From assembly GCF_024834075.1 (NCBI RefSeq), contig NZ_JANUXR010000003.1:1-64000 (forward strand): DNA of 64,000 bases, in the 5' to 3' direction. The notes under the pieces were generated by a model, which was given only the letters and a program-made list of their open reading frames with translations, did no database searches and was not told the origin of the DNA. Positions 1 through 64,000 of the stretch are shown here, one piece after another. A program made the position numbers and the translations under genes. The stretch is from Corynebacterium sp. HS2168-gen11 (GTDB lineage: Bacteria; Actinomycetota; Actinomycetes; Mycobacteriales; Mycobacteriaceae). How positions within the stretch are numbered: position 1 is the stretch's first letter; every line of letters starts with the position of its first letter.

Positions 1-116
1 GTCGGTGGTTATAGCATTGGGGGTACGCCCGGTCCCATTCCGAACCCGGAAGCTAAGCCTAATTGCGCTGATGGTACTGCAAACGGGAGTTTGTGGGAGA
101 GTAAGACACCGCCGAC
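1..116 (+). rRNA. rrf: 5S ribosomal RNA
   Basis: The sequence matches the bacterial 5S rRNA pattern, with the conserved block CCATTCCGAACCCGGAAG and a terminal helix pairing the first eight bases with the last eight. The gene starts at or within a base or two of the window edge. It is presumably the last gene of an rRNA operon whose 16S and 23S genes lie to the left. Confidence 0.93.
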
Positions 117-133
117 CTAAAACTTAAAATAAT

Positions 134-180
134 GCACGGCAGGCTCTAACAATTTTGGTTGTTAGAGCCTGCCGTGCTAT
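134..180 (+). terminator. rRNA operon terminator
   Basis: A perfect 19-bp inverted repeat (134-152 paired with 159-177, six-base loop) follows the 5S gene. The long stem directly behind an rRNA gene marks it as the operon terminator, although the following T-tract is weak. Confidence 0.85.
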
Positions 181-1034
181 ACGCATACCCATGTTGAGTA
201 CGACATTCCTTGCTACACAGTGTGTATACAAGCTAAATAGAAAATATGCAACACAATATAGACTGCTCTATTACTATTCTCAGTGGCGCCGCATTTGGTG
301 GATGTTTAGAAATTTATACGTGATGAGTACAACACTGGCATCTAACTATTTGGAATCCTTGTAGTAGGCAATGACACACCAAGCGCATGTAGTGTGTAGA
401 CATGCTGCCCCATGCGCTCGCTTGCTGAAAATCTTTTGTTGGGCTGGATCGGTTTTTAGCCATCTTGGTTGCGCTTGAAGCACTATCTTTTAACCATGAA
501 ACCATCAAGTATCAACACTGTTCACAGCCTGTGTTGTGCTTTTCAACTGCCTTCCTGTTACACAGCAGGTTGGAACACGTAGTCTTATGAGTTTCAGGTA
601 ATTGTATTGCTGAATGGATGGTTATCTTTTACGGCACGTTTGATTCAAAGGATACGCCGTTTTTTGTTTTCAACGTCGACTGTGGCGCATATACAGGAAG
701 CATGTGCAGCATGACGTGAGCGACTTTGCATCGTTGCTTATTGGTCGAACGCTGTGTATTGGCGATAACGGAGTGTCTTTCTCTCGAAAGGCTATCTGGT
801 CACTGCTACAGCGTTGTATTGCCATCGAATCGACCAACTTTAGTGAGCGATTCTTTGAGCATGTTTGACAGCCAATGCTACGGCCGCAACGCATACATAC
901 CTATGACGGTATGTTCTTATAATCGAGAAAATTTCCTTAATAGGGTAGTGCCAGTCTATTCGCAAGAAGAACCTTCTGCGGCCCACAGATCCATGTGCTT
1001 TACCTGTGAGGTATTTGACTGGCACCTCAAGGTC
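178..1034. other. Long intergenic stretch, no gene seen
   Basis: About 850 bases with only short, overlapping open frames on both strands. None has a convincing ribosome binding site, protein-like composition or recognisable motif. The stretch separates the rRNA operon from the convergent surface-protein gene. Near 634-668 a weak stem with arms ACGGC and GCCGT is followed by six Ts, which could be a terminator. Confidence 0.5.
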
Positions 1035-4000
1035 TTATGGCTTCGGACGGAACGTCGTCAGGCCAAGTCCGACCATCACAATCAAAATTAAGAGCGCAAG
1101 CGTGGTTGGAATCATTGCCGCAACCGTATTGGCAGCTTTTTCTTTTTGATGGTTCATTTTCGCGTTGCCGTGACGAATGGTCTGGCGTGGCAAACCAAGC
1201 AGCTCTGCCGTGACCTTTTGATCGGCCTTTGGCGCATTCAACAACGTCGGTGAGGTGTGTGTAGGTGAGCCTTCTGCTGAGTTCTCTGGTGAGCGCTCAC
1301 CTTCACTGTTCTCGGCAGGTTCTTGTGGGACTTCACTTTGGTTATTTTGAGTTTGTCCCTGCGCAATGTGGCGCGCCAATAAGGATCCGCCAACAGCTCC
1401 CGCACCTGCACCAGCTACCCCTCCAGCAGCGATCGGCAGCGCTGGGTTCGATCCTAGGACGCTAGGGTGAGCAGTACCTGGTCCGCCTGAATTGGTAGCA
1501 TCGCCGTTTGCCGGGCTTTGTGCAGCAGTCTGTGCCGCTGATGCGCCAAGAGCACTCACTGCTAATGCACCACCTGCAGTGCCAACTAATGTCGAGAACG
1601 CAGGTGGAACAGGGGCCTGTGTCCCTGAAGGTTTGGTGGCAGGTTCTATTACCTTTGGTCGCGTCGTAGGCTGTGCCGGTGTGCTTGGCTGAACCGGTGT
1701 AGCTGTCGGCTCATCAGGCTGGGTAGGATCAGGTTTGCTTGTCTTTCCAGGTTTCGGTTTGCCAGTCTGGCTTGGTTGTGGCTCATTCGGCCGTGTAGGT
1801 TCAGGCTTGCCAGTCTGGCCAGGTTCTGGCTTCGGCTTATCCGGCTGTGTAGCCTCCGAAGATGGTTTTGGCTGTGGCGTATGCGACGGCACAGCCTCTC
1901 CGGACGGCACCGTTGTCGTCGGTGGTGTTGTACCTGCATCTACAGAAGGATCCTTGATCCCGCAGTCTTGGCGAAGCTGCACGAGTTGATCGAGCTCAAC
2001 GCGTCGTGAAGCAAGCAGTTCAGTCTTTTCGTTGAGCAGCGTTTGCGCGTGAGTCAGTTCGGCACTGAGTCGTTGAATCTCAGTGGTCGAAGTGTCCTGC
2101 TGCGCGGTTAGCACGGCTTGTGCAAGCGCAGGATACTCTGCGAGATCAACGGTGCCTTCAATTGCAGCATCGACCGTCAGTGCTTGTAATGCCTGATTCG
2201 CCTGGAAACGCTGATCGTTTCGCAGGCTCGTGAGCTGAAGCTGGAGTTCGTTGAGGTGCAGCATCGTTTCATTGACACGGTGCAGCGCCTCATGTGTCTG
2301 TTCTTCAGTAGCGATGACGGTATTAAGCTGTTCGTGGTACTCATGCGTGTGAGGTACTTCGACCAGCAGAGCCTTGAGTTCACTGCGCTGAGTGGAAATC
2401 AGCTGCCATTGGCTGTTCAACGTGGCTTCAAGCTGGTTCAACACGGTACGCGTGGTCGCTGCATCCGTGGTCTCACCATTGGCAGTTGTGGCATCGAATC
2501 CTTGCAGCCGCAGCTCCAGAGCATCATATTCTGTGTTTAACGCATGAATATGATCCTGTAGCTGTTGGATTTTCTGTTTCCGTGCGGAAATTTGCGAAAT
2601 GAGGTCTGAAGATTCATATCGGCGAGTAAGAGCGTCAATGGTGTTCGTAAGTTCCGAACGTTCTGCAAGTAGGTTTTTGTGCACGCTGAATGCGTGATCC
2701 ACTGCTGCTTGATTGCTGTTTACTAAGGCTTGCAATGCGGAGAGGTCAGCAGTGTTTGTGCGATTGAGATTTGCAGTTAGCGTTTCAAGCTGCGACTGGA
2801 AACGTGTACTTTGCTCAGCGATATGCGTGAGTTGCTGCTCTAAGAAACGACGTTCGTGAGAGGTAACCAACGCAAGATCAAAAGCTTGTTCACCCGTCTG
2901 GATGACTGCGCCGATATGATATTGACGTCCATTCGCCGGAACATAAGATGCACTAGCGCTAGAATCATGAGTTGCTGATGTCAAACTGCGGTATTGTATG
3001 CTGCCGTCGGCAAAGTGCAAGGCTAAAGCATCAAAATCAGCAGTATCAGTTGCTGGATCACGTTCGACGCCATCACGCAGTGGGGTAGCGCTGATTAATA
3101 CATCTGTCAGTACACGATCCTGTGGTGCAAACTGCTCAGCGATTGCAGTTCGTTGTTCAGCTGAAGCATGAGGCAGCAGCAGCGCGAGATTGTGCTGTCC
3201 CCGGAAACGGAGTGCCTGCGTCTCAAGTGTCCGACTGGTTGCAAGCGGCACCAGAAAATCTTGAGCGACGCTTGTGTCTGTGAGTCCGGGAAGTAATCCT
3301 CGCACGATTGCTACTGGACCACCATCGGTGATCGAAACAGCTGGAATCAGCAAGGTTTGGTTCTGCGGGCGTTGGAGCTCTAGGAAATAGTGGTGCGGCT
3401 CGACCGTCGCACTTGGCAGTTCATGCACAATCGCCTGCGTGCGGGTATCAATAAGATGATAACCAATAAACTCCATGGAATCATCACGCTGAATTGTGCG
3501 CTCTGCTAATGAAAGATACTGCTCAACAGCGTGTTTATTGGCTTCGTTTTCGGCTAGTGCTGCTTGCACCTGACGCAATTGTGTTTCTTGCTCGTCACGA
3601 GCAGCGCCGCCTGGAGCAGCACCGTCAGTGTCAGTGCCAAGGGCGTCTGCCTGTGCTTGTTGCAATGCGGCTTGGCTTTCAAGGAGTTGCGTATTCGCAC
3701 GCTCGAGGTCGTCGACTGCTTGTGCTAATTGTTCATCGATACGCTGACGCTGCTTATCTAGCACGAGGGCCTGTTCGACGTACTCGCGGTACTCTATAGC
3801 ATCTTGGCCGTCAAGAGCCTGTTCAAGCTCCTGTAACTGAAGTTCTTCTGCTTGCAGCGTCGTTTGCGCAGCTTGCTGTTCCACTCGGAGTTGATCACGC
3901 TGCGTTTCAATCCAGATACGATCTTGCGCGCGCAGCTGTGAATAACTGTTATCTAGCGTGTTCTTCCAGTTAGCTTCAAGCGTATCGGTTGCTGATGTGT

Positions 4001-4589
4001 GCTCAGCAAGAGTAGTCAGGAGCGTCGTGATCTGTTGATATTGCTGTTGTTGCAGCTCTGAAAGCGTTGTGGTATCCACAGCTTCCAGACGTTCCTGTAA
4101 GGTTTGGCGCAGAATCGCAAGCTCATCACGAACAGTCTGACGTTGTTGCTGCAAGAGGCGAAACTCTTGCTGATGTTCATTCAATGTTTCAGTCGTGCGC
4201 TGAATCTGCTCCTCAAGGGCAGAACGTTCGCTGTGCAGAGTCTGAATCGTCTGGCGCGAAGATTCCTGGGCGCGAGAGAGCTCGTCTTGTACCGACTTTA
4301 ATAATTGCGTGCGATGCTCACTTTGGCGCAATTGCTGCAAGTGTTGCTGCAACTCGAGCGTTTGCTGTTGTGCGGTTGTGAGTTCTTGCGTAAGTGTCTG
4401 GATCGCTAAGGTTGCGCTTGTTACGCGCGTGCTTATCGACGCATCGGTGCATGCTTGTTCCCCATGCGTCGATGTGAGAGGTTGAGCTGCGGCAGGTGAG
4501 AAGGAAATAACATGTGGTGTCAACAATAGAGTGCTCACCAGACCTAAACTGAACACAGTTTTCTTGCGTGAATGTGCTGTTTGTGCCAT
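1035..4589 (-). CDS. Secreted membrane-anchored coiled-coil surface protein
   Basis: 1184 residues; family not recognised. The N-terminus has a basic start and a hydrophobic core ending near AAAQP (about residue 36), which reads as a Sec signal peptide. Residues about 50-365 and 585-870 are very rich in Q, E, L, T and A with heptad-like spacing, so two long coiled-coil arms. Between them (about 370-580) lies a segment with beta-like, globular composition. A Pro/Lys/Thr-rich stalk (about 880-995, many GKPEP-type repeats) and an Ala/Gly-rich stretch follow. A single membrane segment at about 1155-1177 and a short tail ending RPKP close the protein; no LPxTG motif is seen. I see only two cysteines, C47 and one near 874, just outside the two arms. 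Inference: an extracellular antiparallel hairpin lifted off the membrane by a proline-rich stalk. It stands alone, with no operon partner. Confidence 0.85.
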   Translation of the reverse strand: MAQTAHSRKKTVFSLGLVSTLLLTPHVISFSPAAAQPLTSTHGEQACTDASISTRVTSATLAIQTLTQELTTAQQQTLELQQHLQQLRQSEHRTQLLKSVQDELSRAQESSRQTIQTLHSERSALEEQIQRTTETLNEHQQEFRLLQQQRQTVRDELAILRQTLQERLEAVDTTTLSELQQQQYQQITTLLTTLAEHTSATDTLEANWKNTLDNSYSQLRAQDRIWIETQRDQLRVEQQAAQTTLQAEELQLQELEQALDGQDAIEYREYVEQALVLDKQRQRIDEQLAQAVDDLERANTQLLESQAALQQAQADALGTDTDGAAPGGAARDEQETQLRQVQAALAENEANKHAVEQYLSLAERTIQRDDSMEFIGYHLIDTRTQAIVHELPSATVEPHHYFLELQRPQNQTLLIPAVSITDGGPVAIVRGLLPGLTDTSVAQDFLVPLATSRTLETQALRFRGQHNLALLLPHASAEQRTAIAEQFAPQDRVLTDVLISATPLRDGVERDPATDTADFDALALHFADGSIQYRSLTSATHDSSASASYVPANGRQYHIGAVIQTGEQAFDLALVTSHERRFLEQQLTHIAEQSTRFQSQLETLTANLNRTNTADLSALQALVNSNQAAVDHAFSVHKNLLAERSELTNTIDALTRRYESSDLISQISARKQKIQQLQDHIHALNTEYDALELRLQGFDATTANGETTDAATTRTVLNQLEATLNSQWQLISTQRSELKALLVEVPHTHEYHEQLNTVIATEEQTHEALHRVNETMLHLNELQLQLTSLRNDQRFQANQALQALTVDAAIEGTVDLAEYPALAQAVLTAQQDTSTTEIQRLSAELTHAQTLLNEKTELLASRRVELDQLVQLRQDCGIKDPSVDAGTTPPTTTVPSGEAVPSHTPQPKPSSEATQPDKPKPEPGQTGKPEPTRPNEPQPSQTGKPKPGKTSKPDPTQPDEPTATPVQPSTPAQPTTRPKVIEPATKPSGTQAPVPPAFSTLVGTAGGALAVSALGASAAQTAAQSPANGDATNSGGPGTAHPSVLGSNPALPIAAGGVAGAGAGAVGGSLLARHIAQGQTQNNQSEVPQEPAENSEGERSPENSAEGSPTHTSPTLLNAPKADQKVTAELLGLPRQTIRHGNAKMNHQKEKAANTVAAMIPTTLALLILIVMVGLGLTTFRPKP

Positions 4590-4720
4590 ATGCTGCTATT
4601 CCCTCCTTCATGCAATTGTCGTTTCGGTCGTTTGTAATAACTACAAACCTTGAAGTTATAAATAAGTTATACCCATTCCATCTTAGGCGTTCGGCGCTTA
4701 AATAACCAGTCGTTCTGGCA

Positions 4721-4987
4721 TTAATTTTTAAGAATCTTGTAAGTTTCCTTATTCTTCGACAAAACTGCAGTTAGACTTTTGATCTGTGCAGTTTTGAGAA
4801 GTGGTGGATTTGTGGAAGTTGTATACTTTTCTAAGAAAAATTGAGCCGTAGAATGGGGTATTTGAACATATTGTTGTAGCGTATTTATTGCTTCGGAATG
4901 GTTAAATGGCGCGTATTTAGATGCGGGAGAAAACTTATTAAATAGCGCTTTCTGGGTAATAAGTTTTATTAATGGCCTTTCAATCAT
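4721..4987 (-). CDS. Uncertain small hypothetical protein (88 aa)
   Basis: A low-GC open frame with fairly protein-like composition (lysine-rich, helical C-terminal half). No family is recognised. Doubts: the start codon sits inside a perfect inverted repeat (4977-5004), and no ribosome binding site is visible upstream. The tail vaguely resembles the C-terminal part of small XRE-type regulators, so it could be a decayed gene remnant. It lies upstream of the large surface-protein gene on the same strand, with a 130-base gap. Confidence 0.25.
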   Translation of the reverse strand: MIERPLIKLITQKALFNKFSPASKYAPFNHSEAINTLQQYVQIPHSTAQFFLEKYTTSTNPPLLKTAQIKSLTAVLSKNKETYKILKN

Positions 4988-5004
4988 ATGTCTATGATTG
5001 AAAG
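4977..5004. repeat. Perfect 11-bp inverted repeat
   Basis: CTTTCAATCAT (4977-4987) pairs exactly with ATGATTGAAAG (4994-5004) around a six-base loop. It is followed on the plus strand by TTTTG. It may be an operator, a terminator or a mobile-element scar. Confidence 0.6.
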
Positions 5005-5316
5005 TTTTGTTGCGAGTGGGTAGCTTCTGGCTGTGGCGACGCGATCGTGCAGCATGAAGGCTGTATGTAGAACTTATGCCGCCCCTGTCGGGGAGGTGTT
5101 TAAAACTTGAACGGTTGGGGATAATAGGTGTGTGCGACGTGAATTACACGAAGAATAATGTTTTGTGGCAATGATTGTTTAGGGGTAGGCAATTTGCTAC
5201 TAGTTTTAGTGCTGTGCGTGATGTTTTTTGAGCAAAACAGGCTTTTATCAGACCCTCATCCATAATGCACGAGAATGTGGGAAATATAACAGAAATTGCG
5301 CCACGGGGGAGCGTCG
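5005..5316. other. Intergenic stretch, no gene seen
   Basis: No convincing coding frame. At 5311-5323 it contains one exact copy (minus orientation) of the dispersed repeat TGCTTGACGACGC, just beyond the stop codon of the fluoride-channel pair. Confidence 0.4.
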
Positions 5317-5628
5317 TCAAGCATGCAAAAGTGCAATGCAGAAAATGCCGCTCGTTACGGTAAGCAGAAAATACCCCAGGGCGAACAAGGGGCGTTTGCG
5401 CTGTATGAATGTCCCAAGTTCTTTGGCAAGCGTGGACCACGTTGAAAGCGCGCCGGCAAAACCTGCGCTTAAGAATATGTAGTCGGGGACGGCCATTGTT
5501 AATGCCAGCACGATGCAGGCGAGACAATTTGCTACATATGTTCCGGCTGGTGTCGGCAAAAGTTTGCTGAAGCTAAACCTGCCGATGCCGCCGAAAAACG
5601 CGCCTATCGCAATAAGAGCAAGTGTCAT
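5317..5628 (-). CDS. crcB: Fluoride channel subunit, CrcB/FluC family (second of pair)
   Basis: 103 residues with about four hydrophobic helices, the size usual for FluC. FluC proteins form dimeric fluoride-selective channels that expel F- from the cytoplasm. Visible family features are the early glycine motif GGIGRF, an Asn in the second helix region (VANCLA), and an STWST stretch in the place of the usual TTFST motif. It overlaps the upstream crcB by four bases (ATGA at 5625-5628), so the two are translationally coupled and probably make a heterodimer, as in other Gram-positive bacteria with paired crcB genes. No fluoride riboswitch was recognised upstream of the pair. Confidence 0.85.
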   Translation of the reverse strand: MTLALIAIGAFFGGIGRFSFSKLLPTPAGTYVANCLACIVLALTMAVPDYIFLSAGFAGALSTWSTLAKELGTFIQRKRPLFALGYFLLTVTSGIFCIALLHA

Positions 5629-6008
5629 GATTGGTCACCTGAGGGCGGATTATGCGTGTGGCTGCGTTTGTTGGCTAGCGCATCGCCAGTTGCCCAGGCT
5701 GCGACGCACATTGTGAGCGTGGCAAACATTTGGCCTAGAGCCAGCGGCAAAGGGAGATCTGCCAGGAGGGCTGCAAATGCAGAAAAACTGGTAAAGCCAC
5801 CTAGAATGCCGGTGCCGAAAAATACTTGTAAGGCTTCGCGGCGAACGTGCAAGAGTCCCATGCAGAAACATCCGAACGCATTGATACCTAGCAGAGTTGC
5901 GGTGGTGGATAGAGAAGTACTGAAATCGAAGATGCATACTCTTGCGACTGCCCCAATGGCGGCACCGAGGCCGGCAAGGAGTGCGAGTTTGGGGTCAATA
6001 GCGTGCAT
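5625..6008 (-). CDS. crcB: Fluoride channel subunit, CrcB/FluC family (first of pair)
   Basis: 127 residues with four predicted membrane segments. Conserved motifs include GAAIGAVARV near the N-terminus, INAFGCF in the second helix, and GILGGFTSFSAF, the FluC pore motif region. The C-terminus is a short polar tail. It is the first gene of a two-gene operon transcribed leftward, away from pgm. The ATG at 6006-6008 starts the first recognisable family motif close to the expected distance. Function follows from family membership: fluoride export together with the neighbouring subunit. Confidence 0.87.
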   Translation of the reverse strand: MHAIDPKLALLAGLGAAIGAVARVCIFDFSTSLSTTATLLGINAFGCFCMGLLHVRREALQVFFGTGILGGFTSFSAFAALLADLPLPLALGQMFATLTMCVAAWATGDALANKRSHTHNPPSGDQS

Positions 6009-6187
6009 AAATATTGAGCCTACACCACCGATTTTCTTCGCTGACGAAGATTACACAAGAAAAGATGGCAGAAGCCGTGCATTTTTTGGCGAAAACGATA
6101 AGAATATAAAGAGTACATAGAATCTGTTGTCTCTATGTGTGCAGATTTTGTTTTCGACAGATAGCCTTCCATTTAAAGGAGACCACG

Positions 6188-7846
6188 ATGGCTCACCCTC
6201 GCGCTGGACAACTCGCGCAACCTCAGGATCTGATTGATATCGCTGAGCTTGTGACCGCTTATTACACTCGCATTCCAGATGCCGATAATCCGGATCAGCA
6301 AGTTGCATTCGGTACTTCGGGGCATCGTGGTTCTTCTCTTGATACTGCTTTTAACGAGCATCATATCTTGGCTACCACCCAGGCAATTGTGGATTATCGT
6401 CGTGGACAAGGCATCGGTGGACCTGTGTTTATCGGCCGTGATCCACACGCACTTTCCGAGCCTGCAATGATTTCCGCACTTGAGGTTTTGCTGGCCAACG
6501 ATATTACTGTGCTGGTTGACGCACAAGGTCGCTACACCCCAACTCCAGCAGTGTCCCATGCAATTTTGGCGCACAACGCAGCACTTGCTGGTGGGGTGAC
6601 CGGTACGGATCCAAAACGTGCCGACGGCATTGTCATTACGCCATCGCACAACCCACCTCGTGATGGTGGTTTTAAGTACAATCCACCAAATGGTGGCCCG
6701 GCAGATACCGATGCAACCGACTGGATTGCTGCTCGCGCGAATGAGCTCATGCGTGCTGGTCTGCGCGACGTAAAGCGGACTCCGGTTGCAGGTGTGCTGG
6801 ATGAACGCACACTCAAGCATGACTATATGCAGCACTATATTGCTGACCTGCCAAATGTGATCGACATTGCTGCTATCCGTGATTCTGGCATTAGCATCGG
6901 TGCTGATCCAATGGGTGGCGCATCGGTTGATTATTGGGGTCGTATCGCTGAGGTACACAAGCTGAACCTGGAAGTGGTCAATCCACTGGTAGATGCCACC
7001 TGGCGATTCATGACCCTTGATACCGATGGCAAGATCCGTATGGACTGCTCGAGCCCGAACTCGATGGCTTCACTGGTACACAACCGTTCCAAGTACGATA
7101 TCGCAACCGGCAATGACGCTGATGCTGATCGTCATGGCATTGTTACCCCAGATGCCGGTTTGATGAATCCAAACCACTACCTTGCCGTTGTTATTGAATA
7201 CCTGTTCACGCATCGTCCAGGTTGGAACACCGATGCTGTGGGCAAGACCTTAGTATCCTCCTCGATGATCGACCGCGTAGTGGCGAGCTTGGGCAAGAAG
7301 CTTGTGGAAGTCCCAGTTGGTTTCAAGTGGTTCGTACCAGGGCTTATCGACGGTTCCATCGGTTTCGGCGGCGAGGAATCGGCAGGTGCCTCCTTCCTGC
7401 GCCACAACGGTACTGTATGGTCAACCGATAAAGACGGCCTGATCTTAGACCTGCTTGCTTCTGAAATTACTGCAGTAACCGGAAAGACTCCATCACAGCG
7501 ATATGCAGAACTTGCGGCAGAATTTGGTGCACCTGCATATGCACGTACCGATGCTGATGCTAATCGTGAGCAAAAGGCTGTACTGAAGGCATTAAGCCCA
7601 GAGCAAGTAACTGCAACTGAGCTTGCAGGGGAGGCAATTACTGCGAAGTTAGTTGCCGCACCTGGCAATGGTGCAGCTATTGGTGGTTTGAAGGTGACAA
7701 CTGAAAACGCATGGTTTGCAGCTCGTCCATCTGGTACCGAAGATAAGTACAAGATTTATGCAGAATCCTTCCGAGGTGCTGAGCACTTGGCATTAGTGCA
7801 GCAGGAAGCACAAGCACTGGTTTCGAGTGTGTTGGAAAATAACTAA
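6188..7846 (+). CDS. pgm: Phosphoglucomutase (alpha-D-glucose phosphate-specific)
   Basis: 552 residues. It interconverts glucose-1-phosphate and glucose-6-phosphate, linking glycolysis to glycogen, trehalose and cell-wall sugar nucleotides in the cytoplasm. The alpha-phosphohexomutase motifs are all present: catalytic-serine loop TPSHNPP (phosphoserine S153), magnesium loop DADADRHG near residue 310, sugar-binding GEESAGASF near 396, and phosphate-binding [10 protein letters not shown] near 513. I place the start at 6188 rather than the upstream in-frame ATG at 6137, because AAAGGAG at 6175-6181 is correctly spaced and the extra 17 residues are not family-like. It is transcribed divergently from the fluoride-channel pair. 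Confidence 0.95.
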
Positions 7847-8064
7847 GCACAATTCAGCAGGCTGATTCGAAACTGTTGGTGTGTATAAGAAACAGAGTCG
7901 AGCTGGCGGCGTCGATACGCAAAAAAAGATGCTGCGAGCTCGGCTTTTGTGTATCTTGTGCAGGCTGTGAGGAAGGTGCAATCATCGCTGGTAAACGGTG
8001 CGGGTGAGAGATGCATGCTGATTTCAGGAAGTGGGAATAGTGTTGTACGGCTTTTGGCAGGCAA

Positions 8065-8577
8065 ATGCCAGTAAAACTGACTATGCTTAGGGGCGTGAAA
8101 ACACAAACGCGCACTTCTGCTCCTTTGTCCCAAAGCTGGCAGTTGGTTGATCTTATTGGTTTGGCCTGCCGGTATGGGCTTGCGGCAGTGTGGATTTTTG
8201 CTGGTAGCACGAAACTTGGTCACCCAATGCAACTGGCTCAAACTATTGATGCGTACCGTATTTTTACCCAAGAATGGTCCTTTTTCTTAGCGCAACTCAT
8301 TGGGCCGCTCGAAATTGCAGGTGGTGTGATTTTGCTGCTGGGTATTGGGATACGTCCGGCTGCACGTGTGTCGCTGTATGTGCTGGTGCTTTTTATTATT
8401 GGCATTGGCCAAGCTTGGTATCGAGGATTGGTGATTGATTGTGGCTGCTTTGGTGAGCCAGATCTTGCTGATGGCGGTATGAGCTACGCGCTGACGATTG
8501 GCCGCGATTTGGTGTTGGTGGCAATGTCGATATGGACAATGCGGAGGCCGTTTACGAAGTTTGCGTTATATCCATAA
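8065..8577 (+). CDS. MauE/DoxX-family membrane protein
   Basis: About 170 residues with four predicted membrane helices. It carries the MauE-type signature VIDCGCFG between helices three and four. MauE-like proteins are often coupled to thioredoxin-fold partners and are thought to supply or relay reducing equivalents across the membrane. Here a DsbA-like protein is encoded 234 bases downstream on the same strand, which supports a redox role. The start is uncertain: ATG at 8065 and GTG at 8095 are both possible and neither has a strong binding site. Family assignment is good; the exact electron partner is inference. Confidence 0.75.
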   Translation: MPVKLTMLRGVKTQTRTSAPLSQSWQLVDLIGLACRYGLAAVWIFAGSTKLGHPMQLAQTIDAYRIFTQEWSFFLAQLIGPLEIAGGVILLLGIGIRPAARVSLYVLVLFIIGIGQAWYRGLVIDCGCFGEPDLADGGMSYALTIGRDLVLVAMSIWTMRRPFTKFALYP

Positions 8578-8634
8578 GCGCTTTGCTACGTGTAGCGGCT
8601 GTGCTTTGTGGGGGCAGGGCTGGTTCTGCGAGCG

Positions 8635-8735
8635 GCGTGAGCGGTGCTAATAATGAGCGGTGCTAATAATGAGCGGTGCTGGTTGCGAGGAGGCGCAGGT
8701 AGCACGAGCGGCGCTGATAACGAGCGGCACTGGCG
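8635..8735 (+). repeat. Short degenerate tandem repeat, unit GAGCGGTGCTAATAAT
   Basis: Two near-perfect units of GAGCGGTGCTAATAAT (from about 8638) are followed by looser copies (GAGCGGTGCTGGTTGC, GAGCGGCGCTGATAAC, GAGCGGCACTGGCGCC). It sits in the gap between the MauE-like and DsbA-like genes. Confidence 0.6.
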
Positions 8736-8811
8736 CCGGGAGTAGCGCGGGTAGGATGATGGTGTATAAAGCTGTGAAGCACTCCAATTTTGAATGATAA
8801 GGATGTCGAAC

Positions 8812-9522
8812 GTGAGTAAAAAAGTTACAAACCCAAATGAAAAAAGCTATGGCTTTATCATCGCCATTGTGGCCATTGTTATTCTGGCAGCGGCTGTGAT
8901 TGGTTATATTGTGACCAGCGGTAATAAAGCTGTAAGTGATAAATTTGCCAGCTTGAAGGCTGATCCTGTTGCCTTTAGCGTTTCAGTGGCTGACAATGCA
9001 GTGGAATTGAAAGCCGATTCGGTAGCTGCCGATGCACCAGTGGTTGATATCTATGAAGATTATTCCTGCCCACACTGCGCTGAGCTGGCAGAAGCAACTG
9101 ATGCGGATATGAAGCAGCTGCTTGAGGATGGCAAGGTGATTGTGCGTATTCGCAGCTTGAACTTCCTGGATCGCGATAACTTTGGGCATTCTTCGAAGGT
9201 TGGCGCAGCTGCTGAAGGCCTGGCAAAGTCGGGTAATGCTGCAGCATATTGGAACTTCCGTGCAAAGTTATTGGCAGATCAGTCCACCGCCTATGGCGTT
9301 TGGACCCCAGAAAACTTCTCTCAAATTGCTGCAGCCTACGGCGCTGATGATTCGGTAGTTGCAGACGTGAAGGATGAAGCATTTAACGACGCTTACCTTG
9401 CTTCAGCAAAGGCCAATGCAGCAAAGCTTGAAAAGGAACATGCCAAGATTTCTTCGCCACGAGTGATTATCAACGACAAGGAAGTTGAAAACCCATTCGA
9501 GTGGGTCGCTGAGATTCAGTAA
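8812..9522 (+). CDS. DsbA-family thiol oxidoreductase, membrane-anchored
   Basis: 236 residues. One N-terminal membrane segment (about residues 17-38) anchors a thioredoxin-fold domain on the outside. The active site is CPHC (C86, C89), preceded by VDIYEDYS, as in the actinobacterial DsbA/MdbA-like group that oxidises cysteines of exported proteins. The GTG at 8812 is preferred because AAGGA (8799-8803) lies eight bases upstream; the ATG at 8803 overlaps that site. The MauE-like gene upstream is a likely redox partner. Which exported proteins it serves is not visible; cysteine-containing surface proteins in this window would be candidates. Confidence 0.85.
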   Translation: MSKKVTNPNEKSYGFIIAIVAIVILAAAVIGYIVTSGNKAVSDKFASLKADPVAFSVSVADNAVELKADSVAADAPVVDIYEDYSCPHCAELAEATDADMKQLLEDGKVIVRIRSLNFLDRDNFGHSSKVGAAAEGLAKSGNAAAYWNFRAKLLADQSTAYGVWTPENFSQIAAAYGADDSVVADVKDEAFNDAYLASAKANAAKLEKEHAKISSPRVIINDKEVENPFEWVAEIQ

Positions 9523-9530
9523 TGCTGTGG

Positions 9531-9570
9531 CATGCAAAACTCCTCAGTGCTATTTGAGGAGTTTTGCATG
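9531..9570 (+). terminator. Hairpin terminator after the DsbA-like gene
   Basis: A 16-bp perfect stem (9531-9546 with 9555-9570, eight-base loop) nine bases after the stop codon. No long T-run follows, so efficiency is uncertain. Confidence 0.65.
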
Positions 9571-9647
9571 TCAGGAGTGCAATTTGGCGGAATTGCGTTG
9601 GTGATGTAGCCTGTAGGAGCATCAACTTGCATGGTGCAATTCTTTCC

Positions 9648-9720
9648 GGGGCTATGGCGCAGCTGGTAGCGCACCACACTGGCAGTGTGGGGGTCACGGG
9701 TTCGAGTCCCGTTAGCTCCA
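9648..9720 (+). tRNA. tRNA-Ala (anticodon GGC)
   Basis: A 73-base cloverleaf. The acceptor arm GGGGCTA pairs with TAGCTCC, the anticodon loop is CTGGCAG, the T-arm is GGGTTCGAGTCCC, and the discriminator base is A. CCA is not encoded. The gene borders an accessory region on its 3' side. Confidence 0.96.
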
Positions 9721-9727
9721 CTGATAG

Positions 9728-9760
9728 AAAACCCAGTTACTTTAGGTAGCTGGGTTTTTT
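9728..9760 (+). terminator. Terminator after tRNA-Ala
   Basis: AAACCCAG (9728-9735) pairs with CTGGGTTT, followed by a run of Ts. Classic rho-independent layout directly behind the tRNA. Confidence 0.85.
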
Positions 9761-10237
9761 CGGTTCTACCTGCAGTTATGCGAGGGAATCGTAATATCCA
9801 CTTGTGGTCATATAGGGACAAAAGAGTAAGAAATTGCCCCACAATTGCCCCAAAATGGCCCCACAAAACATCATGGCGTTGGAACTATCGGGTTAAGCGA
9901 GGATTAAGCGACAAAGTGTGTCTGCTCAGCTTGTCCGGTACTGGGGTTGATTGCGTTGTTAGCGGGATTGTTTTCTGAGTTCCCGCATTTTAAGAGGGGC
10001 AACCGTTCTTGCTGTTATATCTGGTCACGGATCAAATATAACAGCGATTTAGATACTCTGAACTGGGTTTATGTTTAGAAACAGACACACTTCTTGTCCC
10101 TTAACCCTTGTTAGCTATTTCTGTGTGATGCTTGCCTCTCGCGGTGATGCGTATGCGGAAAAACTGTGTTGCAGAAGTCTCATGATGGGCCGTATCACGA
10201 ACATGACTGATCTCGAGCGCGTAGGCACTGGTGCTAG
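9761..10237. other. tRNA-proximal region, probable decayed element
   Basis: No intact gene. Between about 9831 and 9870 there are three copies of a TTGCCCCA/TGGCCCCA motif. Around 9907 and again at 10086-10109 occur relatives of a TTAAGGGACAAA-type motif that forms a hairpin at 55487-55521 in the tRNA-Lys island. The position behind a tRNA gene and the broken reading frames suggest an integration site that has lost most of its insert. Confidence 0.4.
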
Positions 10238-10270
10238 TCGCTTGAAAAGACCCAGTTGAGAGTAAGACGC

Positions 10271-10417
10271 GTGAAGCCTATTAGAAGGCGCTGGAACAGG
10301 TTTCGTGAGGCATCTTCGCAAGCTGAGTATGCAATATTCGATGTATGTGGTCTGGATGTTTTGGTGACAGAAATCACGGACAATCCGACTTGGATAGAGC
10401 TCAATGAGCCCACGTAG
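10271..10417 (+). pseudogene. Short coding remnant (48 codons from GTG)
   Basis: An open frame continues from about 10238 to the stop at 10415-10417. It has strongly protein-like composition in its second half (FDVCGLDVLVTEI, then NPTWIELNEPT). It looks like the C-terminal end of a larger protein whose upstream part is lost to stops. No family is recognised. It lies 58 bases ahead of an intact small acidic protein gene. Confidence 0.3.
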
Positions 10418-10475
10418 GCCGTGTTATTTTAGTTATCAGTAATGTTGGTAACTTTTTTTGGAAGGGACAAAAATA

Positions 10476-10823
10476 ATGTCTGTTGAGCCTAGCGTAATGA
10501 TCCATATTAAAGGTTCGGATTCTTTTTCTCTCGAAGTCCTTCGGGAGATTGAGCAGAAAGTTCGCGATAGTTTCTCAGGTGATGAGCAGCCAATTTTGTG
10601 GTATATCCCGACGCCAGACGATCCGTTTTGGATTGGGTATTTCAGCACGCTTAAAGACGTTTCAGATGCAAGCATCAAGGCTATTGATCGGCTGTATAGA
10701 GAGCTAGAAGCGAATACTGACTGGTCTATAGAGGTGGACTGGGAGGACCTTGAGGAAGAGAGTTTTGAAGCGGAGGATGATTTTGGTAATCATGTGCGCA
10801 ATCGGGAAAGACTGCGTTCGTAG
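10476..10823 (+). CDS. Small acidic hypothetical protein (115 aa)
   Basis: Not recognised. The start is chosen at ATG 10476 because GGAAGGGA (10460-10467) is a good binding site; the upstream alternative would overlap that site. The protein is strongly acidic towards the end (DWEDLEEESFEAEDD). It has a mixed alpha/beta appearance with aromatic residues (ILWYIPTPDDPFWIGYF). It has no signal peptide or membrane segment, so it is cytoplasmic. Small acidic orphan genes next to broken C-terminal coding fragments are often immunity genes of polymorphic toxins, and the remnant at 10271-10417 fits that layout. That role is inference only. A group II intron remnant begins just downstream. Confidence 0.7.
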   Translation: MSVEPSVMIHIKGSDSFSLEVLREIEQKVRDSFSGDEQPILWYIPTPDDPFWIGYFSTLKDVSDASIKAIDRLYRELEANTDWSIEVDWEDLEEESFEAEDDFGNHVRNRERLRS

Positions 10824-10830
10824 GCGTTGA

Positions 10831-11098
10831 TGTGGTGATTCCGCATTGGCGGATGCGAAGATGTTTCTTACTAGTTTGGATGAGTATCTTCGTCGTCGGG
10901 TACGTATGTGTGTATGGAAACATACTTGTACAAAGGTACGGAATTTACGTAGTTTGGATGTGAGTAAGCAGTGGGCTTGTGAATGGGATAATTCTAATAA
11001 ATCTTACTGGCGGATTTCTGGATCATGGGTGCCGACGACCACACATTGATAATACATATTGGGACTATAAGCCAGTCAGTATTTCTGTATTAACGTAG
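10831..11098 (+). pseudogene. Group II intron maturase, C-terminal remnant, frameshifted
   Basis: The frame read from 10834 gives the hallmark of the group II intron maturase-specific domain: LADAKMFLTSLDEYLRRR, then RVRMCVWK, then SNKSYWRISGS. These match the X/thumb-end region of intron reverse transcriptases. The frame stops near 11049. A different frame (from 11048) continues with DNTYWDYKPVSISVLT to a stop at 11096-11098, which is how such proteins end, so an indel separates the two parts. No reverse transcriptase catalytic motif remains. It is directly followed by intron domains V and VI. Confidence 0.85.
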
Positions 11099-11173
11099 AG
11101 AATCGCCGTATGCGATGCACCACATCTACAGTGGTGTGAGTGGGCTGTCGGGAAACCCGACAGCCCACTCGAT
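11099..11173 (+). mobile_element. 3' end of a degenerate group II intron (domains V and VI)
   Basis: Immediately after the maturase remnant comes AATCGCCGTATGCG followed by AGTGGTGTGAG, a domain V-like element. Then a perfect 15-bp hairpin (11138-11152 with 11156-11170) and the end CTCGAT follow. This order and wording match the 3' end of bacterial group II introns that finish in CTCGAT. The adenosine expected to bulge as branch point (A11167) is here paired with T11141, so lariat splicing is probably lost. The hairpin may now serve as a terminator for the convergent gene at 11181. Confidence 0.75.
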
Positions 11174-11180
11174 TTATTTT

Positions 11181-11666
11181 CTAGTACACTGCATCGACTG
11201 CAGCCTGTGCCTGCTCCCGCGTGAATTTATCCCCATATTCACTCGATAGCTGATTCACTAGCTCTTCGCGGCTAAAAGGTGAGATATTCAAATAGTTTTC
11301 AGCGGCTTCGCGGGCTTCAGCATCCCAATCCGCGTCGACATTGTCTACTGCGTACTGCGCGGCTTCAGCAGGGTATTTATCTCCATATTCGCTGGTGAGC
11401 TGGTCATATAAACCTTGCTGTGAGAATCCTGAATAATCCAAGTATTGTTTTGCGGAACGTAGAGCGTTCTGATACTCGCGTGGGACTACTTCTTCTGCTT
11501 CTGCTGCTTCGGTAGATGTTTCGACAGAACCTGTAGTATCCACTTCTGTAATCGCAGGTGTATTCACCGAAGTTGTCTGATCAGATGCAGATGGCGTCGA
11601 AGCTCCGCATGCCACCAACGTTGTCATTGCACCCGCTATGATAATGACTTTTGCGTACTTGTTCAC
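11181..11666 (-). CDS. Ltp-family lipoprotein with two tandem Ltp domains
   Basis: 161 residues. The N-terminus has a signal peptide with lipobox TTLVAC (Cys20), so it is a membrane-attached lipoprotein. After a Thr/Ser/Glu-rich linker (about 22-62) come two copies of a roughly 48-residue helical domain. Each has the pattern of an A-rich helix followed by a YGDKY/F-type motif (LTSEYGDKYPAEAA and LSSEYGDKFTREQA) and an A(V)D(N/A)V end. This is the host-cell-surface-exposed lipoprotein (Ltp) domain, best known from Ltp of streptococcal phage TP-J34, which blocks phage DNA injection. In corynebacteria such proteins are often chromosomal and their role is open. The gene lies next to a mobile-element remnant, which is compatible with a phage-exclusion origin. 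Confidence 0.82.
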   Translation of the reverse strand: MNKYAKVIIIAGAMTTLVACGASTPSASDQTTSVNTPAITEVDTTGSVETSTEAAEAEEVVPREYQNALRSAKQYLDYSGFSQQGLYDQLTSEYGDKYPAEAAQYAVDNVDADWDAEAREAAENYLNISPFSREELVNQLSSEYGDKFTREQAQAAVDAVY

Positions 11667-12516
11667 ATCGATTTCCTTTCGAATAGTTTATGCCACACTA
11701 CGACAGCATGACGCACGATCTGGTCTGTGCATTTTTTCGAGCCAACGGAAAATAACAGGCTTGTCTCGTGGACGTACAAAACTTTGCGAGGCTAAGTTTT
11801 GGAAAAAGAATTGCACACTATATGCAGACTTTACATGACTAAAATTAGCGTATGAAGGTGGGAAAGAAAAAGTCAATAGGATTACTACTGATGCATTAAA
11901 AAATGATGTAGTTCATCCTTGAAATCTTATCTACTGTGCAAAGTTGCATCCGTAAGATCAGCAAATGCAGGATCTTATCTAGAGCCAGAGCTGACTGTTG
12001 GGAGCAGCCAATTGTTTTGATGCAGTTTGCTTTTTGTTGAGAGTCTCCTTGGGCTTTGAAGATTTTGAGAAGTGTGCAGAATCTGGCGGTGATGAGCTGT
12101 AGTCTGTAGATCGTGTTTACGGCGACGTACTTAATGGAAGTGTGTATGTAGTGAGTTAAGCGAATCCTCACCTCGTTCGTATCGGAGGTTGTTTTTCTTT
12201 GAGATACGTTGATGGGGTGTGGATTGTTCGGATAATATCTTGGGCGATTCCGTTGCCGTTGTTAGATTCCTTGCGCTTCGGACGTGATCGCAAGATGCGG
12301 GTGAACAGGGGAAACTGTGCAAGGTTCCTATTCCCAAAAACAATTACGCGGCGTTTGGTCATCGCCGCACACTCTGGTGTTACTGCTATGAAAATGCCGA
12401 ACTGTCCGGTACCGTGCGTCATCCGATCCGCGTCGCTGCCAGTCGTACACGTGCAGCCTGCCACTTCCAGCGTCAAAGTTTCCCCCAGGGGGCTAAAACA
12501 GGTAGAAATAGTAGAT
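11667..12516. other. Long AT-rich intergenic stretch, no confident gene
   Basis: About 850 bases. Open frames exist on both strands between 12168 and 12593, but they lack binding sites and protein-like composition. Promoters for the lipoprotein (minus) and the 12517 gene (plus) must lie here. I see no repeat, RNA gene or mobile element. Confidence 0.4.
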
Positions 12517-12897
12517 ATGAGCAATCCATTATCTCCTGCCGATTTCGCCAGCTTCTGTGCGTTGGTCGAAACACCCGCCGCTCTTGAATCCATCCAAGCG
12601 TTCGAGGATTTCCGCTATCAGCTTTCGCTGCTGAGCGATGGCGACAAGCCTGATAAGCACACCACAATTTTCGTTGATGCAGCTGACCTAGCCTGGGCAT
12701 GGCTTGGCGACGGCACGGAGATGGGCTTTGCTCACTTCGCAAGCCTTGAGGTACTACATGCTTGGGACGGCCAGCCACGTTTTACGATATGGCAAGAACA
12801 CTATCGTGAGATTCTGTTTGCATATATCGACCAGTATGAATTCCAAGATCCACCATTTGTTGCCATGATTGAGCAATCAGGCGGACTCCGCCATTAA
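12517..12897 (+). CDS. Hypothetical cytoplasmic protein (126 aa)
   Basis: Not recognised. ATG at 12517 is chosen because the protein-like sequence begins there (MSNPLSPADFASFCALVE). The open frame extends 106 codons further upstream, but with a basic, unpatterned composition. The ribosome binding site is weak. The protein is acidic and rich in aromatic residues (FVDAADLAWAWLGDG; YIDQYEFQDPPF), with no signal peptide or membrane segment. It ends 15 bases before the convergent SMR gene pair. Function unknown. Confidence 0.6.
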   Translation: MSNPLSPADFASFCALVETPAALESIQAFEDFRYQLSLLSDGDKPDKHTTIFVDAADLAWAWLGDGTEMGFAHFASLEVLHAWDGQPRFTIWQEHYREILFAYIDQYEFQDPPFVAMIEQSGGLRH

Positions 12898-12912
12898 GGA
12901 ATGTGCAGCTTG

Positions 12913-13227
12913 CTATGCTCCTATTTCAACGAGCAGCACTCCGAGCATGATGCAGCCAATGCCAAGGCTCATGCGAGTTGTTAAGTGCTCGCGAAAGAAG
13001 AAATGGGAGCATATTGCTGTAAGTGCGACTCCGCAGGCAGTCCATAGACCATATGCAATACCGATTGCCATGCCGTAGCGAAGTGCTTGTGAGAGTAAAG
13101 AAAACGCGCACACATATCCGACTACCACACCTACATAGACGATCCGTTTGCCGCTTGCAGCAACTTTAAGCCCGAGTGTGGCAAGTACTTCGCACAGGAT
13201 TGCTCCAATGAGATACAGTGCACTCAT
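12913..13227 (-). CDS. Small multidrug resistance (SMR) efflux subunit, second of pair
   Basis: 104 residues, four membrane helices, the usual SMR length. The essential membrane glutamate is present in helix one (AILCEVLATLGLK). The helix-three motif GIAYGLWTACGVALTA matches the family. SMR proteins export cationic compounds or guanidinium by proton antiport. The start at 13227 overlaps the stop of the upstream SMR gene by four bases, so the two are coupled and probably form a heterodimer, like EbrAB or YkkCD. The substrate cannot be told from the sequence, and no guanidine riboswitch was recognised upstream. Confidence 0.88.
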   Translation of the reverse strand: MSALYLIGAILCEVLATLGLKVAASGKRIVYVGVVVGYVCAFSLLSQALRYGMAIGIAYGLWTACGVALTAICSHFFFREHLTTRMSLGIGCIMLGVLLVEIGA

Positions 13228-13556
13228 GCTGCAGGTGCTTTCGGACTGCCGGTTTCGACAAGGACGATTCCTGCGATGATAATCATGATTCCCAGGCCAC
13301 TGATGGCAGACAGGGGTTCGTCGTAAAGCAGGGTGCCAAAAACGGCAGTCAGTGCAACTCCGCAGGCTCCCCAAATACCGTAGGCCACCCCCAGGGGCAC
13401 ACCTTTTTGGAGTAGTCCGGCTAAGGCTGCGTAGGAGAGGACGTATCCGACAATTACGACAATATAGAGCGCTGAAGTGTGTAAAGCTGCTTTTAAACTC
13501 AGCGTTGCGGTGACTTCAGAGGCAATCGCAACGAGGAGCAATCCCCATTTTCTCAT
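13224..13556 (-). CDS. Small multidrug resistance (SMR) efflux subunit, first of pair
   Basis: 110 residues with four membrane helices. It carries the conserved glutamate in helix one (VAIASEVTATLSLK) and the GVAYGIWGACGVALTA motif in helix three. The start is set at ATG 13554-13556, where the first helix begins; the frame runs further upstream but through sequence antisense to the neighbouring gene. It is the first gene of a two-gene unit transcribed leftward and divergent from the PPOX-like gene, with only 46 bases between the two starts, so the promoters must overlap. Confidence 0.88.
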   Translation of the reverse strand: MRKWGLLLVAIASEVTATLSLKAALHTSALYIVVIVGYVLSYAALAGLLQKGVPLGVAYGIWGACGVALTAVFGTLLYDEPLSAISGLGIMIIIAGIVLVETGSPKAPAA

Positions 13557-13602
13557 AATAGAAAATATACAGTGCTGACATTCGGGGGGAGAAAGTGAGA
13601 TA

Positions 13603-14028
13603 ATGGTAACTATGACTGATGACGTAATTTCTGTTTTGTCTCGTGAAGAATGTTTTGCAAAGCTTGCAACCCAGCAACTTGGACGCTTGGTTGTTCGCCG
13701 TAGTAACGACATGGATATTTTCCCTGTCAACTATGTTACCGACGGTGAAAATATTTATTTCCGCACTGCTGAGGGCGCAAAATTATTTACCCTTGCGCTG
13801 AACTCGGATGTGCTCTTTGAAGTTGATGAGGTCACTGAATCTGCAGCTTGGAGCGTTGTGATTAAAGGCAACGCGGTACCAGTGAAAGAACTCAGTGAAA
13901 TTAGCCATGCAGACTCCCTGCCACTGCGCCCTTGGGTTCCAACCTTGAAGTACAACTACGTGCGTATTGAGGCTAACGAAGTATCCGGCCGAGCGTTCCT
14001 GCTGGGTGAGGAGCCTGAGCGCTATTAA
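13603..14028 (+). CDS. Pyridoxamine 5'-phosphate oxidase-like flavin-binding protein
   Basis: 141 residues. The split-barrel fold pattern is clear: GRLVVRRSNDMDIFPVNYV, then a strand with YFRTAEGAKL, then VLFEVDEVT and WSVVIKGNAV, and a C-terminal strand VRIEANEVSGR. This matches the actinobacterial PPOX-like group that binds FMN or related cofactors, some of which act on nitro-compounds. True PNPO catalytic residues cannot be confirmed. ATG 13603 is used, with GGGGGAGAAA upstream; ATG 13612 is an alternative. It is divergent from the SMR pair. The physiological substrate is unknown. Confidence 0.75.
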   Translation: MVTMTDDVISVLSREECFAKLATQQLGRLVVRRSNDMDIFPVNYVTDGENIYFRTAEGAKLFTLALNSDVLFEVDEVTESAAWSVVIKGNAVPVKELSEISHADSLPLRPWVPTLKYNYVRIEANEVSGRAFLLGEEPERY

Positions 14029-14161
14029 GAAAATCCTGCATTGCAGAGATATCATCTGGTGAACAACGATCACGCTCGAGATCAGTGGCATGATCTGGGT
14101 AGCATCGGGTGGTTTTCAGCAGTGCATGAGATGCAAATAGAACATCAATAGTTCACAAATA

Positions 14162-14199
14162 AGCAAAAGGAGCAGTGCGGATGTGCTGCTCCTTTTGCT
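14162..14199. terminator. Hairpin terminator
   Basis: A 14-bp perfect stem AGCAAAAGGAGCAG (14162-14175) with its complement at 14186-14199, containing a TTTT tract in the right arm. It lies 134 bases after the PPOX-like stop and could act in both directions. Confidence 0.7.
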
Positions 14200-14221
14200 G
14201 TCACATGCAAGAGAATTTCAG

Positions 14222-14345
14222 AAACTGTTTGCCGGGCGTTCTCGGGCGTTGCCGGGTGTTGGTGACGTTCTCGGGCGCTGTCAGGCTTTTCCAGACGTTC
14301 CAGACGTGCCTGACGTTCCCGCGTTCCCAGGCGCTGCCAGACGCA
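14222..14345. repeat. Degenerate short repeats (GACGTTCC / GCCGGGCGTT type)
   Basis: Between 14222 and 14345 short units of about 9-12 bases recur imperfectly (GCCGGGCGTTCTCGGGCGTT, then CCAGACGTTCCAGACG). The rest of 14029-14512 shows no gene. Confidence 0.5.
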
Positions 14346-14512
14346 TGACCGATATACCCGTGCAGCTTTGCGACGATGCGTGTCACCTTGCACGAAGCTC
14401 TGACAGCGCGCCGGGTTGCATTGGCGTAGCAGAATTCGTGCCCAATATGCGACGGCCGGATATGTTCTGGCTTATGCAAAGGCTAAGTAAGCCAGGCACA
14501 CACCATCGATAG

Positions 14513-15337
14513 CTACTGCTGCCACCAGGTATCTTGTGGGGTGACTGGTAAATGGCGCTTGTGCTGGCCAATCTTCCAAAGATGTTCGATACGAGCAACC
14601 GCTGCGTCACTGACTGGCCCAGTGCCCTCCACGTAGTTATCAATTTCCTGATAGGTGATCCCAAGGGCTTCTTCGTCGGCAAGCGCTGGTCGATCTTCCT
14701 CCAAATCTGCTGTTGGAACCTTTTCCCACGTTGCAGCCGGAGCCCCGAGTTCTTGCAGCAATGCCGCACCTTGACGTTTGCTCAGCCCAAACAGCGGTAA
14801 TAGATCGGCGGCACCATCGCCAAACTTCGTAAAAAATCCCGTGACGTTCTCAGCCGCATGGTCAGTACCGATCACCAGCAAGCCCTTTTCACCGGCAAGC
14901 GCGTACTGCGCAACCATTCGCTGGCGAGCTTTAATATTGCCCTTATTAAAGTCCGTGACCTCATCCATGCCGAGTGTCTCTGCGGTCGCTGCAGCCAGGG
15001 CATCTGTCGCAGCTTGAATATTTATGGTGTGGCGATAATCTGGCTGAATAAAATCTAATGCCAGTTGAGCATCGTCCTCATCAGCTTGGACACCGTAGGG
15101 CAAACGCACAGCGTGAAAATGAGCTTCATAACCCTGATCGCGCAGCTTTTCGACGGCAAGTTGCGCCAGCCTGCCGGCAAGCGTGGAATCTTGTCCACCA
15201 GAAATGCCAAGGACAAACCCTTTGGCATGTGCATGTATGGCGTAATTGGCCAAGAAATTAATACGACGAGTAATTTCTTCGGCGGCATCTAGCGTTGGTT
15301 TGGTGTGAAGTGCGCGGAGGATCTCAGGGTTGCTCAT
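14513..15337 (-). CDS. nadE: NH3-dependent NAD synthetase
   Basis: 274 residues, the usual length for the ammonia-dependent enzyme without a glutaminase domain. It converts deamido-NAD, ATP and ammonia to NAD, the last step of NAD synthesis. The PP-loop ATP-binding motif SGGQDSTL lies at residues 46-53. Further family motifs are [24 protein letters not shown] and the C-terminal KR(H) element ([11 protein letters not shown]). It stands alone, transcribed leftward. With pncA and pncB elsewhere in this window it completes a route from nicotinamide to NAD, leaving only the adenylyltransferase outside the window. Confidence 0.95.
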
Positions 15338-15685
15338 TATTCCTATAGTAGTAACTGTTGCGTGATTCCGCTGAAGAGCTCCAGAAAGAGCGCCGATTAG
15401 GCTGAAAGTGCGAAGCGGAGGTATGACGCTTGGAGGTAACAGTTACTGAAAAGTGCAGTGCGTGTAGGATGGAGAGAACCTGGTGATGCTGGTGATGAAG
15501 ATGACCATTATCGACACGGGGTGAGAAAGTGGCATGGGGAACCGTTTGGTGATATAGCCTAATATGCGATAAGATAACTCCTCGTGTCATGGCTGGCCGC
15601 ATGTTATCGAAAAATTGCTGGTTCAAGCGTTCTTTGATTGATGTTTGAGGTCATGCCTTTTAGAAAAGTTGTGACGAGTTAGTAC
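15338..15685. other. Intergenic stretch, no gene seen
   Basis: About 350 bases between nadE and the L36 promoter. One minus-strand frame (15324-15626) overlaps the start of nadE and lacks protein-like features. No repeat or RNA gene is recognised. Confidence 0.4.
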
Positions 15686-15691
15686 TATAAT
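15686..15691 (+). promoter_or_regulatory. Likely -10 box of the L36 gene
   Basis: A perfect TATAAT 30 bases ahead of the L36 start codon. No good -35 element is visible at the usual spacing. Confidence 0.55.
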
Positions 15692-15721
15692 GACTCTTCC
15701 ATAAGGAGAAAGGAGCGCCCG

Positions 15722-15844
15722 ATGAAGGTTCGTAAGTCCCTTCGGTCGCTGAAGAACAAGCCGGGCGCTCAGGTTGTGCGCCGTCGCGGTAAGGTCTATG
15801 TGATCAACAAGAAGGAGCCACGTTTCAAGGCTCGTCAGGGTTAA
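15722..15844 (+). CDS. rpmJ: Ribosomal protein L36, zinc-free type
   Basis: 40 residues, beginning [15 protein letters not shown] and ending PRFKARQG. The pattern [16 protein letters not shown] is diagnostic for bL36. The four zinc-binding residues of the CxxC-type L36 are absent, so this is the C-minus (YkgO-like) form. In many bacteria that form replaces the zinc-binding form under zinc limitation through Zur; in corynebacteria this form appears to be standard. A strong binding site (AAGGAGAAAGGAG) precedes it. The gene is monocistronic with its own promoter box and terminator. I see no clear Zur-type palindrome upstream. Confidence 0.95.
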
Positions 15845-15866
15845 TCTTTACTTACTCTGTGCTTTG

Positions 15867-15911
15867 CAGCCGCCGGATTCTCTCGTTAAGAGGTGAACCG
15901 GCGGCTGTTTT
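15867..15911 (+). terminator. Terminator after L36
   Basis: CAGCCGCCGG (15867-15876) pairs with CCGGCGGCTG (15898-15907), followed by TTTT. Classic rho-independent terminator. Confidence 0.88.
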
Positions 15912-15948
15912 GCATGCGAGATACTACCCGGGTGTGCGCGTAGCTGCC

Positions 15949-16125
15949 AGCAGCGAGCCCGGGTTGCATGTGCTGCCAGCAGCGAGTCCAGGTTGCATGT
16001 GCTGCCAGCAGCGAGTCCAGGTTGCATGTGCTGCCAGCAGCGAGTCCAGGTTGCATGTGCTGCCAGCAGCGAGTCGAGGTTGCATCCACTGCCAGCAGCG
16101 CGTTCAGGTTGCATCCACTGACAAT
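15949..16125. repeat. 29-bp tandem repeat, about six copies
   Basis: The repeat start TTGCATG or TTGCATC recurs at 15964, 15993, 16022, 16051, 16080 and 16109, an exact 29-base period. The central copies are identical; the outer ones diverge. Each unit holds GCTGCCAGCAGC, a five-base-stem palindrome. The period is not a multiple of three, and open frames across it are artefacts of the repetition. There are no unique spacers, so it is not a CRISPR array. It is a candidate variable-number locus. Confidence 0.9.
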
Positions 16126-16473
16126 CGTGTTGGACTGATTGCTGTCCACCGCGCATAGCGTCGTCAAGCATAACGCTGTACCGGTGATGGATGCGGGTAG
16201 CACGATAGGATGCGGCGTTGGAGGGTCGGATAGGTAGCGTTTTAACCATGTATCGATGCAGTCGTGAGCAAGGCCTGAACGGTTAATTGTCAAGGGGTAG
16301 TTTTGGCGGGGGAACTAGAAGGGGGTGGAGTGGGTTTGTGAAGAAGCTCACAAAAAATTGGCGCAATCTGGCCGAGCTGCGCAAATGTAATCCGGTCTTA
16401 CCAATGTGTAATTTACCCAAACTCAATATGTGGGCTGCCGACTAAGGTCGTGCTGGGAGTTTCATGCGTGTAA

Positions 16474-16520
16474 CTACTACATATAGAATATTTGCGTAAA
16501 ATCACCACAACGTATAGTGT
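16474..16520 (+). promoter_or_regulatory. Candidate tandem NrdR boxes upstream of nrdH
   Basis: CTACTACATATAGAAT (16474-16489) and CCACAACGTATAGTGT (16505-16520) each resemble the NrdR consensus acaCwATATATwGtgt (about 11 and 12 of 16 positions). Their starts are 31 bases apart, the three-helical-turn spacing typical for NrdR. The position, about 140 bases before nrdH, fits repression of the reductase operon by NrdR. Confidence 0.55.
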
Positions 16521-16660
16521 CTTTTCTGTCAGATCGACCGCAGGAATATTTCCTCGGTGAGGCCGATTTTTCGGGTTTGTACGTACCTGTGAACCGATGA
16601 AAACCGCAATTATTCATCACCCACAGTGCAAAACGGCTCTACAGCAAAGGAAGCAACACT

Positions 16661-16888
16661 ATGTCTATAACTCTCTACACCAAGCCAGCTTGTGTTCAGT
16701 GCAAGGCTACCAAGCGCGCACTCGACAAGGCAGGTTTGGACTATGAAATGGTAGACATTTCGGTGAATGAAGAAGCTCGCGAATACATCATGGCGCTGGG
16801 CTACTTGCAAGTTCCAGTAGTAATGGCCGATGGCGAGCACTGGGCCGGTTTCCGCCCAGAGCGTATCTCCAGCCTGGTCGCTGCATAA
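16661..16888 (+). CDS. nrdH: Glutaredoxin-like protein NrdH
   Basis: 75 residues, a typical NrdH. It has a glutaredoxin-like sequence but is reduced by thioredoxin reductase, and it donates electrons to the class Ib ribonucleotide reductase. The redox motif CVQC is at residues 11-14, and the conserved C-terminal WAGFRPE follows. It is the first gene of the nrdH-nrdI-nrdE run. Candidate NrdR boxes lie in its long upstream region, where nothing else is coded between about 16130 and 16660 apart from a dispersed 13-mer at 16158-16170. Confidence 0.95.
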   Translation: MSITLYTKPACVQCKATKRALDKAGLDYEMVDISVNEEAREYIMALGYLQVPVVMADGEHWAGFRPERISSLVAA

Positions 16889-17059
16889 GGACTTTCGATA
16901 CAAACATCTCAGAGTTTTCCAAGCCGTCACATGAGATTCCCACAAGCGAGCACGCAATAATCAAGCAGTAATCAGCTCGTATGCGTGGGAGATCAACAGG
17001 CGGCTTTTCCTATGAGAAGCATTCTCACACTTGATTGCAAGGATAAGTAGGTACGTATC

Positions 17060-17485
17060 GTGCTTGTTGTCTATTATTCTTCCGCCACTGGAAACACTCA
17101 CAAATTCGTGGAAAAGCTCGATCTTCCACTCGCGCGTATTCCGCAACGTAAGACAGATCCAGAACTTATTGTCGATGAACCATATGTCTTGGTATGTCCG
17201 ACCTACGGTGGCGGGGCAAGCATTAGCCATCAAAACACCCGTCCTGTGCCACAACAAGTGATTCGCTTTTTAAATAACGAACATAATCGCAGCCTGATTC
17301 GCGCGGTCATTTCTTCTGGTAATACTAACTTTGGCACCGACTTCGGCATGGCCGGTGATGTCATTGCCGAAAAGTGCCAGGTTCCATATGTGTACCGCTT
17401 CGAGCTCATGGGGCTGCCAGAAGATGTTGCGAAGGTTCGTGAAGGTTTGCTCGAGAATGCAGAACAACTTGGGCTAGTGCCGTAA
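17060..17485 (+). CDS. nrdI: Flavodoxin-like protein NrdI
   Basis: 141 residues starting at GTG. NrdI is an FMN protein that supplies an oxidant to assemble the manganese-tyrosyl radical cofactor of NrdF. The flavin phosphate loop [12 protein letters not shown] at the N-terminus, the CPTYGGGA motif and the SSGNTNFG motif are all present. It lies 171 bases after nrdH and 186 bases before nrdE in the same orientation. The gap to nrdE carries a hairpin built from the dispersed 13-mer. Confidence 0.94.
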
Positions 17486-17573
17486 ACTACAACTTTCTCC
17501 GCCAGCGCGCAGCTGATGTGGCTGGCAGGACGACTGCATAATTTCATACTTTTCAACAATCACCATGAGAGGA

Positions 17574-17602
17574 GCGTCGTCAAGCAATATGCTTTGCGAC
17601 GC
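17574..17602. repeat. Hairpin made of two copies of the dispersed 13-mer
   Basis: GCGTCGTCAAGCA (17574-17586) and TGCTTTGCGACGC (17590-17602) form an imperfect hairpin with a three-base loop between nrdI and nrdE. The left arm is an exact copy of the dispersed element; the right arm is a variant. Confidence 0.75.
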
Positions 17603-17671
17603 TTCCCTTATGGCACAACTGCTTAATTGGCATATATGCCGGATTAGGCTCCAACGTAAGGGAAATCTATC

Positions 17672-19831
17672 GTGTCGAACTCATTTGGGTCCACCGTGCC
17701 AGAGCCAGCTTCGGCGAGCGAGCAGCTCGATTACCATGCATTAAATGCACTTCTGAATCTTTATGATGACGATCACAAGATCCAATTTGATAAGGATCGC
17801 GAAGCTGCAAATCAATTCTTTTTGCAGCATGTCAATCAAAACACCGTGTTCTTCCATGATCTCGAAGAGAAAATGGAATACCTGGTTGAGAACAAATATT
17901 ACGATCCAGCTGTTTTAGCGAAGTACGACTTCGACTTTATTAAGGATCTGTTCAAGCAAGCCTATGCGCACCGCTTCCGTTTCCACACATTCCTCGGTGC
18001 GTATAAGTACTACACTTCATATACCTTAAAAACCTTTGATGGTCGCCGTTACCTGGAGCGTTTTGAAGATCGCGTGTGCATGGTTGCATTATCGCTTGCC
18101 GACGGCGATGAAGCACTGGCACGCCACTTAGTTGATGAAATTATTTCTGGTCGCTTCCAGCCAGCAACACCAACGTTTTTGAATATGGGTAAAGCCCAGC
18201 GTGGTGAACCAGTATCATGCTTCCTGCTGCGTATTGAAGACAATATGGAATCCATTGGTCGTTCCATTAACTCTGCACTTCAGCTATCTAAGCGCGGCGG
18301 CGGTGTGGCGTTATTGCTGACCAACTTACGTGAATCAGGTGCGCCAATTAAGCACATCGAGAACCAATCATCTGGCGTGATTCCAGTCATGAAGCTGCTC
18401 GAAGATGCGTTCTCCTATGCGAACCAGCTCGGTGCGCGCCAGGGCGCAGGTGCTGTGTACCTGAATGCGCACCACCCAGATATTTTGAACTTCTTGGATA
18501 CCAAGCGTGAAAATGCTGATGAGAAGATCCGCATTAAGACCCTTTCGCTTGGCGTTGTCATCCCAGATATCACCTTTGAGCTGGCAAAGCGCAATGATGA
18601 TATGTACTTGTTCTCGCCATATGATGTAGAACGCGTATATGGTAAGCCATTTGCCGATCTTTCAGTGACTGAGCATTATCAAGAAATGGTGGAAGATCCA
18701 CGTATTCGTAAGAAGAAGATTAATGCTCGTGAATTCTTCCAGACACTGGCAGAAATTCAGTTCGAGTCGGGCTACCCATACATCATGTATGAAGACACCG
18801 TCAATGCTGCAAACCCAATTGCAGGACGCGTGAATATGTCAAACCTGTGCTCTGAAATTCTGCAGGTGAATACACCATCCGAGTTCAACGCCGATTTGAC
18901 CTACAAGCATGTAGGCGACGATATTTCCTGTAACCTCGGTTCATTAAATATTGCCATGGCAATGGATTCTCCTGATTTTGCCATGACCATCGAGTCTGCC
19001 ATTCGCGCATTAACGGCAGTGTCAGAGCAAACCGCAATTGATTCCGTACCGTCGATTCGCAAGGGCAACGATCAAGCCCATGCAATTGGTTTGGGTCAGA
19101 TGAACTTGCACGGTTATTTAGGCCGCGAGCACATCTATTATGGTTCGGAAGAAGCACTGGACTTCACCAATGCGTATTTCGCCGCAACCTTGTACCAGTG
19201 CCTGCGAGCTTCTAATAAGCTGGCCAAAGAACGTCAAACAACCTTCGCTGACTTCGCAACCTCTGAGTACGCAAGTGGCGAGTATTTTGATCGCTTCGAT
19301 CCAGCCGATTTCGCGCCAAAGACGCCAAAGGTTCAGCAGCTGTTTGAAAAGTCCACTATCTATACGCCAACGGCACAGGACTGGGCGCAGTTGAAGGCCG
19401 ACGTTATGGAACACGGTTTGTTCAACCGCTACCTGCAAGCAATTCCGCCAACAGGTTCGATTTCCTATATCAATAACTCCACATCTTCGATTCACCCAAT
19501 TGCCTCTCGTATTGAGATTCGCAAAGAAGGCAAGATCGGCCGTGTCTACTATCCAGCGCCACATATGGATAATGAGAACCTGGAGTACTTCCAAGACGCC
19601 TACGAAATTGGTTTCGAGAAGGTTATTGATACCTATGCTGTGGCGACCAAATACGTGGATCAGGGCTTGTCGCTGACCTTGTTCTTCAAGGACACCGTGA
19701 CCACCCGTGATATCAACCGCGCACAGATTTACGCATGGCGCAAGGGCATTAAGACCTTGTACTATATCCGTCTTCGTCAGGTCGCCTTGCAAGGCACCGA
19801 AGTTGATGGATGCGTAAGCTGCATGCTCTAA
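17672..19831 (+). CDS. nrdE: Ribonucleotide reductase class Ib, alpha subunit NrdE
   Basis: 719 residues starting at GTG, with AAGGGAA upstream. It reduces ribonucleoside diphosphates to deoxy forms in the cytoplasm, using the radical generated by NrdF. Active-site elements are VSCFLLR (C183), NLCSEI (Cys near residue 392) and the C-terminal shuttle pair CVSC (C714, C717) that NrdH re-reduces. The short N-terminus lacks the ATP-cone of class Ia enzymes, as expected for NrdE. The C-terminus ends GCVSCML, a normal end. A strong terminator follows. Confidence 0.96.
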
Positions 19832-19839
19832 CCACCAAA

Positions 19840-19878
19840 AATGCCGCTGCACATTGAGTTTCTATGTGCAGCGGCATT
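19840..19878 (+). terminator. Terminator after nrdE
   Basis: A 15-bp perfect stem (19840-19854 with 19864-19878) eight bases after the nrdE stop. A dispersed 13-mer copy (19893-19905) lies just beyond. Confidence 0.8.
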
Positions 19879-20022
19879 GCCAGCTACTTGCCTGCTTGAC
19901 GACGCCTTGTAGCCACCTGTTTCACGCCTACGTTCTTGTGTCGTGAGTATCGTGCTGCATACGTCGTGGTGGGCTTATATCTGCTGTCTGTAGAAGTAGG
20001 TGAGGAGTAGTGCGAAGGCCTA

Positions 20023-20059
20023 CAAAAACGGCCTTGCTTGGTTGATCCAAACAAGGCCG
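20023..20059 (-). terminator. Terminator of the ferritin gene
   Basis: On the minus strand CGGCCTTG pairs with CAAGGCCG and is followed by TTTTT. It lies 25 bases past the ferritin stop codon. Confidence 0.85.
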
Positions 20060-20083
20060 CGGTTGTGTCGAAGACGAAAAGTA

Positions 20084-20569
20084 TTAACGCTTTGCTAATT
20101 CTTTATCGATATACAGCAAGCCAAGGCCGTCGCCAGCAAACTTCATACGGTTAATGATTTCTTCAACAGAAGATTCTTCTTCGATCTGCTCGACCAAGAA
20201 GCCGTCCAAGAATGGGCGAGATTCGAAGTCTTTGACAGACTCAGAGATTAACGCGATTTCACGAATCATGGCGGTGACTTTTTGCTCGTGGCCAAGTGCT
20301 GCTTCGAATGCTTCCAAAGCAGTGGTGACATCTAACTTTGGTGGGTTGATATCGCCAATTTGTGGGGTATAACCACGATCGAGCAAGTGCTGAGCGAATG
20401 CTTGTGCATGCTCAAGTTCTTCAGCGTGCTGCTTCTTCATCCAGTTAGACATACCAGTCAAGGAAAGGTCTTCCAGGATATAAGAAAGCTGCAAATAGAT
20501 CATTGCTGCTTCGAGTTCAGCGGTTACTTGATTGTTCAGGGCTGTGGAGAGTTTCTCATCAATATGCAT
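20084..20569 (-). CDS. ftn: Ferritin
   Basis: 161 residues. A cytoplasmic iron-storage protein that oxidises ferrous iron and stores it in a 24-subunit shell. The four-helix ferroxidase pattern is visible: ELEAAMIYLQ, then KQHAEELEHAQ with the metal-binding E..H pair, and VEQIEEESSVEEI in the third and fourth helices. I prefer the ATG at 20569 over the TTG two codons upstream. No strong binding site is seen, so it could be translated from a short leader. A DtxR-like palindrome lies 35-60 bases upstream. It is convergent with nrdE. Confidence 0.93.
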   Translation of the reverse strand: MHIDEKLSTALNNQVTAELEAAMIYLQLSYILEDLSLTGMSNWMKKQHAEELEHAQAFAQHLLDRGYTPQIGDINPPKLDVTTALEAFEAALGHEQKVTAMIREIALISESVKDFESRPFLDGFLVEQIEEESSVEEIINRMKFAGDGLGLLYIDKELAKR

Positions 20570-20603
20570 ACTCAAAGTGTAAAGGGTGCTGGAATGCTTG
20601 TCA

Positions 20604-20628
20604 TGTAAAGTTAGCCCAGCTTAACTTA
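20604..20628. promoter_or_regulatory. Candidate DtxR-type iron box upstream of ferritin
   Basis: GTTAGCCCAGCTTAACTTAG within 20604-20628 is an imperfect palindrome resembling the DtxR operator TTAGGTTAGSCTAACCTAA, but with one extra base and several mismatches. The place, just ahead of ftn, is sensible because DtxR regulates ferritin genes in corynebacteria. Confidence 0.35.
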
Positions 20629-22114
<1,486 letters not shown>

Positions 22115-22227
22115 CAGGCCTAAGTCGATGCTTGACGACGCAGACCTGGGACCACGCAATTGCTGCGGTTCGAAGCTTTGAGTGTGGTCTATGGTCGTGT
22201 GATTGTAGCTGTGGTCTGAATGGCTTG

Positions 22228-22284
22228 AACCCCATCTCTATCCTTCAATGGCAGATATGCCGCGAAGGTTAGCGATGGGGTTGT
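22228..22284 (+). terminator. Terminator-like hairpin after nrdF
   Basis: AACCCCATC (22228-22236) pairs with GATGGGGTT (22274-22282), with an inner partial stem. The T-tract is short. Confidence 0.6.
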
Positions 22285-22665
22285 TGTATAGCTGGCATTT
22301 GAGGCGCGTGTTATATGCGGTATGGGGTATATTGCGTGCGATGACACGGCGTTCAATCTTTAGGTTGATACATTAGGGGGGTGTAGTAATGGTGGGTTAC
22401 GTTGGGAAACGCTGATGTTTCCGAATCTCACATGTGTTACGTGTCACTGTCTGGAACTAAAACACCCGCTGGTTGTAGCGAGTGGACTGGGAAAATGGCT
22501 CAACCGTTTCGTGAAACAAAAAGACCTGAGTAAAGTATTCAAAAGCCTAGCTCTTTAGTAGGGCTAGAAAATAAAGCAATACGTTCCGTAGAATGAGGAG
22601 CGTACCTTTAGGTGTGTGTGAAAAGTGTGATACTTGCGCATCTAACTCAAAGTCAGGAGGATCGT
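22285..22665. other. Upstream region of ctaD, no gene seen
   Basis: About 380 bases holding the ctaD promoter region. No RNA element or regulator site is recognised. The ctaD frame is open to 22612, but the leader is not coding by family comparison. Confidence 0.4.
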
Positions 22666-24360
22666 ATGACCGCTGTGGCGCCAAGGCAGGAGAATTACTC
22701 CGAGCCTACTCGTCCCGCGCCAACCGGAGGTGCCCGTCTTGGCACCCTCGCGTGGAAGATGTTGACCACCACTGACCACAAACTCTTGGGCATTATGTAC
22801 ATCGTGATGTCCTTCGTGTGGTTCTTCCTTGGTGGTTTCATGGCACTGCTTCTGCGTGCCGAGTTGTTTACCCCAGGTTTGCAATTTCTTTCAAATGAGC
22901 AGTTTAACCAGCTGTTTACCATGCACGGCACTATTATGTTGCTTGCATTCGGTACGCCAGTTGTGTGGGGCTTCGCAAACTATGTGCTGCCATTGCAAAT
23001 CGGCGCACCAGACGTTGCATTCCCACGTTTGAACGCTTTTGGTTTCTGGATTACCACCATCGGCATTGTCGCAATGCTCGCTGGCTTCTTAACTCCAGGC
23101 GGTGCGGCCGACTTCGGTTGGACCATGTATATGCCATTGGCTGACTCTATCCACTCTCCAAACGTTGGTGCTGATATGTGGATCGTCGGCGTTGGTGCTA
23201 CTGGTGTTGGTACCGTTGCATCCGCAATTAACATGATTACCACCATCCTCACCATGCGTGCGCCTGGTATGACCATGTTCCGTATGCCAATTTTCTGCTG
23301 GAACATCTTTGTTGCATCGTTGATCGTGCTGCTGATCTTCCCACTGCTGCTTGCTGCTGCATTGGGCGTGCTCTACGACCGTAAACTCGGCGGTCACATC
23401 TACGATCCAGGCAACGGCGGCGCTGTTTTGTGGCAGCACCTGTTCTGGTTCTTCGGCCACCCAGAAGTGTATGTGTTGGCACTGCCATTCTTCGGTATTG
23501 TTTCTGAGATTGTCCCAGTCTTTAGCCGCAAGCCAATGTTCGGCTACATCGGCCTGGTATTCGCAACCTTGTCCATTGGTTCCCTGTCGATGGCAGTGTG
23601 GGCACACCACATGTTCGTGACCGGCGCTGTGTTGCTTCCATTCTTCTCCTTCATGACCTTCCTGATTTCGGTTCCTACCGGCGTGAAGTTCTTCAACTGG
23701 TTGGGCACCATGTGGAACGGCCACATCACTTGGGAAACCCCAATGCTGTGGACCATGGGCTTCTTGGTAACCTTCCTCTTCGGTGGTTTGACCGGTATTA
23801 TGCTGGCTTCCCCTCCATTGGACTTCCACTTGGCTGAGTCGTACTTCCTGATTGCACACTTCCACTACACCTTGTTCGGTACCGTGGTATTTGCTGCAGT
23901 TGCAGGTGTGTACTTCTGGTTCCCTAAGATGACTGGTCGTATGCTCGACGAGCGTCTTGGCAAGATCCACTTCTGGATTACCTTCGTTGGTTTCCACGGC
24001 ACCTTCCTTGTGCAGCACTGGCTGGGCAACATGGGTATGCCACGTCGTTTCGCGGATTACCTCGAGTCCGACGGTTTCACCTTCTTGAACCAGGTTTCTA
24101 CCGTATTCTCCTTCCTGTTGGGTCTGTCGGTACTGCCATTCATCTGGAACGTTGTGAAGTCCTGGCGTTACGGCGAAGTTGTCACCGTTGATGATCCTTG
24201 GGGTTATGGCAACTCTTTGGAATGGGCTACCTCCTGCCCACCACCACGTCACAACTTCGTATCCTTGCCACGCATCCGCTCTGAACGCCCAGCGTTCGAG
24301 CTGCATCATCCTCACATGGTTGAAACGATGCGTCGCGAAGCACACGTTGGACATCACTAA
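22666..24360 (+). CDS. ctaD: Cytochrome c oxidase (aa3) subunit I
   Basis: 564 residues with about twelve membrane helices. It is the catalytic subunit of the aa3 oxidase, which in corynebacteria forms a supercomplex with cytochrome bcc. Haem a and CuB ligands are visible: the N-terminal haem histidine ([11 protein letters not shown]), the His-Tyr crosslink motif [11 protein letters not shown], the paired HH in WAHHMF, and the haem ligands in [11 protein letters not shown] 22666 is chosen because AGGAGG (22655-22660) sits five bases before it. It is monocistronic with a strong terminator, as usual for ctaD in this genus. Confidence 0.96.
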
Positions 24361-24426
24361 GCCGAATCGTGAATATCTTGTGCGAGTGATCCGTTCGCAC
24401 TAGGTTCATAGTCTTACTGACTTTTG

Positions 24427-24476
24427 AGGGCCAAGGCTATCTTTCGAAAAGATGGTCTTGGCCCTTTGGCTTTTCA
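24427..24476 (+). terminator. Terminator after ctaD
   Basis: AGGGCCAAG (24427-24435) pairs with CTTGGCCCT (24457-24465), with an inner CTTTTCGAAAAG-like stem, followed by a T-rich tract. Confidence 0.85.
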
Positions 24477-24514
24477 CCAACACTGTTAGCACAGACCACC
24501 ATATTTCCTCTCGG

Positions 24515-24610
24515 CGCGTGAGAGAACGCAGCACCCTCAGCGAGCGCAGCGAACCCACAGAACCCAGCGCCCTCAGCCAACCCAGCGAACGCAGCGCCCT
24601 CAGAGCCCCA
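24515..24610. repeat. Degenerate repeats of CAGCGCCCTCAG / CAGCGAACCCAG type
   Basis: Short units such as AGCGAACGCAGCGCCCTCAG recur imperfectly across about 95 bases between ctaD and serB. The remaining 24361-24758 shows no gene. Confidence 0.55.
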
Positions 24611-24758
24611 ATGGGACACAATGCCCCAGATTGTTCACCTTCACGTTTGGTATCTGTGCCCCTGATCGTTTGTTTGACTGTATGCTAGTGGACGCACTGA
24701 TTTCAGTGATGCATCGCATAGTTTAAGTTTCAATTATTTCGTGAAAGAATACATACTT

Positions 24759-26024
24759 GTGAATACAACTCAACCACCTCAACTCACTGTTTCGTTACAG
24801 CCTGGCTTAACTCCGGCAGTCATTTCGATCTCAGGACCTGACCACACTGGTGTTTCTGCGGCATTCTTCCGCGTCCTCGCCGCCAACAGCGTCCAGATCC
24901 TTGACGTGGAGCAGTCGCAGTTTAGAGGTTTTCTTTCACTGGCAGCCTTCGTCGGTTTTCGCATTGAAGACCAGGAACGGATCGAGCTTGCGCTGCGCGA
25001 GACGCTGAGCATTTATCAGCAGAGTGTGTCGGTGGAAATTCAAGCCACCGCGCAATCATCGCGACCTCGTTCGACGCACGAAATGATCGTCTTAGGTAAT
25101 CCCATCGAAGCATCTGCAATCGCTAAGATTGGTCAGACGCTGGCTGATTATGATGCCAATATCGATACCATTCGCGGCATTGCTGACTATCCAGTCACTG
25201 GTCTGGAACTGAAACTCTCCTTACCAAGTGCCACTCCAGGCGCAGGTGTTCCGCTGCGCAAGGCACTTGCAGAACTGACCACTGAGCTCGGCGTTGATAT
25301 CGCGATCGAACGTGCTGGTTTGCAGCGTCGCTCGAAGCGTCTGATCTGTTTCGACTGCGACTCCACACTGATCACCGGCGAAGTCATCGAGATGCTTGCG
25401 GCACATGCCGGTAGGGAAGCAGAAGTTGCTGCGGTTACCGAACGCGCCATGCGCGGCGAACTCGACTTTGAAGAATCCTTGCGTGAACGCGTGAAAGCCC
25501 TTGCCGGCCTTGATGCAGCAGTGATCGATCAAGTCGCAGCCGATATTATTCTCAGCCCTGGTGCCCGTACCACCATTCGTACCCTCAAGCGTCTTGGCTA
25601 TAAAACAGCCGTAGTCTCAGGTGGCTTTATACAAGTGCTTGAAGATCTCGCGGCGGAGCTTGAATTAGATTATGTGCGCGCGAATACGTTGGAAATCGTG
25701 GATGGGAAACTCACGGGCCGCGTGATTGGCAAGGTCGTCGATAGAGCCGCAAAGGCTGAGTTCTTGCGCGAGTTCGCCGCTGATTCCGGCTTGGAAATGC
25801 ACCAAACGGTTGCAGTGGGCGATGGCGCAAATGATATCGATATGATTTCTGCTGCAGGGCTAGGCATTGCGTTTAATGCGAAGCCAGCGTTGCGCGCAGT
25901 CGCTGACACCTCGGTGAACTCTCCATTCTTGGATGAAGTGCTGCATATGTTAGGCATTACGCGTGCCGAAATTGATGCTGCTGATTTACAAGAAGGTTCG
26001 CTGCGTCGCGTTCCGCTGGACTAG
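24759..26024 (+). CDS. serB: Phosphoserine phosphatase with N-terminal ACT domain
   Basis: About 421 residues. It performs the last step of serine synthesis, phosphoserine to serine. The N-terminal half (to about residue 190) shows two ACT-like segments starting with AVISISGPDHTGVSA, likely amino-acid sensing. The C-terminal HAD domain has motif I CFDCDSTLITGEV, motif II VVSGGF, the lysine region, and motif IV VGDGANDIDMI. The start is ambiguous between GTG 24741 and GTG 24759; both lack a strong binding site. The next gene starts seven bases after the stop, suggesting co-transcription. Confidence 0.92.
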   Translation: MNTTQPPQLTVSLQPGLTPAVISISGPDHTGVSAAFFRVLAANSVQILDVEQSQFRGFLSLAAFVGFRIEDQERIELALRETLSIYQQSVSVEIQATAQSSRPRSTHEMIVLGNPIEASAIAKIGQTLADYDANIDTIRGIADYPVTGLELKLSLPSATPGAGVPLRKALAELTTELGVDIAIERAGLQRRSKRLICFDCDSTLITGEVIEMLAAHAGREAEVAAVTERAMRGELDFEESLRERVKALAGLDAAVIDQVAADIILSPGARTTIRTLKRLGYKTAVVSGGFIQVLEDLAAELELDYVRANTLEIVDGKLTGRVIGKVVDRAAKAEFLREFAADSGLEMHQTVAVGDGANDIDMISAAGLGIAFNAKPALRAVADTSVNSPFLDEVLHMLGITRAEIDAADLQEGSLRRVPLD

Positions 26025-26030
26025 GTTTTC

Positions 26031-26813
26031 ATGATTCCACAGGAGTTCGCTACCTCTCATGCGCGCTTGGCTCGTGCGGTTGCAGATCGTTCGTGGACGC
26101 GCGGCGAAGACCCAGACGATCCTGCAACCATTCAAGCAATGCAGCTTGTGTTGCATCTTCCAAAAGATCCAACGCGTATTCCGCCACGCTCCCACGTGCT
26201 TATTGCCGCAGCGCAGGCAGTTGTGACGCTGTGTCTGGAGCCGCAAGCAGGGATCCCTGGTGAATTTCAAACGCGTCTGGAAACCTGGTATACGCATCGG
26301 ATTCGGAAAGTCGCTCGTCGCGCCAGGAATAAACAGTGGCGTGACGCGCAAGCAGTACCAGGGGTAACCGTGCATTACCAGCAGGCGAGCGTGCGTGCAT
26401 GTGTGCCTTCGGCAGTACAAGACGTACCGCCGGTGTTACGGAAACTTCAAATTCATGGCACTGATCTCCCGCCAGATGCTGTTCATTCGCCTCTGCCGGA
26501 GATTACCGCTGAAGTGTCCGTGGCACCTGTTGTGATTGTTGTTGATGCATCGTTGGGCATGTCGGTTGGCAAAGTGGCCGCGCAGGTGGGTCATGCTTCG
26601 ATGCTCTTTGCTGGTCAGCAATCCGTTGAGTGGTGTTGGCGCTGGCAGCAAGCTGGCTTTCCGCTAACTGTGAGAGAGATTCCGCACGATCAGTTCGTCG
26701 CAAAGCAAACGCTGCCGCAGGCAGTGGTGGTTCGTGACGCTGGTTTTACCGAAATCGCGCCGAATACCGCAACCTGTGTCGCACTGCTTGCCAGTGACGT
26801 GCTGCATGCTTGA
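26031..26813 (+). CDS. Peptidyl-tRNA hydrolase-like protein (PTH2 family domain)
   Basis: 260 residues. The C-terminal part (about 165-258) has the PTH2 signature GMSVGKVAAQVGHASM, followed by a helix and the Q-rich and D-rich strand elements of the family. PTH2 enzymes release peptides from tRNA. The N-terminal 160 residues are not recognised and are basic around residues 88-105. A bacterial Pth1 usually does the housekeeping job, so this may be a secondary hydrolase. It follows serB by six bases. The stop codon at 26811-26813 lies inside a dispersed repeat hairpin shared with the convergent dinG end. Confidence 0.75.
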   Translation: MIPQEFATSHARLARAVADRSWTRGEDPDDPATIQAMQLVLHLPKDPTRIPPRSHVLIAAAQAVVTLCLEPQAGIPGEFQTRLETWYTHRIRKVARRARNKQWRDAQAVPGVTVHYQQASVRACVPSAVQDVPPVLRKLQIHGTDLPPDAVHSPLPEITAEVSVAPVVIVVDASLGMSVGKVAAQVGHASMLFAGQQSVEWCWRWQQAGFPLTVREIPHDQFVAKQTLPQAVVVRDAGFTEIAPNTATCVALLASDVLHA

Positions 26814-26845
26814 CGACGCAGGTTCGCAGCCTACGTCGAAAAGCA
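26807..26845. repeat. Dispersed palindromic repeat, full hairpin form
   Basis: Left arm TGCTTGACGACGCAGG (26807-26822) and right arm CCTACGTCGAAAAGCA (26830-26845) pair with three mismatches around a seven-base loop. The element spans the stop codon of the Pth2-like gene and the gap to the convergent dinG stop, so it may serve as a bidirectional terminator. Confidence 0.75.
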
Positions 26846-26851
26846 ATCTCG

Positions 26852-28849
26852 TTACTGTTGCACCAGCCGTTTGAGCGCGCCGATTACCACGTCGGGATCA
26901 TCGGTGCGCCAAAATTGTGGCATGGAATCGAGTAAGAACTTGCCGTAGCGTCGCTCGACGAGACGCTTGTCGAGCACGGCCACCACGCCTTTATCGGTAA
27001 TGCGGCGGAGTAATCGGCCGGCGCCTTGTGCCATGAGCAATGCGGCATGGGTGGCGGCAACTTCAATAAAACCGTTGCGTCCTTGCTGATCCGCGGCTTC
27101 TTTGCGAGCTTGAAGTAATGGATCATCAGGGCGAGGAAATGGGATTTTATCCATAATCACCAAAGAACAGCTCTTGCCTGGTACGTCCACGCCTTGCCAC
27201 AACGAGAGCGTGCCAAATAAGCAACTGTTTTCTTGATCTCGAAATTGCTGAATCAAGGTGCCGGTCGTGTCCTCGCCTTGCAAGAAAATCTTAAATGGCA
27301 GTCGTGCGCGTAACGCATCGGCAGCTTCTTCAGCAGCCCGGCGCGAACTAAACAACCCCAAGGTACGGCCACCGGCGGCCATAATCAGGGTGTAGATTTC
27401 TTCGAGAGTTTCTTTCTGCAGGCCATCGCGTCCGGGTTCCGGCAAGTGTCGCGGCGTGTATAAAATGCCAGAGCGTTGCGGGTCAAAAGGACTGCCGGCG
27501 TCTAAACTATCCCAACTGTTATGTGGAATACCCCAGCTAGCCGCCATTGCGCGGAAATTACCGCCGAGAGTGAGTGTGGCAGAGGTTAAGACCACGGTGT
27601 TTTCGTTAAACAGATTGGTTGCAAGTAGCCCAGCGACACTTAATGGTGCCACCTTTAATACTGCGCCGCGGCGTTCGTCGTGCTCGACCCATACAACGTC
27701 GTGATGGGCGGTGATATCTGGCTCATGGAAGATCTTGAGCACACTGACAATCGCATCGTGTTGCTCAGCTAAATGTCGGGAAAGTGCCAGGCGCTCAGCA
27801 TGAGTCTCGGGATCATTGCTTTGCTCACCATTCGGTGCGTGTGCAATATAGTCGCGTAAGGTCCACAAGCATCCTTGCAAGGCCGTCAAGATTGGCTGCA
27901 TTTGCTCTGGCAAAGCAGTCAAGCGTCCTGTCGGCAGCGTCAAGAGAGCGTCTTCCCAGTTTTCTGCAGACTCCACCAGCTTTTCAGCGCGTTCAGCAGC
28001 GTTAAGTTTCTTCGCGCGCTTGGCCGATAACGATAACGCTTGCATCGAAAGCTCGATGGTGGCAACTGAGGTGATTCTGGTTTCCAGCTCATGTGCTTCG
28101 TCGATAATCACAGCACTATGCTCTGGCAAAATATTGGCCTCACTTAATGCCTCAATCGCCAACATGGCGTGATTAGTCACCACCAGCGCGGCGTGTTTGG
28201 CCTTTTCGCGCGCTTGCTCGGCAAAACAGGTGTCACCGAATGCGCACATGACAGCCCCAACGCATTCATGGCTGGTTGAACTTGCCTGCGACCACACGAG
28301 ATTCGGGACACCTGGCACGATTTCGTCGCGATCGCCAGTTTCTGTGGTTTGTGCCCATTCTTTCAGCCTTAATGCGTGCGCGCCGATGGCTGATACTTGA
28401 GTTTCTTCGAGGATTGCTTCGGAATCGTCCTCGGCAAACAGACGCTCGCGTTTACGCTCGCAGAGATAATTCTGTCGCCCTTTCAAAATAGCGAAAGTCA
28501 CAGGCGCAGCCAGCACGGGTTCGAGGGCTTGCGCCAGGGCAGGAAGATCGCGCTCGATTAACTGATTTTGCAGCGCTAGGGTCGCCGTTGAAATGACCAC
28601 TGTGGTGTCGTTGCGAATGGCATACTCAAGTGCTGGTACGAGGTATGCTAGCGATTTACCCGTACCAGTGCCCGCTTGCACCGCCAGGTGACGCTCATTG
28701 GCAAGAGCACCAGCAACAGCTTGTGCCATCGCTTCTTGTCCACTGCGGGTGCTTCCACCAAGTGACTCAACCGCAGTGGACAACAGTTTTAATACGCGAG
28801 CATTCCGTTTGGAATCGCTGCTTGTCGACGTCTGCGCAGATGATGCCAT
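26852..28849 (-). CDS. dinG: DinG-like ATP-dependent DNA helicase
   Basis: 665 residues. A superfamily 2, XPD/DinG-type 5'-to-3' helicase. Walker A AGTGTGKS lies at residues 59-66, the DEAH box IIDEAHELE near residue 250, and motif VI GAGRLLRR near the end. Four cysteines (one before KRER near residue 128; three in the CVGAVMCAFGDTC stretch) can hold the iron-sulfur cluster typical of this family. It is probably involved in resolving R-loops or replication conflicts. The start codon ATG overlaps the pncB stop (TAATG), so translation is coupled to pncB. Confidence 0.93.
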   Translation of the reverse strand: MASSAQTSTSSDSKRNARVLKLLSTAVESLGGSTRSGQEAMAQAVAGALANERHLAVQAGTGTGKSLAYLVPALEYAIRNDTTVVISTATLALQNQLIERDLPALAQALEPVLAAPVTFAILKGRQNYLCERKRERLFAEDDSEAILEETQVSAIGAHALRLKEWAQTTETGDRDEIVPGVPNLVWSQASSTSHECVGAVMCAFGDTCFAEQAREKAKHAALVVTNHAMLAIEALSEANILPEHSAVIIDEAHELETRITSVATIELSMQALSLSAKRAKKLNAAERAEKLVESAENWEDALLTLPTGRLTALPEQMQPILTALQGCLWTLRDYIAHAPNGEQSNDPETHAERLALSRHLAEQHDAIVSVLKIFHEPDITAHHDVVWVEHDERRGAVLKVAPLSVAGLLATNLFNENTVVLTSATLTLGGNFRAMAASWGIPHNSWDSLDAGSPFDPQRSGILYTPRHLPEPGRDGLQKETLEEIYTLIMAAGGRTLGLFSSRRAAEEAADALRARLPFKIFLQGEDTTGTLIQQFRDQENSCLFGTLSLWQGVDVPGKSCSLVIMDKIPFPRPDDPLLQARKEAADQQGRNGFIEVAATHAALLMAQGAGRLLRRITDKGVVAVLDKRLVERRYGKFLLDSMPQFWRTDDPDVVIGALKRLVQQ

Positions 28850-30156
28850 TAGAACCCAAGAAAACGAGTATTTAATACTGGCTCGTCTTTACTCAGTGCT
28901 AAACCTTCCCACGGCAAGGTGACAAGTTGGCCAGCAAGATAATTTCGTGATTGTTCCAAGGTTGGTTGGCCTTCTACAATCTTGCCATCGCGCATCAACG
29001 GTACCGTAAGTTCTTGTACCTCAAGGTTGTTGATCTCTGGGGTTGGGGCAGCAAATGGGGTGATGATTTCTTCAATTGCGGTGCCAGTTGCCCGATGTGT
29101 GCGTACAGCGCGTTTTGCTCCACCAACTGACTTCTTATTGCGCGAACGCTTTGCCACTGGCAAGCCATCAACTTCCACGAGTTTGTACACCATTGAGGCA
29201 GTTGGAGCACCAGAACCGGTGACCACTGAGGTGCCAACACCGAAACCGTCGACAGGATCGCCGCGCAAGCCTGCGATGGCGTATTCGTCGAGGTCAGAGG
29301 ATACGATAATGCGCGTGTTATAGGCGCCAAGTTCATCAAGTTGCTGGCGGACTTTGCGCGTCATCACACCTAAATCACCAGAATCGATACGCACAGCGCC
29401 AAGTTCGGTGCCGCCGATTTCAATTGCGTTGATGACGCCCTGCGTAATATCGAAGGTATCGACGAGCAGCGTAGTTCCGAAGCCGAGCAGATCGACTTGA
29501 GTTTGGAAAGCCGCACGCTCATTTGCCGAACCGTCTTCATTGACGTGTACCAGCGTCCACGCGTGAGCAGCAGTACCAGCACCAGGAATGCCATACCGAT
29601 ATACCGCCTCGAGATTCGAGGTGGCGGTGAAACCCGCCAGATATGCAGCACGCGCTGCAGTCACAGCAGCAGCTTCGTGTGTGCGTCGGGACCCCATTTC
29701 CATCAGTGGGCGTCCATCGGCGGCTGTGACCATACGTGCTGCGGCAGTTGCAATCGCTGAGTCAGCATTGAGGATCGAGAGGATTACAGTTTCGAGCACC
29801 ACACATTCAGCAAAGGTGCCGCGAACAGTCAGAATCGGGGAGTGCGGGAAGAAGAGTTCGCCTTCGCGGTAGCCGTCGATGTGGCCAGAAAAACGATAGT
29901 TGCGTAAATATTCAATGGTGCTTGGCTGCAAGAACGTCAGAGTTGCTAGCTGATCTTCGGTGAAGACAAAGTTTCGTACCGCTTCGAGTACGCGTGCGGT
30001 ACCAGCAACCACACCATAGCGGCGTTCATGTTGTAGGCGGCGCGTAAATACCTCAAAGGCGCATTGCCTGTGGGCAGTACCGTCGGCAAGCGCAGACTCG
30101 AGCATCGTCAGCTCGTACATATCGGTTAATAGGGCTGTGGATTGGAAGGTGGTCAC
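28849..30156 (-). CDS. pncB: Nicotinate phosphoribosyltransferase
   Basis: 435 residues from GTG 30156. It makes nicotinate mononucleotide from nicotinate and PRPP in NAD salvage. Family motifs include LLTDMYELTM at the N-terminus, EMGSRRTHE, GTAAHAWTLVH (region of the phosphorylated histidine), and the PRPP-binding VRIDSGDLG. The frame runs 27 codons further upstream, but homology begins at this GTG. It is transcribed with dinG through a one-base overlap. Together with pncA and nadE it supplies NAD from nicotinamide. Confidence 0.94.
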   Translation of the reverse strand: MTTFQSTALLTDMYELTMLESALADGTAHRQCAFEVFTRRLQHERRYGVVAGTARVLEAVRNFVFTEDQLATLTFLQPSTIEYLRNYRFSGHIDGYREGELFFPHSPILTVRGTFAECVVLETVILSILNADSAIATAAARMVTAADGRPLMEMGSRRTHEAAAVTAARAAYLAGFTATSNLEAVYRYGIPGAGTAAHAWTLVHVNEDGSANERAAFQTQVDLLGFGTTLLVDTFDITQGVINAIEIGGTELGAVRIDSGDLGVMTRKVRQQLDELGAYNTRIIVSSDLDEYAIAGLRGDPVDGFGVGTSVVTGSGAPTASMVYKLVEVDGLPVAKRSRNKKSVGGAKRAVRTHRATGTAIEEIITPFAAPTPEINNLEVQELTVPLMRDGKIVEGQPTLEQSRNYLAGQLVTLPWEGLALSKDEPVLNTRFLGF

Positions 30157-30270
30157 AGTATTCTCACTTTTCCGCTTGATCGCGATCAGTACATCGTAGG
30201 CATCCAACTGTCTGCAGCACCGCACAAGCAACCGCAAACCGTAAAGTTATCTAAAAGTAGCGTAGCAAAC

Positions 30271-30879
30271 CTAACGCGCCAGTTGTATGACAGCGTAAGT
30301 TTTTCCTGCCGCACTCGCAACGCCAACACCAATAATTGCGGCATCTTTTGTCGCGAGCGCTGCTTGACTTGCAGCGTCTTGAAACCACAGATCTAGAAAA
30401 GCTACCGCAGTTGCCTGTTCATTCGGTAACGCAGTTTGCACCATAATTACCTCGGCAGGAGTTTCCCGAAAAGAATTGGTAATAGCATTCCGCTCTGCCC
30501 AGTGTTGTGCCTGAATACTTAATTCAATATCGGGATTCAGCGGATTACGGTGTGTATCGGTGCGAGAGCGATTCAAAATAAACGCAATATCAGTGCGAAT
30601 TTGAGAATCTTCCCAGACTCGCGAAATATCCAACGGCTGCGTGAGCTGGTCGAGGGTGGGATTTTCAGCAAGTATTCTGGCATCTTCATAGCCGGAACTA
30701 CGTGGATTGAAGGTATGGCTTACCGTGACGATGGTTGAAAATGTGGCACTGAGTACTGTCACAACGGCCATCACTTTGGATAAAAGTTGTTGCACCTGTT
30801 CCAACGTAGCTGGATCTTTGAGCGAGCGTAGATGCTGTTTGACGGCATCAGTTATGACCTTCACGCTTTGGATTGCCAT
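30271..30879 (-). CDS. CAP-like domain protein, membrane-anchored
   Basis: 202 residues. An N-terminal helical part is followed by one hydrophobic segment (about 32-56, KVMAVVTVLSATFSTIV). After it comes a domain resembling CAP/SCP proteins: FILNRSRTDTHRNPLN, then LSIQAQHWAERNA, and a C-terminal GVGVASAAGKTYAVIQLA like the strand that ends CAP domains. The usual CAP cavity histidines and glutamates are not evident, so it may be a degenerate, non-catalytic member. AAAGGA precedes the ATG at 30879. It sits between pncB and clpS without a clear operon link. Function unknown. Confidence 0.6.
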   Translation of the reverse strand: MAIQSVKVITDAVKQHLRSLKDPATLEQVQQLLSKVMAVVTVLSATFSTIVTVSHTFNPRSSGYEDARILAENPTLDQLTQPLDISRVWEDSQIRTDIAFILNRSRTDTHRNPLNPDIELSIQAQHWAERNAITNSFRETPAEVIMVQTALPNEQATAVAFLDLWFQDAASQAALATKDAAIIGVGVASAAGKTYAVIQLAR

Positions 30880-31148
30880 TGCTGAAATGTCCTTTCTCGC
30901 CTGAACATAATTGAGGAAACAGTATTGCACACAGTGCCGAAAACGCTGATATGCCGATGGGCGGCATGACGCAGACGCGATTGACGATAGGGGTATCACA
31001 CATATGACACGGAAAAATACGTTTGTCGTACAGTCTAATCAATTGCCGATGCCAAAAAAGTTCCTGAAACGGCAGGACAGGCGAAAAACTTCCGATGACT
31101 TTCATTTTCGGCTACCTTCGTAACACTTCAACGGTTATGCTGTAGGGC

Positions 31149-31469
31149 ATGAGTACTATGCCACCGATGTTAGCGTCGCCGATGGCCGCTCCTGAGCTTG
31201 ACGAGGAGTTGCTTGCCGACGAACTCACAAGTGAAAATCTGCCATGGCTCTGCATAGTTTGGGATGATCCTGTCAATCTCATGAGTTATGTCTCATATGT
31301 GTTCCAAACCGTGCTGGGATATGACAAAAAACGTGCTATTGAACTGATGATGCAAGTGCATACTGAAGGCAAAGCAGCGGTCAGTTCTGGCGAAAAAGAC
31401 AAAGTAGAAATGGACGTCGTTAAGCTCCAGACCGCCGGGTTGTGGGCCACAATGCAGCAAGCAGGGTAA
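31149..31469 (+). CDS. clpS: ATP-dependent Clp protease adaptor ClpS
   Basis: 106 residues. It binds N-degron substrates and hands them to the Clp protease. The conserved core is clear: [17 protein letters not shown], then [18 protein letters not shown], and [16 protein letters not shown]. The N-terminal 30 residues are an acidic flexible tail, as usual. A start at 31149 is used, with GTAGGGC upstream. It forms a tight operon with the DUF2017 gene (seven bases apart) and then the P1 peptidase, a common actinobacterial arrangement. Confidence 0.94.
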
Positions 31470-31476
31470 GGAAACC

Positions 31477-32022
31477 ATGGATCCTTGGAAACGTAAAAAA
31501 GCTCTTTTCGGTGCGCCAAAATATGTGTGTACGTTGCGTGATTCCGAACGGGAAGTATTAGGCAGTCTGGCGTCAATGGTTGCTGAAGCCTTAATTGAGC
31601 GTGCGCAATCGGCACCAAAAGACGAACTTGCAGAACTCACCGGTATGCCGTCTGGGCACAAAGAAGCACCAACTGATCCAGCGCTTGCGCGACTTTTGCC
31701 TGATTTTGAGCGCCCTGGTGATGAAGAATATGAAGGCGATAATGCGTTGCTGCGCAGCCTGCATGAAACTGAAATCACTAAGGCGAAATTAGAAGGGCTG
31801 ACCACCATTACCTTTGCGTTGGGGCCGGGCGGTTCGAATGAAATCGTCTTAACTGAACCAGAAGCGCATCTGTGGTTGCGTGCGTTAAATGATATTCGCT
31901 TGTATTTGGATGCCTGCCACATCCCCGATGCGGTTGCGAAATTAGATTGTGGCAGCATCGCAGATTGGATTGGTGGCCAACAAGAAACGTTGCTTGATGT
32001 TCTGATGCGAGATTTTGAATAA
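31477..32022 (+). CDS. DUF2017 family protein
   Basis: 181 residues, all-helical appearance, cytoplasmic. DUF2017 proteins are encoded directly after clpS in many actinobacteria; their function is not established. Visible family features are the N-terminal basic WKRKKALFG, a central RLLPDFERPGD motif, and a C-terminal stretch LWLRALNDIRLYLDA. Its stop overlaps the start of the following P1 peptidase (TAATG at 32020-32024), pointing to translational coupling. The constant neighbourhood with ClpS suggests a role in regulated proteolysis, which is inference. Confidence 0.88.
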   Translation: MDPWKRKKALFGAPKYVCTLRDSEREVLGSLASMVAEALIERAQSAPKDELAELTGMPSGHKEAPTDPALARLLPDFERPGDEEYEGDNALLRSLHETEITKAKLEGLTTITFALGPGGSNEIVLTEPEAHLWLRALNDIRLYLDACHIPDAVAKLDCGSIADWIGGQQETLLDVLMRDFE

Positions 32023-33137
32023 TGAGTGGACAGCTCACAGACGTTGCAGGCATTGGTATTGCCCATCACAGCATGGGGGATACTGGCTGCACGGTCATTG
32101 TGGCACCTGAATCTGCAATTGCCGCTGTGGATGTTCGCGGTGGTGGCCCAGGTACACGCGAAACTGATTTGCTTGAGCCGCAGAATACGGTTCAACGCGT
32201 GCATGCAATTTGTTTAAGTGGCGGTTCGGCCTATGGTTTGGCAACTGCTGATGGCGTGATGGCAGCGCTGGAAGAACATGGCATTGGTTTTGCGGTTTTA
32301 GGCCCTGATACGCCAGGGCCAATTGTGCCGATTGTGCCAGCAGCAGTGATTTTCGATTTGCTGGTAGGTCAGGCTGATCATCGACCAACGCGGGAATCAG
32401 GATACTCGGCAACCTGTGAGATCCTCCGGCAATGGCCACGAGTGAGCTCGCGAGACAGCACAGCGCGTGATGCCGCAGCGCAAGACGGCACAGCGCGAGA
32501 CGGCACAGCGCGAGACGGCACAGCGCAAGATGGCACAGTGCAAGATACACAAAGTGCAGTAGCAGCACACGGTGGCATAGACCAGCTTGCCCGCAATGTG
32601 CATACGCAACCAGCATTATCGGGTTCGGTTGGAGCAGGTTGCGGCGCGACAGCAGGCGTACTGCGCGGTGGATTCGGGCAAGCTTCGCGCAAGGTCGGGC
32701 CCTATACAATTGCCGCAGGCATTGTGGCGAATCCGATGGGCAGCGTCATTGATCCTTCCACTGGCAAAAGCTGGTTTGATAGCTCGATCGCTGTGGATAT
32801 TGCAGCCTTTTCCCAGTTGCAATCGCCAATTGCGAAGTTAAATACCACAATCGGCGTGATTGTCACCGATGCTCCGATCAGTAAAGCTCAAGCGAAGCGA
32901 GTCGCAATGGTTGGCCACGATGGCATTGCGCTGGCAGTTCGCCCAGCACACGCGCCATTTGATGGGGATACATTATTTTGTCTGTCCACCGGCGACGGTC
33001 AAGGTGTGGACGTACACGTACTGCATGAGCTTTCAGCGGCGGTGTCGTATGTGGTTGCAGAGGCGATTCTTGATGCGGTGGTATCAGCAGAAAGTGGATT
33101 CGGCCAAGTATCCTTGCGTGAAATCCGCGTACAATAG
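32022..33137 (+). CDS. P1/S58-family aminopeptidase-like hydrolase (DmpA fold)
   Basis: 371 residues. DmpA-type enzymes are self-cleaving N-terminal nucleophile hydrolases acting on peptides or amides. Recognisable parts are VDVRGGGPGTRETDLL, the SGGSAYGL motif, and GSVGAGCGATAGVLRGG near the expected processing site. Many homologues carry Thr or Ser where the nucleophile lies; here the GAG-x-GA position is Cys, and I cannot tell whether it is the nucleophile. Residues about 144-176 are an insertion made of DGTAR-type pentapeptides encoded by a 15-bp repeat. The gene is coupled to DUF2017 and followed five bases later by the rhomboid gene. Confidence 0.85.
   Translation: MSGQLTDVAGIGIAHHSMGDTGCTVIVAPESAIAAVDVRGGGPGTRETDLLEPQNTVQRVHAICLSGGSAYGLATADGVMAALEEHGIGFAVLGPDTPGPIVPIVPAAVIFDLLVGQADHRPTRESGYSATCEILRQWPRVSSRDSTARDAAAQDGTARDGTARDGTAQDGTVQDTQSAVAAHGGIDQLARNVHTQPALSGSVGAGCGATAGVLRGGFGQASRKVGPYTIAAGIVANPMGSVIDPSTGKSWFDSSIAVDIAAFSQLQSPIAKLNTTIGVIVTDAPISKAQAKRVAMVGHDGIALAVRPAHAPFDGDTLFCLSTGDGQGVDVHVLHELSAAVSYVVAEAILDAVVSAESGFGQVSLREIRVQ
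32452..32550 (+). repeat. In-frame 15-bp tandem repeat inside the P1 peptidase gene
   Basis: Six units of the type GAGACGGCACAGCGC run from 32452 to 32541, with a partial seventh. Two adjacent copies (32497-32526) are identical. The 15-base period keeps the frame and encodes a DGTAR-like run, so copy number could vary without breaking the protein. Confidence 0.9.
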
Positions 33138-33142
33138 CGACT

Positions 33143-33814
33143 ATGACGTTTGGAAATTCTGCATATGGAGGACCTGCGGTCCCTGCAACCTCAGCATTAG
33201 AACCTCCCAATACGAAATCGGCAGGTTTTCGAGTTGGACGCCAAATTGCGGTGCGCTTTTTGCTGATCATCTGGCTAATTCACGTCATCAACGTAGTCGT
33301 ATTCCGAGGTGGTCTTGCGTATTTCGGCATTCAACCGTTAGATGTCCCTACCATTTTGCATATTTTTTCAGCGCCGCTGATTCACGGCAGTTGGCAGCAC
33401 ATTATCGCCAACAGCACCGGTGCGATCTTCGCATTTCTAGTGGGATATTCTGGCCGTCGCGTCTTTTGGGAAGTCACATTAATTTCGATGGTAGTCGGTG
33501 GCCTCGGAACCTGGCTCACTGGCGGCCAAGGCATTCACGTTGGCGCCTCTGGCGTTATTTATGGCTGGCTGGGATATCTCGTGATCCGTGGCATTTTCAA
33601 TCGCAGCTGGACCCAAATCTTGCTAGGAATCGTGCTGAGCATATCGTTTTCGAGCATGGTGTGGGGCGTTTTTCCAACCGCCGGCGCAAATATTTCCTGG
33701 CAAGGCCATATGTGGGGTGCCATTGGTGGCATTTTGGCAGGTGCGTTTATCACCTCGGACGATCCACCAAAACTTCGCGCGAAGCGTCAGCAACAACGCC
33801 TCGAACGCAAGTGA
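33143..33814 (+). CDS. Rhomboid-family intramembrane serine protease
   Basis: 223 residues with about six membrane helices. The catalytic serine is in GASG (S136) and the histidine in WQGHMWG (H189), giving the rhomboid dyad. The L1-loop element HGSWQHIIANS is also present. It cleaves membrane proteins within the bilayer; the substrate is unknown. It begins five bases after the P1 peptidase stop and is the last gene of the clpS-DUF2017-P1-rhomboid unit. The C-terminus is a short basic cytoplasmic tail. Confidence 0.92.
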   Translation: MTFGNSAYGGPAVPATSALEPPNTKSAGFRVGRQIAVRFLLIIWLIHVINVVVFRGGLAYFGIQPLDVPTILHIFSAPLIHGSWQHIIANSTGAIFAFLVGYSGRRVFWEVTLISMVVGGLGTWLTGGQGIHVGASGVIYGWLGYLVIRGIFNRSWTQILLGIVLSISFSSMVWGVFPTAGANISWQGHMWGAIGGILAGAFITSDDPPKLRAKRQQQRLERK

Positions 33815-33940
33815 CAAGCCAGTTTCACAAGGCGCGCCCAACAGCCGCCGAGGCGTTTGCACCGTGACGGCACCAGTATTGATGTGACGTTGCACTGTGG
33901 TGTGTGATTCGACGGTACTTGGTTCGACACTGAGCAGCAT

Positions 33941-33972
33941 AAAAGCCCGCGTCTGTGCTTATCGACGCGGGC
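33941..33972 (-). terminator. Terminator of the SGNH hydrolase gene
   Basis: GCCCGCGTC (33945-33953) pairs with GACGCGGGC (33964-33972). On the minus strand the stem is followed by TTTT. The loop region contains TGCTTATCGACGC (33956-33968), a variant of the dispersed 13-mer. Confidence 0.85.
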
Positions 33973-34002
33973 GTGTGTATGAATGAGCGCAGTACAAATA
34001 TA

Positions 34003-34842
34003 CTAAATCTTGCGGGCGATAATTGCCGCAATTTCATCATTACCGCGATGCGTTAAGTGCGTGGTGATGTTATACGGATCAGATGCGTTATCAATAATTC
34101 CAGCTACCCAACGCTGTTCAGTTGGGGCGCACATATCGTGTCCTACTGAATCCGTAGCAATATCAATCCATTCTGTGCCAGTCGCTGTAGCAGATTGGCG
34201 TTGCCAATGACTGACTGAATCAAACGCACTGCGGATCAGCCGTGAATGAATAACAATAGGTGGCAGACCGCGTACGTGAATTGGGCAGGATTGTCCACTT
34301 GGCCCTATTAAGGACGGATAACTTAAAAATGCGATGCGCGCATTCGGTGCTGCCTGCCGGATCCTAGCAACCTGCGTTTGCATTTCACGAACAAACCCTT
34401 CCGTTTGCACATTGAAGAAGCCAGGTGCTTTCCACGTGTCGTTAAAACCAATTTGAATCAGAACGATATTGGTTCCGGCATGCAGGTGTCGCTGGTCGAT
34501 TGCTGTGTTGATCTGATTGGAAAGGCGCTTATTGCGTTCGATTGGGGCGTATGCCACCGCACCAGTACATGCAAAGTCTTCCACCTGATCACCCGTGATG
34601 CGTGCTAATGAGGTCGCAATACGGCTTTCACTCCGTGGACAACGCCCCTGGCCTGGTGCGTTGGGGGAAACTTTCCCAGGACCTTGAATATAGTCAGCCC
34701 AGCCGAAGTAGGGATTTGCCATTAAAGAATCACCGAATAAGACGATCTGACGCCCAGTTGCCTGTGCCGGTGCCGCCCAAAGAGTGCAGCCAAGCAATGC
34801 TGTGGTGACAGCGGCGAGAAGGCGAGTGATCGAGTGGCGCAT
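34003..34842 (-). CDS. Secreted SGNH/GDSL-family hydrolase
   Basis: 279 residues. A Sec signal peptide ends near AAPAQA (about residue 28). Block I is FGDSLMANP with the nucleophile S39. Block III is IGFNDTW, and the C-terminal TTHLTHRGNDE carries the catalytic histidine region. Four cysteines suggest disulfides in the exported protein. Such enzymes are esterases or acyltransferases; the corynebacterial envelope offers mycolate and other ester substrates, but the target is not visible here. ATG 34842 is chosen because GGGAGAA precedes it and the signal peptide starts there. Monocistronic. Confidence 0.87.
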   Translation of the reverse strand: MRHSITRLLAAVTTALLGCTLWAAPAQATGRQIVLFGDSLMANPYFGWADYIQGPGKVSPNAPGQGRCPRSESRIATSLARITGDQVEDFACTGAVAYAPIERNKRLSNQINTAIDQRHLHAGTNIVLIQIGFNDTWKAPGFFNVQTEGFVREMQTQVARIRQAAPNARIAFLSYPSLIGPSGQSCPIHVRGLPPIVIHSRLIRSAFDSVSHWQRQSATATGTEWIDIATDSVGHDMCAPTEQRWVAGIIDNASDPYNITTHLTHRGNDEIAAIIARKI

Positions 34843-35079
34843 TATGGTTCTCCCAAAGGGTCGGAAATGAGCATGCATGCAGCAAAATACGGTACAGAGC
34901 CACACAAACATACATAACTGTTACTAATGTTAAAAATGTTAATGGTTTGGGAGTTGAGTATACAACCTCTGAGGTTGTTTGATGGAAAATTTCTTTCCTA
35001 GTTGTGCGCGTGTACGCACCGCTAGCGTGGTAACTTCTCAAGACTGACAACACGCAAAAACTTGTGATGCACCAGGTAT

Positions 35080-35122
35080 AAAACATGCTTGTTACCGGCA
35101 CTTATAGGCAGTAACAAGCATG
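35080..35122 (-). terminator. Terminator of the sugar-binding lipoprotein gene
   Basis: CATGCTTGTTAC (35084-35095) pairs with GTAACAAGCATG (35111-35122). Read on the minus strand it is followed by TTTTAT. It lies about 30 bases past the stop codon. Confidence 0.85.
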
Positions 35123-35151
35123 ATTATTATCGGACTCAAGTCAAGTAAAAC

Positions 35152-36099
35152 TTAAGAGAAGTCGTTGATATTTTCTTTGGTTACCGTGATGACGGGAAGT
35201 GGAATCTCAGCAGTGAGCCGTTCACCTGTGAGGGCTTTCGCAGCTTCTTGCACAGCACGCGCCCCAATCTCGCGTGGCTGCTGCATAATGGTGGCAAACA
35301 TAGTGCCCTCTTGCACTGCAGCAAGACCTTGCGGCGTACCGTCAAAACCAACCACGAGAACGTCAGTGCCAGCACGTTCCTCTAATGCTTCGATCGCGCC
35401 GAGTGCCATTTCGTCATTTTCCGCAAAAATGGCTTTGACCTTCGGGTGAGCGTCGAGAAGCTGCTTGGTAACGCTGATACTTTCTGCTCGGTCAAATTTT
35501 GCGCTTTGCGTTGCGCTGACTGTAATGTTTGGAAATTGTTTCAGTCCAGCTTGAAAACCTGCGGTGCGTTCGTTGGTGGTAGGCAGTTTTGCATCGCCTT
35601 CGAGGATAAGTATTTCGCCTTCGCCGTGCAGCGCCGCGCCGAGTAGTGCAGCGGCCTGCTGTCCACCTGTGCGATTATCTGCGCGAATAAACGATGCAAT
35701 ATCGCCGCCATTGCTGTTGAGATCTACCGTGAGCACTGGAATATTCAACGCATTTAAGGCAGCCACCGATGGGATAATCGCATCTGGGTCGGTTGGCTGA
35801 ATGATGACTGCATGGGCGCCATCTTCGGCGACTGTGCTGAGTTGACTGGCTTGCTCGGCGGGGTCATCATAGGCATCTTCGATAAGGAGGCGAATACCTA
35901 ATTCTTGAGCTTTGGCTTCTGCGCCTTCACGCATTTCAGTGAAAAATGGATTTGTTTGGCTGGAAATTGAAAATGCCACGGTGTTTGGGTGTTTGTGAGG
36001 ATGCGGTTGCGGTGTCTGCGGTTGGCAGGCAGCGACGCTCAAGCTCAGTGCTGTGGCAGAAACAATGGTGAGAGTTTTGCGAACAATGGTCGAAAACAT
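35152..36099 (-). CDS. Periplasmic-binding-protein-like lipoprotein (RbsB type)
   Basis: 315 residues. The lipobox LSVAAC (Cys25) and a Pro/His-rich linker precede a type 1 periplasmic binding fold. Ribose-binding-like motifs are visible: FFTEMREGAEAKAQELG, ALNIPVLTVDLNSNGG, and ENDEMALGAIEAL, then VVGFDGTPQGL. It should bind a sugar or related ligand at the cell surface. No ABC permease or ATPase gene is adjacent, so it is an orphan that either serves a distant transporter or acts as a sensor. It has its own terminator. Confidence 0.88.
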   Translation of the reverse strand: MFSTIVRKTLTIVSATALSLSVAACQPQTPQPHPHKHPNTVAFSISSQTNPFFTEMREGAEAKAQELGIRLLIEDAYDDPAEQASQLSTVAEDGAHAVIIQPTDPDAIIPSVAALNALNIPVLTVDLNSNGGDIASFIRADNRTGGQQAAALLGAALHGEGEILILEGDAKLPTTNERTAGFQAGLKQFPNITVSATQSAKFDRAESISVTKQLLDAHPKVKAIFAENDEMALGAIEALEERAGTDVLVVGFDGTPQGLAAVQEGTMFATIMQQPREIGARAVQEAAKALTGERLTAEIPLPVITVTKENINDFS

Positions 36100-36540
36100 G
36101 GGTGAGGGTTCCTTTCCTCAGGCACATAAAGTGTCGAACGACAACATAACGTGATATAAGAAAATGGTATGCCTTTAAGGCTGTGTCGTGCATCTTTTCT
36201 GAGCGGGATGCATGGAAAGTCACTTCGATAGAAAAAAGTGATAATACATACAGGTAGTGTGTATGAGCGGTCACGTTTTATGGTACTTGTGCCTGCTCAG
36301 GGGGCTATGATTGTGTGAGTCACAAGCGGCCATGAGCGTCTGATGGGGCAAAGCGAGTAGGATCAAGGGCGTCTTTACTACGCCCGTCGTCGGGATGAAT
36401 CCGGTGTGGAGTCATGATCGCGATGTCATCGAAGCGTCGTCAAGCAGATAAGCTCGATCGGGCATTAACTATGTATCACCGTGCGTGAGCAGCACAACCT
36501 GTGCCTGTGCAGGTGCTAGGGGCTAAGAAAGGAACGTTGC
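36100..36540. other. Intergenic region before murI
   Basis: About 440 bases, no gene. It contains one exact copy of the dispersed element in minus orientation (36434-36446) and AAAGGA ahead of murI. Promoters for the divergent lipoprotein and murI must lie here. Confidence 0.4.
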
Positions 36541-37386
36541 GTGTCAAAGAATCCTGCAGAAACACAGCTATCGGCAGTCACTGATCCTGCTGCGCCAATT
36601 GGGATTTTCGACTCCGGCGTTGGTGGCCTGACAGTCGTGCGTACCATTATGGAGCAACTGCCGAATGAATCAGTGATGTATATCGGTGATACTGGGCATG
36701 GTCCGTATGGTCCGCTCCCAATCGAAGAAGTGCGTGCGCATGCGTTAAGAATCGCTGATGAGCTGGTTGCTCGCGGGTGTAAAATGATTGTGATCGCCTG
36801 TAATACCGCTTCCGCCGCCTGCTATACCGACGCCCAAGCACGCTATAACGTTCCAGTGCTGGAGGTTATTCAGCCAGCTGTGCGCCGGGCAGTTGCAACA
36901 ACGCGCAATGGCAAAGTTGGTGTGATCGGCACGGTTGGAACCGTTCATTCTGGCGCCTACCAGCAATCATTTGCCAATCACGAGGATATGGAAGCCTATG
37001 TGGCAGCCTGCCCACGATTCGTCGATTTCGTGGAGCGAGGCATTACCTCAGGTCGGCAGATTTTAGGCGTGGCGCAAGCCTATGTGGAACCACTGCAAGC
37101 TGCCGGAGTCGATACGCTCGTGCTCGGCTGCACACATTATCCATTATTATCAGGTGTTATTCAGCTGGCGATTGGCGATCACGTCACCTTGGTATCCTCA
37201 GCCGAAGAAACCGCGAAAGACGTGCTGAAAGAACTTTCAAAACGCGACTTGCTTGCCGACGCGATCAATAATCCCAATCCACAGCGCACCTTCGAATCCA
37301 CTGGTGACCCGCATCTCTTTGCCCAGTTAGCCCATCGATTTTTAGGTCCGCATGTGACATATGTCGAACAAGCCCACCTGTTGTAA
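36541..37386 (+). CDS. murI: Glutamate racemase
   Basis: 281 residues starting at GTG, with AAGAAAGGA upstream. It makes D-glutamate for peptidoglycan. Family motifs are [10 protein letters not shown] with the first catalytic aspartate region, the first catalytic cysteine in ACNTASA, and the second in GCTHYPLL. It heads a same-strand series with the MBL hydrolase, rph and rdgB, the standard actinobacterial order. There is a 56-base gap before the next gene. Confidence 0.96.
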
Positions 37387-37442
37387 TATTTCACAACTTT
37401 TCAGCAAAAACTAGCCACTCAACTCGAAAACGTGCGAAAGTT

Positions 37443-38216
37443 ATGCCTATGAAGGTGATCATTCTCGGAAGTTCCGGCAGCCTAGGTGCTCCGGATAATC
37501 CAGCCTCTGGATATTTAGTACAAGTAGATAATGCGCCAAGTATCATCATGGACATTGGCCCTGGTGTTCTGGGGAATCTGCAAAAAGTACAAAATCCAAG
37601 TGATGCGCATGTGATCTTTAGCCACCTGCACCCAGATCACAGTCTTGACTTCCCATCACTGATGGTATGGCGGAGGTATCACCCACAATTTTCTGCAGCA
37701 AGCCGCAATATTTGTATCGGCCCAGGCTATGGACATGACCTCTTAGGGCGGCTATCGGCAGATGCGCCAGATGCGATTGACAATATGGGCGATAGCTTTA
37801 TCTACCTGCCGTGGCAGCCACATCACACTGAAATCATCGACCGTATTCACGTCACCCCATATCCGGTTATTCACCCAACCGAAAGCTACGCAATTCGGCT
37901 CGAAGAACCAGCAACCGGAAAAGTGATCGCTTATTCCGGTGATACCGCCTACACCGAGGAACTTATCGCCTGTGCACGCTATGCAGATTTGTTCATCTGT
38001 GAAGCAACCTGGGGTGAGTCTTCCGAAGGCAAAGTGCCAGATATGCACATTTCTGGTGCTGAAGCCGGCCAAATTGCCCAAGCAGCAGGTGTGCAGCGCC
38101 TGGTGTTGACGCATATTCCGCCGTGGGTGGATAAAGAAGCCACCAAACGTGCCGCTGAAGCGCACTTTACCGGACCTGTGGACATCGCCATGCCTGGTAT
38201 GGAGTTTGCTGTTTAA
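37443..38216 (+). CDS. MBL-fold metallo-hydrolase, cyclic-phosphodiesterase-like
   Basis: 257 residues. Metallo-beta-lactamase fold with the metal motif SHLHPDHSLDF, a later VIHPTESYAIRL histidine, the metal-bridging aspartate region YSGDTAYT, and a C-terminal LTHIPPW. Homologues at this locus in mycobacteria are annotated as cyclic-nucleotide phosphodiesterases or RNase Z-like proteins; the substrate here cannot be read. ATG 37443 is used; ATG 37449 is equally possible. It lies in the conserved murI-MBL-rph-rdgB order. Confidence 0.85.
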   Translation: MPMKVIILGSSGSLGAPDNPASGYLVQVDNAPSIIMDIGPGVLGNLQKVQNPSDAHVIFSHLHPDHSLDFPSLMVWRRYHPQFSAASRNICIGPGYGHDLLGRLSADAPDAIDNMGDSFIYLPWQPHHTEIIDRIHVTPYPVIHPTESYAIRLEEPATGKVIAYSGDTAYTEELIACARYADLFICEATWGESSEGKVPDMHISGAEAGQIAQAAGVQRLVLTHIPPWVDKEATKRAAEAHFTGPVDIAMPGMEFAV

Positions 38217-38350
38217 GCACTGTTGAGGTGCGGTTGAGGTGCTGCTGGAGCACTGTTTCAGCGCTGCAGGGGCGCTTGAATCGCTGCCTAATCACAATCG
38301 AGGCACCGCCTCACCGCACTTGAAGCACCGCCTCACCGCCTCACCACAAT
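38217..38350. repeat. Degenerate GAGGTGC / CACCGCCTCA repeats before rph
   Basis: GAGGTGCGGTTGAGGTGCTG at the left and CACCGCCTCACCGC copies at the right recur imperfectly. Parts are mutually complementary, so loose hairpins may form. No coding sense is seen. Confidence 0.5.
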
Positions 38351-38400
38351 CGTAGCTCCATCTCAGCACAGCACGGCTTCGTGCGGTAGGGTTTGAAAGT

Positions 38401-39147
38401 ATGACTGAACATACTTTCACCCGTGCTGATGGTCGCGCCGCCGACCAAATGCGTAGCGTTAAAATTACCCGTGGTTTCACCACCAACCCTGCTGGCTCTG
38501 TCCTCATCGAATTCGGCAACACCCGCGTGATGTGTACTGCCAGCGTTGAAGCAGGCGTGCCACGGTTCAAGCGTGACTCAGGGGAAGGCTGGCTCACCGC
38601 AGAATACTCCATGCTGCCAGCATCAACCCATGAACGCATGCCGCGCGAATCCATGCGCGGGAAAGTCAAAGGCCGCACCCATGAAATTTCCCGTCTGATC
38701 GGGCGTTCCCTGCGCGCTGCAATTGATCTGCGCGCCCTGGGCGAAAACACTATCCAAATTGACTGCGATGTTCTGCAAGCCGATGGCGGCACCCGCACAG
38801 CTTCTATTACCGGTGCGTATGTGGCGCTCGCAGATGCCATTAGCTATCTCAAAGCCCAAGGACTTGTTCCAGGCGAACCACTGCTCCCACCAGTTGCAGC
38901 TGTTTCGGTGGGTATTGTCAATGGCCACACCCTCTTGGATCTGCCATATGAAGAAGATTCACGTGCTGATGTTGATATGAACGTCATTATGACCGAAGCT
39001 GGCGAATTCGTCGAGATTCAAGGTACCGGTGAACACACCACTTTTAATCGCGCACAGCTCGAGAGCCTGCTCGCGCATGCTGAAAAAGGTTGCCGCGAAC
39101 TGATTGCTGCGCAGCGTCAGGCACTTGGGCTTGCAGTCGCTGGATAA
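38401..39147 (+). CDS. rph: Ribonuclease PH
   Basis: 248 residues. A phosphate-dependent 3'-to-5' exoribonuclease that trims tRNA 3' ends. Family motifs include [11 protein letters not shown] at the N-terminus, [14 protein letters not shown], the phosphate and RNA-binding [15 protein letters not shown], and the catalytic region [18 protein letters not shown]. Length is typical. rdgB starts 11 bases after the stop, so the two genes are co-transcribed. Confidence 0.96.
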
Positions 39148-39158
39148 AGGACACCACC

Positions 39159-39782
39159 GTGAAGATTTTGCTCGCAAGTAATAATGCGAAAAAGGCAAAA
39201 GAGCTCGACGCAATTTTGACTCAAACCGGTATTGACAACGTCGAAGTTCTTTCCCTCGCAGAGGTTCCAGCCTATCCCGAACCTATCGAAAATGGGCGCA
39301 CTTTTGCCGATAACGCGTTACTTAAGGCCCGCGCCGGGGTAGAACATACTGGACTTATCACGCTTGCCGACGATTCAGGCATTACCGTTGAAGAATTACA
39401 TGGGTGCCCTGGGGTGCTTTCAGCACGTTGGGCAGGAACGCATGGCGATGATGCTGCAAATAACCAATTGTTATTACAGCAGTTGCACGATGTACCAGAT
39501 GAGCGTCGACAAGCAGCGTTTGTCAGCGTGTGCGCATTAGTGACCCCAACTGGGGAAGAATACGTAGTCGAAGGCAAATGGGAAGGCTGGTTGCTGCGCG
39601 AACCGCAAGGGGAGCATGGCTTTGGCTATGACCCGCTGTTTTTGCCGCAAGAAGAAATTGACAATGGGCAAAGGCGCAGTTCGGCGTGCTTGAGTCCAGA
39701 GGAGAAGAATGCGATCTCACATCGTGCTCGGGCGCTGCAGACGTTGATGCCGATTCTTGCGAAGCTGGCTGAATCTGCTTAG
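39159..39782 (+). CDS. rdgB: Non-canonical purine NTP pyrophosphatase, RdgB/HAM1 family
   Basis: 207 residues. It hydrolyses dITP, XTP and similar nucleotides so that they do not enter DNA or RNA. The nucleotide motif LLASNNAKKAKEL opens the protein, followed by ADDSGITVEEL, SARWAG, and GFGYDPLFLP near the end. The GTG at 39159 is chosen because AAAGGA (39146-39151) precedes it; the frame is open further upstream but overlaps rph. A strong terminator ends the operon. Confidence 0.95.
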   Translation: MKILLASNNAKKAKELDAILTQTGIDNVEVLSLAEVPAYPEPIENGRTFADNALLKARAGVEHTGLITLADDSGITVEELHGCPGVLSARWAGTHGDDAANNQLLLQQLHDVPDERRQAAFVSVCALVTPTGEEYVVEGKWEGWLLREPQGEHGFGYDPLFLPQEEIDNGQRRSSACLSPEEKNAISHRARALQTLMPILAKLAESA

Positions 39783-39816
39783 CGACGCCAAGGGCAGCTG
39801 CCCATGTCAGGCGAAT

Positions 39817-39859
39817 AAAAAGGCCTCTTGAACGTTTACACAGTTCAAGAGGCCTTTTG
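39817..39859 (+). terminator. Terminator after rdgB
   Basis: AGGCCTCTTGAAC (39821-39833) pairs with GTTCAAGAGGCCT (39843-39855) and is followed by TTTT. The As ahead of the stem would allow use in the other direction too. Confidence 0.9.
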
Positions 39860-39930
39860 TGATGGAAGCTGCTACAGGCCTAGACCAAGCTGTGACGCAG
39901 AGGCGATGCAACAGTAGCGGTGAAACGTTG

Positions 39931-40290
39931 TTATGCGACGTTGAGTTGGAACTTTTCGGTAACCTCGTCGCGACGCCACTTTTCAACGAAGAAGCTTAAG
40001 AATGGAATACATCCCGCAGCGGCGGTGATAACCCAGCGCAGTGGTGGCCACAGTGCTTTGGTACCTAAGTTCAAGGTAGCCAGAAGATAGACGATGTAGA
40101 ACAACCCGTGGACCTGGCCGATATAGTGCATCCACTGTGGAACATCAATGCCAATGAGATATTCAGCGATCATACGGCTGGTGAGAATCAGCAGCCATAC
40201 GCCGGTGACCCAAGCGCTGATGGAAAATAAGGTTAAGGCCTGCTTGACGCGGCGTTTACGCTCTGGATGGATTGGCTTTGGGGATGTCAT
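39931..40290 (-). CDS. DUF3817 family membrane protein
   Basis: 119 residues, three predicted membrane segments. The family motif around YIGQVHGLFYIVYLLA, with a histidine in the middle of the second helix, identifies DUF3817. The C-terminus (FFVEKWRRDEV) is cytoplasmic and charged. Function not established. It lies on the same strand 49 bases downstream of another small membrane protein gene, and the two may form an operon. Confidence 0.82.
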   Translation of the reverse strand: MTSPKPIHPERKRRVKQALTLFSISAWVTGVWLLILTSRMIAEYLIGIDVPQWMHYIGQVHGLFYIVYLLATLNLGTKALWPPLRWVITAAAGCIPFLSFFVEKWRRDEVTEKFQLNVA

Positions 40291-40339
40291 GAAATGTGCT
40301 CCTTGAAAGAAAATTGTATTCCTGCAGCGTGCAGATACG

Positions 40340-40744
40340 TTACGGCTGAGAACGTCGGCGAGTTGGTTTATGTAGCTCGTTGAATTCTTCGACGCTTAAC
40401 GACTTGCGTTCAGGCAGGAAATCTTCAGCAATTGTGGTCGGGGTAGCAGACGTATTCGGAAGCACAAACGGATCATTTTGTTCTGCTTCAAAGGCAGCTT
40501 TTTCGTTCTCGTACTGCAAGATTTTACGATAGGCAAAGACGAAGAAGAAACCGAAAAATGGCCACTGGAATGCGTAACCTAAGTTTTGGAATGTGCCTGT
40601 TCCAGACTGAAAACGGGTCCACTGCCACCATGCTAATGCCCAGGTACAAATAATCAGTACCGCAAGGAATAGAACATGCCACGGCTTGACCCGAAGCTTT
40701 GGTGCTGGGGCAGCCGGCTTGGAATCGTCAATGTTCACGACCAT
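40340..40744 (-). CDS. Actinobacterial two-helix membrane protein, unknown function
   Basis: 134 residues from ATG 40744. Two membrane segments (about residues 22-40 and 56-74) with a WWQWTRFQSGTGTFQN loop between them. A cytoplasmic tail follows, with conserved-looking ERKSLSVEEFNELHKP. Similar proteins sit beside DUF3817 genes in other corynebacteria and mycobacteria, but no function is known to me. The open frame extends upstream through the tRNA-Leu region; that part is antisense to the tRNA and not coding. Confidence 0.7.
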   Translation of the reverse strand: MVVNIDDSKPAAPAPKLRVKPWHVLFLAVLIICTWALAWWQWTRFQSGTGTFQNLGYAFQWPFFGFFFVFAYRKILQYENEKAAFEAEQNDPFVLPNTSATPTTIAEDFLPERKSLSVEEFNELHKPTRRRSQP

Positions 40745-40817
40745 AAGCCTAGCAAAGGAATCGCTGGCATGAGATTTTGCGAAACCTTCCCTTACACCTG
40801 TATCATTACTTCTGCAC

Positions 40818-40899
40818 GCGCCCGTGGCGAAATTGGCAGACGCGCTGGATTTAGGTTCCAGTGTCTTATGACGTGGGAGTTCAAGTCTCCCCGGGCGCA
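40818..40899 (+). tRNA. tRNA-Leu (anticodon TAG)
   Basis: An 82-base class II tRNA. The acceptor GCGCCCG pairs with CGGGCGC, the anticodon loop is TTTAGGT, a long variable arm is present, the T-arm is GAGTTCAAGTCTC, and the discriminator is A. Confidence 0.95.
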
Positions 40900-40908
40900 C
40901 ACAATGAC

Positions 40909-40937
40909 AAGGCTCCTTCTTCGGAAGGGGCCTTTTG
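40909..40937 (+). terminator. Terminator after tRNA-Leu
   Basis: AAGGCTCCTT (40909-40918) pairs with AAGGGGCCTT (40925-40934), with one wobble and one mismatch, followed by TTTT. Confidence 0.8.
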
Positions 40938-41130
40938 TGCGTCTCTACTAGCTTTTCGGGCTTTTCGACGCCGCGACGCAGCTTGGCGCGACTGCGGCAC
41001 ACAACTCACGCACAGCCAGCACGTTTGCACTGCGAGCGCAAGGATCGTTCTCGCGATTCCACACGATTCTTCTTGGCAGTTGTCCCACAACAATCGCGCG
41101 TCCTATGCCAAGAAGGCATAGACTAGTGCC

Positions 41131-41310
41131 ATGAGCATTTCTCGCGAGTTTGATGAATACATTGACCAACATGGTGGCCAAGTGCACGCAGAAGTGATAC
41201 CGGAAAGCGAATGCGAGGTGTTTCTTTCTGATGGAGGATTCGCAAGCTGTGTTCTCGCAAGAAATACACGCGAAGATGACATCGCGTTTTGGGAGAGTTT
41301 TCACAGCTAG
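41131..41310 (+). CDS. Small hypothetical protein (59 aa)
   Basis: An intact frame from ATG 41131 to TAG 41308-41310, shorter than usual gene-calling limits. The sequence is protein-like and acidic: MSISREFDEYIDQHGG at the start, EVFLSDGGFASCVLARN in the middle and WESFHS at the end. Codon choice resembles neighbouring core genes. No ribosome binding site is obvious (GACTAGTGCC precedes the ATG). No family is recognised. It lies between tRNA-Leu and fas. Confidence 0.5.
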   Translation: MSISREFDEYIDQHGGQVHAEVIPESECEVFLSDGGFASCVLARNTREDDIAFWESFHS

Positions 41311-41575
41311 GTGCCCCTTTTCTCAGATTTTCGGCCTAGTAGGAATAGGCGAGTGAAGAAAAAGTTGGAGCAAATATGACACTTTCCTCATGTTTTATGG
41401 CATATTTGTAGACAAAACTATTTTTTGGATTGTTCACCGTTCTCGCAAGTTCTTTATCGACGTTGAGCGACACGTTCGTCTCGCACCTCATCGTGCAGCA
41501 TGAAGATGTACCCCGTGTAACGTGCAACCAACGCGAACAATCCGTTCCCCTTGAACAAATAAGGAGACTTTCACA

Positions 41576-44500
41576 GTGACCGATCACCGCGTGAAAAGCG
41601 AGCACATCACCACAGCATCTCGTTTGGTAACCAAACTAGGGACTGACAATCACAAATTCGCGTTCGTCTTTTCAGGGCAAGGCCTAGATTGGCTGAGCAC
41701 ACTGCGTGCTTCAGTTTCCTTTGGGGCTAGCGCAACTGTGGCGCGCCTCGTCCAAGAAGCAGCCGCACTTTTAGCACCGATTCAAGATGAACTCGCACGC
41801 TCGCGTCCACACGGCTTCGATCCGCTTACCTGGGTGCAACAACCTGAGCTTGGCATTGATACCACTCATGCAAGTATCAGCGTGCCAGGTATTGTGCTTT
41901 CCCAGCTTGCAACCTTGGAACTGCTCGAAGCTCAAGGCCTTGATCTCGAACGCGCGACAACTGCACTTGGCCATTCTCAAGGTGTGTGGGGTGTCTACGC
42001 CTGGCAAGACTTAACCCAAGCGGCCGAAATTTTAGCAATGGCACAGATTGTTGGTGTAGCAGTAGCCCGTCACGGCCGACTCACCGGTCTTATTCGCCAA
42101 GGTGAACACATGCCAATGATCAGCATCGATGGCATTACCCGCGAACATCTCACACAAGCTATTGCAACCGCATGTGCGAATATTGCACCTGAGCAACGCC
42201 CTGTCATCGGCTTGCAAAATGGTCGCAAGAGTTTTGTCATCGTTGGCCGCCCAGCTGATAATGCCGAGGTTATGGCCCTGTTAGAATCCGAGGCTGCTGC
42301 CGATCTGGCAGCTGTGAAAGCCAAACGTAAAGGTGGCGCCCCATTTGCGCCAACCATCCAACCCCTTGCCGTTGAAGTTGGCTTCCACCACCCACTATTA
42401 CAACCAGGCGTCGAACAAGCTGTTGCATGGGCGGCACAAGCTGGCCTGAATACTGATGTTATGCGCGCCGGGGCAACTGCAACCATGCTCACTGCAGAAG
42501 ATTGGCCAACCAAAGTTCGGGCAGCTGTGGATGCCGATGTGCGCTGGTTCTTCGATATTGGGCCATATGGCGGCGTCGTCAAGCTTACTGAATCGCTTCT
42601 TGCCGGTTACGGTGCCGCAACCTTTGCCGTGTGCGATGCCAATGGCCAGGCAAAGCTTTTCGACGCTGGTCAAGCACCGAATTTACCGCAACCATACTCG
42701 AACTTTGCGCCAGTATTAGAACAACGCAATGGCACAGTTTCCGTCAGTACCGCGTTTACGCGTTTGACTGGGCGACGTCCAATTCTTTTACCTGGTATGA
42801 CACCTACCACGGTGGATCCTGAAATTGTGGCAGCGGCGGCGAATGCTGGATATTGGGCAGAACTTGCTGGTGGCGGGCAGGTCACCCCGGAAATTTTGGC
42901 TGCGAACTTGGCAAAATTAGAGGATCTGCTTGATCCTGGGGTAAATGTGCAGTTTAATTCCATGTTTTTGGATCCGCGATTGTGGAAGCTGCAAATTGGT
43001 GGCAAGCGGTTGATTCCAAAAGCGCGCGCAAATGGTGCCCCGATTGATGGCATTGTGATTACTGCCGGTGCGCCACGACACGACGATGCAATTGCGCTGG
43101 TCAAGCAGCTGCGTGCCGAGGGTTTCCCGTGGGTTGCATTTAAGCCTGGTGCGGTTCGCCACATTCAAAAGAATTTAGCCGTGGCTCGTGAAATCCCAGA
43201 GATTCCGGTGATTTTGCATGTCGAAGGCGGTAAAGCAGGTGGGCATCATTCTTGGGAAGACCTTGATGAGCTGCTAATTGCGACCTACGATGAGATTCGT
43301 CAGCACCAAAATGTGGTGCTGTGCGTCGGCGGTGGCATTGGCACGCCTGAAATTGCGGCCGATTATATTACCGGTAGCTGGTCACAGCGCTATGGTTTGC
43401 CAAAGATGCCAGTTGATGGTGTTTTAGTGGGCACTGCTGCCATGGCAACACTAGAGGCAAAAACTTCTAGTTCCGTGAAACAATTGCTCGTTGAAACTCA
43501 AGCAATTGAAGGCTGGTGTGGGGCAAGTAGCGCGGTTGGTGGTTTGTCTTCTGGTAAATCGCAGCTTGGCGCAGACATTTATGAAATTGAAAACTCTTTT
43601 GCCAAAGCTGGCAGGCTGTTAGATGAGGTAGCAGCAGATGCTGAGGCAATTGAGGCTCGTAAAGCAGAGATTATTGCAGCGATTAATAAAACCGCCAAGC
43701 CATATTTTGGCGAGCTTGAAGAAATGACCTACCAGCAGTGGCTACAGCGCTACCTGGAACTTTCCGGCCCAACCCAAGGACAATGGATCGATGCTGCTTG
43801 GTATCAGCGTTTTAGCCAGATGCTGGCACGCACCGAAGCTCGCCTGATTGCGCAAGATCATGGCGAATTTAGCCCACGCATCACCTGCTCTCAGACGCAA
43901 GATCCAGCAGTCGCTGTTGATGCACTCGTAAAGTTATATCCGCATGCAGCAACGGATCTGTTGCACCCAAGTGATCGCGCCTGGTTTATTGATACCTTGC
44001 GCACCCCTGGCAAGCCGGCGAATTTCGTCCCACGCATTGACCAAGACGTACGCCGCTGGTGGCGGGCAGATACGCTGTGGCAATCACAAGATGAGCGTTA
44101 CGACGCCGACCAGGTTGCCATCATTCCAGGTATCGCCGCAATTGCCGGTATTACCACTGTCAATGAACCAATTGCTGAGCTTTTTGGACGTTTTGATGCA
44201 GCACTTACCCAACGCCTACTTGCCGAAGGCCAGATTGCTACACCGCTTGACCTGGATCCAGCAACTCGCGTGTTGAATGCACCTGGCACCTATTGGGCAG
44301 GTAAAAATCAACCATCGTTGATCACTCGCATTGGTGAACCCGCAAGCTGGCAGGCTATTCCACATGGCTATACCCATGTGGCAACTGGCGCGAAGCTTCT
44401 GACAGAAGATGCTGAACATGCCCGCTTGAGTGTTCCACTTACTGGTGCAGAAATTTCTGGCACACAGGTAGCACTGAATATTCGCTTTACGACGCCACTG

Positions 44501-47500
44501 GATGCCGCAGCTGGTACAGCACCACAGGTGACAGCCGCTGATGCAGAAGCAGCCATGCAGGAGCTCACGCTTACTGCCGCAGGTGGCGTACTTGGGGAAT
44601 ATACCGATGCTGGTGTGCAGTGGGAGACCAGCCTTTCTGCTGTTGAAATTGCAGAGTACCAGGCAGTGACAACTGGTGTGCTGCCTACGAGTAGTGCGGC
44701 AGCACAAGTGGCTGCTGATGTGCTCGTCGGCAAGGCATGGCCAGCAATTTTTGCAGCCGTGCAAGCAGCGCACATCCCAGGTCAGCACTCCGCATCAGTG
44801 ATTGAAGGCATGCTGAATTTAGTGCATCTTGAGCATCAATTGCAGCTGCACACAGCATTGCCACAGGTAGGAGAAACCCCACTTCCATTAACGGTTACAG
44901 CACGTGTAGAAGACGTACGTGATACTGAGCTTGGCCGCATTATTGCAATCGCGGTGGATATTTACAGTGCGAACACGTTGCTGGCACAGTTGCACGAGCG
45001 CATGGCAATTCGTGGCCGAAAAGGCAGCCAACCAGCGCCAACAGCTGTACTCCCAGAAACCTTAGTGGCAACGCCACGTTCGTTTAGAGCACGAGCCACT
45101 GTTACCGCGCCACTGTCAATGAAACCATTTGCGCTGGTAACAGGTGATCATAATCCGATTCACCTTTCACCAACGGCAGCTGCTCTCGCGGGATTGCCAA
45201 AAGGCGTGATTGTTCATGGCATGTGGACATCTGCCATTGCTCAGCTGGTGGCTACTGCCGGGTACCAGGATGATACCGTTACAACTGCACACGCCACGCT
45301 GCACGAGTTCCATGCACGGATGCTGCAGCCAGTGCTTCCTGGCAGCGAGATTGAATTTATTGTTGAGCGCATTGGTCTTGATACCAGAGAAAACTGTGGT
45401 GAAGTCCGCGAAATCAATGCGTATGTTGCAGGTGAGCTGGTCTTTACTGCAACTGCAACTCTGCAAGCACCGCGCACCTTCTATGCGTTCCCGGGACAAG
45501 GAATCCAGTCGCAAAATATGGGCATGGATGCGCGCGCGAAATCACCAGCAGCACGCGCTATTTGGGATCGCGCCGATGCGCATACCCGTGCGAAGCTGGG
45601 CTTTTCAATTATTGAAATTGTGCAGCATAATCCAACGCAGGTGGTAGTTGCTGGGGAAAGTTTCACGCATCCAAAAGGTGTGTTGTTCTTAACGCAATTT
45701 ACCCAAGTTGCAATGGCATGTTTGGGGGTTGCCCAGATCGCTGAGATGAAAGAAGCGCATGTCCTGCAAAAACGTGCGTATTTCGCGGGCCATTCAGTGG
45801 GTGAATATAATGCCTTGGCTGCCTACGCTTCGATTCTGACCTTGGAAAATGTTATTGAAATTGTGTATCAGCGCGGTCTCACCATGCACCGCCTAGTTGA
45901 GCGCGATGAACATGGCAATTCCAACTATGGCTTAGCTGCCCTGCGCCCACACAAGATGGGATTAACCGCTGCCAGCGTCTTTGACTATGTGCAGCGTATT
46001 TCGGCAGAATCCGGCGAGTTTTTAGAAATCGTGAACTACAACCTGCGCGGCATGCAATATGCTGTGGCCGGTACCTATAAAGGTTTGCAACAGTTAGCCG
46101 CTGATGCCGAATCTCGTGGGCCAGGCCAACGCGCCTGCATCATCATTCCGGGTATCGATGTGCCATTCCATTCCACACGCCTGCTTGGTGGCGTTGATGC
46201 CTTCCGCGAGCATTTGGATTCCTTGCTGCCACATGAAATTGCGTTGGATGTGCTCGTTGATCGTTATATTCCAAACCTTGTGGCGCGACCATTTAGCCTG
46301 AGCCAAGAGTTCGTGCACGCAATGCTGGAGGTTGTTGATGCGCCAATTCTACGCGAGGTACTCAATACCTGGGATACCCAGATTCAGCAGCCACAACGCC
46401 TGGCGCGCACGTTATTAGTAGAACTTTTGGCCTGGCAGTTTGCTTCCCCTGTGCGATGGATTGAAACGCAAGATTTATTATTAACCTCGCGTGAACAATC
46501 TGGTTTAGGCGTGCAACGATTTATTGAAGTCGGCGTTGGTAGCGCGCCAACCTTGGCAAATATGATGGGGCAAACCTTATCCTTGCCAGAATATGCGCAG
46601 GTCACCATTGATGTTGAAAACCTGGAACGCGATCGCGGACGCGTATTCGCCACCGATCAGATTGCACCACCAGCGCGAAGCACACATCCAGAACCGATCG
46701 AGCAGCCAGATCCGGAAGCTCCTACACAGCCAGCTGCACCTGTCACCCCAACGATCGAATCAGTTGTATCCCAGCCTGCGGCAGGTCAGGTGGTAGCACC
46801 ATTAGAATTTGGCCCGGCAGCAGCAACCGCCATGCTCATCGCGTTGTGGACAAAGGTTCGCCCAGAACAAATGAGCTCAACTGATTCCATCGAAACCTTA
46901 GTTGAGGGCGTTTCCTCGCGGCGCAACCAGCTGCTCTTAGATCTCGGCGTGGAGTTCGGCCTGGGTGCAATTGATGGTGCCGCCGATGCTGAGCTGCGCG
47001 ATTTGTACGCAACGCTGACCCGCATGGCCAAAGGCTACACCCCATTTGGGCCAGTCTTAACAGATGCCATCGCCGATGCTTTACGACGCCTCACTGGGCC
47101 AGTTGGCAAACGCCCAACCTATATCACTGAATACCTGCAGCAGACCTGGTCACTTGGTGCTGGCTGGGTAGAACATGTCACTGCTGCGCTTGTGTTAGGT
47201 GCACGCGAAGGAGCGTCTATCAGAGGTGGTGAATTAGCCACCTTGCAACCAGCACATCCAAGTAGCATTGCGCAATTACACGAACTACTTGATACTGCGG
47301 TCGCTGCAGTTGCCCGCGATCATGGGGTAGAAATCCATAAAGCTGGTGGTAATACCGAGCACATGGGTGTGGTAGATTCCCAAGCTCTGGCTGATTTTGC
47401 TGCACAGGTGACCGGTAAAACTGGAGTCCTGGCACAAACCGCACATCATATTTTGGCAGCCCTTGGGCTTTCGCCAGAACCTGTGGTGGCAGATACCAGC

Positions 47501-50500
47501 GCTGAACAAGAAGCACAACAACTCTATGACACGGTTGCTGCTGAACTTGGTGCTGATTGGCCACGACAAGTAGCGCCACGCTTTGATGCTCGTCAAGCAG
47601 TCTTGCTCGATGATCGATGGGCAAGTGTACGCGAAGATCTTGCCCGGGTGGCTGCTGGTGAACGACATGCAGATGAGCTGGATATTACTGGCAGTGGGGA
47701 AGCCGCAGCCAAGTTGGCAGAATATTTTGAGCTGCCACACCTTGCCGCGCAAGCACGTAATCTTGCCCCGCTTGCTTACAGCGATGATATTGCAGTGGTG
47801 ACAGGGGCATCGCCAGATTCGATTGCTGCAGCTGTAGTTGCAAAATTATTGCATGAAGGTGCAACAGTGATCGCGACAACCTCGTCGTTAAGTCATACGC
47901 GCCTTGGATTCTATAAGGATCTTTATGCACGTCATGCACGTGGCCAAGCCGCATTATGGGTAGTTCCTGCTAACTTATCAAGTTTTGCGGATGTTGATGC
48001 GCTTGCACAATGGATTGGTGAAACTCAAACCAGTACGGTGAATGGCCAAACCAAGGTGGAAAAACCAGCGTTGAAGCCAACCTTGTTATTCCCGTTTGCG
48101 GCGCCGCGTGTTAGTGGGTCTTTGCAAGATGCAGGCCCAGCGGCAGAATCACAAATGCGCCTGCTGCTGTGGTCGGTTGAACGCCTCATTGCAAAACTTT
48201 CCACCATTGGCATTCATACGCATGTGGGACAACGCTTGCATGTGGTACTACCAGGTTCACCAAACCGTGGTCGTTTTGGTGGCGATGGCGCCTATGGTGA
48301 ATCCAAAGCCGCCCTCGATGCGCTCGTGACTAGGTGGAATGCCGAAACTTCCTGGCAAGCACACACTTCCTTGGTGCATATGCTTATTGGTTGGGTGCGC
48401 GGAACTGGCTTAATGGGTGGGAATGATCCACTCGTAACTGCTGTGGAAGCAGCAGGGGTGACTACCTATTCCACCGACCAGATGGCGGCATTCGTACTTG
48501 CGAATGTGGAGCCGCAGGTGCGTCGACAAGCAGCGCAGCAGCCGGTTATTGTTGATGTCACAGGTGGATTAGCCGAAGCAACGCTTGATCTTGCGGCACT
48601 GGCACGCCAAGTATCGCACTCAACGCCGCAGCTAGCAGCCGAAACACCAACCACGCTGCAGGCATTGCCAACCCCATACCGGCCAATTGTTGAAACCACA
48701 CCAAACTTTCACGATGCCGTAACCGTAGGTCTTGACGAAATGGTGGTTATTGTCGGCAGTGGTGAACTCGGGCCATTAGGCTCTGCACGCACGCGATTCG
48801 AAGTTGAGATTTCCGGCAAGCTCAGCGCAGCCGGTGTGACGGAATTAGCGTGGTCAATGGGGCTGATTCGCTGGGAGAGCGACCCAACGCCAGGGTGGTA
48901 TGACACCAACGATGCCTTCATTGCAGAAGCTGATATTTATGATCACTTCCACGACATCGTCTTACAGCGCATTGGTATTCGCCAATTCCACGACGATTTC
49001 GAAATGGTGAATAACCTCGCACCAGAGCTTACAACCATTTACCTTGACCACGACATCAGCTTCCCAGTTGATGATCAGGCCACAGCGACCAGCTTTGTCA
49101 CATCAGAACCACAGCACACTACGGCTCATTTTGATGCGGACAGTCAAGAATGGATTGTCACCCGCAAGGCAGGCTCCGCCATTCATGTTCCGCGTCGCAT
49201 GGCGATGACACGTGTGGTTGGTGGCCAAATCCCTGAAGGATTCGACCCAGCGGTCTACGGCATTCCAGCCGATATGATCGATAACCTCGATCGAGTTGCC
49301 GTCTGGAATATCGTGGCAACAGTCGATGCATTCCTATCGTCTGGCTTTAGCCCAGCAGAACTGCTCGGCGCACTGCACCCAGCACGCGTAGCCTCAACCC
49401 AAGGCACTGGCCTTGGTGGCATGCAAGCAATGCGATCGCTGTATATCGATGGGCTCTTGGCACAACCACGCCAACACGATATTTTGCAAGAAGCGCTACC
49501 AAACGTTATTGCAGCACACGTCATGCAATCCTATATTGGCGGCTATGGCCAAATGATTCACCCAGTAGCCGCATGCGCCACCGCAGCAGTATCCGTGGAA
49601 GAAGCCTATGACAAAATCAAACTTGGCAAGGCAGATTTCGTTGTCGCCGGCGGATTCGATGACCTTTCCATTGAAGGCATCACCGGCTTTGGGGATATGG
49701 CAGCAACTGCCGATACCACCGCAATGCGCGCAAAAGGCATTGACGATCGCTATGTTTCGCGGGCAAATGATCGCCGCCGTGGCGGATTCGTGGAAGCTGC
49801 AGGTGGCGGCACCGTCTTAGTCACCCGGGCATCTTTTGCCTTAGAAATGGGACTGCCAGTACACGGCGTGATTGGCTTTGCAGAATCCTTCGCAGATGGC
49901 GCACACACCTCCATCCCAGCGCCGGGTCTTGGCGCACTGGGTGCTGCATGCGGAGGCACACACTCACGTTTGGTCACCCAATTACGCAGCGTCGGTGTGA
50001 CACCAGATGAGATTGCCATTATCTCCAAACACGACACCTCGACCACCGCCAACGATCCAAACGAATCGCAGCTGCACGAACGCATTGCCACCGCAATTGG
50101 TCGCAGCAGCGGCAATCCGCTCTATGTGATCTCGCAAAAAACGCTCACCGGCCATGCTAAAGGTGGCGCAGCAGCATTCCAAATCATCGGATTAACCCAA
50201 GTACTGCGCACAGGCGTAATCCCAGGAAACAAATCCCTCGACTGCGTTGATCCAGTACTGGCACAACATCCACACCTGGTGTGGCTGCGCAATAGCCTGG
50301 ATCTTTCCTCCCTGCCGCCAAAAGCAGGCTTGGTGACATCCCTCGGATTCGGACACGTTTCAGCCCTGGTGGCAATTGTGCATCCAGCTGCCTTTGCAGA
50401 AGCAGTGCGTGTTGCATATGGCCAGGCACGGGTCGAGCAGTGGCGTCGACAAGCAATCGAACGCGAAGCCGCCGGATATCGTCACATTCTCGAGGGCATG

Positions 50501-50653
50501 CATGGCACAACCGCCCTCTACCAGCGCCCAGTTGATCGCAACCTTGGCGCCACTGGTGCAGCCGCCCAAGAACGCGAAATCGCGATCCTTGTAAGCGAGC
50601 ACACCAGGCTTATCGACGCAGTCTTGGAACCAAATCCGGATTCAAGCAACTAA
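41576..50653 (+). CDS. fas: Type I fatty acid synthase, single multifunctional chain
   Basis: 3025 residues from GTG, with AAGGAG upstream. It carries out complete de novo fatty acid synthesis in the cytoplasm. Domain order, from visible motifs: acetyl-transferase (GHSQG, S134); enoyl reductase starting near 399 (GRRPILLPGMTP) with GGKAGGHHSWED near 552; MaoC-like dehydratase (VTGDHNPIHLSP, about 1190); malonyl/palmitoyl transferase (FPGQGIQSQN about 1304, GHSVGEYNA about 1405); acyl carrier domain with the pantetheine serine region GVSSRRNQLLLDLG near 1779; ketoreductase (VVTGASPD about 2074, YGESKAA about 2240); ketosynthase (ACATAAVSVEEAYDK about 2667, KHDTSTTANDPNE about 2815, TGHAKGG about 2856). 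The frame is intact throughout. acpS follows 102 bases later and a FasR-like gene beyond. Corynebacteria often have two such genes; which paralogue this is cannot be decided here. Confidence 0.97.
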   Translation: MTDHRVKSEHITTASRLVTKLGTDNHKFAFVFSGQGLDWLSTLRASVSFGASATVARLVQEAAALLAPIQDELARSRPHGFDPLTWVQQPELGIDTTHASISVPGIVLSQLATLELLEAQGLDLERATTALGHSQGVWGVYAWQDLTQAAEILAMAQIVGVAVARHGRLTGLIRQGEHMPMISIDGITREHLTQAIATACANIAPEQRPVIGLQNGRKSFVIVGRPADNAEVMALLESEAAADLAAVKAKRKGGAPFAPTIQPLAVEVGFHHPLLQPGVEQAVAWAAQAGLNTDVMRAGATATMLTAEDWPTKVRAAVDADVRWFFDIGPYGGVVKLTESLLAGYGAATFAVCDANGQAKLFDAGQAPNLPQPYSNFAPVLEQRNGTVSVSTAFTRLTGRRPILLPGMTPTTVDPEIVAAAANAGYWAELAGGGQVTPEILAANLAKLEDLLDPGVNVQFNSMFLDPRLWKLQIGGKRLIPKARANGAPIDGIVITAGAPRHDDAIALVKQLRAEGFPWVAFKPGAVRHIQKNLAVAREIPEIPVILHVEGGKAGGHHSWEDLDELLIATYDEIRQHQNVVLCVGGGIGTPEIAADYITGSWSQRYGLPKMPVDGVLVGTAAMATLEAKTSSSVKQLLVETQAIEGWCGASSAVGGLSSGKSQLGADIYEIENSFAKAGRLLDEVAADAEAIEARKAEIIAAINKTAKPYFGELEEMTYQQWLQRYLELSGPTQGQWIDAAWYQRFSQMLARTEARLIAQDHGEFSPRITCSQTQDPAVAVDALVKLYPHAATDLLHPSDRAWFIDTLRTPGKPANFVPRIDQDVRRWWRADTLWQSQDERYDADQVAIIPGIAAIAGITTVNEPIAELFGRFDAALTQRLLAEGQIATPLDLDPATRVLNAPGTYWAGKNQPSLITRIGEPASWQAIPHGYTHVATGAKLLTEDAEHARLSVPLTGAEISGTQVALNIRFTTPLDAAAGTAPQVTAADAEAAMQELTLTAAGGVLGEYTDAGVQWETSLSAVEIAEYQAVTTGVLPTSSAAAQVAADVLVGKAWPAIFAAVQAAHIPGQHSASVIEGMLNLVHLEHQLQLHTALPQVGETPLPLTVTARVEDVRDTELGRIIAIAVDIYSANTLLAQLHERMAIRGRKGSQPAPTAVLPETLVATPRSFRARATVTAPLSMKPFALVTGDHNPIHLSPTAAALAGLPKGVIVHGMWTSAIAQLVATAGYQDDTVTTAHATLHEFHARMLQPVLPGSEIEFIVERIGLDTRENCGEVREINAYVAGELVFTATATLQAPRTFYAFPGQGIQSQNMGMDARAKSPAARAIWDRADAHTRAKLGFSIIEIVQHNPTQVVVAGESFTHPKGVLFLTQFTQVAMACLGVAQIAEMKEAHVLQKRAYFAGHSVGEYNALAAYASILTLENVIEIVYQRGLTMHRLVERDEHGNSNYGLAALRPHKMGLTAASVFDYVQRISAESGEFLEIVNYNLRGMQYAVAGTYKGLQQLAADAESRGPGQRACIIIPGIDVPFHSTRLLGGVDAFREHLDSLLPHEIALDVLVDRYIPNLVARPFSLSQEFVHAMLEVVDAPILREVLNTWDTQIQQPQRLARTLLVELLAWQFASPVRWIETQDLLLTSREQSGLGVQRFIEVGVGSAPTLANMMGQTLSLPEYAQVTIDVENLERDRGRVFATDQIAPPARSTHPEPIEQPDPEAPTQPAAPVTPTIESVVSQPAAGQVVAPLEFGPAAATAMLIALWTKVRPEQMSSTDSIETLVEGVSSRRNQLLLDLGVEFGLGAIDGAADAELRDLYATLTRMAKGYTPFGPVLTDAIADALRRLTGPVGKRPTYITEYLQQTWSLGAGWVEHVTAALVLGAREGASIRGGELATLQPAHPSSIAQLHELLDTAVAAVARDHGVEIHKAGGNTEHMGVVDSQALADFAAQVTGKTGVLAQTAHHILAALGLSPEPVVADTSAEQEAQQLYDTVAAELGADWPRQVAPRFDARQAVLLDDRWASVREDLARVAAGERHADELDITGSGEAAAKLAEYFELPHLAAQARNLAPLAYSDDIAVVTGASPDSIAAAVVAKLLHEGATVIATTSSLSHTRLGFYKDLYARHARGQAALWVVPANLSSFADVDALAQWIGETQTSTVNGQTKVEKPALKPTLLFPFAAPRVSGSLQDAGPAAESQMRLLLWSVERLIAKLSTIGIHTHVGQRLHVVLPGSPNRGRFGGDGAYGESKAALDALVTRWNAETSWQAHTSLVHMLIGWVRGTGLMGGNDPLVTAVEAAGVTTYSTDQMAAFVLANVEPQVRRQAAQQPVIVDVTGGLAEATLDLAALARQVSHSTPQLAAETPTTLQALPTPYRPIVETTPNFHDAVTVGLDEMVVIVGSGELGPLGSARTRFEVEISGKLSAAGVTELAWSMGLIRWESDPTPGWYDTNDAFIAEADIYDHFHDIVLQRIGIRQFHDDFEMVNNLAPELTTIYLDHDISFPVDDQATATSFVTSEPQHTTAHFDADSQEWIVTRKAGSAIHVPRRMAMTRVVGGQIPEGFDPAVYGIPADMIDNLDRVAVWNIVATVDAFLSSGFSPAELLGALHPARVASTQGTGLGGMQAMRSLYIDGLLAQPRQHDILQEALPNVIAAHVMQSYIGGYGQMIHPVAACATAAVSVEEAYDKIKLGKADFVVAGGFDDLSIEGITGFGDMAATADTTAMRAKGIDDRYVSRANDRRRGGFVEAAGGGTVLVTRASFALEMGLPVHGVIGFAESFADGAHTSIPAPGLGALGAACGGTHSRLVTQLRSVGVTPDEIAIISKHDTSTTANDPNESQLHERIATAIGRSSGNPLYVISQKTLTGHAKGGAAAFQIIGLTQVLRTGVIPGNKSLDCVDPVLAQHPHLVWLRNSLDLSSLPPKAGLVTSLGFGHVSALVAIVHPAAFAEAVRVAYGQARVEQWRRQAIEREAAGYRHILEGMHGTTALYQRPVDRNLGATGAAAQEREIAILVSEHTRLIDAVLEPNPDSSN

Positions 50654-50669
50654 CTGCCTGACTGTTACG

Positions 50670-50715
50670 AAAAGGCTTTGCAACTGTGTGTACTCCACAC
50701 GCTGCAAAGCCTTTT
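50670..50715 (+). terminator. Terminator between fas and acpS
   Basis: AAAAGGCTTTGCA (50670-50682) pairs with TGCAAAGCCTTTT (50703-50715). The symmetric A and T tracts could let it act both ways. It implies acpS may have its own promoter or depend on readthrough. Confidence 0.82.
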
Positions 50716-50755
50716 GGCATAATAAGCGAAACCGCCTATTAAGGAGAATCCACGG

Positions 50756-51157
50756 ATGCAACCAGCACAGGTTATACCGGGCGTTGATATTGTGCATATA
50801 CCAAGTTTTGCTGCACAACTAGCAATCCCAGGATCGCGCTTCGAGCACGTCTTTAGCCCCCAAGAACTTCGCCATGCACAGGAGCATCCGCGCCGGGCTG
50901 AGCATTTGGCAGGGAAATGGGCGGCGAAAGAGGCATTTCTAAAAGCGTGGAGTTTATCGTTGCTGGGTGCTCCTCCTGTGCTTGCAGCCACAGAGGTGAA
51001 CTTCGCGGATATTGAAGTGCTGCCGGATCAGTGGCAGCGTCCGCATATTTATTTACGCGGCGCTATTGGCCAGTTGTGTCCGTGGGATGAAGCAAATGTG
51101 AGTATTAGCCATGATGGCGCGTACGCAATTGCAATGGTCACGGTGGTGAATAGTTAG
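50756..51157 (+). CDS. acpS: Holo-ACP synthase (4'-phosphopantetheinyl transferase)
   Basis: 133 residues. It attaches phosphopantetheine from CoA to the carrier domain of Fas. The magnesium and CoA motif GVDIVHIPSF lies at the N-terminus, and the second motif WAAKEAFLKAW in the middle. The C-terminal VSISHDGAYAIA strand is typical of AcpS. ATG 50756 has AAGGAG upstream (within TATTAAGGAGAATCC). Its place directly behind fas is the standard actinobacterial arrangement and supports the pairing with the type I synthase. Confidence 0.95.
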   Translation: MQPAQVIPGVDIVHIPSFAAQLAIPGSRFEHVFSPQELRHAQEHPRRAEHLAGKWAAKEAFLKAWSLSLLGAPPVLAATEVNFADIEVLPDQWQRPHIYLRGAIGQLCPWDEANVSISHDGAYAIAMVTVVNS

Positions 51158-51181
51158 TGCAGGTGCTGTATTCACTCGTGA

Positions 51182-51844
51182 TTAACTCGTGGCTACGGCG
51201 AAAAGGTAGGCAATGAGCATGCGTTTGATTTCTTCTACCGTGGCGTGGAATTCTGCGTCGCTAATATGCTCGTCGGTGACAGCATAATTCAGCAGTGACA
51301 CTAACGTGTGCACGAGTAGTCCTGCAATGCTTAAACGCGTTGATTCAGGGACACCTGGGGAAAGCGGACGTAGGACATGCGCCAAGATTTCTAAGACAGG
51401 TCGTTCGGTATCGGCGGCAGTCGCACGGGTGGCTGGAGTTGATTGCACGGCATGCCAGACGGCTCGGCGTGAGCGATCCGCGCGCCACATATCAGCGAAG
51501 TGCTCGATGAGTTCATCAAGAATATCGGGCCACTGTAGTGCTGGTACCTGCTGGGCAAAGGCCGTGAGTTCAGCAACGGTTGCTGCGGTATCTTCGCGAT
51601 CGAGTTCGCAAATCAGCACGTATTTATTCGCAAAGAATTGATACAGCGTACCAATTGGCACTTCGGCGCGTTTGGCCACTTCATCGAAGGTAAACGACTC
51701 AAAGCCAAGATCAACAAGTACATCTCGTGCAGCTTGGAGGATCCGACTATAGCGTTGTTTGGAGCGTTGCTGCGCAGGCCGACGCCGTGGCTGGAGAATC
51801 TCTCCCTCAGCCACGATCTTCGGAGTTTTTTCTGCGCTTGTCAC
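51182..51844 (-). CDS. fasR: TetR-family regulator, FasR-like
   Basis: 220 residues. The N-terminal helix-turn-helix runs from about residue 25 to 75 (RILQAARDVLVDLG, FDEVAKRAEVPIGTLYQFF). The C-terminal part is the helical ligand and dimer domain. In Corynebacterium glutamicum the TetR regulator of lipid synthesis, FasR, is encoded next to bcp and close to a type I fatty acid synthase gene; the same neighbourhood here supports the name. It is expected to repress or tune fas and acetyl-CoA carboxylase genes in response to acyl-CoA. bcp is encoded directly downstream in the opposite relation: its start is 474 bases to the right, on the same strand, and it ends one base before this gene begins. 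That places fasR as the second gene of a bcp-fasR unit. Confidence 0.8.
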   Translation of the reverse strand: MTSAEKTPKIVAEGEILQPRRRPAQQRSKQRYSRILQAARDVLVDLGFESFTFDEVAKRAEVPIGTLYQFFANKYVLICELDREDTAATVAELTAFAQQVPALQWPDILDELIEHFADMWRADRSRRAVWHAVQSTPATRATAADTERPVLEILAHVLRPLSPGVPESTRLSIAGLLVHTLVSLLNYAVTDEHISDAEFHATVEEIKRMLIAYLFAVATS

Positions 51845-52318
51845 TTAGCTATTTAAGGTTTTCAGAATGCGAGCAACATGGCCAGTGGCACGAACATTAT
51901 AGAACGCCTGCTCAATACGCCCATCAGCACCAACAAGGAAGGTGGAACGAATCACGCCTTGCACAATTTTGCCGTAATTCTTCTTCTCGCCAAATGCACC
52001 ATAGGCTTCCATGACTTCTTTGCTGGAATCCGAGAGCAATGGGAACGTTAAAGCGTGATCGTCGCGGAACTTTGCCAGTTTCTCAACAGTATCGGGTGAG
52101 ATCGCAACTACATCAATGCCGAGGTCGTTCAATGGCGCTAAAGAATCGCGGAAATCGCAGGCTTCTTTGGTGCAACCTGGCGTGTTTGCACGTGGATAGA
52201 AATATACAATTACGCGCTTACCAGCATAATCGTCTAACGATGTGATCTGGCCGTGATCGTTTTCTAAGCGAAATGGGGGAGCGACGTCGCCAATTTCAAG
52301 CCGTACCTGTTGTGTCAT
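51845..52318 (-). CDS. bcp: Thioredoxin-dependent peroxiredoxin, Bcp/PrxQ family
   Basis: 157 residues. It reduces hydrogen peroxide and organic peroxides in the cytoplasm using thioredoxin. The peroxidatic motif is PRANTPGCTKEACDF, with C49 as peroxidatic and C54 as resolving cysteine, five residues apart as in PrxQ. The N-terminus (GDVAPPFRLENDHG) and length fit the family. It is immediately followed, without a gap, by the FasR-like gene on the same strand, so the two are co-transcribed. Confidence 0.95.
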   Translation of the reverse strand: MTQQVRLEIGDVAPPFRLENDHGQITSLDDYAGKRVIVYFYPRANTPGCTKEACDFRDSLAPLNDLGIDVVAISPDTVEKLAKFRDDHALTFPLLSDSSKEVMEAYGAFGEKKNYGKIVQGVIRSTFLVGADGRIEQAFYNVRATGHVARILKTLNS

Positions 52319-52410
52319 AGTGCTTAGTTTACCTTGCTTTCGCCCATTTTCGGCTGGAACGTACTAAGGTAGGAAGTAAGATTCTTACACAAATTTCTAA
52401 GGAGTCCAAA

Positions 52411-52689
52411 GTGGCACGAAATCTTGATGATATTCAACGCGATATCGAACGCGCCCGTCGTCAGTTGGCATCTACTCTTGATGAGATTGCTGATCGCACC
52501 AAGCCACAGCATTTGGTAGAAGAAGCAAAAGCTGGTGTGGTTGAAAAATTCCAAGATCCTCAATTCCAAAAGATTGTTGCTGGCGTCTGCGTTGCTGTTG
52601 TGGCATTTGTAGCACTGGGTGTACGTTCAGCTGCAAAGAAGAAGAAGGACCTCAAGGAACTTCAGGCGTTGCTTGCCTCCCGAGCATAA
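52411..52689 (+). CDS. DUF3618 family small membrane protein
   Basis: 92 residues from GTG, with AAGGAG upstream. The N-terminal amphipathic part (DIQRDIERARRQLASTLDE) is the DUF3618 signature. A single membrane segment lies at about residues 53-71 (IVAGVCVAVVAFVALGV), followed by a lysine-rich cytoplasmic end. Function is not established; in other actinobacteria such genes often lie near bcp or acpS, as here. It is divergent from bcp. Confidence 0.85.
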   Translation: MARNLDDIQRDIERARRQLASTLDEIADRTKPQHLVEEAKAGVVEKFQDPQFQKIVAGVCVAVVAFVALGVRSAAKKKKDLKELQALLASRA

Positions 52690-52759
52690 GTAGCTACGCT
52701 GCGGATACAGCGTAGTGCTGATGTGATACTTGCTTTTTCGAAAGTACAAACGAGCATAG

Positions 52760-52796
52760 AACCCCGATATTCACAGTGTGGAGTAGCGGGGTTTTG
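52760..52796 (+). terminator. Terminator after the DUF3618 gene
   Basis: AACCCCG (52760-52766) pairs with CGGGGTT (52787-52793) and is followed by TTTT. Confidence 0.75.
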
Positions 52797-53457
52797 TGCG
52801 TTATGGATATGTCACGTTAGTGCGGTTGTGTTGTTCGAATAATAACCGTGTGCGCGTGTGGCACTAAGAGCACAAGATGAAATGGCAGATGCAAAGAGTC
52901 AGATTATTGCACAGGCCCGCATCGTTGCAAGTACAGGTGAGCTTGTGACTATCGCGAGGCTGACGTATGCGGTACACCGGAAGGCACGGTATCTTTGTGT
53001 GCATTTTCGTGCTGCTTGGTTTTTGAAGTAAGGGGACAGTAGTACGACGCCTGAATTGTGGCTGTGATGATGATTTGGTGCAGTTGGAAGTGCATATTCA
53101 GGACTCTATGGCGTTGTGACGGATGAAGTGAATTGATGTTGCATAGAAAAAGATCGGTGCCTAGTACACATGAGACGTACTGATACCGATGGCGACGAAG
53201 CCACTGGTGCTTTTGAATATGCTGAGTGTTACTGGAGTGCCGTATCTTCCATTGACGAAATAAAAAGTGGATCGCAATTGGCTGCGGGATATAGCCGAGA
53301 ACATGGATCATCTACCTGCAACTCGACATCGAGGAGCAGAGAAGCGCAGGAGTGACGGTAGGTTTCGACTGCGCTTGCAACATATTTGGCGTATACCAAA
53401 TCAAAGAGCTACATACTTCACAGAACAGAAAACATCGGACCTGTGAAATTGAAGTAA
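52797..53457. other. Intergenic stretch with one doubtful 57-codon frame
   Basis: About 660 bases. A frame from GTG 52858 to TAA 53031 has somewhat protein-like content (MADAKSQIIAQARIVAS) but no ribosome binding site. Other frames are not convincing. This could be a decayed gene. No repeat or RNA gene is seen. Confidence 0.35.
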
Positions 53458-54159
53458 CTATTTTTCGCAGGCAACGCCATCACCGTCACGGTCCAAGCCA
53501 GGCCGATAGCCTGGGTCACCGATATACAGTGGTGCAGCACCAACAGCCTTCGCAATCTTGCAATTAGCGTAATAAGTCTGCTCCACTGGTGCTGGGATAG
53601 GAACTTCTGGCGCAGGCGCAGGCGCTGGCGCAGGTGCTGGAGCAGGTGGGGGTACGGCTGCTGGCACGACTGGCGGTGCTACTGGTGGGTCCACAGGTGG
53701 AGGCGGTGTTACTTGTTGTTCCACGATAGTTGGTGGAGCAGGAGGCTTTTGTAGAGGAGATTCCGGCGTAGGCGCTGATGAATCTACATGAGTTGGTGAA
53801 GTTTGCGGTGATGGTTCAGTGCTGCTAACACGTGTGGTACTGCTAACACGGCTGGTACTGCTAACACGGCTGGTGCTGCTAGCACGGCTGGTGCTGCTGG
53901 CACGTGTGGTGCTGATGACACGACTGGTGCTGTTGGCCGAAGTTTTCGATATTAGCGTATTCGTAGTGGTTCTTGATGGCTTAGAATCAGCAGAGATAGC
54001 TACAGATGTTGATGGAAGCGCGCTTGTCTCAGCCGTAGCGTCTGAATATTCAAGATCTCCACAGGCTGTGAGGGTGAGGATACAGAAAAGACTACCGGCG
54101 AGAATGCGAATCGGAGTGCGTCGTAAAGCAGTAGGGGGCTGGTGCAGGGTTGCGAGCAT
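53458..54159 (-). CDS. Lipoprotein with Ser/Thr/Pro-rich stalk and Excalibur domain
   Basis: 233 residues. The lipobox LTLTAC gives a membrane-attached lipoprotein. Residues about 60-115 are an STSRVS-type repeat region, then a long proline-rich stalk (about 115-195, many PAP and PPP). The C-terminal 40 residues are an Excalibur calcium-binding domain: NCKIAKAVGAAPL, then GDPGYRPGLDRDGDGVACE with the DxDxDGxxCE-like loop. AAGGAT precedes the ATG at 54159. It probably displays a small calcium-binding module outside the cell, for which the ligand or function is unknown. Confidence 0.85.
   Translation of the reverse strand: MLATLHQPPTALRRTPIRILAGSLFCILTLTACGDLEYSDATAETSALPSTSVAISADSKPSRTTTNTLISKTSANSTSRVISTTRASSTSRASSTSRVSSTSRVSSTTRVSSTEPSPQTSPTHVDSSAPTPESPLQKPPAPPTIVEQQVTPPPPVDPPVAPPVVPAAVPPPAPAPAPAPAPAPEVPIPAPVEQTYYANCKIAKAVGAAPLYIGDPGYRPGLDRDGDGVACEK
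53818..53930 (-). repeat. 18-bp coding tandem repeat in the Excalibur lipoprotein
   Basis: Units of the type GTACTGCTAACACGGCTG recur about five to six times on the plus strand, encoding S-R-V-S-S-T on the minus strand. The period is a multiple of three, so stalk length can vary in frame. Confidence 0.8.
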
Positions 54160-54455
54160 ACGAATCGATCATCCTTAACACATAAGCTGCGCAGATGCTC
54201 TTGCACCAAGTGGCGATGATATGGCACTAAGGTGCAGAGCCTGAGCCAAATGATAGGGGAATGCAGAAAAGCCAGGTTCAAACTCTGGTTGTATTGTAAC
54301 GTAACGGTGTAAAAAACTGCATTCCTCGGGAAGGCAGTGCAAGCGGTGTACAACCAGCAGGTGTGACGTATAAAACCCGATGTCACGGGCATGCAACATC
54401 GGGAGAATCGGTAGAGCAAAGTGTATATCGCTGGAATGGCACACAGCTTTTGCGA

Positions 54456-55025
54456 TTAAGCTAACTGCGCGCCGGTTTTCACCATTTCCTGCAAAGCGGC
54501 GTTGCCAGTTTCTTCGGTGACAGGTGCCACTAAATCGGTGAGTACCTTTACCTCAAAACCGTTTGCTAAGCCGTCGAGTACGGTTGCGCGTACGCAGTAG
54601 TCGGTTGCGATGCCAACAACGTCAAGGATGGTAATTTCCCGCTCGCTGAGCCACTGGTGCAACTTAGTTGTGGAATCAGAGGCCGCAAGTCCTTCAAATC
54701 CTGAGTAGGCGGCTTCGTGCGCGCCTTTGAGGAAGATCTCGTCGAACTGATCTTCAAGCGGCTGCAGCGCCGGATGGAACTCTGCGCCTTGCGTTTCTGC
54801 TGCGCAGTGCACTGGCCAGGAGTCTACGAAATCAGGTTCTGCTGAAAAATGGGAGCCTGGATCGATATGCCAGTCTTTGGTTGCTACGATCGCGGCGTAT
54901 CGGTGTGTGTTTGCCACGATGTATTGAGCGATTGCTTCGGCAACAATTCCGCCGCGTTCTGTGGCAAGGGAACCGCCTGGACAAAAATCTTGTTGAACAT
55001 CAACAACTACTAATGCTCGCTTCAT
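54456..55025 (-). CDS. pncA: Nicotinamidase/pyrazinamidase, isochorismatase family
   Basis: 189 residues from ATG 55025. It hydrolyses nicotinamide to nicotinate, the first step of salvage feeding PncB. Catalytic triad candidates are D9 (VVVDVQQDF), K100 (FLKGAHEAAY) and C144 (ATDYCVRAT). Metal ligands fit D51, H53 and H59 (KDWHIDPGSH). The upstream in-frame extension of eight codons is not family-like. It is monocistronic, to the left of the tRNA-Lys island. Confidence 0.95.
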   Translation of the reverse strand: MKRALVVVDVQQDFCPGGSLATERGGIVAEAIAQYIVANTHRYAAIVATKDWHIDPGSHFSAEPDFVDSWPVHCAAETQGAEFHPALQPLEDQFDEIFLKGAHEAAYSGFEGLAASDSTTKLHQWLSEREITILDVVGIATDYCVRATVLDGLANGFEVKVLTDLVAPVTEETGNAALQEMVKTGAQLA

Positions 55026-55134
55026 GCACGTTAGTGTAGCGTGAAACACAGTAGAAATAAATGCATGGTGTCAGAATTGCCCCTTGTGTGTGGTCTTTCT
55101 GAAAGTTTCAGCGGAGACAAAGCGATATGCATAT

Positions 55135-55163
55135 AAAAAACCTCCTCGCACGAAGCAAGGAGG
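55135..55163 (-). terminator. Terminator of the first tRNA-Lys
   Basis: A CCTCC/GGAGG hairpin with a T-run on the minus strand directly behind the tRNA. It is a slightly diverged copy of the hairpin at 58035-58063. Confidence 0.75.
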
Positions 55164-55170
55164 TAAACTG

Positions 55171-55243
<73 letters not shown>

Positions 55244-55486
55244 GTATATGTGTATCAAAGGCTTGGCCTTCATACGCACGCGCTTGATACTAGCAAGATC
55301 CGTTGCTAAAAGAAAATTCGCAGCTCGTGAGAGCCATTTATGGCTCTGCTCATTGCTTTTCGACGCGGACCCGTTCCTCGGCATCTCGCTGATGCTTCGC
55401 TTTCGTGTGTATTGCACGGGTGTCGTGCCGTGCGTTTCAGTAGGTAGCTTGAAGAATCGAGAGTAAGCGATATCGACACGGTGTGA

Positions 55487-55521
55487 GGGTTAAGGGACAA
55501 AAAGTGTGTCCCTTAACCCTT
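55487..55521. repeat. 14-bp perfect inverted repeat in the tRNA-Lys island
   Basis: AGGGTTAAGGGACA (55487-55500) pairs exactly with TGTCCCTTAACCCT (55508-55521) around a seven-base loop. One half, with flanking bases, recurs at 10086-10109 beside tRNA-Ala with one mismatch over about 23 bases. Confidence 0.75.
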
Positions 55522-55763
55522 ATTCCCTGATAAAAGCGCTCCTGCACGCTGGTTGTCGGAGCGCTTTGATTGCTGGTTTATATCAAGCTTTGGATCGTAG
55601 GCAACGCTTCGATCTTTGTGATTGCGCCTTTCGATATATGCAAATAAACATCGATAGAATTGCCAAATCTAATTTTATAATGTGTCATAATTCAATTACC
55701 GATGTGGTGCATATCTCATCCTGGATAGGAATTTCTTCAATCTATGAGATAGGGAGAGTTTCG

Positions 55764-55907
55764 ATGCATCGTTATATCGATGAAGAATCCAAGGACGCGT
55801 TTGAAGTGGAGGATTCTAACACGGTTATGAGTCCGCGCCAGGATGTCGGTCATGAAGAGATATGGCGAAGGCTGGGAGTGAAGCTTATATGCCTCACCCC
55901 CAGTTAA
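55764..55907 (+). CDS. Small hypothetical protein (47 aa) in the tRNA-Lys island
   Basis: The frame from ATG 55764 has GGGAGAG a few bases upstream. The product is charged at first (MHRYIDEESKDAFEVED) and ends GVKLICLTPS. A longer frame opens at 55506, but its upstream part lacks protein-like character. It lies 15 bases ahead of the frameshifted gene at 55923 and then the MFS transporter, so it could be the first member of a small operon. No family is recognised. Confidence 0.4.
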   Translation: MHRYIDEESKDAFEVEDSNTVMSPRQDVGHEEIWRRLGVKLICLTPS

Positions 55908-55922
55908 TTTTTGGAGGATTGA

Positions 55923-56104
55923 ATGGAATTAGAACTGGCGGAAGCGCTTGGCATAGCTGTAGATAGGGAGCTTCGGTTTTGCCAGAGGAAGTGGCGGAAG
56001 TGCTTGATATGGATCTAACTCGAGTTCTTCAGTTTTGGCAGCGATGCTACCAAGCAGGAGTCATATTTAATTCGATTGATCCCTTCGATGACTGGAGTTT
56101 CTAA
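55923..56104 (+). pseudogene. Small helix-rich protein gene, frameshifted in a T-tract
   Basis: ATG 55923 is preceded by a strong TTGGAGG. The frame gives MELELAEALGIAVDRELRF and then runs into nonsense. One base over, the frame continues LPEEVAEVLDMDLTRVLQFW and ends DPFDDWSF at 56102-56104. Adding one T to the TTTT run at 55977-55980 restores a single 60-residue protein. Its end overlaps the MFS start codon (TAATG), so the original gene was coupled to the transporter. The helical pattern ending in AGVIF resembles small winged-helix or peptide-recognition-type domains, but that is speculative. Confidence 0.5.
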
Positions 56105-57333
56105 TGCGTACAGCTCTTACGACAAGGAAGTCTTTGTTTTTGCTCTCAGCTGCAGCAATTTCAGGATTAGGAGATGGCTTAGTTCCTACAGCGTTTGCTA
56201 TCCAATCTCATAGGCTAGATGATTCGGGTAGGGGACTAACGATTGTCCTCATTGCCTTATGGATTGGACGATTCGCTTCGTCATTGCTGGTACGGAGGCT
56301 TCCTCCGCCGACTTTCCCTGTGAGATGGATGCTTTGGGCTGATGGAATCCGGTTGCTCGCACAACTTTTGCTGCTTGCATGGGCACACATATCCGGACTC
56401 GGATACACAATTGTGGCATTGGCGATTTCAGCGTTGTTTTATGGGATAGCCACGTCTTTCTTTGCGCCTGGAAGATTCGGCTTGATAAGCACAATTTTCA
56501 CAGCAGATGAGCGACAAAAAGTGAACGGGGCCTTATCTATTATCGGGGATATCTTTTTTGTTGTTGGCCCCGTCGTGGGCACTTGGCTGATGCTATGGTT
56601 CGGATTTGATGTGGTATTGCTTTTGGATGCTGCGACCTTTGTGGTGGGAATGATATTACTCTCGCGATTTTATGGTGCATCGACTTCTGAGAAAGAGGAT
56701 TCCTTTTCAGAGGCTTCAGATGCGGTCACTCATTCTCGGGAAGTGCGTGGGGATACATTACCTTATTGGGTTACTGCCGGATTGGCTACTTGGTTTGCAG
56801 TATCGTTGACCATTGGATATTTGGGCTCCGCTGCGCCTACATTCATTATGAATCGCTTTGACGAGTCTTCTTGGGGATGGGTTGCCATGGGTATGGCTGT
56901 CGGTTCCTTAATTGGTTCATCTGTATCGATGACGTCTTGGCTTAATCTAGTTTCCTGGAGGGGTAAACAAGGACTTGCTTGTTTAACGGTGATGGGGCAA
57001 GTTCTGGCGTTGGTTCTGGCGCCTCATTTGGCCTTAGTCATCGCCTTATCTTTTTTGGGATCTGCAGTAACTACACTTGCGGGGATTGCGTGGGACATTT
57101 TAGGCCAAGCTTTCTCCAACCCTGGTGCAGTTCATTCTTTCGCTACTCGTGATCAGTTGGTGAACACGACGGCGATTCCTTTAGGGATGCTTCTTGTTGC
57201 TTTTACGGCTGGAAATCCCATGCTTGGGGTAACTACGGTATTGATCGCATTAGGGGCTAGCATAGTGCTATGTGTAATTCCTGGCCTTTGGAAAGGAATT
57301 GAAAAGAGTGAAGTAAGGGAAAGGGTTGCTTAA
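56104..57333 (+). CDS. Major facilitator superfamily transporter
   Basis: 409 residues, about twelve membrane helices, no soluble domains except a polar loop near residues 200-220. Features include GLGDGLVPTAF in helix one, FFAPGRFGLISTIF (an MFS-3-like motif), and DQLVNTTAIPLG late in the protein. These point to the drug-efflux or macrolide-efflux-like branch, but the substrate is unknown. Codon use (more CCT, GGA, TCT) differs from the CCA/GCA-rich core genes, in line with horizontal acquisition. It lies between two identical tRNA-Lys genes and is coupled by TAATG to the small upstream gene. Confidence 0.85.
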   Translation: MRTALTTRKSLFLLSAAAISGLGDGLVPTAFAIQSHRLDDSGRGLTIVLIALWIGRFASSLLVRRLPPPTFPVRWMLWADGIRLLAQLLLLAWAHISGLGYTIVALAISALFYGIATSFFAPGRFGLISTIFTADERQKVNGALSIIGDIFFVVGPVVGTWLMLWFGFDVVLLLDAATFVVGMILLSRFYGASTSEKEDSFSEASDAVTHSREVRGDTLPYWVTAGLATWFAVSLTIGYLGSAAPTFIMNRFDESSWGWVAMGMAVGSLIGSSVSMTSWLNLVSWRGKQGLACLTVMGQVLALVLAPHLALVIALSFLGSAVTTLAGIAWDILGQAFSNPGAVHSFATRDQLVNTTAIPLGMLLVAFTAGNPMLGVTTVLIALGASIVLCVIPGLWKGIEKSEVRERVA

Positions 57334-58034
57334 TTAGGAATCTCTGCTGATTTTAGAGTGAGAATATAGGCTTGCCGCCCCCGTCAGGTCTGGGGCGGAG
57401 TGGTCTGTAATAAAGAATCGAGTGAACAAACTCATGCCAGACAGCCGACTAAGATCAAAGCAGAAGATGCGTTGAAAATACGCAACCAACACAGCGTGGA
57501 CACAGACGAAACAAACGCCTGCCATTGCTACTTGCTCACCCGCATAATTCACTAATCGATCGCGCACTTGTCTGCCTGCCATCAGCGCCTATTTCCTTGG
57601 TGTAAATAGTTCCCTTGAGTATTGAACCCCTGAAACTGGCGTATAGAAGTAATATTTGAAGCCTTTATAGTCTTGTGGTGGTTTAATTCCAGATTAGGGG
57701 ACAGGCCATAAGCAATATGCAGTTCCCCGACGGTCGCCGGTTGGCTGTGTTCTTTGGTTGCTGGGTGCATATTCGACTCACCCGGTAGATGTTTGTTTAC
57801 CTGATACCGTGAAATACGGTTTACGAAAGACGCTTTTTATGTGGTGTCTGAAGTGGCTTCCTCGTCGGTGCATGGTGAAGACTTGCGTGTCGAAGCGGGC
57901 TAATACTGCGCGCCTGTTCGGTGAGTGGACAGCCTTATGACAAAGGAAGGCGATCCTATGGGTAAACACTCAAAGGACACATCCGGTCGAGGTTATGTCG
58001 GCGGTGCGATGGTATTGAAATAAATCTGCATGTA
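57334..58034. other. Right part of the tRNA-Lys island, mostly non-coding
   Basis: About 700 bases without a convincing long gene. A 21-codon frame (57958-58023) has a good AAAGGAAGG site and begins MGKHSKDTSGRGYVGG. It looks like the first residues of an exported protein cut short by an early stop. The rest shows no motif. Confidence 0.4.
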
Positions 58035-58063
58035 AAAAACCTCCTTGCTTGAAGCAAGGAGGT
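58035..58063 (-). terminator. Terminator of the second tRNA-Lys
   Basis: ACCTCCTTGC pairs with GCAAGGAGGT; on the minus strand a run of six Ts follows. It lies seven bases behind the tRNA. Confidence 0.85.
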
Positions 58064-58069
58064 AAACTG

Positions 58070-58142
<73 letters not shown>

Positions 58143-58578
58143 TTGCTGTTGCTGTTCAGCGCAACGAAATAAAAATATAGCACCTTTTGTATTTGATGTA
58201 AAATCCCCAGTTCATCGGCATTTTTTATATGGCTATATGTTGTCTATTCTGTGTGTTCTTCACGTCATGGTAGAGGGGATAGAAATGATGTGTTTTCGGG
58301 CGACTATGGGAAGGGTAGATGAATGTGTTTCAGATAACGATTGGGCAACATTCGCGGGTGTACGGCGTTGTATGGAATGTGTCGCCTTTAAGATAGTTTG
58401 TACGAGCAAATTTCACTACTGAGATATTTGTTACATACAGTGAATGCTGACGCTGAAAGCGTCGTAAAGCTAATACTTGCAACATGGCACGTACGCACCG
58501 ATGATGCAGTATCACGTGTATAAAGGCGCAGCTGTGAAATGCTGTAATGAAATGACTGAATGACGATAGGAAGAAAAC
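58143..58578. other. Intergenic stretch before the L,D-transpeptidase gene
   Basis: About 435 bases, AT-rich at its left end. Short frames on both strands lack binding sites and protein-like composition. No repeat or RNA gene is seen. Confidence 0.4.
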
Positions 58579-59754
58579 GTGACAACCATGCGTAAAGTAG
58601 TTGCAAGCGCTGTGTGCGGAATTGTACTGCTGGGAGTAGCAGGTTGCACGATTGATGGTTTTACAGAGGTTGAAGCTGGCAATGTGACTGAAGTGTCGGT
58701 TATGCCGGTTGTGGAACAAAAGCCGCGAGCGAATGTTGCTGACGGTGAGACAGGTGTGAATCCAGCTGAGCCAATCACGGTTATCTCACTGGGTGAAGGT
58801 TTGGCTGAGGTCACGTTAAAGAACGCCGAAGGCAAAATTGTTGATTCTTCGTTGACCGCAGACGGTAATGGGTGGAAAACGGAAGAACCGCTTGGGTATG
58901 GACGTACCTACAGTTTGTATGCCGAAGATCGCAATGGTGAAGTGTTGCAGCTTTCCTTCCAGACATTAGTGCCGGCTGCGTTGGCAGCTACTCGACTATC
59001 ACCGATTGATGGTGCTGAGGTTGGCGTGGGACAAACAATTGCGTTGTTCTTTGATACCCCGATTACGCGTCGAAAAGATGTTGAAGAAGCCATTAAGATC
59101 GAGACGACTCCGCATGTCGATGGCGCGTTTTATTGGATCTCGAATCATGAAGTTCGGTGGCGCCCGGAGAAGTTTTGGGCACCAGGCACCAAGGTGACTG
59201 TTGAAGCTCCTGTATATGGGCTTGAGGTTGCGAATGGTGTGTATGCTGCGGATAGTCGCCGCTCAAGCTTTACCATTGGAGAACGAGTCGAAGCAGTTGT
59301 CGATGATAAAACCAAGACGATGAAAGTGATGAAGTCTGGTGCAGAGGTGAAGACGATGCCGGTTTCTTTGGGGTCGAATAAGTTCCCGACTCCAAATGGT
59401 GTGTATGTCATTGGCGATCAGTACGAGAACCTTGTGATGGATTCTCGAACCTATGGGTTGTCGCTTGAGGCGGGCGGATACCGTACCGCTGTTGACTATG
59501 CGACGCAACTGTCGTATTCCGGTATTTATGTGCATTCCGCACCGTGGTCAGTCTGGGCACAAGGGAACTCCAATGTTTCGCATGGTTGTGTGAACGTTAC
59601 GTACGAGAATGCTCGTTGGTTCCAAGACTTTGTTAAGCGTGGCGATATTGTGACGGTGAAAAACACCATTGGTGGGACGCTCTCTGGTTACGATGGTTTG
59701 GGTGACTGGAATATCGATTGGGCGACGTGGAAGAAGGGAAACGCTGACGCATAG
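58579..59754 (+). CDS. L,D-transpeptidase lipoprotein with Ig-like domains
   Basis: 391 residues from GTG, with AGGAAG upstream. The lipobox GVAGC sends it to the outer face of the membrane. Two immunoglobulin-like segments (about 60-135 and 135-235, with LSPIDGAEVGVGQTI) precede the YkuD catalytic domain. Its active site is IYVHSAPW followed by NVSHGCVNV, with C337 as nucleophile. It forms 3-3 cross-links in peptidoglycan, and the overall plan matches mycobacterial LdtMt2-type enzymes. Monocistronic, with a strong terminator. Confidence 0.94.
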   Translation: MTTMRKVVASAVCGIVLLGVAGCTIDGFTEVEAGNVTEVSVMPVVEQKPRANVADGETGVNPAEPITVISLGEGLAEVTLKNAEGKIVDSSLTADGNGWKTEEPLGYGRTYSLYAEDRNGEVLQLSFQTLVPAALAATRLSPIDGAEVGVGQTIALFFDTPITRRKDVEEAIKIETTPHVDGAFYWISNHEVRWRPEKFWAPGTKVTVEAPVYGLEVANGVYAADSRRSSFTIGERVEAVVDDKTKTMKVMKSGAEVKTMPVSLGSNKFPTPNGVYVIGDQYENLVMDSRTYGLSLEAGGYRTAVDYATQLSYSGIYVHSAPWSVWAQGNSNVSHGCVNVTYENARWFQDFVKRGDIVTVKNTIGGTLSGYDGLGDWNIDWATWKKGNADA

Positions 59755-59799
59755 TAGCGAGTTTTGTTCTTTACGGCAGTTTTCAGACTCTAGGTTTGG

Positions 59800-59839
59800 A
59801 CGGCATCACTTGTGTTTACCGCAGGGGATGCCGTTTTTT
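59800..59839 (+). terminator. Terminator after the L,D-transpeptidase gene
   Basis: ACGGCATC (59800-59807) pairs with GATGCCGT (59827-59834), followed by TTTTT. Confidence 0.85.
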
Positions 59840-60070
59840 GCAGGAGAGCGGTTTTTTTTGGGGGGGGCAAAAGTGTAGGTGCTCTTGTGTTGTAGTGTGC
59901 GTATAGTAAGTGTCGTCAACCGGTTGTGAGGCTGTTGTGAAGTGGCAGACGCGCGAAGCTGTTGTGAAGCCGACTCCCTGTGAAGCTGCCGTGCAAGACT
60001 GACCGCCGCGCGAAGCTGCAGGTCTGCAATGGAGCGCTAGAGAGTAAGCGCCTGTTGTTGTCTAGGCTTG

Positions 60071-60100
60071 CCGCACAACCGCACAACCGCACAACCGCAC
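60071..60100. repeat. 8-bp tandem repeat CCGCACAA
   Basis: Three full units and a partial fourth of CCGCACAA. The surrounding 59840-60126 also contains loose GAAGCTG repeats and no gene. Confidence 0.8.
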
Positions 60101-60126
60101 GATCCGCGTTTCGGATCCAAGCATAG

Positions 60127-60156
60127 GAAAAGCGCCCTGAAAGAATCAGGGCGCTT
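60127..60156 (-). terminator. Terminator of tRNA-His
   Basis: AGCGCCCTGA (60131-60140) pairs with TCAGGGCGCT (60146-60155); the minus strand continues with TTTT. Confidence 0.85.
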
Positions 60157-60162
60157 AGTAGG

Positions 60163-60236
60163 GGTGGCTGACGGGGCTCGAACCCGCGACACCCAGGATC
60201 ACAACCTGGTGCTCTACCAGCTGAACTACAGCCACC
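60163..60236 (-). tRNA. tRNA-His (anticodon GTG)
   Basis: Cloverleaf on the minus strand: acceptor GTGGCTG pairs with CAGCCAC, anticodon loop TTGTGAT, T-arm GGGTTCGAGCCCC-like. The extra G at position -1 is encoded (60236) opposite the discriminator C, as required for tRNA-His. Confidence 0.95.
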
Positions 60237-60277
60237 ATTACTGCTTAACGCAGCGATGATTATCTTAACGCAAAACT

Positions 60278-60910
60278 TTAAGATTGCAAAAACGACTGGT
60301 AGCGGGCGGTTGCGGCAGCTTTTGCGGCTTCAACTTCTTCACTATTACGGTCAGTTTCTATCAAGCTCAAACGGTAGTATTCAAGCTCGCGAATGGACTC
60401 CATAATATCTGCCAGTGCGCGGTGCGCCATACCTTTATCTGGTTGGTTAAAGTACACACGCGGTGCCCACCTGCGTGAAAGCTCTTTCAGCGATGAAACG
60501 TCAATCATGCGATAGTGCAATGCTTGATCGAGTCGTGGCATGTGCTGGCGAATAAAACTCCGGTCAGTAGCAATGGAATTGCCTGCCAGCGGTGCTGGGT
60601 GTTCGGGATCACAATGAGCGTCGATAAGCGCAAGCACTGCATCTTCTGCTTCGGCAAGACTTATGGTAGAGCGGCGGATTTCCTCGGTCAGGCCCGAAGA
60701 ATTGTGCATATTGGTCACGTATTCGTTCATCCGCGCAAGTTCTTCTTCGGTCGCATGCACAACAAGGTCGATGCCTTCACCGACGATATTGAGATCTGCA
60801 TCAGTAATAACCGCCGCGATTTCAACGATGGTGTGCTGATGAATGTCAAGACCCGTCATTTCCAGGTCGATCCACACAAGGCGATTATCTTTTTCTGCAA
60901 TATCAGTCAT
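60278..60910 (-). CDS. orn: Oligoribonuclease
   Basis: 210 residues. It degrades two- to five-base RNA fragments and linear cyclic-dinucleotide products to mononucleotides; often essential. The DEDDh exonuclease residues are visible: [10 protein letters not shown] (D15, E17), [11 protein letters not shown] with the second aspartate, and the C-terminal [11 protein letters not shown] with the histidine and last aspartate. Length is typical. It lies on the minus strand just right of tRNA-His. Confidence 0.95.
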
Positions 60911-61162
60911 ACTTACACATCCTAGTTTCTTTCATGGAAGAAGGGTAACGCTGGTGAAATCGGATAACTCCAGCATACCCACGCAGATCTCCACGTACTG
61001 CGCCTCCAATATATGCTTGACGACGCCGCGTGCAATCGCTCTCTCAAGCGCCTACTGGCGCAAACGGCTGGAGCCGCTAGCAATGACACCGGTTGCGTAA
61101 CGAGGAGAAACGACGTGGATAGTTGTGAGGCGTGCAGGAATGATGGAATCGGAAATGAACAA
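60911..61162. other. Intergenic region with one dispersed 13-mer
   Basis: No gene. An exact TGCTTGACGACGC lies at 61014-61026, between orn and the sialidase terminator. Confidence 0.4.
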
Positions 61163-61195
61163 GAGCGTCCAAGCAATGCTTGGACGCTCGTTGTC
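61163..61195 (-). terminator. Terminator of the sialidase gene
   Basis: GAGCGTCCAAGCA (61163-61175) pairs with TGCTTGGACGCTC (61177-61189). On the minus strand a T-rich tract follows. It lies 28 bases past the stop codon. Confidence 0.82.
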
Positions 61196-61216
61196 TGGCT
61201 TATGAAGCGTTGTGTA

Positions 61217-64000
61217 TTAGCGCTTCAGGCCACCAAGTGCCTTGAGGCTATTGAACAGGTGCATATTCACTGCAGCAAGTACGCCACCGATGACGGATAC
61301 GGCAGTAATCAATGCAATCAGAATCTTGTTCAGCGTATCATTCTTGCTGACCGTTGGAACCTGTACGACCTTTTCAACCTCGACGACCTTTTCAACTTCG
61401 ACAATCTTGGTTTCACCAGGTACCACGATAGTCGTTGGTACTTCGACAATCTTGGTTTCGCCTGGAACTTCGACCGTGATCACCTTTGGTGGTTCAGCAG
61501 GAGCTTCTGGTGTAGTCGTTGGCTGTTCCGAGTGTGGACGGATGGTGAAGCTTTGTGCAGCTTGCGAATCATCGAAGACTGCGGTGGTTGGGCCGGAGTT
61601 TACAAAGCGTGCAGTTACTGTGAACTGAACCTCGTCTTGCAGGATCTGTCCAAGTGGAGCAACCGGAATGACAGCAGTTGCGATACCTTCAGCGTCAGTT
61701 GTGCCAGTAATCGTCTTACCATCGGAGGTTACGAATTCGACGGTTTCGCCAGCCATTGGTTGGCCGTCGCGCTGCAGGCGTGCCGTTGCGACAACCGAAT
61801 TGTTTTCTACGGTACCTGCGAACTTATCGCTCAGCTTGCCCAGCGTCAAAACGGTGGTGCCGGCAAGATGCTCACGTGGAAGGACTGTGAACTCACCGAA
61901 TCCATCGACGGCGCGGTATCCATTATCACGAGTAAATGGTCGTGCAACCAGTGTGTGCTTCACAGGATTTTCACCAGCTTCAACGGCTGGAACAGTGACG
62001 TTGAGGGAGACTGCGCCGTTGGTGATAGCTGCATCTTCGACCAATTCGCCATCAAGATAGACCGCTACAGTGGCAGTATCTGGAATGGTTTGGTTGCTGG
62101 ATGCTACCTTCACAGAAACTGGAACCGTGACAGTATCGGCTTCGGTAGATGCAACGGTACCGATCGGATCAACCGTTGCCGTCACAATTTCTGGCAATAC
62201 TGTTGGGATCAAGCTCGTTGGATCAGGCACGACCGTGACACGTGGAGTGGTCATCTCTTGAGTCGTGGTTGCACGAGTCGTTGCGTCTTGGAATGACCAG
62301 TTCGCCGTGGTCTCATGGAAACCTCTGGTCAAATCTTCGGCGGTGATGGTGTGCGTTGCCGTGCGGCAGACATCGATACGGTTACGGAATACACTCCAAC
62401 GGCAGTTTGGCGTGCCAGGAGGGGCAAAGCCTTGCATGTCAGAGCCAGAAGGTGTTACGGAAATATTGTGGCCAGTTGGGTTCACAATGGTGATTTCGTA
62501 TTCAACGCGATCGCCCACGCGCCACTCATTATTCTTCTTTGGATTCTTAATGCCAACGAAGGCGGTCGGTACGGTGACTGTCTCGTCCCAGTACGTGCCA
62601 AGTGGGGCTACTGTGGACTGGGAGTTGTAGAGTTCAGCTTCGATCGCACCTAATGCACTCGAACGACCATCTGGTACAGCGATATAGACTGCATTCACAC
62701 CATTGACACCGTCGATAGGCGCATTCAAGGTGATGTTTACAACTGTGGATTCGCCTGGTGCCAAGCTAATCTCACTTGGATCTGCAGTTGCGGTCCAGTC
62801 TGCTGGCAAACCGAATTCAAGCGCTTGCTTGAAAATTGGGCGAGCGGTGGAGTTCGTCAAAGTAACTGGCAAGGTAACACTATCGCCTGCAGCTACGCGA
62901 GTCTTTGCATTGTCCAACGTCAAGCAGGAAGCGCCGAACCATGCCATGTTGAACTTTGCGAAGCGAATATCATATCCGCCAGAACGGTTGATCTCGTAGA
63001 GCATACCGATATTGCCGTCTTTCAACGTGGTCATATTGGTATATTCCGTTGATCCAGCACGGAACTCCTTGGCAATTGGCCAAGTTTGACCATCGTCGCA
63101 GGACATGCGGATGGTGCCCTTGTTACGAGTAGCAGGGTTGCTGGAGTTCGAGAACAGCAAAACCTTTGCTAGAGCGGAACCTTCTGGTGCGTTTGGATAT
63201 GCACGAATAATAGAAGCGTTATTGCGAGGGTCTGGCAAGCGTGGATCAAGTACTGGATCTGTCCAGTTCACGCCGCCGTCATAAGAATAGGAAATCTTAC
63301 GTGCAGTTTCACTGCGGTTGGAAGAACGAGAGTTGTTCATCAGCACGCCGTTGGACAGCTCGACGATCTTGTTCTCGTCCATGCCTTGTCCCCAAGGATT
63401 TGATGCATACCAATCTTCGCCGTGGTTATCAGAAATCCATGCAACCGTCCTCCATTGATTATTGTTGGTGAGAATCATGGCTGGTTGGATCAGGCGTCCC
63501 TTATGTGGACCATAGTTCAGCTGAATGCCGTTACCAGAGGTTGCGAAGCGAGCACGCCAAGAAGGATCAGGAGTGATTTCGCGGGTGATAACGTTGTCGT
63601 ACTTCCAGGTCACGCCGCCATCTTTAGACTTTGCATAAACAGCCTGAATGACATCGCGGTTGTTATGTTCGGTACCTGCATGCGAACGCACCAGACCTTG
63701 GCGGAAGGACTTCACATGGAAGTTAAAAATGGTGCCAGTTTCGCGGTCGACGATATAGGAAGGGTCCGAGAAGCCGACAGGCTCGTTGCCGGTCACACCA
63801 GGTGCGATGTTGGTGAGAGCAGACCACGTCTCACCGCTGTCATTGGAGCGACGCTGCACAATGGAGTTTGGGTTTGGAGCGTCGTTACAGTTGTTTGGAC
63901 GTCCGTCATACGATGCCAACAGCGTGCCATCAGGTGCGGTATTGAGCGCTGGAATGCGGTAGCAGCTAAAACCATCGCCGGACTGGGCAATGAATTCATC
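61217..64000 (-). CDS. nanH: Exo-alpha-sialidase, membrane-anchored (5' end outside window)
   Basis: At least 927 residues; the frame is open to the window edge, so the N-terminus is missing. The visible start holds the FRIP-type motif as YRIPALNTAPDGTLLASYDG. Five Asp-boxes follow: SNDSGETW, SKDGGVTW, SDNHGEDW, SYDGGVNW and SCDDGQTW, the sialidase beta-propeller. After it come a NEW3-like domain (about 62700-62900), further beta domains with FRNRIDVCRTATHTI, and a Big_1-like repeat (GQPMAGETVEFVTSDG). A Pro/Thr and Val/Glu-rich stalk with VEVEKVVEVEKVV and one membrane helix (ILIALITAVSVIGGVLAAV) end the protein in a basic tail. It would release sialic acid from host glycans at the cell surface. 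Confidence 0.94.
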   Translation of the reverse strand, partial: DEFIAQSGDGFSCYRIPALNTAPDGTLLASYDGRPNNCNDAPNPNSIVQRRSNDSGETWSALTNIAPGVTGNEPVGFSDPSYIVDRETGTIFNFHVKSFRQGLVRSHAGTEHNNRDVIQAVYAKSKDGGVTWKYDNVITREITPDPSWRARFATSGNGIQLNYGPHKGRLIQPAMILTNNNQWRTVAWISDNHGEDWYASNPWGQGMDENKIVELSNGVLMNNSRSSNRSETARKISYSYDGGVNWTDPVLDPRLPDPRNNASIIRAYPNAPEGSALAKVLLFSNSSNPATRNKGTIRMSCDDGQTWPIAKEFRAGSTEYTNMTTLKDGNIGMLYEINRSGGYDIRFAKFNMAWFGASCLTLDNAKTRVAAGDSVTLPVTLTNSTARPIFKQALEFGLPADWTATADPSEISLAPGESTVVNITLNAPIDGVNGVNAVYIAVPDGRSSALGAIEAELYNSQSTVAPLGTYWDETVTVPTAFVGIKNPKKNNEWRVGDRVEYEITIVNPTGHNISVTPSGSDMQGFAPPGTPNCRWSVFRNRIDVCRTATHTITAEDLTRGFHETTANWSFQDATTRATTTQEMTTPRVTVVPDPTSLIPTVLPEIVTATVDPIGTVASTEADTVTVPVSVKVASSNQTIPDTATVAVYLDGELVEDAAITNGAVSLNVTVPAVEAGENPVKHTLVARPFTRDNGYRAVDGFGEFTVLPREHLAGTTVLTLGKLSDKFAGTVENNSVVATARLQRDGQPMAGETVEFVTSDGKTITGTTDAEGIATAVIPVAPLGQILQDEVQFTVTARFVNSGPTTAVFDDSQAAQSFTIRPHSEQPTTTPEAPAEPPKVITVEVPGETKIVEVPTTIVVPGETKIVEVEKVVEVEKVVQVPTVSKNDTLNKILIALITAVSVIGGVLAAVNMHLFNSLKALGGLKR

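Follow-up and report, generated by a model that had tools for sequence, protein, structure and literature searches.

Streptococcal antigen I/II proteins (SpaP, SspB) raise a globular domain on a fold-back stalk in which, according to the accessible parts of the published accounts, an alanine-rich and a proline-rich arm wind around each other, with LPXTG as the anchor; the accessible text on S. mutans SpaP describes the V-domain as lifted >50 nm off the cell by this stalk (PMC7732690). A plan of arm, globule and arm is also found in the SMC/Rad50 proteins. For the M26 metallopeptidases (IgA1 protease/ZmpA, ZmpB, ZmpC), in the domain table given for the structure 7uvk, within the accessible part of its source, the middle domain (MD, residues 1341-1854) directly follows a beta-helix domain, NTD2 (1025-1340; PMC9637739). 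Here we analysed a window, a stretch of 64,000 nucleotides of Corynebacterium sp. HS2168-gen11, in which one gene appears to bring features of all three together. Our preferred reading, to which we give a probability of roughly 0.55, is that it encodes an exported, membrane-anchored rod of two antiparallel-paired arms with a disulfide-closed foot, holding a protease-free, M26-related tip as a ligand-binding head about 45 nm out.

The gene, its homologue and the ends of the chain

The minus strand of 1035..4589 is an open ATG-to-stop frame of 1184 aa, and in its own genome (2.13 Mb, 26 contigs) it is itself the one match reported. A 5S rRNA occupies positions 1-117 (+) at the start of the window, which makes this the long gene nearest to the contig end; it is convergent with the rRNA operon and has two CrcB genes on its upstream side. 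When residues 365-595, covering the tip, were searched against 5.8 billion proteins, one match was obtained at E 1e-3 (2688 candidates). This protein, P0002, is the sole relative found of the window protein, P0001. It has 1164 aa, is 65% identical overall and keeps the entire segment plan, with near-equal identity in arm 1 (68%), tip (67%) and arm 2 (66%). A search with residues 1110-1184 gave no relative at E 10 (83 candidates), a negative that is unreliable because P0002 has that region yet went unreturned. Two scans of genome contigs likewise gave none; they were insensitive because just two peptide patterns were used per scan, and near relatives may be missed. The tip queried against plasmids by tblastn gave five weak records (E 4 to 10), taken as chance; in the two examined, hypothetical proteins are encoded close to genes for type I restriction. 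With the whole protein, Pfam returned no family at E 1, NCBIfam six weak coiled-coil matches, and a PDB search from the single sequence three matches (E 0.4-0.8) that were judged to be chance. Four Pfam matches to the C-terminal 154 residues were all below cut-off.

The chain begins with a predicted signal peptide (residues 1-36; 4482..4589, (-)), comprising an RKK n-region, a hydrophobic core and AAA before Q36. It was called by direct reading of the sequence and by hydropathy (windows starting 10-17), and is 83% identical in P0002. After the second arm comes a proline-rich stalk (residues 879-995; 1605..1955, (-)), predicted to be coil and 45% identical to that of P0002 with 17 residues gapped; proline makes up 26% of residues 876-1000. 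The stalk is followed, ahead of the membrane helix, by a Gly/Ala-rich region (residues 996-1077; 1359..1604, (-); 66% identity with P0002), which by hydropathy contains two conserved, moderately hydrophobic stretches (996-1019 and 1049-1072) that are possibly membrane-associated and could touch a membrane. A conserved juxtamembrane segment (residues 1113-1143; 1161..1253, (-); 74% identity) precedes a predicted C-terminal membrane helix at ~1155-1179 with the tail FRPKP (1053..1127, (-)). AlphaFold2 placed a helix at 1163-1174, preceded by coil after arm 2, and hydropathy, taken over 19 residues at a time, peaks for window starts 1155-1159 (mean ~2.3-2.5). A proline-rich stalk followed by a C-terminal membrane helix is what an earlier note on this DNA had described, and both are borne out by the proline content and the hydropathy peak.

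The protein differs in its anchor from LPXTG wall-anchored proteins, as the translation contains no LPXTG, just GLPRQT within the juxtamembrane segment, ~17 residues ahead of the C-terminal helix. It also differs from the phage-receptor and type VII secretion proteins YueB/Pip/EsaA, for which the accessible text describes N-terminal and several C-terminal membrane helices (PMC9863714), whereas here there are one strong C-terminal helix, a predicted signal peptide and the two weaker Gly/Ala stretches.

Other genes of the window encode further proteins of note. A sialidase-like protein (61217-64000, (-), running off the window; BNR_2, E 3.6e-17) has, as read from its sequence, VEKVVEV repeats and a hydrophobic helix at the C-terminus, an anchor style resembling that of the protein described here. 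A small lipoprotein-like protein (11181-11666, (-)) contains two Ltp stretches (PF07553, 8.9e-39; family host cell surface-exposed lipoprotein), the protein at 32022-33137 (+) has a short-repeat run, DGTARDGTARDGTAQDGTVQD, and that at 53458-54159 (-) looks exported, with Ser/Thr and Pro repeats and a C-terminal end that we take to be an excalibur-like calcium motif. From their translations, unscanned, we presume that further genes encode ribonucleotide reductase, cytochrome oxidase subunit I, SerB and a type I fatty acid synthase; this gene order, taken with the MdbA match described below, would indicate Corynebacterium.

The tip and the M26 metallopeptidases

AlphaFold2 predicted mixed strands and helices for the tip (residues 368-576; 2862..3488, (-)). 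A profile of the two tips was compared with 177,635 PDB sequences, and the top two matches were IgA1 metalloproteases (E 0.003 and 0.007), with tip ~457-555 aligned to 7uvk 1358-1456, a stretch that, by the 7uvk domain table, opens the middle domain. At the corresponding place the tip profile also matched two M26 proteins of Enterococcus hirae (two of three records examined; M26 identity checked by Pfam), with 10.7 and 3.5 bits, one of them weakly. In the reverse direction, a profile of M26 proteins, reduced to 14 at 85% identity, scored P0002 at 22.6 and P0001 at 17.0 bits (best of 1000 shuffles, 5.3), and over 258 ORFs of the window the protein alone stood out (17.0 vs 1.1 bits). Profile-profile alignment of the tip with the M26 middle-domain start gave 96.2% (E 2.3e-9, score 57.3), while 200 column shuffles reached at most 17.6. 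At the level of sequence profiles, these comparisons show that residues ~455-540 are homologous to M26 proteins. The wider module, MD1 (residues 425-555; 2925..3317, (-)), has both its sequence and its predicted fold in common with the M26 middle-domain start, and differs from it in setting, being placed between coiled-coil arms. The earlier note had proposed a profile search of the tip and had known no described family with this layout. The latter holds for the whole layout within the searches made; the tip, being homologous to the M26 middle-domain start, is the exception.

The silence of Pfam on the tip is explained by the two E. hirae proteins, in both of which the middle-domain start lies between the M26_N and M26_C models (PF05342 and PF07580), uncovered by either. 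NCBIfam gave no matches to the tip, and DUF7311 matched it below cut-off (E 0.013, 16.5 of 27 bits). The tip's N-terminal beta portion (residues 371-424; 3318..3479, (-)) is possibly like M26 NTD1, a likeness that is suggestive only: hhalign gave a probability of 4% and a score of 18.8, which 1 of 200 column shuffles reached, the placement was the same in three MAFFT modes, and the NTD1 HMM score on the tip, 0.4 bits, was below the best shuffles.

The candidate NTD1 (388-422) and MD1 (455-541) segments are separated by only ~32 residues, where G. haemolysans M26 has ~300 at the corresponding spacing, the beta-helix NTD2, according to the accessible text (PMC9637739). By this gap, and by Pfam at E 1, the beta-helix gating domain between NTD1 and the middle domain was not found. 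The catalytic region HEMTH...E (Pfam Peptidase_M26_C), matched by the E. hirae proteins at 7.6e-137 and 1.2e-132, had no match at E 1 in the whole protein, nor had the M26_N, Glug, G5 and YSIRK models, which the E. hirae proteins also have. Since neither catalytic region nor beta-helix was found, the protein is very unlikely to cleave substrates by the mechanism of M26 enzymes.

Arm 2 contains an HEXXH motif, HEALH (residues 766-770; 2280-2294, (-)), within an unusually conserved run, HEALHRVNETMLHLNE, to which P0002 has the identical counterpart. Were it the zinc site of a divergent M26-like enzyme, the protein might be an active peptidase, and the M26 relationship of the tip and retention of the motif in P0002 would agree with this. 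However, HEALH falls within one of the long helices predicted for arm 2, some 210 residues away from the M26-like module, Peptidase_M26_C is unmatched at E 1, and by our estimate one chance HEXXH is not rare at such length and composition. We consider the motif likely to be chance and an active peptidase highly improbable.

The arms, the two cysteines and chain pairing

Arm 1 (residues 48-367; 3489..4448, (-)) is predicted as long helices interrupted at 170-177, 259-262 and 322-327, and arm 2 (residues 577-875; 1965..2861, (-)) as long helices interrupted at 610-615, 660-661, 704-709, 744-748, 812-819 and 831-832. In the AlphaFold2 model, which is of low confidence (pLDDT 42.5 overall), the helices span 49-169, 178-258, 263-321 and 328-367 in arm 1, and 577-609, 616-659, 662-703, 710-743, 749-811, 820-830 and 833-875 in arm 2. 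By this secondary structure the arms are ~320 and 299 residues long and the middle ~209, close to the 315, 285 and 210 of the earlier note. One arm has a single proline, the other two. Core residues showed heptad-type periodicity (best period 3.3-3.84, p<0.05) in both arms, with 8 of 22 windows for arm 1 (window starts 37-331) and 9 of 20 for arm 2 (window starts 569-835), against none of 14 for the tip (window starts 373-555); these counts are for P0001 only, excluding two windows at the arm 1/tip border and four from 849 on.

The protein has exactly two cysteines, both conserved in P0002 and both at outer arm ends: Cys47 at the foot of arm 1 (4449..4451, (-)) and Cys876 at the foot of arm 2 (1962..1964, (-)). 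The full low-confidence model aligns to the B. subtilis Smc arm over both arm feet (model 50..872), and 10 of the 50 structural matches listed span both feet, two of them at <10 A, for a model of pLDDT 42.5. Because of the conserved end cysteines and this Smc-arm alignment, we regard the modelled antiparallel hairpin as the better reading, likely though unproven. Mirror tests of arm pairing gave mixed results; among them, mirrored helix-break propensity and the raw core profile favoured no antiparallel register near the cysteines, and the parallel maxima were higher. These last results, together with periodicity that is real in both arms, would suit a parallel oligomeric fibre, with dimeric or trimeric coiled-coil arms, the tip in mid-rod and the cysteines linking chains at each end. 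Such parallel fibres, for example M proteins, are a common surface design, and the NCBIfam model pneumo_PspA matches residues 587-965, weakly and far below membership (32.3 bits vs cut-off 850). A parallel fibre nevertheless seems unlikely, as near-equal arms and exactly two end cysteines fit one closed hairpin more simply and the Smc arm can be matched to the full model from one foot to the other. Of the antiparallel rod with an outward tip that the earlier note had envisaged, the cysteines and the Smc alignment speak in favour, while the pLDDT and the mirror tests leave it a prediction; likewise, the register check it had suggested finds periodicity in both arms and none in the tip, with pairing left mixed.

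The likeness to SMC/Rad50 is one of shape. For the arms of the low-confidence model, alignment with those of Smc and Rad50 is possible over both strands. The ATPase head halves are absent by Pfam at E 1, the chain ends being the predicted signal peptide and the stalk with its membrane helix; the SMC hinge has no Pfam match at E 1, the middle matching M26 instead; and a zinc hook (CXXC) is absent because there is no cysteine between 48 and 875. NCBIfam gave an SMC match of 27 bits, far short of the cut-off of 567, and coiled coils often give such matches. The SMC-like plan of the earlier note survives as a shape and as a layout of arm, tip, arm, stalk and anchor, but not in ATPase heads or a matched hinge.

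Machinery able to make the proposed C47-C876 disulfide is encoded in the window by an MdbA-type thiol-disulfide oxidoreductase gene (8794..9522, (+); PDB 5c00 'MdbA protein', E 3.7e-50; Thioredoxin_4). A MauE/DoxX membrane protein gene (8065-8577) lies just upstream of it and may encode a redox partner.

Proposed function and wider meaning

In the mechanism we propose, Sec would export the protein, the chain would fold back, and MdbA-type oxidation would then join C47 to C876. The predicted C-terminal helix would retain the protein in the plasma membrane and the proline-rich stalk would cross the wall, so placed that the rod would raise the tip clear of the envelope, exposed at the surface, where it would grip a partner. 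By analogy, a binding head on a rod is the most economical reading of function. In IgA1 protease, according to the accessible text, the NTD binds Fab and the CTD binds Fc of IgA1 (PMC7695701); with the binding sites in those domains, IgA binding by the M26-like module is without direct support. The hairpin might instead lie below the outer lipid layer as a tether or regulator, spacing or regulating wall enzymes as a RipA-type helical domain might. The match to such a helical domain has a very poor rmsd, however, a ~117-residue stalk and a 45 nm rod would exceed the need within the envelope, and the tip relatives with named domains bear G5 domains and YSIRK signals, as exported wall proteins typically do. 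We consider an envelope-internal role distinctly improbable.

As an exposed rod with a binding head, the protein would resemble antigen I/II in raising a globular domain on a fold-back stalk. It differs in having two arms that are both predicted to be helical, proline beyond them rather than within one arm, a membrane helix as anchor and an M26-related tip; an alanine-rich arm intertwined with a proline-rich one was not found (helical arms; no Pfam match at E 1). Among the papers listed, no title or opening of an abstract describes this layout or a protease-free M26 module; there are precedents for coiled-coil surface fibres, for fold-back stalks and for M26 proteins, and their combination did not appear there. 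More tentatively, and with odds somewhat against it, the protein may represent a new class of surface rod, in which a piece of IgA-protease scaffold, minus protease and beta-helix, is carried at the turn of an extracellular hairpin, SMC-like in shape and closed by a disulfide, as a repurposed peptidase head that binds a host or microbial glycoprotein.

As the module falls in the gap between Pfam's M26 models in both E. hirae proteins, other carriers may go unseen. If our reading is true, the hairpin would be an all-helical, disulfide-stapled way to hold one small domain far from the cell, a problem that antigen I/II meets with a helix and a polyproline strand. The M26 middle-domain start would then be a mobile unit, able to fold and function apart from the protease, and would offer a handle on its role in the IgA1 proteases, for which the accessible literature gives no ligand at that site.
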